From NCBI GenBank assembly GCA_013288325.1, contig JABDCB010000030.1, forward strand, positions 1 to 34,520: a stretch of 34,520 nt of DNA. The letters are read 5' to 3'. This DNA is from Bacteroidota bacterium (GTDB lineage Bacteria > Bacteroidota > Bacteroidia > Palsa-965). Shown here piece after piece: positions 1-34,520 of the stretch. The translations under genes were made by a program, and so were the position numbers. Each line of letters opens with the position of its first letter. Positions within the stretch are counted from its first letter, which is position 1. The notes below the pieces were generated by a model that saw nothing but the letters and a program-made list of their open reading frames with translations, searched no databases and had not been told where the DNA came from.

Positions 1-43
1 ACAGGCTGTTTACAATTTCTAAACTCTTTTAACAATTTTAACC

Positions 44-1015
44 ATGATTCTTCAACGCCCACGTCGTCTTCGCACCAACCCAATCGTTCGTGAAATGATT
101 GCTGAAACAAGACTCAGCAAGGATATGTTTATCTATCCTTATTTTATAGTCAACGGAACCAATATCTCCCATCAAATTGATGCCATGCCAGGAATCAATC
201 ATTTTTCGATTGATCGTCTTATTTCCGATGTTGCGATAGGTTTGAAACTTGGAATTAACAAAGTTTTGCTTTTCGGTGTTGGGGAAGAAAAAACATCGGA
301 TGGTAGCTCTTCACATCAGCCAGATACTATTGTGGCCAGAGCTGTACGCGAACTGAAAAAACATTTCGGCAATGAACTTTACGTCATTACCGATGTTTGC
401 GTTTGTGCATATACCACACACGGACATTGCGGAGTACTGCATGATCATTATGTAGACAATGATAAGAGCCTTACCGTACTTTCAAAAATGGCACTCAGTC
501 ATGCAGAAGCAGGTGCTGATATGGTAGCTCCTTCAGATATGATGGATGGCAGAGTTGGTTCCATTCGAAAACTCCTGGATGACAACGGTTTTACAAAAAC
601 AGCCCTCATGTCATACGCGGTCAAATTTGCATCCGCTTATTATGGCCCATTTCGTTCTGCTGCCGACTCCTCTCCTCAGGAAGGGGATCGTAAATCATAT
701 CAAATGGATTTTCGAAATGGTCGGGAAGCCATGAAAGAAGCTTTGCTGGATGAGCAAGAGGGTGCCGATATTCTCATGGTGAAACCCGCACTTGCCTATC
801 TTGATGTAATTGCCTCCCTTCGTAACCAAACCAATTTACCGGTTGCTTGTTACAACGTCTCAGGAGAATATTCCATGGTGAAAGCTGCTGCAAAATTGGG
901 GTTGATAGACGAGCAGAAAATAGTGATGGAGAATATGTATGCTTTTTCCCGTGCCGGTGCTGATATCATCATCACTTATCACGCCCGCGATATCGTTTCG
1001 CAATTATGGCTTTAA
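44..1015 (+). CDS. hemB: Delta-aminolevulinic acid dehydratase (porphobilinogen synthase)
   Basis: This cytosolic enzyme condenses two 5-aminolevulinate molecules to porphobilinogen in heme and corrin synthesis. The 323-residue length is normal for the family. The two Schiff-base lysines are visible as K194 (in SYAVKFASAYYGPFR) and K247 (in MVKPALAYLD). The metal site is the cysteine type, with C119, C121 and C129 in DVCVCAYTTHGHCG, so a zinc-dependent enzyme is expected. The ATG at 44 gives the usual N-terminus (RPRRLR followed by the first helix). Only 43 bases of upstream sequence are in the window, so its promoter cannot be judged. The stop codon lies inside the 3' end of the convergent histidine kinase gene, a 12-bp tail-to-tail overlap. 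Identification is firm. Confidence 0.97.
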   Translation: MILQRPRRLRTNPIVREMIAETRLSKDMFIYPYFIVNGTNISHQIDAMPGINHFSIDRLISDVAIGLKLGINKVLLFGVGEEKTSDGSSSHQPDTIVARAVRELKKHFGNELYVITDVCVCAYTTHGHCGVLHDHYVDNDKSLTVLSKMALSHAEAGADMVAPSDMMDGRVGSIRKLLDDNGFTKTALMSYAVKFASAYYGPFRSAADSSPQEGDRKSYQMDFRNGREAMKEALLDEQEGADILMVKPALAYLDVIASLRNQTNLPVACYNVSGEYSMVKAAAKLGLIDEQKIVMENMYAFSRAGADIIITYHARDIVSQLWL

Positions 1016-4000
1016 TCGATTCTCAACAAATTCAGGAAGATATACATAGAAAACACTTCCTTTATTTTTTTCGGTCTCAAAATGGATCCTGCCTCCAAAG
1101 GTCTCTACAATACTTTTTACCATGGCCAGGCCAAGTCCCATTCCTCCTGTCTTGGTTGTAAAGTTTGGAACAAATATCTTGTCTATTAATTCAGGGGGGA
1201 TTCCGGTTCCATTGTCCTTTACTGCAATAACAAGCATTCCATCCTTACTTCCCAGCTCCACATTGATGACTCCTTTCCTGTCTTCAGGAATAGCCTGAAC
1301 TGCATTTTTAAGCAAGTTATTGAGCACACGCAAGAGCTGCTCCTTATCTGCATAAACAAAATACTCTTCTCTTTTTTCGTCACATGTAAAGAAGATATTC
1401 ACACCCGGAGATTCTTTGAACAAATCGAGCGAAAATGGAATAAGTTGCTTGAGGTCTGTTCGCTCGCTGATCGCCTTAGGCATTTTAGCAAAACTAGAAA
1501 ATTCACTTGCGATTGATGACAGGGTATCAATTTGCTCTATTAATGTCTGTGAAAGATTTCTAACCCTTTTTTCAAGGTCGGGGGATTTATCATCAATTAG
1601 CCTTTGCATATGCTGAATACTCAGCTTCATCGGTGTTAATGGATTTTTGATCTCGTGTGCTACTTGTTTAGCCATTTCCCGCCAGGCACTTTCACGTTCT
1701 GAACGTGCCAGCAGGTCCGCGCTACGAGCCAACTCCTCAATCATTCTGTTGTACTCCTTAATTAAGCTTCCTATTTCGTCCTGCTGTTTCCACTCTATCA
1801 GCTCGTTTGCTTCCCCCAGTTTTACTTTACTCATTTTATCCTGAATCAGTTTTAACGGGCGGGTGAGATAATTCGAGATGATAACCGCTACAATAATTGA
1901 CATGGCAAAAAGCAGTACGTAAATATTAATGAGAGCAACAAGAAAGGTTGCTATTTCCTTTTCCAGTTCACTCTGTTTTGCGAAATAGGGCAAATTAAGA
2001 AAGGCTATTTCCTTTCCGTTTTTATTCTTGAAAGGTACATAGGCGGATAAATAGTTAAGGTTCCCAATATTTTCATCGTGAACAAATTCTGATTTTTTCT
2101 TGAGACCCATCTGATAAAATGCTTCCGGATTCATTTTCTTTGAAACAAGCCCTTCATCAAACACCTCCGGCCGGGAAGAGACATACAGGTTACCACTGGC
2201 ATCATACAAATTAATGTCCGTGAAAAATATATTAGACAACTTTTTCAAAATAAAGGCTGAGTATTCGCGATAGTTTCGGTCCAGTTCATCTACTTCAAAG
2301 CGCGCATCTACCTCCGCCAAAACGGATTGTAATTTCTCTGTTATATTTTCTGTGTTTTTAGCTTCGTACTGAGCTCGTATATAAAATACAGTGCCAAAAC
2401 CAAATAATGCCAGCGAAGTCAAAACTATAAATACAAGAATTGATTGTATCCTTGCCTTAAAGGAAAGTCCTGAAACATTAAACCCTGTAGTGGCAATTTG
2501 TCTCAAAAACAAAAGGAGTAGTAACTGAAGGCTGTAAAAAGCAAAAAGGTAGGAGAACGTAGTTACTTCACCAAGCAAGCCGGCATCTGGTTTGCTTATC
2601 AGGATGAGCGTTGTTGAATCAGGTCTGTAGATCAGGTGATTATAACCATCGGTTACTATAAATGAAAACGGTTCCCGAAATGACTCATAAGCTGCAGAAA
2701 TTATCGGATAGTGATATTTTCCATATTGATTTATCAGCTTCCCATTTTTATATTTTGCATATGAGTAGTTAGCTATCTGTTGTGTAATACCCAAATCTCT
2801 GTCGAGTAATAGTTCCGGGAACCCAACCTCCTCTGAAATAAATTTCGATTCGAATACAAGTATTAAATGAGCCGGAGTAGGATCATTCGGGTAGCTAGGA
2901 ATAGGTACCCTGGCCAGATAACTGATTTTTCCAGAAAGATTTTGCAAATAATACAAGTTGGGGGTGTATGTCTCCTGGCCTGATTTTGCAATAAGGTCAT
3001 CAAAGTAAGATATGTTATCAGAGCTCTGGCGATTGGGTTTAATCAAAACGTTACATGCACTGTCAAAGTATGTGATGCGGATGTCATACTTTTCCCAATA
3101 CCCGCTAAAGTATCGTTGTGTCAGGCGCTTTTGAAATGCATCATATGTTCTGGGAGATTGCAAATCACGAAGAAGAATTGAGTCCGCAAGTATTTGTGGT
3201 TCTACCTCAGGATACAAATGTTCAGCTATAGGATCCTGCTCTGTAGCAAGCTTCTCTGCATAAACTTTTCGATTGTCATTCTCCTTTAACTCCGTATGCT
3301 TTAAAAAAGTATGCACGGAGTACATACTTAAAATCATTACCAGCAAAATAGAGCTTGAAAAAGAATATGCATTTTGTTTTTGAGCCTTTATTCCCGCTAA
3401 AATAATAATGACTGTTATTGCCCACAAAAATGTCACCGGGTCCAATAATCCTGCAAACTGGCAAACGCATACATAGAGAACGGCCGATGCAATAAATATG
3501 CTTATACGGGTAAGCACTGACAATCCGGATGTGTTGATTATGTTCAGAATAAGATCGGAAAACAAAAACAAACAGAAAAGTAAGAACCCGACAATAACAA
3601 CACCTAACAGGGAGTATGTATTCAGACTGAATAATTCATTGACACTAAATGTGATTTCTGAATTATGGATAAGTCCTTTAAAAAGGGTGTCGATGAGCCA
3701 GAAAATCCATAATAAAGAAAGGGAGAGGAGGGCCGCCAGCAGAAACCTTATCCACTTTCTCTCAGTGCTTGTCTGGATATTTATTTTTAGATTTCTCGAT
3801 AAATAGTATGCCAGATAAAAAAGTAGTAATGTATTTAACAGCAAGTCACCTAAAGAAGACAGCCAAAGGGATCTTGCGTCACCATAATACTGAGGGCCGA
3901 ATAATGTACTTTGATAAAACGAAGAAGGAAGGCTCCATAAAATACTAAGAAACCGGCAGGTGATAAGAATAACGGCATAGAGCAAAACAACTCCATTGCG

Positions 4001-4723
4001 ACCAATCCGTGATTGCAGTGACTCACAACTTATCCGGATAAATATCAATAATAATATTATTCCTAATGAATTCAGAACTACCTGAAAGCCGGGAATAGTT
4101 TTATCTTCTGCCAAAGGCAGGGAGGCTTGATGAATGGAGAAAAGATATTCCCCTTTCAGGTTCCTGATTGCCGGGTACTGATTAGCATTTTCATTGACTA
4201 CTAATTTCGTATTGGCTGCAACCGAAAAATCCTTTTGGAATTTATTGTTGAGGTAATGATTTTGATATGGATATTCACTCTTTATATGAATAAGTCCGAC
4301 AGCCGTCCTGGAAGAAGATAATGGCTGTTTAACCACTTCGAACCAGCCATTTTTTAATTTGGCCATTCGATCATCCAAGCAAACCTCCTTCATATAATTT
4401 TCTACTGCAACCGAATTATCCGACCAGAATTTCAACGTGTCGTTTTCATATATAAGAAGTACCAGGCCATCGGACTTAAAAATCGTATTATAATACTCCG
4501 GGCGCTGGGAAAACAACTGATTGTAGCTTTGAACAGAGGCTTTGCTACTCAAAAGCGTCAATTCGGATGTAATACGTTCTTCCTTTCGGTGCAAAACGGC
4601 GGTAATGTCGGCGGCCTCCTGTGCCGGATTTCCTTTATGTACAGAATGAAAAAGCTGCCCCAACCCAAGGAACAACAGGGAGGAAACAATTAAAAAGAAG
4701 CGATTTTGGAAAAGTGATTTCAC
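1004..4723 (-). CDS. Large multi-pass sensor histidine kinase, NtrY-like
   Basis: A 1239-residue membrane histidine kinase starting at GTG. A first transmembrane helix near residues 5-25 is followed by an extracytoplasmic segment, then a cluster of about eight hydrophobic helices (roughly 210-500), a second soluble region, two more helices (about 740-810), a third sensor-like region and a last helix (about 945-970). A HAMP linker (NYLTRPLKLI, then DEIGSLIKEYNRM) leads to the H-box VAHEIKNPLTPMKLS with the phospho-acceptor His1023. The N-box (LNNLLKNAVQA), G1-box (DNGTGIPP, Asp1170) and G2-box (GGMGLGLAMVKSIVE) are intact, so it should be catalytically active. The H-box sequence and HAMP layout are NtrY-like; the ligand is unknown. 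It is far longer than a usual NtrY (about 700-750 residues). No response regulator is adjacent, so its partner lies elsewhere. Confidence 0.9.
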   Translation of the reverse strand: MKSLFQNRFFLIVSSLLFLGLGQLFHSVHKGNPAQEAADITAVLHRKEERITSELTLLSSKASVQSYNQLFSQRPEYYNTIFKSDGLVLLIYENDTLKFWSDNSVAVENYMKEVCLDDRMAKLKNGWFEVVKQPLSSSRTAVGLIHIKSEYPYQNHYLNNKFQKDFSVAANTKLVVNENANQYPAIRNLKGEYLFSIHQASLPLAEDKTIPGFQVVLNSLGIILLLIFIRISCESLQSRIGRNGVVLLYAVILITCRFLSILWSLPSSFYQSTLFGPQYYGDARSLWLSSLGDLLLNTLLLFYLAYYLSRNLKINIQTSTERKWIRFLLAALLSLSLLWIFWLIDTLFKGLIHNSEITFSVNELFSLNTYSLLGVVIVGFLLFCLFLFSDLILNIINTSGLSVLTRISIFIASAVLYVCVCQFAGLLDPVTFLWAITVIIILAGIKAQKQNAYSFSSSILLVMILSMYSVHTFLKHTELKENDNRKVYAEKLATEQDPIAEHLYPEVEPQILADSILLRDLQSPRTYDAFQKRLTQRYFSGYWEKYDIRITYFDSACNVLIKPNRQSSDNISYFDDLIAKSGQETYTPNLYYLQNLSGKISYLARVPIPSYPNDPTPAHLILVFESKFISEEVGFPELLLDRDLGITQQIANYSYAKYKNGKLINQYGKYHYPIISAAYESFREPFSFIVTDGYNHLIYRPDSTTLILISKPDAGLLGEVTTFSYLFAFYSLQLLLLLFLRQIATTGFNVSGLSFKARIQSILVFIVLTSLALFGFGTVFYIRAQYEAKNTENITEKLQSVLAEVDARFEVDELDRNYREYSAFILKKLSNIFFTDINLYDASGNLYVSSRPEVFDEGLVSKKMNPEAFYQMGLKKKSEFVHDENIGNLNYLSAYVPFKNKNGKEIAFLNLPYFAKQSELEKEIATFLVALINIYVLLFAMSIIVAVIISNYLTRPLKLIQDKMSKVKLGEANELIEWKQQDEIGSLIKEYNRMIEELARSADLLARSERESAWREMAKQVAHEIKNPLTPMKLSIQHMQRLIDDKSPDLEKRVRNLSQTLIEQIDTLSSIASEFSSFAKMPKAISERTDLKQLIPFSLDLFKESPGVNIFFTCDEKREEYFVYADKEQLLRVLNNLLKNAVQAIPEDRKGVINVELGSKDGMLVIAVKDNGTGIPPELIDKIFVPNFTTKTGGMGLGLAMVKSIVETFGGRIHFETEKNKGSVFYVYLPEFVENRLKP

Positions 4724-4768
4724 AATAGCAGAATACGATACCAGAATAATCTATAGACGTGTCCTTAA

Positions 4769-4776
4769 CAAATTTA
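4769..4776 (-). promoter_or_regulatory. Possible -7 promoter element for the histidine kinase
   Basis: On the minus strand this reads TAAATTTG, a full match to the Bacteroidota -7 consensus TAnnTTTG, about 46 bases upstream of the GTG start at 4723. I see no good TTTG at the -33 position, so support is moderate to weak. Confidence 0.3.
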
Positions 4777-4810
4777 GCAATAAATTACCGGGAGGTTGGT
4801 TCTTTGATCA

Positions 4811-4839
4811 TTGAAAAAGGATTAAAAATCCTATTTTTG
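4811..4839 (+). promoter_or_regulatory. Possible promoter of the GT-C/TPR gene
   Basis: TTG at 4811-4813 is followed after 18 bases by TATTTTTG at 4832-4839, matching the Bacteroidota TTTG/TAnnTTTG type. The ATG at 4854 is only 14 bases beyond the -7 box, so the mRNA leader would be very short. Confidence 0.4.
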
Positions 4840-4853
4840 TTTCAAATCATTAC

Positions 4854-6911
4854 ATGGCCAAAGCACCCACTAAACCAACTGCGCGAAAATCTCCTGCTCT
4901 GGAACTGGAGAGGACATCCGTTTTCCCGTTTGACGGTTTCCGCAAACAGCTATTCCTTCTCCTTATCATTGGATTTGTTTTCTACGCCAATTCACTTGTT
5001 AATGGGTATGCATTGGATGACGGCCCGATGATCAAGGAAAACAATTCCGTTCTGGCAGGAACAAAAGGCCTGAAAGAAATATTCGGCAAGCATTCTATGT
5101 ATGCCTTTTATAAGAAATACAATGCTGCTGATGAGTTTCAGGGTGGTCGTTACAGGCCTTTATCCATTGCCACTTTTGCAATCGAACAGCAATTTTTCGG
5201 TATGAAACCCGGCGATGAGGTAGTAGCCGAAGATCATACAGGTCAATTTCATCAGGCAAAAATTACCGGACTTGATGCTTTTTATGTAGATGTGGAATAT
5301 CCCGGAGGAGATGGGAATCCTGTTAAAGACAAGGTCTTTGGTTCTCAGATAAGTACCTTTCATTCCGAAACCATTCCACGCCATTTAGACAACCTGCTTA
5401 TTTATTTGCTTACCATTGGCTTTGTATTATATCTGATGCGTGAACAGGTTTTCAAAAACAACCCCGATCTCGGCTTTTTCTGTGCCCTGGTTTTTGCCAT
5501 ACATCCAATCCATACTGAAGTAGTTGATAATATAAAAAGCCGGGACGAGTTGATGGCTTTGCTTTTTGCCGTCATGACACTTGTTTTTGCTTTCAGTTAC
5601 TCCGAGAAGAAAAAGCTTAGGTATTTATTTATGGGTATGCTATCTCTGTTTTGTGCCTTGCTTTCTAAAGAGTATGGAGTTGTCATGTTTGCTCTGCTAC
5701 CGCTTTTCTTTTACCTCATTCTCAAAAAAAGTGCCGGAGGCAGTATGTTGGCTTCTCTCCCCTATTTTGCCATTATGCTGGTATTCTATATTATCCGGAT
5801 GATCATTATTCCTCCTGGTCAGGCTTCTCACTATCATGCTACAGAGGTACTCAACAACCAATATATTGCTGCATCCGGCTTCGCCGAAAAATTCTGCACC
5901 AAAACATATATGCTTACCCGTTATCTCTGGATGCAATTGTTTCCCAAAAATCTTTGTGTTGACTATTCTTTTAAACAAATTCCGTTTATCACCTTTAGCG
6001 ACTGGCATTTCTGGCTGTCGCTTGTTATTCATATCGGCATTGTGTCGGCGACCATATTACTAACTATCCGTCGGCATATTCTTGCATTTTTTCTTTGGTT
6101 CTATCTTGCCCACCTGTTTATTATCTCTAACCTGCTGATGGAGATAGGAACTACGTTAAGTGAACGTTTGATTTATTCCCCATCTTTTGCCTTTTGTATC
6201 CTGGCTGGTTATGGCTTGTATTATGCTTTACAAAAACTGCCCGATGTTTCTAAACAAAAAACGGCCCTTCTGGGAGTATCTCTAATACTCGTATTGGTTT
6301 GCGGAGGGCGTGTCATGAGCCGGAATGCAGATTGGAAAAATGATGCCAGTCTGTTCACTCACGATCTTAGCATCTCTCCCAACAGTGTTCTTGTGTGCGG
6401 CAATGCAGCAAAAGGATATCTGGATATGAGTGGTTTGCCTGAAAACAAAGCGATTGAAAAAGAGTTAATAGAAAAAGCCATTCCTCCTCTTCGTAATGCG
6501 TTACGGCTTCATCCAAAGTATCTGAATGGTTATACCAATCTTGCCTTTGCCTATTTCAAAATGGATATGCTGGATAGCACCTATGCCAATCTCTTAAAGG
6601 GCAAGCAAATAAACCAATACAACCCACTTATTCGTCAATATGGTGGACTTTTTCTCCAAAAAGGGCTGGATGCAGCACGAAAGAAGGATATTCCGACAGC
6701 CATTATGTTGTTCAATAAGGCTGTTGCTCTTGATCAAAACAATGCTGAAATCTGGGCTAATCTGGGTGGAGCCTACTTTACTGTCCTGGATTACAACAAT
6801 GCCCGTATTGCCTGGGAAAATGCTTTAAAGATTGACCCCAATCATGTGGAAGCCACGAGAGGATATCAACAGTTGATGCGGATGGGAGTGATTCCAACCC
6901 CAAAACAATAG
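4854..6911 (+). CDS. GT-C-like membrane protein with C-terminal TPR repeats (TMTC/O-mannosyltransferase-like)
   Basis: A 685-residue multi-pass membrane protein. After the first helix (about 32-47) comes NGYALDD, with an acidic pair at 55-56 in the first extracytoplasmic loop, as expected for the catalytic Asp of lipid-sugar-dependent GT-C enzymes. RYRPLS (99-104) and HPIHTEVVDNIKSRDE (217-232) are typical of the bacterial relatives of eukaryotic TMTC O-mannosyltransferases. About ten hydrophobic helices run to near residue 490. The C-terminal part (about 510-675) contains TPR-like helices (NAEIWANLGGAYF, NARIAWENALKIDPNH). Residues about 117-173 form an unusual non-membrane insertion (see findings). 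Likely role: glycosyl transfer on the periplasmic face with substrate recognition by the TPRs; donor and acceptor are unknown. It converges with lspA, 21 bp away. Confidence 0.75.
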   Translation: MAKAPTKPTARKSPALELERTSVFPFDGFRKQLFLLLIIGFVFYANSLVNGYALDDGPMIKENNSVLAGTKGLKEIFGKHSMYAFYKKYNAADEFQGGRYRPLSIATFAIEQQFFGMKPGDEVVAEDHTGQFHQAKITGLDAFYVDVEYPGGDGNPVKDKVFGSQISTFHSETIPRHLDNLLIYLLTIGFVLYLMREQVFKNNPDLGFFCALVFAIHPIHTEVVDNIKSRDELMALLFAVMTLVFAFSYSEKKKLRYLFMGMLSLFCALLSKEYGVVMFALLPLFFYLILKKSAGGSMLASLPYFAIMLVFYIIRMIIIPPGQASHYHATEVLNNQYIAASGFAEKFCTKTYMLTRYLWMQLFPKNLCVDYSFKQIPFITFSDWHFWLSLVIHIGIVSATILLTIRRHILAFFLWFYLAHLFIISNLLMEIGTTLSERLIYSPSFAFCILAGYGLYYALQKLPDVSKQKTALLGVSLILVLVCGGRVMSRNADWKNDASLFTHDLSISPNSVLVCGNAAKGYLDMSGLPENKAIEKELIEKAIPPLRNALRLHPKYLNGYTNLAFAYFKMDMLDSTYANLLKGKQINQYNPLIRQYGGLFLQKGLDAARKKDIPTAIMLFNKAVALDQNNAEIWANLGGAYFTVLDYNNARIAWENALKIDPNHVEATRGYQQLMRMGVIPTPKQ

Positions 6912-6932
6912 GGGATTAAAAACAGCACGTTG

Positions 6933-7610
6933 TTAGGCTACAGGTGTACTTTGTGAAGGGGGCTGGATTTCCGATTCTGTTTTTGCAAGAGGAGCTTGTT
7001 CTTTTTTCTCTGTTCCAAAAAATTTCTTTTGAAACAGGATCACAATAATAACACCTATTGTAATGGATGAATCTGCCAGATTAAATACCGGGCGGAAAAA
7101 TATAAACTCTTCCCCTCCCCATAATGGGAACCAGGCTGGAAAATGGCCTTCCATAATCGGGAAGTAAAACATATCGACTACCTTCCCGTGAAGAAAACCA
7201 GCATAACCTCCGCCTGAAGGCATAAACTGGGCAATATTAGCATCATATTGATTGCTTTCTCCGAACAACATCCCGTAAAAGGCACTATCAATAATATTTC
7301 CAACAGCGCCGGCAATGATTAAAGAAATTGCGATAATCACAATGTTTTCCTGTTTTTTACGAATAACATTAAAGAGAATATAACAAAGACCACCTACTGC
7401 CAGGATACGAAACAAACTCAATGCCAGTTTACCATAACCACCCGGCAAAGACATTCCAAACGCCATACCCTCGTTTTCCACAAAATGGATAATGGCCCAA
7501 TGACCTGCCAGGTGATATTCCTGACCAATATACATATGTGTCTTTATCCAGATCTTAATGAACTGATCGATCAGCAGAACGAATAAAATGATGATGCCGG
7601 CTTTTTTCAC
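6933..7610 (-). CDS. lspA: Lipoprotein signal peptidase (signal peptidase II)
   Basis: This inner-membrane aspartyl protease cuts prolipoproteins ahead of the lipidated cysteine. Family landmarks are the N-terminal helix with Asp15 (LLIDQFIKIW), VENEGMAFGM at 44-53, and the two catalytic aspartates Asp108 (GNIIDS) and Asp180 (FNLADSSITIG). At 225 residues it is longer than the usual 160-170. The extra length lies in a periplasmic insertion at about 115-165, containing FLHGKVVDMFYFP and an aromatic stretch, and in a Pro/Gln/Glu-rich tail of about 30 residues. It is the last gene of the probable ridA-ileS-dksA-like-lspA operon. Several lipoproteins in this same window are presumably its substrates. 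Confidence 0.95.
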   Translation of the reverse strand: MKKAGIIILFVLLIDQFIKIWIKTHMYIGQEYHLAGHWAIIHFVENEGMAFGMSLPGGYGKLALSLFRILAVGGLCYILFNVIRKKQENIVIIAISLIIAGAVGNIIDSAFYGMLFGESNQYDANIAQFMPSGGGYAGFLHGKVVDMFYFPIMEGHFPAWFPLWGGEEFIFFRPVFNLADSSITIGVIIVILFQKKFFGTEKKEQAPLAKTESEIQPPSQSTPVA

Positions 7611-7650
7611 GGGGGTAAAGATAGGGGAAATCCCTTTGTAGGATATAAAA

Positions 7651-7720
7651 GAGAAGACACAAGAATCAAGACTTTTTAAATTCGTCTTGTCTCTTGTGTC
7701 CTGTTTCTTGTTTCTGTTTT
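7651..7720. repeat. Imperfect inverted repeat built from seven-base units
   Basis: Between the dksA-like gene and lspA, 7651-7672 and 7684-7705 are imperfect inverted repeats (about 22 bp, a few mismatches). The right side continues as a tandem run in register: CTTGTCT, CTTGTGT, CCTGTTT, CTTGTTT, CTGTTTT (7686-7720), ending in the stop codon of the dksA-like gene. On the minus strand the hairpin is followed by TTTTAT, so it could attenuate transcription into lspA or protect an mRNA end. Confidence 0.7.
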
Positions 7721-8460
7721 TATCGGTTCTGTTCTAATTTCGCATCAATGCTCAATGTTGCATGAGGAACACTTCTCAGACGCTCTTTAGGAATGAGGCG
7801 GCCTGTAACACGGCAAATACCATATGTTTTGTTCTCAATACGAATCAGTGCATTTTTAAGGTTCTGAATATATTTTTCCTGACGAGACGCCAAATGAGCT
7901 GTCTCTTCTTTGGAAAGAACGTCTGATCCATCTTCCAGCAATTTGAAGGTTGGTGAAGTATCATCTGTTCCATGATCATCTTTGTGAGAAAGGGTGTTTT
8001 TCAGCAATTCATAATCACGGGTTGCCTCTTCCAGTTTTTTATTGATCAGATCCTTGAATTCCATCAATTCCTTGTCAGAATAACGGGAACGGGGATCTCC
8101 TTTATCAAGCTTCATCAAAGGTTTAGCTATGGTTACTTCTTTTCTGGGCTCATAAGGTCTCTCGATCTTTACCTCCACTTTAACAGGGATCTTATTAACC
8201 ATCGGTTTTTTAACTTCCGGTGCCTTACCGTTTGAAACCGGTTTTTTGGCAATCTTCTGTACTGGGGCTTTAGCGGCTACTTTAGCAACCGGTTTAGACG
8301 TTGCTTTTTTAGCAGCCTTCGGTGCTGTTTTCTTTACTGCTTTAGGTCCTGCCTTTTTACTTGCAAGTGACTTTTGAGCTGCTCCTTTTACAGGTTTTGC
8401 TGCTTTTTTAGCTTTTCCGGTAACGGATTTAGCTGGCTTTTTTTGAACTTTTTTAGCCAT
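7720..8460 (-). CDS. DksA/TraR-family protein with Lys/Ala-rich histone-H1-like N-terminal region
   Basis: A 246-residue protein in two parts. Residues 1 to about 95 are low-complexity Lys/Ala/Pro/Val sequence with repeated KKA and AKKAT units, like bacterial histone-H1-type tails that bind DNA or RNA. Residues about 125-246 resemble DksA/TraR: a helical hairpin with a tip near HKDDHGTDD (159-167), then YGICRVTGRLIPKERL. The four-cysteine zinc finger of classical DksA is absent; only Cys216 remains, as in other Bacteroidota members I recall. A transcription-modulating role at the RNA polymerase secondary channel is inferred from the fold. It lies 11 bp downstream of ileS and upstream of lspA, an order often seen in this phylum. 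Confidence 0.85.
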   Translation of the reverse strand: MAKKVQKKPAKSVTGKAKKAAKPVKGAAQKSLASKKAGPKAVKKTAPKAAKKATSKPVAKVAAKAPVQKIAKKPVSNGKAPEVKKPMVNKIPVKVEVKIERPYEPRKEVTIAKPLMKLDKGDPRSRYSDKELMEFKDLINKKLEEATRDYELLKNTLSHKDDHGTDDTSPTFKLLEDGSDVLSKEETAHLASRQEKYIQNLKNALIRIENKTYGICRVTGRLIPKERLRSVPHATLSIDAKLEQNR

Positions 8461-8471
8461 TGTGAAGGGGG

Positions 8472-11400
8472 TTAATTAAACTTTGCTATGCTTATTAATG
8501 TCTGAATCTCGCTATCCACCTCTACCAACACCGCTTGCTCTGAACTGAGCTCTTTCACCAACTCCAAGGAAGATGCGAGAGTTTCGGCGCAAATATACTG
8601 TAAATTATTGTTTACGGAGGCGTCTAAGGCATTATTTGACTTGATTTTGACCGAAATACGGTCCGTTACTTCGAAATCTCTGTCCTTTCTTAAATTTTGA
8701 ATCCTGTTTACCAATTCCCGAGCCAATCCTTCTTCCTTCAATGCTGGACTAATCATTACATCCAAAGCTACGGTCAATGGGCCATCATTGGCCACTTTCC
8801 AGCCTGGTATATCCACGGGTATAATTTCAACATCTTCCGGATCAAGCACATAGCTACTTAATTCGAGGTTTACACGCGCATGACCCGTTTTCTCCATTTC
8901 AGTGATTATAGCAGCTCCGTTAGCCTGGGCATAGGTTTGCATAGCCTTCATATCTTTCCCGCACTTCTTACCCAATGTCTTAAAGTTCAGCTTTAGGTTT
9001 TTTACGATTTGGGTATGCGATTCATCCACAAAGTCTATTTCTTTCACATTCACTTCTGAAAGAATCAGATCCTTAACAGCCTCTATTCTTTTAAGGAATG
9101 TTTCATCCAAAACAGGTATTTGAATTTTCTGTAAAGGCTGCCGAACTCTGATATTCTCTTTTTTACGGATACTAAGAATCATGGAAGAAACTTTCTGAGC
9201 CAGCTCCATACGCTCTTCCAGATCTTTATCAATGTGCGCCTGCTCATAAAGTGGCATGTCAGACAAATGCACCGACTCTGCAACCTGTCTGCCTGTAACT
9301 TTATTCAGATCGTTATAAAGCCTGTCCATGAAAAACGGTGCTATCGGAGATCCGATTTGTGCAATCACTTCCATACAGGTATATAGTGTCTGATAGGCCG
9401 CAATCTTATCGAATGAATAATCTCCTTTCCAAAAACGTCTCCGGCAAAGTCTTACATACCAATTGCTAAGATGTTCATCCAGGAAATATTCTATGGCCCT
9501 ACCAGCTCTTGTAGGCTCATAATCAGCATATGCTTCATCAACCGTTTTAATAAGCGAATTCAGCTCCGATAAAATCCAACGATCTATTTCAGGCCTTTTT
9601 TCTACCGGTATTTTCTCTTCTTTCCAGCAAAATCCATCAATATTGGCATAAAGCACAAAAAATGAGTAGGTATTGTAAAGTGTCCCGAAAAATTTTCGTT
9701 GAACTTCTGCAATTCCTTCCAGGTCGAATTTCAAATTTTCCCAGGGTGCTGCATTTGTTATCATATACCAACGAGTGGCATCTGGTCCGTATTTTTCTAT
9801 CGTTTCAAAAGGATTCACGGCATTACCCAGCCTTTTGCTCATCTTGTTTCCGTTTTTATCAAGAACAAGACCGTTTGAAACAACATTTTTATATGCTACA
9901 GTATCAAAACACATGGTCGCAATAGCGTGCAACGTATAAAACCAACCCCGGGTCTGATCCACCCCTTCGGCTATGAAATCAGCGGGAAAGTATGTTCTCT
10001 GATCAATCTGCTCCTTGTTTTGAAAAGGGTAATGCAGTTGAGCATATGGCATTGAACCACTGTCAAACCAAACATCTATCAGATCACTTTCCCGCATCAT
10101 TTTCTTCCCTCCGGCAGAAATCAGGATAATGCTGTCTACATAAGGTTTGTGCAAATCGAAAACCTGATAATTGTCCTTTGAGAAATCATTTGGGGTGAAT
10201 TTCTCCAAAGGATTCGAATTCATGAACCCTGCCTTTAATGACTTTTCAATTTCCTTTTTCAGCTCTTCCATCGAGCCAATGCAGAGCTCTTCACTACCAT
10301 CTTCGGTTCTCCATATCGGTAAGGGAATTCCCCAAAATCGGGAACGGGAAAGGTTCCAGTCATTTGCTGTTTCCAGCCAGTTTCCGAAACGCCCGGTACC
10401 GGTAGATTCCGGTTTCCAGTTTATTGTTTTATTCAATTCAACCATTCTGTCTTTCTTCGCAGTCACTTTGATAAACCACGAATCCAGCGGATAATACAAT
10501 ACCGGCTTATCCGTACGCCAGCAATGAGGATAATTGTGTTCGTATACTTCCTTTTTGAAAAGCAGTCCCTCTTTCTCCAGTTTCAGCGCAATACGTTTAT
10601 CCACATTCAGATACTCCAGCTTGCTGGTATCCTTAATGATGCCTTTTAGTTTTTCTTTCTGAATATCCAGTTCAGCTGCTTTTTCCTTGTCGTCCAGATA
10701 CGCTTCTTTCACAAACTCTCCTGCAAATCCGAACACCTGATCTTTCATTTCAGGTCTGAAACGCCCTCTCAGATCAACGAGTGGAACGCCTTTCCCGTTT
10801 TCATCCGCCACCAGCATTGGAGGCACTCCGGCAGCTTTCGCTACCCGCATATCATCCGCTCCAAAAGTTGGTGCAATATGTACAATACCTGTCCCGTCTT
10901 CTGTGGTTACAAAATCCCCAAGTATTACACGAAATGCCTGATCTGCACTTTCAAACGGTTGTGCATAGGGAAGTAGTTGCTCATAACGCAATCCTTCCAG
11001 CTCGCTTCCCACAAATTCAGCAATCACCTTGTAAGGAACATTCTTATCCCCTGGTTTATAATCTTCAAATGCCAGCTCTTTGTTTTTTTCAGGAAAGTAT
11101 TTCCCAAACAATTCCTTGGCAAGAATCAGTTGAACCGGTGCATGGGTATAATTGTTGATTGTTTCAACCAAAACATAAGCAATGTTTTTCCCAACGGCTA
11201 ATGCTGTATTGGAAGATAGGGTCCAGGGAGTCGTTGTCCAGGCCAATAAATAGGTTCCCGTAAGATCTCTGCCTTTGGGTTTTACACTGTTGCCTTCTTT
11301 GATCCTGAATTGGGCAATCAATGTATGGTCTTTGACATTTCTGTAACAGCCAGGCTGATTGAGCTCATGCGAGCTAAGCCCTGTTCCGGCGGCTGGTGAA

Positions 11401-11945
11401 TACGGTTGAATTGTATACCCTTTATAGAGCAGGTTTTTCTTATACAAATCATTCAGCAACCACCAAACACTTTCAATATACGTATTTTCAAACGTGACAT
11501 AAGGGCTCTTCATATCCACCCAGTATCCCATAATACGGGTAAGCTCCTCCCATTTATCCGTATACTTCATTACCTCCTTGCGGCAGGCTAGGTTGTATTC
11601 TTCTACGGTTATTTTTTTACCTATATCCTCTTTGGTAATGCCTAATGTTTTTTCTACTGCCAGTTCAATGGGAAGTCCATGCGTATCCCATCCTGCTTTT
11701 CTTTTTACTTGTTTTCCTTTTAATGTCTGATAGCGACAGAAAATATCTTTTATGGTTCGCGCCATGACATGGTGAATGCCGGGCATGCCATTTGCACTGG
11801 GCGGACCTTCGTAAAACACGTAAGGGGTTTTTCCTTCTCTGGTGCTGATACTCTTTTCGAATATGCTGTTCTGCTCCCAAAAGGAGAGTACATCTTTAGC
11901 TGTCTGACTAAGGTCGAGGTGTTTGTATTCCGGGTATTTTTTCAT
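8472..11945 (-). CDS. ileS: Isoleucyl-tRNA synthetase
   Basis: Charges tRNA-Ile in the cytosol and edits valine. The 1157-residue length fits the long, eukaryote-like (IleS2-type) enzymes. The class I signature near the N-terminus is YEGPPSANGMPGIHH, where HIGH is replaced by GIHH, and the second signature is KMSKR in GNKMSKRLGNA. KAGWDTHGLPIE, the CP1 editing region (ILGDFVTTEDGTGIVHIAPTFG, cut here) and the WFDSGSMPYAQ segment are all present, so the protein is complete. The C-terminal region has the anticodon-binding and extra domains of IleS2. The gene begins 5 bp after the ridA stop and ends 11 bp before the dksA-like gene, so co-transcription is likely. IleS2-type enzymes tend to be less sensitive to mupirocin; this is family knowledge, not shown here. 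Confidence 0.97.
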   Translation of the reverse strand: MKKYPEYKHLDLSQTAKDVLSFWEQNSIFEKSISTREGKTPYVFYEGPPSANGMPGIHHVMARTIKDIFCRYQTLKGKQVKRKAGWDTHGLPIELAVEKTLGITKEDIGKKITVEEYNLACRKEVMKYTDKWEELTRIMGYWVDMKSPYVTFENTYIESVWWLLNDLYKKNLLYKGYTIQPYSPAAGTGLSSHELNQPGCYRNVKDHTLIAQFRIKEGNSVKPKGRDLTGTYLLAWTTTPWTLSSNTALAVGKNIAYVLVETINNYTHAPVQLILAKELFGKYFPEKNKELAFEDYKPGDKNVPYKVIAEFVGSELEGLRYEQLLPYAQPFESADQAFRVILGDFVTTEDGTGIVHIAPTFGADDMRVAKAAGVPPMLVADENGKGVPLVDLRGRFRPEMKDQVFGFAGEFVKEAYLDDKEKAAELDIQKEKLKGIIKDTSKLEYLNVDKRIALKLEKEGLLFKKEVYEHNYPHCWRTDKPVLYYPLDSWFIKVTAKKDRMVELNKTINWKPESTGTGRFGNWLETANDWNLSRSRFWGIPLPIWRTEDGSEELCIGSMEELKKEIEKSLKAGFMNSNPLEKFTPNDFSKDNYQVFDLHKPYVDSIILISAGGKKMMRESDLIDVWFDSGSMPYAQLHYPFQNKEQIDQRTYFPADFIAEGVDQTRGWFYTLHAIATMCFDTVAYKNVVSNGLVLDKNGNKMSKRLGNAVNPFETIEKYGPDATRWYMITNAAPWENLKFDLEGIAEVQRKFFGTLYNTYSFFVLYANIDGFCWKEEKIPVEKRPEIDRWILSELNSLIKTVDEAYADYEPTRAGRAIEYFLDEHLSNWYVRLCRRRFWKGDYSFDKIAAYQTLYTCMEVIAQIGSPIAPFFMDRLYNDLNKVTGRQVAESVHLSDMPLYEQAHIDKDLEERMELAQKVSSMILSIRKKENIRVRQPLQKIQIPVLDETFLKRIEAVKDLILSEVNVKEIDFVDESHTQIVKNLKLNFKTLGKKCGKDMKAMQTYAQANGAAIITEMEKTGHARVNLELSSYVLDPEDVEIIPVDIPGWKVANDGPLTVALDVMISPALKEEGLARELVNRIQNLRKDRDFEVTDRISVKIKSNNALDASVNNNLQYICAETLASSLELVKELSSEQAVLVEVDSEIQTLISIAKFN

Positions 11946-11950
11946 AAATA

Positions 11951-12367
11951 CTAGTCGATCGTAGCGATCACTTTCAGTTCAATGGCAATAGGAGTTGGCA
12001 GGCAGTTTATTTCCAGTGTGGTTCTGCAGGGAAGGTTATCTTTAAAATATTCGGCCCACAATTTATTATATATCGGAAAGTCATCTTTCATATTGGTGAG
12101 ATAAACAGTCACATCAATAATTTTATCCCAACTGCTGCCCGCATCTTCCAGAATGTATTTAACATTGCGGAAAACGCTGCGACATTGTGCTTCGATGTTA
12201 TAAGATACAATCTGATTTTTTTTGTCGAGCTCTACTCCGGGTATTGTTTTGCTCCCTTTTTCCCTTGGGCCTACTCCCGATAAAAATAGCAGATTACCTA
12301 CCCTTCTTGCATGAGGATAGAGTCCTACCGGGTCCGGAGCCTTGGAAGAATTGATTTTGCCGTCCAT
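11951..12367 (-). CDS. RidA/YjgF-family enamine/imine deaminase
   Basis: A 138-residue RidA-family protein, usually a cytosolic trimer that hydrolyses reactive enamine or imine intermediates. The family pattern is clear: YPHARRVGNLLFLSGVGPR (18-35), the central RSVFRNVKYILEDAGSSWD helix, and the C-terminal motif CRTTLEINCLPTPIAIELK, with Arg115 in the position of the substrate-carboxylate arginine and Glu130 near the active site. The extended version with these motifs resembles proteins annotated as 2-aminomuconate deaminase, but no neighbouring tryptophan-degradation gene supports that. It is the first gene of the operon leading into ileS. Coupling RidA to ileS would fit its known role in relieving 2-aminoacrylate stress from threonine/serine dehydratases; this is inference. 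Confidence 0.88.
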   Translation of the reverse strand: MDGKINSSKAPDPVGLYPHARRVGNLLFLSGVGPREKGSKTIPGVELDKKNQIVSYNIEAQCRSVFRNVKYILEDAGSSWDKIIDVTVYLTNMKDDFPIYNKLWAEYFKDNLPCRTTLEINCLPTPIAIELKVIATID

Positions 12368-12387
12368 CGTGTCTTTTTAAAGGACAG

Positions 12388-12419
12388 CGAATTTAGGTCT
12401 TTTAGAGGACTTTAGCAAA
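12388..12419 (-). promoter_or_regulatory. Probable promoter of the ridA-ileS operon
   Basis: On the minus strand TTTG (12419-12416) is followed after 20 bases by TAAATTCG (12395-12388), which differs from TAnnTTTG at one base. The start codon is about 20 bases downstream. Confidence 0.45.
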
Positions 12420-12502
12420 AACCCCCTTACTAACAGTATGCTCTAAAACACCGGTGCTCTGGCTAATGACAGCTTCCGGCCTTGAATTTTAGTGGCAGTC
12501 AC

Positions 12503-13078
12503 TTATTTCTCGTAAAAATGCATTTCCCGGAGGTATTCATAGGCCGCAAACGGAATAAAAAAGCGGATGTCTTTCTTCTCTTTCAACCCCTCTCGTATAA
12601 AAGTTGAAGATACATCCATATAAGGAGCCTTAGTCCATTTGACTTTGGGATGGTTTTTCAGCACTCCTCCATCGGCTTCCGGACGGGGATAGATGTATAG
12701 TTCATACTCTGACAGGATGTGTTCAAAATTTTTCCATTTGGGAAAGGATTCCAGGTTATCGGATCCCAGGATCAGCACAAACTGATGCTGGGGATATTTC
12801 TCCTTCAAATGTGCCAGTGTTACCACTGTATAAGAAGGCTGAGGCAATTTGAATTCAATATTACTGGCTTTGTATTTATTGCAGTCTCCTATCGCGAGTC
12901 GTACGAGTTGCAAACGATGATGATCGGCCAGTAAGCTGCTTTTCTTCTTGAGTGGATTATGCGGTGATACAATAAACCATACCTGATTGAGATCGGTAAA
13001 CTCTGCCATATAATTGGCAATAGCCATATGTCCGATGTGTACAGGGTTAAAGGAGCCGAAGAATAAACCGATCTTCAT
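12503..13078 (-). CDS. nadD: Nicotinate-nucleotide adenylyltransferase
   Basis: Adenylylates nicotinate mononucleotide to deamido-NAD in NAD synthesis. The nucleotidyltransferase signature GSFNPVHIGHMAIA starts at residue 8, with HxGH at 14-17. Further family motifs are WFIVSPHNPLKKKSSL, LILGSDNLESFPKW and the C-terminal VSSTFIREGL. The length of 191 residues is usual. The start overlaps the gmk stop by 4 bp (ATGA), implying translational coupling. It is the last gene of yicC-gmk-nadD. About 135 bp without a recognisable gene or strong terminator follow before ridA. Confidence 0.96.
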   Translation of the reverse strand: MKIGLFFGSFNPVHIGHMAIANYMAEFTDLNQVWFIVSPHNPLKKKSSLLADHHRLQLVRLAIGDCNKYKASNIEFKLPQPSYTVVTLAHLKEKYPQHQFVLILGSDNLESFPKWKNFEHILSEYELYIYPRPEADGGVLKNHPKVKWTKAPYMDVSSTFIREGLKEKKDIRFFIPFAAYEYLREMHFYEK

Positions 13079-13671
13079 TTTTTATGCTTATCGGAAACAG
13101 GATCCAGAAATTCGTGGGTGATTTTTTCCGCTTCAGCAAAAGCATGTTCCAGGCTATCGTTCAGGATAATACGGTCAAATGCTACGGATTTATCAATTTC
13201 CATCGATGCCTTGGCCATCCGTCTCTTTATACTTTCCGGCGTTTCTGTTTCACGCTTTTTCAACCGATCCTCCAGACTTTGAATAGATGGTGGCATCACA
13301 AATACAGCCATCGCCTTTTCTCTGAAAATGTTTTTCAGATTAAGTCCTCCATTCACATCCACATCAAATATGACATGCTTTCCTTTACGCCATATTCTTT
13401 CTATTTCAATTTTAAGTGTTCCGTAAAAATGGTTGGTATACACCTCTTCCCATTCAACAAATTCATCCATGCCAATGCGGTGTTTGAATTCTTCAACAGA
13501 AAGGAAGTAATAGTCCACTCCTTCTGTCTCCTCTTTTCTCCTTTCCCGGCTGCATGCTGAAACAGAAAATTCCAGCCAGTCAGGAAAGGTATCCAACAAA
13601 TGATGTACAATTGTTGTCTTACCGGCACCCGAAGGGGCAGAAAATATGATGAGTTTCCCGTTAGAGGACAT
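13075..13671 (-). CDS. gmk: Guanylate kinase
   Basis: Phosphorylates GMP to GDP with ATP, in purine nucleotide metabolism. The P-loop APSGAGKT lies at residues 12-19. GMP-binding features follow: SACSRERRKEETEGVDYYFLS (cut to the RxxR and YYF elements), FVEWEEVYTNHFYGT and VIFDVDVNGGLN. The 198-residue length is typical. It overlaps the upstream yicC gene by 11 bp and the downstream nadD by 4 bp. The yicC-gmk pairing is common across bacteria. Confidence 0.97.
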   Translation of the reverse strand: MSSNGKLIIFSAPSGAGKTTIVHHLLDTFPDWLEFSVSACSRERRKEETEGVDYYFLSVEEFKHRIGMDEFVEWEEVYTNHFYGTLKIEIERIWRKGKHVIFDVDVNGGLNLKNIFREKAMAVFVMPPSIQSLEDRLKKRETETPESIKRRMAKASMEIDKSVAFDRIILNDSLEHAFAEAEKITHEFLDPVSDKHKK

Positions 13672-14530
13672 TATTTACCTGTTCTTTTATCTTTTCCAAT
13701 TCATCTTTCATCTGTACTACCGTCTTTTGAATTCCGGCATCATTTGCTTTAGACCCGATTGTATTGATCTCCCTCCCTATTTCTTGTGTAATAAATCCAA
13801 GTTTTCTGCCGCTGCTATCTTCACTCATGGTCTTCAGAAAATAATCACAGTGGGTTTTAAGTCTTATTTTCTCTTCTGTAATGTCTATCTTTTCAATATA
13901 GTAGACCAGTTCCTGCTCAAAACGGTTTTGATCTATTTTCTCCTTTTCCACAAATTCATTGATGTTTCTCCGTATCCGTTCCCTTACTGCATCTACCCGC
14001 TTTGTATCGGCTTCTTCAACAATGGAAAGAAGAGATGTTATCAATCCGATACGTTTCACAAAATCATCCGACAGCGATTTACCCTCATCCTCTCTGAAAC
14101 GCTGGAATTCCATCTGTGCCTGATCAATAGCGGCTTTAAGTTGTTTCCATTCTTTTTCATCCGGTTCCTGACGCTCAGGGCGCATAACCTCCGGCATTTT
14201 CATAGTCAGAGATAGCAGATCACAACCCTGTTCCTGCAATTCAGCAGCCAAAGACTTCAGTTCTTTGTAATACCCTTTCGCCAATGTCTTATTGATCACC
14301 GGGGAAGCGGCATCTCCTGTATACTCATAAAAAATGCTGAAATCGATTTTTCCCCGCTCCAGTTGCTTCGACAGATCCGATCTGATCTCCGCCTCTTTGT
14401 CGCGATATAAAGATGGGATTCTTAAATTTAAATCCAACTGTTTACTATTGAGAGAGCGGATCTCAACCGTTACTTTCTTTTCCGAAAGTTCACAAATGGC
14501 TTTCCCGTAACCGGTCATAGAACGAATCAT
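13661..14530 (-). CDS. YicC-family endoribonuclease-like protein
   Basis: A 289-residue YicC/YloC protein. The N-terminus MIRSMTGYGKA is diagnostic, with EIRSLNSKQLDLNLRIP following. The C-terminal DUF1732 part ends in GRKLGFITQEIGREINTIGSKANDAGIQ, the family's most conserved stretch, with the acidic and amide residues thought to form the active site. Members have been described as RNases that act on RNA ends or small RNAs; the substrate here is unknown. It is the first gene of yicC-gmk-nadD and has its own promoter-like element 19 bp upstream. A 52-bp gap separates it from the EamA gene. Confidence 0.93.
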   Translation of the reverse strand: MIRSMTGYGKAICELSEKKVTVEIRSLNSKQLDLNLRIPSLYRDKEAEIRSDLSKQLERGKIDFSIFYEYTGDAASPVINKTLAKGYYKELKSLAAELQEQGCDLLSLTMKMPEVMRPERQEPDEKEWKQLKAAIDQAQMEFQRFREDEGKSLSDDFVKRIGLITSLLSIVEEADTKRVDAVRERIRRNINEFVEKEKIDQNRFEQELVYYIEKIDITEEKIRLKTHCDYFLKTMSEDSSGRKLGFITQEIGREINTIGSKANDAGIQKTVVQMKDELEKIKEQVNNVL

Positions 14531-14548
14531 AGAGCAATTGAATTTTTA

Positions 14549-14556
14549 CAAAAGTA
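14549..14556 (-). promoter_or_regulatory. -7 promoter element for yicC-gmk-nadD
   Basis: Reads TACTTTTG on the minus strand, a full match to TAnnTTTG, in the 52-bp gap between the EamA gene and yicC. The same octamer occurs in the promoter at 28392. No convincing TTTG at -33. The leader would be only about 12 bases. Confidence 0.42.
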
Positions 14557-14582
14557 CGAAAAGGCCTGAATTCTGTTTCATT

Positions 14583-15530
14583 TTAAAGTGCCTGCCCTTC
14601 ACTATCTTCTCTGTTAATAAGGATCCCATTATCCTTCAAAACCGGCTGGTCTCTCTTTCTGTGACTTACCATAAAAACACCACCGAAAATCATCGCGGCA
14701 GAAACCACTTTAAGCAAGTCCAGGTGATCACTACCCATCCACAATGCAATTATAGTAGTTAACAATGGCTGAAGGTAGATATAAGCACTCACTACCGATG
14801 GGCTTAATGCCTTAAGGGCATATATATTCAGGAGATATGCCACATATGTGGTCGCAATGATTACAAACAAAACATTGAAAACATCCGATTGCTTCATCCC
14901 GCTCCATTGCACCTCTTTTAACTGCCCCAGGCCAAACGGAATAACCATGATTAACCCAAACAGAAATACCCAGCGCAGGATCGTTACCGTATTATACTTG
15001 AACATGAGCGGTTTAACCAGTACCAGATAGGCTCCCCAGGAAAGTGCATTGATAAATACACATAAATCTCCGGTCATGCTGTCGCCTCTTACTGTCTGAT
15101 GTGTTTTCCCCATCATGAGCATAACCGCACCTCCAAAACCTAAAATAATACCGGCAGATTTTATAAACGTGATTCGCTCCCGAATAACAATAGCGGCAAT
15201 TATTAATACAAGAATCGGGCTGGTAATCATCATGATGGACGCATTGATCGGAGAGGTAAGATCAAGGCCTTTCAGAAACATCATTTGGTTTAAGGCAACT
15301 CCGAAAAATGCGAGCATAATAAATCGGGGAATATCCTTTCGGTCTGTCTTTTCCTTAACCAACAAAAAATCCGTCAACCAGAAAAGGATAACCGCCCCGC
15401 TTGCTCTTAAAATAACCAGTGCAAACGGATGAACAGGACCTCCGGTCACTTTTTTGGCAATAGTAAAACTAGCTGCATAAATCAGATTAGCAACGAAAAG
15501 CGACAGATGGGCGCGTACACTGCTCTTCAT
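14583..15530 (-). CDS. EamA-family (DMT superfamily) transporter
   Basis: A 315-residue inner-membrane protein with ten predicted helices in two EamA repeats, the first from about residue 8 to 140 and the second from about 155 to 290. The pattern PINASIMMITSPILVLIIA near the end of the first repeat and PSVVSAYIYLQPLLTTIIAL in the second are typical of metabolite exporters of this family. The substrate cannot be told from sequence; amino acids or other small metabolites are usual. The gene begins directly after the stop of the arsC-like gene with no gap, so the two are co-transcribed. Confidence 0.9.
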   Translation of the reverse strand: MKSSVRAHLSLFVANLIYAASFTIAKKVTGGPVHPFALVILRASGAVILFWLTDFLLVKEKTDRKDIPRFIMLAFFGVALNQMMFLKGLDLTSPINASIMMITSPILVLIIAAIVIRERITFIKSAGIILGFGGAVMLMMGKTHQTVRGDSMTGDLCVFINALSWGAYLVLVKPLMFKYNTVTILRWVFLFGLIMVIPFGLGQLKEVQWSGMKQSDVFNVLFVIIATTYVAYLLNIYALKALSPSVVSAYIYLQPLLTTIIALWMGSDHLDLLKVVSAAMIFGGVFMVSHRKRDQPVLKDNGILINREDSEGQAL

Positions 15531-15881
15531 TTAAAGGGCTGTTTTGGCAGCTGCAATTGTACTCTTTGAATTGCCTACGAAGATCTGCTTCCCAATCAAT
15601 ATGACCGGTCTTTTCAGAAAAGTATATTCTTCCAGAATGTATTTCTTATACCCGGCTTCGTTCAGCTTCATTTTATCAAGACCTAATTGCCTGTATTTTA
15701 AGGCCACGCGACTGAAAAGGGACTCATAACTCCCCGATAACTGCTTCATTTCTTCTAACTGAGCAGAAGTGATTTTTTCGGTTTTGATATCCTGCATGAT
15801 AAAATCCTTCGGTGTAATTCCTAAGTCTTTTATGATGCGTGAACAAGTGGAGCAGGAACTGAGATAGTAGATCTTATTCAT
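15531..15881 (-). CDS. ArsC/Spx/YffB-family thioredoxin-fold protein
   Basis: A 116-residue protein of the ArsC/Spx superfamily. The redox motif CSTC is at residues 10-13, in the first loop of a thioredoxin fold. The C-terminal FLKRPVILIGKQIFVG matches the conserved cis-proline and following strand. The longer arsenate reductases have one active cysteine and arginines, while this short CxxC form is closer to the Spx/YffB-like group, so arsenate reduction should not be assumed. It precedes the EamA transporter directly, and its start is only 45 bp from the divergent lipoprotein gene. Confidence 0.85.
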   Translation of the reverse strand: MNKIYYLSSCSTCSRIIKDLGITPKDFIMQDIKTEKITSAQLEEMKQLSGSYESLFSRVALKYRQLGLDKMKLNEAGYKKYILEEYTFLKRPVILIGKQIFVGNSKSTIAAAKTAL

Positions 15882-15904
15882 GTGTTTCTTTGAGTTTTCC
15901 GGAT

Positions 15905-15912
15905 CAAAATTA
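15905..15912 (-). promoter_or_regulatory. -7 promoter element for the arsC-like gene
   Basis: Reads TAATTTTG on the minus strand, a full TAnnTTTG match, 24 bases upstream of the start at 15881. It lies inside the 44-bp divergent intergenic space. No clear -33 TTTG. Confidence 0.35.
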
Positions 15913-15925
15913 TTAATATTACCGC

Positions 15926-16762
15926 ATGAAACGGCTTTGTTTTAACTGTCCTGTCATTACAGCTATCTTCGTTCTTGGACTTTTTTGCCGGTGTTCTCAG
16001 CCGTCAGCTCCTGTTTTTAATGAAAAAATGCTGGAAGGCGACTGGATTCCGGTTGATACCACGCGTTATCATAAACTCCCGGGAATGTTTTATATGGCTA
16101 TTAATCTTTATAACAACAAGGGTGGATTTCCGGATACCCTTTATAAAGTGAAAAACGATTCTCTGTTTGTAAGAACCTATTCGGATCAGCAGCATTTACA
16201 CGCCCACCACAAAGACAAATGGAAATTCTGGCATCGTATTCTAGCTGTACGAAACGATTCTCTGTTCCTCTATAAACGGCGTCCCGATAGTCTTGCCATA
16301 TTCCTGAATGCGATTGTGCATAGCAATAAAAAACTGAGATTGAAAACGCTTTCATATGCTCCTCAGGACTTAAATAATGCCAAAAACGATGAAGAGTGCA
16401 GAATTGAATTGCAAAACGATTCCGTATTTGTTGGATTTGCACAAAAGGATAATAACGAAAACAAGACGCTCACGGTGCGTTATGCTGTGTCCGGTTCCCG
16501 TTTATTTGACTATTTCGTGGATCTGGTTCAAAAAGTGGATTGGCACCGGATGGATACGTATGTCCCTGATCCTTCCACACCTGGTCCTTATTTAAATCTG
16601 AGTCTGTCTACTAATGAAGGACCCAAAAGCTATTGTTGTATTCAAGGCTACCGCGACCCTGTTTTCAACCTCCTGATTCATGAACTCAATACCCTCCCAA
16701 CAATTCTCACGCTGGAACCATTAAAGACTCCGCACCGTTTTTTTCAGGATCAGAAGCCCTGA
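15926..16762 (+). CDS. Hypothetical lipoprotein
   Basis: A 278-residue protein I do not recognise. Its N-terminus (MKRLCFNCPVITAIFVLGLF, then CRCSQ) is a lipoprotein-type signal with Cys21 or Cys23 as the possible lipidation site; the lipobox is not ideal. The mature part is mixed, mostly beta-strand in appearance, with repeated short motifs of the type NDSLFV/NDSLFL/NDSVFV, and an early LEGDWIPVDTTRY segment like those of lipocalin-like Bacteroidota lipoproteins. It probably sits in the outer or inner membrane facing the periplasm. It is divergent from the arsC-like gene and 50 bp upstream of the cystathionine synthase gene. Function unknown. Confidence 0.7.
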   Translation: MKRLCFNCPVITAIFVLGLFCRCSQPSAPVFNEKMLEGDWIPVDTTRYHKLPGMFYMAINLYNNKGGFPDTLYKVKNDSLFVRTYSDQQHLHAHHKDKWKFWHRILAVRNDSLFLYKRRPDSLAIFLNAIVHSNKKLRLKTLSYAPQDLNNAKNDEECRIELQNDSVFVGFAQKDNNENKTLTVRYAVSGSRLFDYFVDLVQKVDWHRMDTYVPDPSTPGPYLNLSLSTNEGPKSYCCIQGYRDPVFNLLIHELNTLPTILTLEPLKTPHRFFQDQKP

Positions 16763-16812
16763 AACCTTGATCTTATTTTGTAAATTTCGCCCAACTAGTT
16801 GAAACTCTATCT

Positions 16813-17952
16813 ATGAAATTCGGAACGAAAGCCATTCATGCAGGCCAAGAGCCTGATCCTACCACCGGAGCGGTGATGACACCTATATACCAAACATCTA
16901 CCTATTGGCAGGCATCTCCCGGTAAACACCAGGGGTATGCTTATGCAAGAGGCAAAAATCCAACCCGCAGTGCGCTTGAAAAATGTCTTGCCGAACTGGA
17001 AGGTACCCGTTACGGACTCTGTTTTTCAAGTGGTATGGGAGCCACCGATGCGGTTGTTAAATTACTTCGCCCGGGCGATGAAGTGATCACCGGCGATGAT
17101 TTGTATGGTGGCACGTATCGTATGTTTACAAAGGTTTTTGAACCTTTTGGTCTGAAATTTCACTTTGTCGATATGAAAGATCCTGCTGTTATTCGCAAGC
17201 ATGTCAATTCCAAAACAAAGCTGATCTGGTTGGAAACACCTACCAACCCAACGATGCAAATTATCGATATAGAAGCCTGTGCAAAAATTGCAAAGGAGTT
17301 TAAACTGATACTAGCCGTTGATAACACTTTTGCATCCCCGTTTCTTCAAAACCCGACTAACCTTGGGGCCGATATCGTCATGCATTCTGTAACCAAATAC
17401 ATCAGCGGACATAGTGATGTAATCATGGGAGCCCTTTGTGTAAACGACGAAAAACTATATACTGATCTTGCTTTTATTCACAACTCCTGCGGTGCCACTC
17501 CCGGCCCAATGGATAGCTTCCTCGTTTTGCGCGGTGTAAAAACCCTTCATATCCGGATGGAAAGACACTGCTTTAACGGACGGAAAGTTGCTGAATTTCT
17601 TAAAACACATCCCAAAATCGACAAGCTCTACTGGCCCGGATTTCCTGACCATCCAAACCATGACATTGCAAAAAAACAAATGAAAGACTTTGGCGGGATG
17701 ATCTCCTTTTCACTAAAGGGAAACAGCCAGGAAGAAGCCTTCCGTATCGCATCTTCATTCAAAGTCTTTACCCTCGCAGAGTCACTTGGCGGGGTGGAGT
17801 CGCTTGTCAATCATCCTGCTACCATGACCCATGCCTCTATTCCAAAAGCGGAAAGAGAACGTGCAGGGATTGTAGACTCTATGCTTCGTTTGAGTGTAGG
17901 AATTGAAGATATTGATGATCTGCTGATTGATCTTAAGCAGGCCCTTGCCTGA
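16813..17952 (+). CDS. Cystathionine gamma-synthase/gamma-lyase family PLP enzyme
   Basis: A 379-residue enzyme of the Cys/Met-metabolism PLP family (trans-sulfuration). N-terminal GTKAIHAGQEPDPTTGAV, YARGKNPTR (phosphate-binding Tyr/Arg), LYGGTYRMF, LETPTNP, AVDNTFASPFLQNP and SVTKYISGH with the PLP lysine K195 are all present, as is the C-terminal SLGGVESLVNHPATMTH. Sequence alone does not separate cystathionine gamma-synthase (methionine synthesis) from gamma-lyase (cysteine synthesis). A role beside MetH in methionine/homocysteine metabolism is plausible. No SAM riboswitch precedes it; the upstream gap has only TAAATTTC at 16781-16788, a weak -7-like box. Confidence 0.93.
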   Translation: MKFGTKAIHAGQEPDPTTGAVMTPIYQTSTYWQASPGKHQGYAYARGKNPTRSALEKCLAELEGTRYGLCFSSGMGATDAVVKLLRPGDEVITGDDLYGGTYRMFTKVFEPFGLKFHFVDMKDPAVIRKHVNSKTKLIWLETPTNPTMQIIDIEACAKIAKEFKLILAVDNTFASPFLQNPTNLGADIVMHSVTKYISGHSDVIMGALCVNDEKLYTDLAFIHNSCGATPGPMDSFLVLRGVKTLHIRMERHCFNGRKVAEFLKTHPKIDKLYWPGFPDHPNHDIAKKQMKDFGGMISFSLKGNSQEEAFRIASSFKVFTLAESLGGVESLVNHPATMTHASIPKAERERAGIVDSMLRLSVGIEDIDDLLIDLKQALA

Positions 17953-17978
17953 AGAAGTCCATTCCTGAAGATTCCTTA

Positions 17979-18010
17979 TTTGGATATTCGCCAGGCGATA
18001 CTTAACTTTA
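17979..18010 (+). promoter_or_regulatory. Probable promoter of the SDR gene
   Basis: TTTG (17979-17982), 20 bases, then TAACTTTA (18003-18010), one mismatch to TAnnTTTG. The ATG at 18030 is 19 bases downstream. Confidence 0.42.
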
Positions 18011-18029
18011 ATATTCATAGGTATACCAA

Positions 18030-18761
18030 ATGAATTTCTACTATATCACCGGGACAAGCCGCGGGCTGGGCAAAGCCCTCGCAGAGTATTACCTGACCGA
18101 AGCACCGAATAATATCGTTATTGGTATATCCAGAAACCAGACTGTTTTTCATAAAAACTACGAGCACTTCAATGTCGATCTGGGGGATCCTTCTCAGGTA
18201 AAAACATTGCACTTTCCTCCTCATCACGATGCAAAAAAAATCGTACTGATTAATAATGCCGGGGTGGTAGGAATGATAAAACCGATGGGGCAACTGACAT
18301 CAGAGGCTATCATTCATAATTTTCAGGTTAATCTGGTAGCTCCTGCTGTTCTCTCCAATCAGTTTATGAAGGCCTATCATGATTCCAATGCCGATAAAAT
18401 GATCGTCAATATCAGTTCCGGCGCCGGCAAAACACCTATTGCTGGCTGGGCCCCTTATTGCGCATCCAAAGCAGGGATAAATATGCTGAGCAAGGTGGTG
18501 GATGAAGAACAGAAAAATGCTTTCGGCTACAAATTCAGAATCTATTCCATTGAGCCGGGGGTTATCGATACCCAAATGCAGGAGGAAATCCGCTCGGCTT
18601 CACCCGAAGATTTTGTACGGTTGACAGATTTCATCAATTACAAAATTGAAAATCAATTGGCAAAACCGACCTTGATCGCAGAAAAATTTGCACACATCAT
18701 CCGCAATCCGGAACAGTTTAAAGATGTTTTGTTTTCTGTAAAAGATGTTGTGGTTGACTGA
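18030..18761 (+). CDS. Short-chain dehydrogenase/reductase
   Basis: A 243-residue cytosolic NAD(P)-dependent oxidoreductase with a Rossmann fold. The cofactor motif TGTSRGLG is at residues 7-14, NNAG at 75-78, the catalytic serine region NISSGAG near 127-133, and YCASK with Tyr143 and Lys147. The order and spacing are classical SDR. Sequence features (the YYITGTSRGLG start and the SIEPGVIDTQMQEEIR segment) are closest to the sepiapterin/benzil-reductase-like subgroup, so a carbonyl reductase is likely; the real substrate is unknown. It follows the cystathionine enzyme by 77 bp and has its own promoter-like boxes. Confidence 0.9.
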   Translation: MNFYYITGTSRGLGKALAEYYLTEAPNNIVIGISRNQTVFHKNYEHFNVDLGDPSQVKTLHFPPHHDAKKIVLINNAGVVGMIKPMGQLTSEAIIHNFQVNLVAPAVLSNQFMKAYHDSNADKMIVNISSGAGKTPIAGWAPYCASKAGINMLSKVVDEEQKNAFGYKFRIYSIEPGVIDTQMQEEIRSASPEDFVRLTDFINYKIENQLAKPTLIAEKFAHIIRNPEQFKDVLFSVKDVVVD

Positions 18762-18795
18762 TCAGAGTCCTTTGATCGTGAAATAATATTGCTTC

Positions 18796-21700
18796 CTAGA
18801 AAAACGCTCTTACCGTAGCTCCTCCTGTGTGTATCGTTTTGGTGTTTTCACTTTGACGTCCTTCATAGGTAATGTTTACCTGTATATTATTGGATAATGT
18901 ACGCTGATACCCTACTGACCAGGTTGCGTTCTTGCCTGGATGCAACCCATCCAGCATTTCATATGCCACCGGGCTATTATCCGATCCGTTGTAACGCATG
19001 TCGATATAATTCAATTTCATATTAATACTTCCTTTATTCACAATATTGTATTTGCCCTCCAGTCCCAGATTATTTGAAAAAACCGTTTCGCCTCCAAAAT
19101 CAGGGGTGTTTTTCTTTTCGGTGTAAGCATAGTCAACAGCTATACGGAAACGGTTATTGGGCTGATAGGTAAGTTTAGGATCGGTTGTTATATACGTTAA
19201 GTCATAATCTCTGGAGGCAAAAAACTGGGAGGCATTGGTTTTATCTCCTTCCTTTCCTGTAACGAGCAACCCTAATACTTTATTGAGGTTCCACCGTATT
19301 CTCATTTCATAAAAATCGTTCAGACGGGTCTCAAAACCATCTGTTAACAAAGACTTTCCACGTACATCCTGATAATTGAGGTCGGCACCGAAAACAGGAT
19401 TGTTTTGATTAAAAAAGATAGAATTCCGGAAAGAGGAATTGAGGGTAACCAGTGATGTATCTATTATAGATTTTAAAAAAGGATTATATGCTTCCAGCGG
19501 ATCCTGGTCTGTCGTTTTCCGGTCTATGCGATAGGTGGCCTGTTCTACAAAATGGGATAACCCTTTCCGGATACCCTTTTTTGTGGCCCATCGCGACCCT
19601 GGTTTAATAAGAAGATTCTGACTGAACTGATTTGTATAGGCCTTAATATAATCGTCGGTAGGTGTGAATACCCTTATATAGGTAGCCTGATCCGGATAGA
19701 GAGCTATTTCAAATTCGTTCAACTGTTTAATGCCATCTCCGTTATAATCTATCCAGGTATATTGACCCTGCCCTGCCGGTACCAAGATATAAGAGTATTC
19801 CTTTTTTTGTTCCAGCCCCGAACCGGCTTCATAAAATGTGTTTGCCGTTACCAGACCCTGCCATAGCCTCAGGTTATATTCCACTCTTCCTAGCAGCGAG
19901 TTTTCGGGCTTTTGCGTGGTCAGATTCGGATTCAGAATTTGCAACTCACGGTAGGTAATATTGGTCTTGAATTCGCTGGCTTTGTTTTTCATCAATGCCA
20001 TAGAGAACGACATATCCTGTGCATCCGAAAGCGCGCTCAAATGATCCTGAATTGGGGAATAATCCTGCCGGTGTTTATAGCTCAGCTTATATTTATTTTT
20101 CGACGTGTCAGCATTCTGCACATAAGCCTGCCATTCAAAAAAGTTGAAACTGGTTGGTAACAATGTATCTGCTCCCGGTGCACGCATGATGTTTTTTTCC
20201 TGCTGCTCGGCAACTCCGATTGTAATGCGCCGAAATTTTTTCGACAAATCTGCGTTATGACGCAGGAAAAGGGAATTGCTTTGCGTACCTCCTGTATTCA
20301 GTAAGCTGACATTGGCTTTCAGTACATAACCGTAATGACTGAAACTACCCGACAAGTCATTCTTCAGACCATTGTATTCCGATCCTTCCAGAAAGCTGCT
20401 CAGCGAGTAGGTCAGATTTCCATATCGGTTTCGGGTTAACGAAAAGCCTCCTGTTGTATAATGCTGATCCGCTACAGAAGGAAGAAAACTGACATTCCAG
20501 TCACGCTCAAACTCCGCACTCCGGTATCGTTCAATCGCCGTAAAATTTTGTTGCGTATATTCATAACTGAGGCTCTTCGCAAAAATCCATTTGCTCGTTT
20601 GCGCAGGATCATTGATATTAATAATCGTTGGCTGTCGTGCGGCCTGAGACCTTACTGACACGCTATCCAAACTATCTTTCATACTCCTTACTTTTGGCTT
20701 GCGTATCTGGTGGGTTGTATCCGGAGCAACATATCCGGAACCGGTTTTATTATCCAAATGAAAACGGAATGCATATCCCGTATTATTCTGATCATCATAA
20801 GGTGAAAAGGTATTCTGGTCATAATTACTCAATGCCCCTTCCACACCCAGAGTGGTATGTTTATTTAAAATAAATTCACCCCCGGCAGTAACCATTTGTT
20901 TCTTTTTGGGAGTCACCAGCTGAATAACAGGGGCATAACTTCCCTGATGCACCCCAGCTACCGGGGCCACCCATTGAAAAACCCTGCCATTGGCACTCGA
21001 TGGAATATTGATATAATCCCCATTACCGACACCCACATCGCTGAAGCTTAATTGAAAATGCGAAACGGTTGGATCATTGGAATAAACATACACCCCGGAT
21101 GTGTAATGAATACCACCCACCACCGTATCTCCTCCAACAGGGATACGATAAAGCACCAGACTGTTGGACCATGCCACCGTATCAATAGCCGGATAAACAG
21201 CCTTTGATATATTATTGCCGATATCATGCATCAGTTGTTTTTCCTGGTCATTCAGCGACTGTTGTACCGGCTGATTCTTGTTATCCTGCTCCGAATAGGC
21301 CTGAAAATATAGCTTCATATTTTTCTGCGTGTATTCATCACTGAAATTAAGCAGAGACCGTGCATAGTTTTTATCCGAGTATTCATATTCAACAATAATG
21401 CGTCGGTCTTTGGTAATCAGATTTTTTGCAGTGAATGTGACCTGTGATGTGTTGTAATCAATAATATAGTCGTACTCCTGTCCCCGTTTCATCAACTGTC
21501 CGTCTATATACACTTTCTCACTTCCCGAAAGGATAATGATAAACGGTTCGTTTTCATTTCCTCTCAGAATATAAGGGCCCTGGTTGCCCTCTTCTCCTTC
21601 TATCACCATACGACCGTATTTTCCTTTTGCAACTGCTACGCTTGCCGAAACTCTCATATGGCCCTGGCCGGTGGTATCCTTGGGGTTTGTTGACATGCCA

Positions 21701-22425
21701 ATAAGCGTTGAAAAACCAAGGCCTTGTACTTTTTTATTGTAGTTAAGAAAATACCCGGTAGGTTTGGCAACAACAAAGTCTCCGGCAATCAGCTTGGATG
21801 TCTTGTTTGACAGCTGTATAAATACCTTATCAAACTCTTGTAGATTTTGTGTGTTTCCCTGAGGTTGTATCGGTATATTCTGATCGGATGCCGCCAATAA
21901 TATATCTACGTCGTTGGAAAGTTTTCCCGACAGCTGCAGATTAAGACTCGAGTTTAATGCCAGATCCTGATTATTTCCAAAACTAAGTCCACGTGAAAGG
22001 CTTCCGCTTTTTGTAAGTCCTTCCATTTTAAAAATATCATTGTTTCCCGGCGGAGCCCTGTAAACATATGGATTGATAAATCCTTTGTTGTCGGGTCGGA
22101 GCAAATCCGGATTCTTGTGCCGGTGTTCTTCGGTAAACAAATATGGAAATACTTTATAATGTATTACCAGCGTATCTGTCGGATGATGCCTAAAATAGAT
22201 TCTTGATTCGCTGTAATTGATATGATACGAAGCGGTATCAAGTGTTTGTCCAAGAGCGGAAAGATGGCAGGCTCCGGGTACCATACTGAGTGTATCAAGT
22301 ACCAGCGTATCGGAGCGGAGTACTAGTTTTTTGGTACGGACATTACTTTCTCCCTGCGCCTGTGTAATGGATGGCAGAGAAAGAACAAACAGGCCCAGAA
22401 ATATGTATCTGATAATACCCAACAA
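18796..22425 (-). CDS. Large outer-membrane beta-barrel-like protein of unknown function
   Basis: A 1209-residue exported protein with a clear signal peptide (MLGIIRYIFLGLFVLSLPSI, cleavage near TQA-QG at about 23-24). Residues about 140-220 contain GSLSRGLSFGNNQDLALNS and IPIQPQGNTQNLQEFDKVFI; similar stretches occur, as I recall, in SprA-like T9SS components and other giant Bacteroidota outer-membrane proteins. From about residue 600 on, the sequence is alternating beta-strand with many aromatic ends, and the C-terminus finishes NITYEGRQSENTKTIHTGG with a final Phe, as in outer-membrane barrels. A calcium-type loop WIDYNGDGIKQLNEFEIAL is also present. It is shorter than SprA (over 2,000 residues), so it is a relative at most. 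Transport or surface assembly is inference. Confidence 0.75.
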   Translation of the reverse strand: MLGIIRYIFLGLFVLSLPSITQAQGESNVRTKKLVLRSDTLVLDTLSMVPGACHLSALGQTLDTASYHINYSESRIYFRHHPTDTLVIHYKVFPYLFTEEHRHKNPDLLRPDNKGFINPYVYRAPPGNNDIFKMEGLTKSGSLSRGLSFGNNQDLALNSSLNLQLSGKLSNDVDILLAASDQNIPIQPQGNTQNLQEFDKVFIQLSNKTSKLIAGDFVVAKPTGYFLNYNKKVQGLGFSTLIGMSTNPKDTTGQGHMRVSASVAVAKGKYGRMVIEGEEGNQGPYILRGNENEPFIIILSGSEKVYIDGQLMKRGQEYDYIIDYNTSQVTFTAKNLITKDRRIIVEYEYSDKNYARSLLNFSDEYTQKNMKLYFQAYSEQDNKNQPVQQSLNDQEKQLMHDIGNNISKAVYPAIDTVAWSNSLVLYRIPVGGDTVVGGIHYTSGVYVYSNDPTVSHFQLSFSDVGVGNGDYINIPSSANGRVFQWVAPVAGVHQGSYAPVIQLVTPKKKQMVTAGGEFILNKHTTLGVEGALSNYDQNTFSPYDDQNNTGYAFRFHLDNKTGSGYVAPDTTHQIRKPKVRSMKDSLDSVSVRSQAARQPTIININDPAQTSKWIFAKSLSYEYTQQNFTAIERYRSAEFERDWNVSFLPSVADQHYTTGGFSLTRNRYGNLTYSLSSFLEGSEYNGLKNDLSGSFSHYGYVLKANVSLLNTGGTQSNSLFLRHNADLSKKFRRITIGVAEQQEKNIMRAPGADTLLPTSFNFFEWQAYVQNADTSKNKYKLSYKHRQDYSPIQDHLSALSDAQDMSFSMALMKNKASEFKTNITYRELQILNPNLTTQKPENSLLGRVEYNLRLWQGLVTANTFYEAGSGLEQKKEYSYILVPAGQGQYTWIDYNGDGIKQLNEFEIALYPDQATYIRVFTPTDDYIKAYTNQFSQNLLIKPGSRWATKKGIRKGLSHFVEQATYRIDRKTTDQDPLEAYNPFLKSIIDTSLVTLNSSFRNSIFFNQNNPVFGADLNYQDVRGKSLLTDGFETRLNDFYEMRIRWNLNKVLGLLVTGKEGDKTNASQFFASRDYDLTYITTDPKLTYQPNNRFRIAVDYAYTEKKNTPDFGGETVFSNNLGLEGKYNIVNKGSINMKLNYIDMRYNGSDNSPVAYEMLDGLHPGKNATWSVGYQRTLSNNIQVNITYEGRQSENTKTIHTGGATVRAFF

Positions 22426-22518
22426 CGTTAAAGCGGGATCTGAAATTATTTAAATATACAAAATAGCTCCGGAAGGCCCCTGGTTTTAAAATCAGGAGGT
22501 TCTGCTTTAGCTAATCAC

Positions 22519-22526
22519 TATCTTTG
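22519..22526 (+). promoter_or_regulatory. -7 promoter element for the exonuclease III gene
   Basis: TATCTTTG, a full TAnnTTTG match and the same octamer as in the metH promoter. It lies 51 bases ahead of the ATG at 22578 and overlaps the TTG at 22524, which argues against that TTG being the start codon. Confidence 0.4.
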
Positions 22527-22577
22527 ACTTCCATTCGAATTCCGGCTGATAAAAGATTACAATATATACGTAATTAT

Positions 22578-23345
22578 ATGGCAAAAATTATCTCTTACAA
22601 CGTAAATGGTATCCGTTCTGCAATTACCAAAGGATGGCTGGACTGGTTAAAAGCTGCCGATCCCGATATTGTCTGTCTTCAGGAAATAAAGGCCAATTCG
22701 GAACAGTTGGATCTGTCTCTTTTCGAAGCTGCAGGCTATCATCATTACTGGCATTCGGCTGAAAAAAAGGGGTATAGTGGGGTAGCTATTCTTTCTAAAA
22801 AGAAGCCCGATAAGATCGTCGTTGGCTGTGGTATGAAGATTTACGATAGCGAAGGACGTGTTTTAAGGGCTGATTTCGGGGATGTTTCGGTCATGAGCGT
22901 ATATATGCCCTCCGGATCCAGTGGTGATGAACGGCAAGCATTTAAGATGAAATGGCTTTCCGACTTTCATCAATACATCGAAAAACTTAAAAAAGAGCGT
23001 CCTAACCTTATTATTTCAGGGGATTATAATATTTGTCATAAACACATTGATATTCACAACCCGGTAAGCAATGCCAATTCCTCCGGATTTTTGCCCGAAG
23101 AAAGGGAGTGGATAGATGGATTTATGAAGAGTGGTTTTATTGATTCATTCCGTCTTTTTAATCAGGATCCTCATCATTATACCTGGTGGACTTTCAGGGC
23201 CAATGCCCGGGTCAAAAATCTGGGTTGGCGCATTGATTATCACCTGGTAAGTGAGCCATTAAGAGCTAAAATCCGGAAGGCCAATATTCTTCCTCAAGCC
23301 AAACATTCGGATCATTGCCCGTTGACTGTGGAAATCGATTTTTGA
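22578..23345 (+). CDS. xth: Exodeoxyribonuclease III
   Basis: A DNA-repair AP endonuclease and 3'-5' exonuclease of the EEP (exonuclease/endonuclease/phosphatase) fold. From the ATG at 22578 the protein is 255 residues and starts MAKIISYNVNGIRSA, the standard family N-terminus; an upstream TTG at 22524 would add 18 unrelated residues. Metal-site and catalytic motifs are visible: Asn8/Asn10, LQEIKA with Glu36, SGDYNICHKHIDIHNP (catalytic Asp and Asn), WRIDYHLVS and the C-terminal SDHCPLTVEI with the Asp-His pair. It is divergent from the large outer-membrane protein gene. Confidence 0.95.
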   Translation: MAKIISYNVNGIRSAITKGWLDWLKAADPDIVCLQEIKANSEQLDLSLFEAAGYHHYWHSAEKKGYSGVAILSKKKPDKIVVGCGMKIYDSEGRVLRADFGDVSVMSVYMPSGSSGDERQAFKMKWLSDFHQYIEKLKKERPNLIISGDYNICHKHIDIHNPVSNANSSGFLPEEREWIDGFMKSGFIDSFRLFNQDPHHYTWWTFRANARVKNLGWRIDYHLVSEPLRAKIRKANILPQAKHSDHCPLTVEIDF

Positions 23346-23555
23346 GCCTCTTTTTCTCTATAAAAACCCTTTTTTCGGTGATTAATAGCTAGTCTGGTTT
23401 CAATATCCAATATTTTCGTACTTTAGGCACTTAAAAGCGAAACATTTCATTTTTTATTACTTTGTTCTGATATTCCTGTATTATATGTTAATATGAATCA
23501 AGGATGTCCCCATCCGATTATATTATAGGAGTTATCAGCATTCAAAACCAATTCT

Positions 23556-25307
23556 ATGTCGATGAAAAAGATTAGCCTTTATTTCCTAGCAGCATCTTTC
23601 CTGATTTCCTGTGGAAATGATGACCATAATGGGAAAAAAGAGCGTAAAGCAATGGGGCCGGTTCATGTAGGAGGTGTGTTCCGAATGAATGAAGTGGATG
23701 ATTTTAAAAACCTTTATCCTCTTAATGTCCAGGAAGAATATTCTTACCACGTTGCCAGCCAGGTATATGAAGGATTGGTAAAGCTGGATCAGAAAACGCT
23801 TAACGTACTTCCTTGTCTTGCCGACAAATACGAGATCAATGAAGATGCCACCAAATTCACTTTTCATATCCGCGATAAAGTCCGGTTTCATGACGACCCT
23901 TGTTTTGCCGATGGCAAAGGAAGGGAAGTAAAAGCAGCAGACTTTAAATGGTGTTTTGATAAACTTTGTGAATACAGTTCAAACAACCAGATGTTTCCGA
24001 TCACCTTCAAGGGAAGAGTAGTTGGAGCAGACGAATATTTTCAGTCCACCGTGGACAAAAAACCTCTGGCAGGTGGTGTTTCCGGTGTACGTGTTGTTGA
24101 CGAACATACGATTGAAATCACCCTTAAACAATCTTTTGCCGGATTCCTCAATATCCTGATTACTCCCGGATGCTGGCTCTATCCAAAAGAAGCCCTGGAC
24201 AAATACAAAGAAGACATGAGTTTTCAGTGTGTTGGTACCGGACCATTTCATGCTAAAAGCATTAAAAGAGGAGAATATGCCATTCTGGAGCGCAATGAAA
24301 ATTATTGGAATGTGGATGAATATGGCAATCACTTGCCTTATCTGGATGTCCTGCACTTTACATTCCTGAAAGATAAAAAAGCCGAACTGCTTAAATTCCG
24401 CAGTAAAGAGCTGGATATGATTTTCCGTATACCGGTAGAAATGATTCCGTCATTGATGGGCGAACTCAAAGATGCTAAAACAGGCGGAGCTGATTTTGAA
24501 ATGCAAAGCGTACCTGCTCTTCGTCTTACCTATTACGGATTTCAGCATATGCTGCCTCCATTCGATAATAAAAAAGTTCGGGAGGCATTCAATTATGCTA
24601 TTGACAGAGAGAATATTGTAAAATATACCTTGCAGGGTGAAGGAGAGCCTGGAGAATACGGTATTGTACCTCCTGCATTTACTAATTATGATACGGTCGG
24701 GTTCCGTGGATATCATTACAACAAAGAAAAGGCTCAGAAGCTGATGGCCGAAGCCGGATATCCGGATGGTAAAGGATTTCCTGTTATCAACCTCGAAATT
24801 AACGGTGCAGGGGGCGACAGAAACGAAAGCGTTGCAACTGTTATTGCTAAAATGCTGAAGGAAAATCTGAATGTGGAAGTGAAAATAGATCCTATGATGA
24901 TGGCTCAACACATGGAAAATATGGAAACAGGCAAATCCAAATTCTTCCGTACCGGTTGGGTAGCCGATTATCCGGATCCCGAAACCTTCCTTGATTTGCT
25001 GTACAGCAAATACATTCCTGCTAAAATGGATGAACAGTCGTATGTAAATCTTTGCCGGTACAAAAGCACCCGCTTCGATTCTATATTCGATGCAGCCAAA
25101 AAAGAATTTGACCCGAAAAGAAGATTTGAGTTATATAAAAAGGCCGATCAGGTGGCCGCTGATGATGCTGCTATCATGCCTATCTACTATGAAGAGATAG
25201 ACCGTCTGCTCCAGAAAAATGTGCGCAATTTTGATGCCAATGGCATGGAATACCGCGATCTGAGCAAAGTATGGCTGGAGCCCGACAAGGCCGGCAAGAA
25301 ACAATAA
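23556..25307 (+). CDS. ABC transporter substrate-binding lipoprotein, oligopeptide type (SBP family 5)
   Basis: A 583-residue periplasmic binding protein anchored as a lipoprotein: the signal ends FLISC with Cys19, followed by GNDDHNGK. Family-5 features are YHVASQVYEGLVKLD near 65-80, PCLADKYEINEDATKFTFHIR, VKAADFKWCFDK, FQCVGTGPFHAKSI, KKVREAFNYAIDRENIV and RTGWVADYPDPETFLDLL. Such proteins bind peptides (OppA/DppA) or other ligands and deliver them to an ABC permease. No permease or ATPase gene lies next to it, so it is an orphan here. ATG codons occur at 23556 and 23562; both keep the signal peptide. A strong terminator follows the stop. Confidence 0.92.
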   Translation: MSMKKISLYFLAASFLISCGNDDHNGKKERKAMGPVHVGGVFRMNEVDDFKNLYPLNVQEEYSYHVASQVYEGLVKLDQKTLNVLPCLADKYEINEDATKFTFHIRDKVRFHDDPCFADGKGREVKAADFKWCFDKLCEYSSNNQMFPITFKGRVVGADEYFQSTVDKKPLAGGVSGVRVVDEHTIEITLKQSFAGFLNILITPGCWLYPKEALDKYKEDMSFQCVGTGPFHAKSIKRGEYAILERNENYWNVDEYGNHLPYLDVLHFTFLKDKKAELLKFRSKELDMIFRIPVEMIPSLMGELKDAKTGGADFEMQSVPALRLTYYGFQHMLPPFDNKKVREAFNYAIDRENIVKYTLQGEGEPGEYGIVPPAFTNYDTVGFRGYHYNKEKAQKLMAEAGYPDGKGFPVINLEINGAGGDRNESVATVIAKMLKENLNVEVKIDPMMMAQHMENMETGKSKFFRTGWVADYPDPETFLDLLYSKYIPAKMDEQSYVNLCRYKSTRFDSIFDAAKKEFDPKRRFELYKKADQVAADDAAIMPIYYEEIDRLLQKNVRNFDANGMEYRDLSKVWLEPDKAGKKQ

Positions 25308-25329
25308 GAAAATCAGAGAAATAAATAAT

Positions 25330-25369
25330 GAGCCTCCGGAAAATCAAAAATTCCGGAGGCTCTTTTTTT
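25330..25369 (+). terminator. Perfect 12-bp hairpin terminator
   Basis: A 12-bp perfect stem (25330-25341 with 25351-25362), a 9-base A-rich loop and seven T (25363-25369). It ends the substrate-binding protein gene. The stop codon of the convergent gene (25368-25370) lies at the end of the T run, and the reverse direction is also followed by T-rich DNA, so it may serve both. Confidence 0.93.
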
Positions 25370-26099
25370 AGGAGTGGCCCGCTTCCGTGTTAATCTTTCG
25401 CATAAGCAATCGCTTGGCTACAGGAAGAAATGTTTCATTAAAAGGAATAGTCATTGTTGTTTCTACGGCATAAACAGCTGGGTTGGGTAAGCGGAGGTTA
25501 CCTCTTATCAAATCTGTTTTCATGGATACATAAGTATGAATAAAACTGCTTGAATACGTAGTTACATAGGAGATGTGCAAAGCCCTGTATTTATCATCCG
25601 GCTGCTCAAAAATGCTCACTTCATATTCATATACTTCTGTATTTGCACTTCGTCCCCCGCGTAAAAACAGATAGCCATAATCGGAATTTAATGGCACAAG
25701 CCCTATATGCTGGATATTGGTTTCTTTTTCAACCAGCTCATATATCTTCTTCCCGTCTTCCAAAGCCAGCGCAAAACGGGGAAGGGAAAAATCAAGGATG
25801 TTTTCCACTTCCGCCATCAAATGATCATCGGATGAAATTTTCTCGTACATCACTTTGAATTTTTCCATATCAAAGCCCTGTAGCTTTTGTTGAAAGGAAT
25901 CGGACAAATGCTGTTTGCTCTCTTTTAAAGCCTTTGCGTTACGGTAGTGTTCTACCAGCTCCGAAAGAGGCGGATACAATCTTACCTGGTCAAATTGTTT
26001 GTCCACATCCTGCAGCCATGCCAGGAGTATATATTTCTTATACTCAAAATCAACATGTCTTTCTGTTATCCAGTCCGGACTCAGCTTTGTTGCCATCAT
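25368..26099 (-). CDS. Hypothetical protein
   Basis: A 243-residue cytosolic protein with no signal peptide or membrane helix. I do not recognise a named domain. The N-terminal half is helical and charged (DFEYKKYILLAWLQDVDKQF, LVEHYRNAKALKESKQHLSD), and the C-terminal half looks like alternating beta strands (IGLVPLNSDYGYLFLRGG, YEYEVSIFEQPDD, YRALHISYVTTYS). The coding frame is clean over its full length, and the gene has its own divergent start beside the OmpA-like gene. Start uncertainty is one codon (two ATGs in a row). Function unknown. Confidence 0.75.
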   Translation of the reverse strand: MMATKLSPDWITERHVDFEYKKYILLAWLQDVDKQFDQVRLYPPLSELVEHYRNAKALKESKQHLSDSFQQKLQGFDMEKFKVMYEKISSDDHLMAEVENILDFSLPRFALALEDGKKIYELVEKETNIQHIGLVPLNSDYGYLFLRGGRSANTEVYEYEVSIFEQPDDKYRALHISYVTTYSSSFIHTYVSMKTDLIRGNLRLPNPAVYAVETTMTIPFNETFLPVAKRLLMRKINTEAGHS

Positions 26100-26295
26100 G
26101 TGAATTGATTTGCTGAAAGCTTTTACGCATCTAGTTTTCGGAAGGTTTCCGCTATGTTAATAAATTTATGGAATGCCTCCGATCCGCAGCAGGTTCCTGT
26201 TGTAATTTTGATGCTTGTAAGCACCCCTTGCTTTCTGATAATCAAGCAGAAAACTAAAGTGGTACCCTTTTTGACATAACCTATAAAAATAGCCG

Positions 26296-27339
26296 ATGAA
26301 ACTACCCTTCTCCTCCCTTCTGCCTCGTTTCGTCCTGGGCTTTGGAATTAGTCTTTTCTTGTTTTCCTGTGTACCCCAGCGTCAGCTGGAAGAAGAACAG
26401 AAAAAAAGAAAAAGCTGTGAAACAGAACTCCAGACCACCAAGGCAAGTAAGCAGGCCATGGAAACAGAGCTCAATGAAACCAAAGCCAAATTGGTGGATA
26501 TTGAAAAACGTGTTGCAGGTTTAAAAAACGATACGAATATTTTGGGAACATCATTGCGTCTTAAAACAGATCAGTATGGGCAGCTCATGTCCAACTATGA
26601 ACTTTTGTTAAGACAAAACAAAGAGTTGAGAAACGGAATGGCTGACGAAAATTCCAAACTCAGCGGACAGCTTAACAATACCCAGGAAGAATTGCTTAAG
26701 AAACAGGATGAACTCAAAAAACTGGGAATTGAGCTGGATCAGAAACAGAAAGATCTGCTACAGAAACAAAAGGATATGGATGATCTGAGCACACAGCTGA
26801 AACTGCGTGAAGCAAAGGTGACAGAGCTGGAAAACACACTGAAACAGAAAGATCAGGCAGTAGCCGATCTGAAGAAAAAGATCACGGATGCGTTGCTGGG
26901 GTTTGAAGGAAAAGGACTCACGATTACCCAGAAGAACGGAAAAGTATATGTTTCCATGGATGAAAGTCTGCTCTTTGCTTCCGGAAGCACCAAAGTGGAA
27001 GCTAAAGGCGAAGAGGCCCTGAAAAATCTGGCCAAAGTACTGGAACAGAATAAAGACATCAATGTGCTGGTAGAAGGTCATACCGATGATGTACCGATGA
27101 AAGGGCATGGCGATATTAAAGACAACTGGGATCTGAGCACGATCCGGGCTACATCGATTGTCAAAATCCTTATCAAGAGTGCCGATGTGGATCCGAAACG
27201 TCTTACTGCAGCAGGACGGGGAGAATATTTTCCGCTCGATCCCGACAAAACAGCTGAAGCACGCAAAAAAAACCGCCGTACGGAAATTATCCTGACCCCC
27301 AAAATGGATGATCTTTTCAAAGCGTTGGAAACTAACTAA
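26296..27339 (+). CDS. OmpA-family lipoprotein with long coiled coil
   Basis: A 347-residue protein. The signal ends LFLFSC, with Cys25 as lipidation site, so it is anchored to a membrane. Residues about 28-200 form an almost continuous charged coiled coil rich in Lys, Glu and Gln. Residues about 210-340 are an OmpA-like peptidoglycan-binding domain: MDESLLFASGSTKVEAKGEE, NVLVEGHTDDVPM (the HTD signature), NWDLSTIRATSIVKIL, RLTAAGRGEYFP and KKNRRTEIILTP. It therefore links membrane and cell wall across the periplasm. It is followed after 14 bp by the next exported protein gene. The intergenic region upstream (about 195 bp) contains TAATTTTG at 26203-26210 but no matching -33 box. Confidence 0.92.
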   Translation: MKLPFSSLLPRFVLGFGISLFLFSCVPQRQLEEEQKKRKSCETELQTTKASKQAMETELNETKAKLVDIEKRVAGLKNDTNILGTSLRLKTDQYGQLMSNYELLLRQNKELRNGMADENSKLSGQLNNTQEELLKKQDELKKLGIELDQKQKDLLQKQKDMDDLSTQLKLREAKVTELENTLKQKDQAVADLKKKITDALLGFEGKGLTITQKNGKVYVSMDESLLFASGSTKVEAKGEEALKNLAKVLEQNKDINVLVEGHTDDVPMKGHGDIKDNWDLSTIRATSIVKILIKSADVDPKRLTAAGRGEYFPLDPDKTAEARKKNRRTEIILTPKMDDLFKALETN

Positions 27340-27353
27340 AGAAGAACATTAAC

Positions 27354-27842
27354 ATGCAGCAATTGTTGGCAGCAGGGCATTTTTATCATCGCTCCTCCCG
27401 CATTTTTTTTGTGCTTGCCTTTGTATTGTCATGTTCTTCATTCGTTGCCGCTCAGGAGCAAAAAAAACAAATTGTGGAAGTATCCGTTATCAGGTTTGAT
27501 AACTATGCCAATGTCGGGGAGGAAAAAATATTTTTTCAGCGCTATCTGCAGGATAGTCTGAAAAGAGATGTTGCTCCTCTTTTTGATATTGCTTTTGCCA
27601 TACAACATTTCAAATTTCCTCCGGCCAGTGATACCCTTTCAGGTGTTCTTGCACATAAAGCTGTTCCGGCATTTAAACCGGCCGAATACGATAGCCGTAA
27701 ACGGTTAGTTCATTATTACCGCAGCCCGTTAGAACATTATATCTTTGAATATAACAGCGCCGGTAATCTGGCCGGTATTCAACGATGGGGGGTAAAACAC
27801 AAAACTGCACAAATCACTTTTATCTATATCTATGAGCGATAA
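27354..27842 (+). CDS. Hypothetical exported protein
   Basis: A 162-residue protein I do not recognise. It has a long N-terminal region with a hydrophobic core (FFVLAFVLSCSSFVAA, then QEQKK), consistent with a signal peptide cleaved near residue 33. The mature part has no cysteine pair or known motif; it ends in a beta-rich, aromatic stretch (LEHYIFEYNSAGNLAGIQRWG). Its 3' end overlaps the DUF420 gene by 11 bp, so they are co-transcribed and perhaps translationally coupled. It starts 14 bp after the OmpA-like gene. Function unknown. Confidence 0.65.
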   Translation: MQQLLAAGHFYHRSSRIFFVLAFVLSCSSFVAAQEQKKQIVEVSVIRFDNYANVGEEKIFFQRYLQDSLKRDVAPLFDIAFAIQHFKFPPASDTLSGVLAHKAVPAFKPAEYDSRKRLVHYYRSPLEHYIFEYNSAGNLAGIQRWGVKHKTAQITFIYIYER

Positions 27843-28365
27843 AACCATCACCCGCCTCATCTGGGCTTTTACCGTATTTGTCATTGTTGCCGTTGGCGTA
27901 CTAAACAGAAAAGTGCTTCCGCTGCCGGGCAATACACCTGATTTCGTTTATCGTCTGCCCAAAGTCAATGCCGTGCTCAACGCAACCTGTAGCCTGCTGT
28001 TGCTGCTTTCTTTTTATTTTATCCGTCAAAAAAACATTGCTGCACACCGCAAACTGAATATAACGGCTCTCATTCTTTCCGCTATGTTTCTCTGTACCTA
28101 TATCACCTATCACTGGCTGATCCCAGCAGAAGCCACATTTCCGAAAGATAACTCCCTGCGTCCTGTTTATCTGTTTATCCTCATAAGTCATATTACACTG
28201 GCCATGGTGGCATTACCCCTCGTCCTCATGTCTTTTCACCGGGGGTTAAAAATGGAGATCCCGGCTCATAAAAGGCTGGTACGCTGGGCCTATCCCATCT
28301 GGCTGTATGTAACTGTCAGCGGAGTGGTTGTGTATCTGATGATGGCCCCGTATTACCGGGTTTAA
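27832..28365 (+). CDS. DUF420 membrane protein
   Basis: A 177-residue inner-membrane protein with about five helices (around 8-24, 47-64, 78-95, 112-132 and 155-170). It matches my memory of the DUF420 family: LPKVNAVLNATCSLLLLLSFYFIRQKNIAAHRKLNITALILS and the TYHWL motif (only short parts quoted). Histidines at the helix ends (H72, H94, H120, H136, H146) could bind heme or copper. Members are often encoded next to cytochrome c oxidase and its assembly factors, and a Bacillus relative (CtaM) is needed for oxidase activity. A role in oxidase assembly is inferred. It overlaps the preceding gene by 11 bp. Confidence 0.83.
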   Translation: MSDKTITRLIWAFTVFVIVAVGVLNRKVLPLPGNTPDFVYRLPKVNAVLNATCSLLLLLSFYFIRQKNIAAHRKLNITALILSAMFLCTYITYHWLIPAEATFPKDNSLRPVYLFILISHITLAMVALPLVLMSFHRGLKMEIPAHKRLVRWAYPIWLYVTVSGVVVYLMMAPYYRV

Positions 28366-28368
28366 TTC

Positions 28369-28399
28369 TTTGCCTTTCCCGCTGCTTTTCGTACTTTTG
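28369..28399 (+). promoter_or_regulatory. Promoter of the small CxxC membrane protein
   Basis: TTTG (28369-28372), 19 bases, TACTTTTG (28392-28399): both boxes are exact matches to the Bacteroidota consensus with usual spacing. The ATG at 28407 is only 7 bases beyond the -7 box, so the transcript would be leaderless or nearly so. Confidence 0.6.
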
Positions 28400-28406
28400 C
28401 TGCGTC

Positions 28407-28664
28407 ATGAGCATACGGTCTAAACAGCTTTTCCTTTTCTTCGCTTTCTTGCTGGTATTGATGCTGGTAGCTCCTGCATTACAGGCGCAAGGCTGCTCTC
28501 AGTGCAAAATGATTCCTCAATCCGATCTTCAAAACGGTGGCAGTGTTGCCGGAGGAATCAATAAAGGCATCCTCTATATGATGGCCTTGCCTTATATCAT
28601 TCTGTTCCTCCTCTTCCGTAAACAAATCATAGGTTTTTACCGTCAGCTCCGGGCAAGGAAGTAA
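28407..28664 (+). CDS. Small exported CxxC membrane protein
   Basis: An 85-residue protein. It has a signal peptide (hydrophobic 8-22, cleavage near LQAQG at about 27), a CSQCKM motif (Cys30, Cys33) just after it, a short Gly-rich stretch (GGSVAGGINKGILYMMALPY) and one transmembrane helix (about 52-68) with a basic tail. The CxxC would face the periplasm. Similar small proteins occur in Bacteroidota next to DUF420 and cytochrome oxidase assembly genes, as I recall, so a copper- or heme-related role is possible but unproven. It lies 41 bp after the DUF420 gene and has its own promoter. Confidence 0.75.
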   Translation: MSIRSKQLFLFFAFLLVLMLVAPALQAQGCSQCKMIPQSDLQNGGSVAGGINKGILYMMALPYIILFLLFRKQIIGFYRQLRARK

Positions 28665-28694
28665 GTGAACAATTCGCGTTGGCAGAACACAGGG

Positions 28695-28736
28695 TTGCAA
28701 ATTGCCTGCTGAACATTGCAAACTGATTTTTGCCGT
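28695..28736. repeat. Heptad-phased tract ahead of the metH promoter
   Basis: Six consecutive seven-base units begin with TTG or CTG: TTGCAAA, TTGCCTG, CTGAACA, TTGCAAA, CTGATTT, TTGCCGT. The last two units contain the -33 box of the metH promoter (28729-28732). The repeat is degenerate, so confidence is moderate. Confidence 0.45.
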
Positions 28737-28759
28737 TTCCCGAAACCTCCTTATCTTTG
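28729..28759 (+). promoter_or_regulatory. metH: Promoter of the metH transcript
   Basis: TTTG (28729-28732), 19 bases, TATCTTTG (28752-28759): an exact match to the Bacteroidota primary sigma consensus. The start site would be near 28766, about 14 bases ahead of the P1 stem of the riboswitch. Confidence 0.65.
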
Positions 28760-28778
28760 TGTCTCGTTCTTTTATATC

Positions 28779-28967
28779 GCTTATCCGGAAAGGTGGAGGG
28801 ATTACGCCCTATGAAACCTTGGCAACCCATTGGGTATTGAGGGTTTATGAATTATGATTTAAGATTTGACCTTTTAAGGGTTATAAATTGAAAATCTTAA
28901 ATCATAAATCTTAAATCAATAAGAAGGTGCCAACTCGTTCGCAGCATATTGTTTGCGGAAGATAAGT
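28779..28967 (+). promoter_or_regulatory. SAM-I (S-box) riboswitch aptamer
   Basis: The S-box core is plainly readable. P1 is CTTATC (28780-28785) with GATAAG (28961-28966). P2 runs from AGGTGGAGGG (28791-28800) to CCCTATGAAACC (28808-28819). P3 begins GGCAACC (28821-28827) and closes with GGTGCC (28926-28931). P4 is CGCAG (28940-28944) with TTGCG (28953-28957). It senses S-adenosylmethionine and sits just ahead of metH, so it should switch methionine synthesis off when SAM is high. P3 is enlarged by about 98 nt of repeat-derived sequence. Confidence 0.93.
28852..28919. repeat. Inverted heptad-repeat element inside riboswitch P3
   Basis: The right side is four heptads in tandem: AAATCTT, AAATCAT, AAATCTT, AAATCAA (28892-28919). 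The left side (28852-28867) is the inverse of about two of them and pairs perfectly over 16 bp with 28892-28907, leaving a 24-nt loop. It is inserted in P3, where size variation is tolerated. Confidence 0.8.
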
Positions 28968-28998
28968 CAGAAATTATTTGAAATGTTTCAACATGGAT

Positions 28999-29031
28999 AA
29001 TCTCTTCTGGCTGTACCGGGAGGGATTTTTT
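28999..29031 (+). terminator. Riboswitch-controlled terminator of metH
   Basis: A 12-bp stem, 28999-29010 with 29016-29027 (three G-U pairs), a CTGTA loop and six T (29026-29031). It lies 32 nt beyond P1. Its 3' arm contains GGGAGGG, the only Shine-Dalgarno-like sequence ahead of the ATG at 29036. Bases 28965-28972 can instead pair with 29005-29012 (8 bp), using the last two bases of P1 and half of the terminator's 5' arm: a proper antiterminator. Confidence 0.8.
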
Positions 29032-29035
29032 ATTT

Positions 29036-32000
29036 ATGAGAACGAGACAGACAAATAACTACACGATACCTATGCCCGACATCCGACAGGAATTAGAAAA
29101 ACGGATTTTAGTAATCGATGGTGCTATGGGCACCATGATTCAGCCTTATAAGCTGAATGAAAAAGATTTTCGCGGTGAGCTTTTTAAAGACTGGCAAAGC
29201 GATCTGAAAGGTTTCAACGATTTGTTGTGTCTTACCCGTCCCGATGTCATCTCCACCATACACCGTGAATACCTGAAAGCAGGAGCCGATATCATTGAAA
29301 CAAATACGTTCAATGCAAACCGTATTTCCATGTCCGATTATCACATGGATATACAGGATGTGGATATCAATCTGAGTGCTGCCCGCATTGCCCGTCAGTG
29401 TGCAGATGATTTTACCGCTGCCGATCCTTCCCGTCCCCGCTTCGTAGCAGGAGCGGTAGGCCCTACTACGCGTACGCTTTCCATCTCTCCGGATGTAAAC
29501 GATCCCGGGTTTCGTACCGTTAACTGGGATCAGGTTCTGTTTGCCTATATGGAACAAATCAGAGCCCTTGTACAAGGAGGTGTTGATCTTATCCTGATCG
29601 AAACCATTTTTGATACCCTGAATGCTAAAGCGGCTCTTTTTGCCGCTCAGAATATTTTTGAAGAAACTGGGAAAACACTTCCTATCATGATTTCCGGCAC
29701 CATCACAGATGCCAGCGGAAGGACCTTATCGGGACAAACGGTGGAAGCGTTTCTCAATTCCGTAAGTCATGCCGACCTGCTAAGCATTGGTCTCAACTGT
29801 GCGCTGGGTGCTCATGAAATGAGACCTTATCTGGAAGAGCTCTCGGCCAAAGCTCCTTTTTATATCAGCGCTTATCCCAACGCCGGTCTTCCCAATCAGT
29901 TTGGAGAGTATGACGAATCTCCCGAACATATGGGCAGCCAGATTCATGATTTTATCGACAGCGGATTTATCAATATCGTGGGTGGATGTTGTGGTACTAC
30001 ACCGGGACACATCAGCCATATTGCTGCACACGCTGCCAGAGCTAAACCGAGAAAAAGACCCGTTATAGAACCTTATCTGCGCTTAAGCGGACTGGAGCCA
30101 GTAACCTTACGTCCCGATTCCAATTTCATGAATATCGGAGAGCGGACCAATGTAACCGGCTCGCGTAAATTTGCGAAGCTGATTATCGACGGCAATTATG
30201 AGGCAGCCTTATCGATTGCCAAAGATCAGGTAGAAGGCGGTGCACAGGTGATCGATATTAATATGGATGAAGGTATGCTCGACGCAGTAGCGGCCATGAC
30301 CCGATTCCTGAACTTGATTGGTGCCGAACCGGATATTTCAAAGGTTCCTATCATGATCGATTCTTCCAAATTTTTTGTGATAGAAGCCGGTCTCAAATGT
30401 ATCCAGGGCAAAGGAATAGTCAACTCCATATCCTTGAAAGAGGGAGAAGCCCAGTTCATCGAACAGGCCCGTAAAGTAAAGCGTTACGGAGCCGCTGTTA
30501 TTGTCATGGCTTTTGATGAGCACGGCCAGGCCGATTCATTGCCACGCAGGATAGAAATCTGTTCACGCGCTTATAAGATCCTGACCGAAGTGGTTTTATT
30601 TCCGCCTCAGGATATCATTTTTGATCCCAATATTTTTCCTGTTGCTACCGGCATGGAAGAGCACCGCTTAAATGCGCTCGACTTTTTTCAAGCCACCAAA
30701 TGGATTAAAGAACACCTTCCGTACGCCAAAGTTAGCGGAGGGGTATCCAACGTCTCTTTTTCTTTCCGGGGCAATGATCACGTGAGAGAAGCTATCCATG
30801 CAGCATTTCTTTATCACGCTGTAAAAAATGGTATGGACATGGGTATTGTCAATCCGGGTCAGTTGCAGGTATATGACGAAATACCGAAAGATTTATTGGA
30901 ACTGGTGGAAGATGTGCTGCTGAACCGCAGGGATGATGCCACCGAAAGACTGGTGAATCATGCAGAAACCATCAAAGGTGCCGGCAAACAAAAAGACGTA
31001 AAAGATGAAGAGTGGAGGAAAGCTCCTGTTGAAGAACGCCTGAGCCACGCATTGGTAAAAGGTATTGTTGATTTTATCGACGCCGATGTGGAAGAGTGCA
31101 GACAAAAGTCTTCCCGAACACTGGATGTTATAGAAGGTCCTCTGATGGCCGGAATGAATGTGGTGGGTGATCTTTTCGGAAGCGGTAAAATGTTTTTACC
31201 CCAGGTGGTTAAAAGCGCCAGGGTGATGAAAAAGGCTGTTGCCTATCTTCTTCCCTTCATGGAAGAAGAAAAAAAGAAAAGCGGATCGGTACAAAAAAAT
31301 GCCGGAAAAATATTGATGGCCACCGTAAAAGGTGATGTGCACGATATTGGAAAAAATATTGTGGGTGTGGTGCTTGCCTGTAATAATTATGAGATCATCG
31401 ACCTGGGTGTCATGGTATCGTGTGACAAGATTTTATCAGAAGCCCGTCTTCACAATGTAGATCTTATTGGTTTAAGCGGTCTCATCACCCCGTCTCTGGA
31501 CGAGATGGTGCATGTAGCCAAAGAAATGGGCCGCACAGGGATGAATATTCCTTTGCTCATTGGAGGTGCCACCACATCAAAAGTTCATACAGCCGTGAAG
31601 ATTGCTCCTCACTATTCATTTCCGGTGGTTCATGTGAATGATGCATCCAAATCGGTTCCTGTTGCCAGCAGTCTTATTTCCAAAGAGCTCCGGCCTGCGT
31701 TTATGAAAACAGTGGATGCCGATTATGAACGGCTACGCGATCAGAATAAAAATGCACAGGCTCAGAATAAATATATTGCCCTTACGGAAGCTCAGACCAA
31801 TTCCTTTCCTACGGATTGGAATGCGTATGCTCCTGTTAAGCCTGCATTTATAGGCAATAAGGCATTCAACGATTATTCGTTGGCGGAAATTGCTGCGTAT
31901 ATAGACTGGACCCCATTCTTCCACAGCTGGGAAATGAAAGGCAGTTATCCTAAAATTTTTCAGGATCCGGAACGGGGAGTGGAAGCAAAAAAGCTGTTTG

Positions 32001-32044
32001 ATGATGCACAAAAAATGCTTCAGCAGATTATCAGTGGAAAATAG
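29036..32044 (+). CDS. metH: Cobalamin-dependent methionine synthase, catalytic part up to an in-frame TAG
   Basis: MetH methylates homocysteine to methionine using 5-methyl-tetrahydrofolate and B12. This 1002-residue part has the homocysteine domain ([11 protein letters not shown]; zinc-binding NCALGA and GGCCGTTPG with Cys318/Cys319), the folate domain ([39 protein letters not shown]), the cap helices and the cobalamin domain ([11 protein letters not shown] with the B12 ligand His769; [24 protein letters not shown]). It stops at TAG (32042-32044) just after the B12 domain, where the reactivation domain continues in the same frame. ATG at 29072 ([10 protein letters not shown]) fits the family N-terminus better; 29036 has the Shine-Dalgarno-like GGGAGGG. 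If translation ends here the enzyme is catalytic but cannot be reactivated by its own domain. Confidence 0.95.
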
Positions 32045-32740
32045 CTGAAAGCCAATGCCGTTATTGGTATCTATCCTGCCAATCGCAAGGGAGATGATAT
32101 TGAAGTGTATACCGACGAAACCCGGACCAAAGTCCGTACTGTTTTTCACAGCATACGTCAGCAAACAAAAAAACCTGCCGGACAGTATAACATGGCCTTG
32201 TCAGACTTTATTGCTCCTTCACCGATCCCTGATTATATCGGCTCCTTTGCTGTTACAGCCGGTATTGGGATTGACGAATGGGTTAAAAAGTTTGAAAAAG
32301 ATCACGATGATTATTCTGCCATCATGCTCAAAGCTATTGCCGATAGGCTCGCAGAAGCTTTTACCGAGCTGCTGCACTTACGTCTGAGAAAGGAATTCTG
32401 GGGTTATGCCAAGGATGAACAATTGGATGAGAGCCAGCTTATCAAAGAAGAATACAAAGGAATCAGACCCGCTCCGGGATATCCTGCTCAACCCGATCAT
32501 ACGGAAAAACCTTTGATCTTTTCTTTGCTGGATGTAGAGAAAAATACGGGTATCACACTTACAGAAAGCATGGCCATGTTTCCTACAGCGGCTGTAAGCG
32601 GGTTGTATTTTGCACATCCAGAAGCACAGTATTTCGGTGTGGGTAAAATTCAGAAAGATCAAATAGCCGATTATGCTTCCCGAAAAGGAATGAATCTGGA
32701 AGAAACGGAACGTTGGCTTGGAACGGTGCTGGCATACTGA
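32045..32740 (+). pseudogene. metH: SAM-dependent reactivation domain of MetH, downstream of in-frame stop
   Basis: The same frame as metH continues without a break for 231 codons: [79 protein letters not shown] (the SAM-binding signature) and [19 protein letters not shown]. This is the complete MetH activation domain, which re-methylates oxidised cobalamin with SAM and flavodoxin. There is no in-frame ATG before 32192 and only a GTG at 32105, both inside the conserved domain, so independent translation from a proper start is unlikely. From 29036 to 32740 the reading frame is 1234 codons including the TAG, close to E. coli MetH (1227 residues). I mark it pseudogene only because of the single stop; readthrough or a sequence error would restore one protein. 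Confidence 0.85.
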
Positions 32741-32775
32741 TTACAGTATTTATAGCCTGTTTCATAAAGCTTAAT

Positions 32776-32794
32776 ACCGGGCTTCGGTTTTTTT
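32776..32794 (+). terminator. metH: Possible terminator after metH
   Basis: A short stem ACCG/CGGT (32776-32779 with 32085-type partner at 32785-32788), loop GGCTT, followed by a run of seven T (32788-32794). The stem is only 4 bp, so support is modest. Confidence 0.35.
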
Positions 32795-32826
32795 CATAAA
32801 TTTATTCCTCAGCCACCTTGTTTTTT

Positions 32827-34140
32827 ATGGTCCGTAGTCTTCTGCTCTTTTTGTTGCTTCTGTCGGGGCCGCTTGAATATTCGGCTCAGGGCTGGACAGC
32901 GCTTGATTCCGGTATGGCTCCCAACTCCAGAGTCAGTGCACTCACTACTTATGAAGGGCATCTTTATGCCGCCGGGCAATTTGACAGCGCCGGCATGAGA
33001 CCGGTAAATAATATAGCCCGTTGGAACGGAGCTTCCTGGGATTCTGTTTCCGGTTTAAACAGCTGGGTATATGCACTCTGTACGTATAACGGCAAACTCA
33101 TTGCCGGAGGTCTTTTCAGTATAGCGGGTACTGATACCGTAAACGGAATTGCACAATGGAATGATACCACCTGGGCACCTCTGGGAGCAGGAGTGAATGG
33201 TGCTATTGCCGCACTTCAGGTATATAACGGATCATTGTATGCAGCCGGCAGTTTCAGTGTGGCAGGAACGGCCTTTGCAAATAATATTGCCAAATGGGAT
33301 GGTACTACATGGACCGCCCTTGATTCCGGTTTTAATAATCCAGTTTTTACACTCGATACGTTTCAGGGCAATCTTTATGCCGGTGGTGCTTTTACCAAAT
33401 CCGGAAGCCGTATGATACCGGCTGTTTCGAAATGGAATGGAACACAATGGCAGCCGCTTGGCAATGCCCCTGACACGCTTAATGTTGTTTATGCTTTACA
33501 GGCATTCAAAGGACGCCTCTATGCCGGAGGCCTCTTTGATTCTATCGGTGGTATCAGAGCCAATTATATTGCTGCCTGGAACGGAACCCTGTGGGATTCC
33601 CTGAAAGCAGGAACAGACAGTACTGTTCTTGCTCTTACAGTATTTGATTCTGTTCTTTATCTGGGTGGTCAGTTTGGAAAAGCCGGCAGTCTTCCTGCAG
33701 CGCACTTTTCGGCCTGGAACGACACCAGCTGGATATCTTCCTACGGAACACCGGGAATGAACGGTGATATTTCTGTCCTCGCAGTCAGCAACAACCTTCT
33801 TTATGCCGGCGGAGCGTTTACTACTGCCGGCAATGCCAGTGCATCCTATATTGCAGCCTGGACCGATATTACAGGAATAAAAGAATGGAAAAAAACCGTT
33901 TCCCTCAACGCCTTTCCAAACCCGTTTATGGATTACACAACCATACAGATCAAGGATGCTGAACAGGGTATCCCCTTAAGACTTGAAGTATGCGATGTGT
34001 TTGGTAACAATGTGGCTATAAGCTACAGCCGCTCTTCTATTTTTGAACTGAATAAGGCGCAGCTTGCTTCGGGAATTTATTTCTACCGGGTTTTTTCCGG
34101 AAATAATTGTCTGGGAACAGGTAAGGTTGTTGCACAATAA
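32827..34140 (+). CDS. Secreted beta-propeller-like protein with T9SS C-terminal sorting domain
   Basis: From the ATG at 32827 the protein is 437 residues (a TTG at 32818 would add three). It has a signal peptide (MVRSLLLFLLLLSGPLEYSA) and then seven repeats of about 45-50 residues with the pattern LYAGGxFxxAGxxxxxxIAxWNGTxWxxL. The first residues after the signal (WTALDSG) resemble the end of a repeat, as if to close a seven-bladed propeller with the incomplete last repeat (LYAGGAFTTAGNASASYIAAW). The C-terminus (about 75 residues: LNAFPNPFMDYTTIQI, LRLEVCDVFGN, LASGIYFYRVF) is a type A T9SS sorting domain, so it is exported across the outer membrane and attached to the surface or released. 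Ligand unknown. Confidence 0.85.
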   Translation: MVRSLLLFLLLLSGPLEYSAQGWTALDSGMAPNSRVSALTTYEGHLYAAGQFDSAGMRPVNNIARWNGASWDSVSGLNSWVYALCTYNGKLIAGGLFSIAGTDTVNGIAQWNDTTWAPLGAGVNGAIAALQVYNGSLYAAGSFSVAGTAFANNIAKWDGTTWTALDSGFNNPVFTLDTFQGNLYAGGAFTKSGSRMIPAVSKWNGTQWQPLGNAPDTLNVVYALQAFKGRLYAGGLFDSIGGIRANYIAAWNGTLWDSLKAGTDSTVLALTVFDSVLYLGGQFGKAGSLPAAHFSAWNDTSWISSYGTPGMNGDISVLAVSNNLLYAGGAFTTAGNASASYIAAWTDITGIKEWKKTVSLNAFPNPFMDYTTIQIKDAEQGIPLRLEVCDVFGNNVAISYSRSSIFELNKAQLASGIYFYRVFSGNNCLGTGKVVAQ

Positions 34141-34171
34141 AAAAGCGGAAGATTCTGTTGATCCTCCGCTT
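34139..34171 (-). terminator. Terminator of the carboxyltransferase gene
   Basis: An 11-bp stem with one mismatch (34143-34153 with 34161-34171), a 7-nt loop, and on the minus strand a run of six T (complement of 34139-34144). It sits 20 bp after the stop of the minus-strand gene and directly after the stop of the T9SS protein gene. Confidence 0.7.
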
Positions 34172-34191
34172 GTACAATGTTTCAATCCTTA

Positions 34192-34520
34192 TTACAAAGG
34201 AATATTCCCGTGTTTCTTTTTAGGCAGTTTGGCAACCTTGTTTTCCAGCATTTTGAATGAAGCAATCAGTTTGCTCCGGGTATCTTCCGGAAGTATCACC
34301 TCATCGATATATCCACGTTCTGCAGCACGGTAAGGGTTGGCAAAATGTTTGATGTATTCCTGTTCTTTCTCTTTCAGTTTGGCAGCAGGGTCTTTGGAAG
34401 CGCTGATTTCGTTTTTGAAAATTATCTCCGCTGCTCCTTTAGCTCCCATCACGGCAATTTCGGCCGATGGCCAGGCATAATTCATATCGGCTCCTATGTG
34501 TTTGGAGTTCATCACATCAT
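34192..34520 (-). CDS. Acyl-CoA carboxylase carboxyltransferase subunit, C-terminal part (propionyl-CoA carboxylase beta type)
   Basis: A partial gene that runs off the right edge; about 109 codons of the 3' end are present. SSKHIGAD-like sequence (here NSKHIGADMNYAWPSAEIAV), MGAKGAAEIIF and NPYRAAERGYIDEVILPEDTR are the conserved C-terminal motifs of PccB/MmdA carboxyltransferases, which move a carboxyl group from biotin to propionyl-CoA or a similar acyl-CoA. The tail ends KKKHGNIPL, the usual ending of the family. The sequence upstream of 34515 continues in frame (Asp-Val before the Met), so the real start is outside the window. Which acyl-CoA it serves cannot be decided from this part. 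Confidence 0.92.
   Translation of the reverse strand, partial: DVMNSKHIGADMNYAWPSAEIAVMGAKGAAEIIFKNEISASKDPAAKLKEKEQEYIKHFANPYRAAERGYIDEVILPEDTRSKLIASFKMLENKVAKLPKKKHGNIPL

Follow-up and report, generated by a model that had tools for sequence, protein, structure and literature searches.

A SAM-I riboswitch of metH in a Bacteroidota genome with a heptad-repeat hairpin at the tip of P3, a variable site that carries different heptad hairpins in related bacteria

The stretch of DNA analysed here (34,520 nt, contig JABDCB010000030.1; hereafter the window) derives from a MAG of a Bacteroidota bacterium that is 60% complete. Its sole Rfam match is a SAM-I riboswitch, which scores 65 bits against a gathering score of 44.4 (E 4.2e-13) and covers positions 1-108 of the model RF00162 end to end (Table 1). 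The arms other than P3 are near consensus length in the Rfam SAM-I alignment, in agreement with an earlier sequence-only reading of the locus that had described them as canonical. Downstream follow a terminator platform and a gene of the methionine/SAM pathway, identified by its MetH domains; translation of metH likely starts at 29074. The frame is broken by an in-frame TAG (32042-32044) at a position where several relatives encode tryptophan (EKWL), which reflects either a sequencing error or a genuine truncation. Alignment with the leaders found in its two nearest relatives shows the terminator kept with differing stem letters, and as an element with a 12-pair stem and a T run is thus preserved, the switch is read from its anatomy as a presumably ordinary SAM-dependent transcription terminator that would control metH.

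Table 1. Features of the metH leader and gene in the window.
Feature	Position	Strand	Basis
SAM-I (S-box) riboswitch aptamer, P1-P4, P3 expanded	28778..28968	+	Rfam RF00162
P3 base 5' strand, conserved, GGCAACC	28821..28827	+	model alignment
Variable P3 tip, 98 nt	28828..28925	+	between P3 base strands; nearest relative's tip 18 nt
5' heptad array GGTTTAT GAATTAT GATTTAA GATTTGA (inverse)	28842..28869	+	sequence; lag-7 statistics
Apical loop of heptad hairpin, 24 nt; differs between copies	28868..28891	+	sequence; copy comparison
3' heptad array AAATCTT AAATCAT AAATCTT AAATCAA	28892..28919	+	sequence; TRF
P3 base 3' strand, conserved, GGTGCC	28926..28931	+	model alignment
Intrinsic terminator of expression platform, 12 pairs then T run	28999..29027	+	fold
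metH, cobalamin-dependent methionine synthase, regulated gene	29036..32044	+	Pfam, tblastn
MetH frame after TAG, remaining activation domain	32045..32740	+	Pfam, tblastn

The sequence-only reading had noticed about 98 nt between the two strands of the P3 base, including four tandem AAATCNN heptads and an inverse copy, together giving a 16-bp hairpin that turns P3 into a long stem. All of this is borne out: the interval measures exactly 98 nt, AAATC begins at 28892, 28899, 28906 and 28913, and 16 perfect pairs (28852-28867 with 28892-28907) belong to a stem that reaches out to 28842/28917 and spans 26 positions, of which two are mismatched and one is a G.U pair. The self-match of the tip at lag 7 exceeds dinucleotide shuffles (z = 6.4), with a lag-7 max-window p of 0.002, the floor of the 500 dinucleotide shuffles used; equally, none of 200 shuffles equals the hairpin energy (z = -4.8). 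As the inverted heptad arrays pair, the occupant of the tip forms a hairpin, which lengthens P3 when the pairs of the P3 base are held in the fold (-30.8 kcal/mol).

This hairpin is absent from the nearest relative, a palsa_967 MAG (L029, MetH about 87% identical), which has the same aptamer core with a P3 tip of 18 nt, while the tip of the next relative (G003, of the window's genus) is an 85-nt hairpin of unrelated sequence. Core, leader and terminator are kept in all three, and their tips are mutually unrelated. A comparison of 57 aptamers gives P3 tips of 10-120 nt (SD 34) against 85-107 nt (SD 4.6) for the remainder, in agreement with the proposal of a P3 arm of changing length on a constant core. 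An old long P3 sequence common to all relatives, covarying and unrelated to heptads, can be ruled out, as the tips of the window and its two nearest relatives differ in length and sequence and sister species carry different units. The genome of the nearest relative encodes two metH genes (L207, L209), with 87% and 76% identity to that of the window; both are preceded by a separate SAM-I riboswitch whose P3 is short. In a 98% complete genome of the window's genus (G001), the searches made turned up no metH match and no SAM-I riboswitch.

The tip lengths are bimodal, with tips of up to 51 nt on the one hand and of 71 nt or more (longest 120 nt) on the other. Among the 19 long tips (defined as 60 nt or more), 14 are clearly 7-periodic by eye and by test, with differing units, and five are without clear heptads, including that of G003. 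Pooled, the 19 long tips reach z = 15.3 for lag 7 and z = 11.2 for lag 14, other lags staying between -2.8 and 3.3, whereas no lag-7 signal is found in tips of medium length (20-59 nt) or in TPP riboswitches of this genome set, of which 16 among the longest were examined. The units comprise AAAGTTT (G004), CGAACTC/CAAACTC (G005), CTCCNNN (G006, G008), AAAATTA (G016), AAGTTCA (G098), AAGTNNG (G090), AAATGTT-like sequences (L030, L032) and GTTTAGA (L031). BLAST of the window tip against the other long tips returned no match, while its own genome does match. Two species of one genus, G016 and G098, have near-identical cores and tips of similar size (93 and 89 nt) built from different heptads. Different heptad hairpins thus recur at one spot in related bacteria, so that the P3 arm gives the impression of a site where such repeats land or grow time and again.

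The bimodal lengths (71-120 nt versus up to 51 nt), and the retention of length and hairpin in sister species whose sequence has changed, would suit a long P3 arm that is itself under selection for a function, such as binding a protein or setting the pace of folding, with a drifting sequence. We regard such a role as improbable, since close relatives with the same core have tips of 10-24 nt and no motif common to the long tips was found.

The probable source of the window's heptads lies within its own genome. Searched against this genome, the aptamer gives 34 BLAST matches which, apart from its own locus, all fall within the P3 part, and several of them hit both strands of one place, that is, they are palindromes. 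Three exact AAATCNN units occur in 17 pattern matches compared with three for the reversed control, and the copies fetched are single arrays or inverted pairs flanking short loops. In 400 kb of stretches from this genome (coding density 88%), short periods are dominated by 7 and 14, found at 11 and 16 places as against 0-2 for the other lags from 4 to 15. All 16 AAATC-type arrays that a pattern search located in these 400 kb lie outside ORFs, one of them overlapping an ORF end by 11%, and eight of the 16 read AAATC toward a start codon 1-24 nt away. The same dominance of periods 7 and 14 is seen in G004 and G006 and, with small counts, in G016. The repeat consequently represents a heptad family of the window genome that is scattered between genes and often palindromic. 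The two free positions of AAATCNN vary by lineage according to pattern counts, being mostly AT/TT in the window genome, CC in G002, GC/CA in G004, TC in G016 and CG in G018. At L181, L184 and L186 of the window genome, such arrays tend to stop 1-24 nt ahead of start codons in one orientation, the inverse arm lying near the preceding stop codon, so that the intergenic gap is filled. Other heptads are equally present: in the window itself, 5.1 copies of TCTTGTT (7685-7719) lie between two ORFs and abut the ORF at 7720-8460, and a second dispersed family of the window genome, AGAAGTC/AGAAGAC, has been located at L178:11234-11289, L181:6139-6181 and L185:17498-17623, one instance being an inverted pair.

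Copies with the same inverted arms elsewhere in the genome, together with the short tip of the nearest relative, could suggest that a MITE- or REP-like mobile palindrome was inserted whole into a short P3 loop. The nine palindromic copies, however, have common arms of varying length around unrelated loops (one of 36 loop pairs with p < 0.05, about the chance expectation), many copies are just single arrays, no target duplication is evident in comparison with L029, and outgroups are long-tipped already. A transposon-like body with conserved ends was accordingly not found among the dispersed copies. Because the loops are not common to the copies, a conventional mobile element is ranked lower and appears to be the least probable of the origins considered. 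The suggestion that a mobile or expanding repeat had landed where the aptamer tolerates changes in length is therefore upheld with respect to the dispersed family and the tolerance of P3, while a mobile landing is not established, given the unlike loops, the lack of an evident target duplication and a long P3 that is possibly older.

The age of the long P3 was addressed with a MetH tree, built by a quick method, in which one row (L237) is placed on an extremely long branch and probably represents a protein other than MetH. The window groups with the short-tipped L029, then with the long-tipped G003, and farther relatives are mixed, with long tips also in G016 and G098; nine changes between long and short tips are counted, at least seven of which are forced by supported branches. 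A long P3 may thus predate the lineage of the window, and long versus short is not polarised by this quick tree; because outgroups on the metH tree are long, it is equally likely that the heptads took the place of an older long tip and that they entered a short one. What is specific to the lineage is the AAATCNN content of the tip.

Evidence on whether the heptads arrive from elsewhere or grow in place comes from the genomes in which the P3 unit was compared with dispersed repeats, and in three of the four tested (the window genome, G000; G004; G098) the unit matches the genome's own family. Searching G004 with its own tip yields 13 additional matches, one of which is the same place on the opposite strand. 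Equally, the G098 tip finds 11 additional matches in its own genome and 10 in the sister G016, which carries a different unit in its P3 despite holding these matches elsewhere. In the fourth genome, G006, no other copy of the CTCCNNN unit of P3 exists, and the unit is common to G008 with a different number of heptads; as it is not dispersed in G006, local growth also occurs. These last observations, together with a possible seed, GATTTA, in the tips of L029 and G009, favour an expansion in place from a P3-loop seed by slippage and hairpin template-switching with no outside copying. As a general account such an expansion is rather doubtful, since the match with the dispersed family in three of four tests and the wholly different units of sister species speak against it, but it is the main rival. 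Since units match the genomic pool in three of four genomes, the heptads most likely originate by copying from this pool with subsequent slippage rather than from a conventional transposon.

Taken together, we consider the P3 tip to be a permissive variable-insertion site that is repeatedly re-occupied by heptad hairpins within an ordinary SAM-I attenuator that controls metH, the occupant in the window stemming from the AAATCNN (TNNGATT) family, and assign to this reading a probability of roughly three in four. In SAM-I riboswitches, the ligand is bound between P1 and the base of P3, which agrees with a tip that would be free to change. Located outside the SAM pocket, the tip of P3 would accept hairpins of inverted degenerate 7-nt arrays, recurrently so in Bacteroidota; the tracts would be copied from other places in the genome, through template switching or some comparable process, and then be altered by slippage. 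The riboswitch has probably kept its function. As the hairpin merely lengthens P3, with the pocket and the P1/terminator switch left intact, the heptad tip most likely has little effect on SAM sensing, being close to neutral, and would add at most the time required to transcribe about 80 nt.

With one fixed RNA position, many heptad occupants and intact flanking cores, these leaders represent a countable natural experiment in which the spread and unit change of bacterial heptad repeats become directly testable with strain series, and the P3 site maps where a riboswitch tolerates large inserts. As long tips lower the scores of covariance models, routine searches may on the other hand miss some such riboswitches.

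The closest precedent is the trnL (UAA) group I intron of Nostoc, in whose P6b stem TDNGATT (Class I) or NNTGAGT (Class II) heptads have repeatedly replaced one another (PMC4476775) and pair into a hairpin (PMC3488679). In both systems inverted heptad arrays constitute a length-variable hairpin on a tolerant RNA arm, and whole units are replaced between relatives; the window case differs in concerning a riboswitch of Bacteroidota, with many more unit types at the site, rather than an intron of Cyanobacteria. TAAGATT and TATGATT on both arms of the window hairpin even fit the Class I consensus, with the inverted arrays forming the stem, a likeness to a degenerate consensus that could be convergent. 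A process crossing the phyla Bacteroidota and Cyanobacteria, which spreads and replaces lineage-specific heptad arrays and recurrently places them as hairpins in permissive arms of structured RNAs such as SAM-I P3 and trnL P6b, is advanced as a tentative proposal that falls short of even odds. The sequence-only reading, correct in seeing a repeat in a tolerant arm, was too narrow in this respect, having missed both the hairpins of differing units in many Bacteroidota and the Nostoc parallel. TAACTGA heptamer repeats have also been described, intergenic in Beggiatoaceae, Cyanobacteria and some Bacteroidetes (PMC4679880). They resemble the AAATCNN family as strain-specific 7-nt direct repeats that are intergenic, oriented and near start codons, with no known mechanism; the window unit is different, degenerate and often palindromic, with one copy within an aptamer. 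Riboswitches have been described to tolerate long, non-conserved stem-loop 'variable insertions' at specific sites (PMC2258182); a dispersed heptad family as their origin was not seen described there. Our literature search retrieved no account of heptad hairpins in a riboswitch arm, of heptads in Bacteroidetes riboswitches or of palindromic repeats in SAM riboswitches. Compared with a typical SAM-I riboswitch (RF00162), the window element is alike in its full-length match, conserved core, metH context and terminator platform, and differs in that its P3 tip, about 10-20 nt in the typical case, measures 98 nt and is built from genomic heptad repeats.
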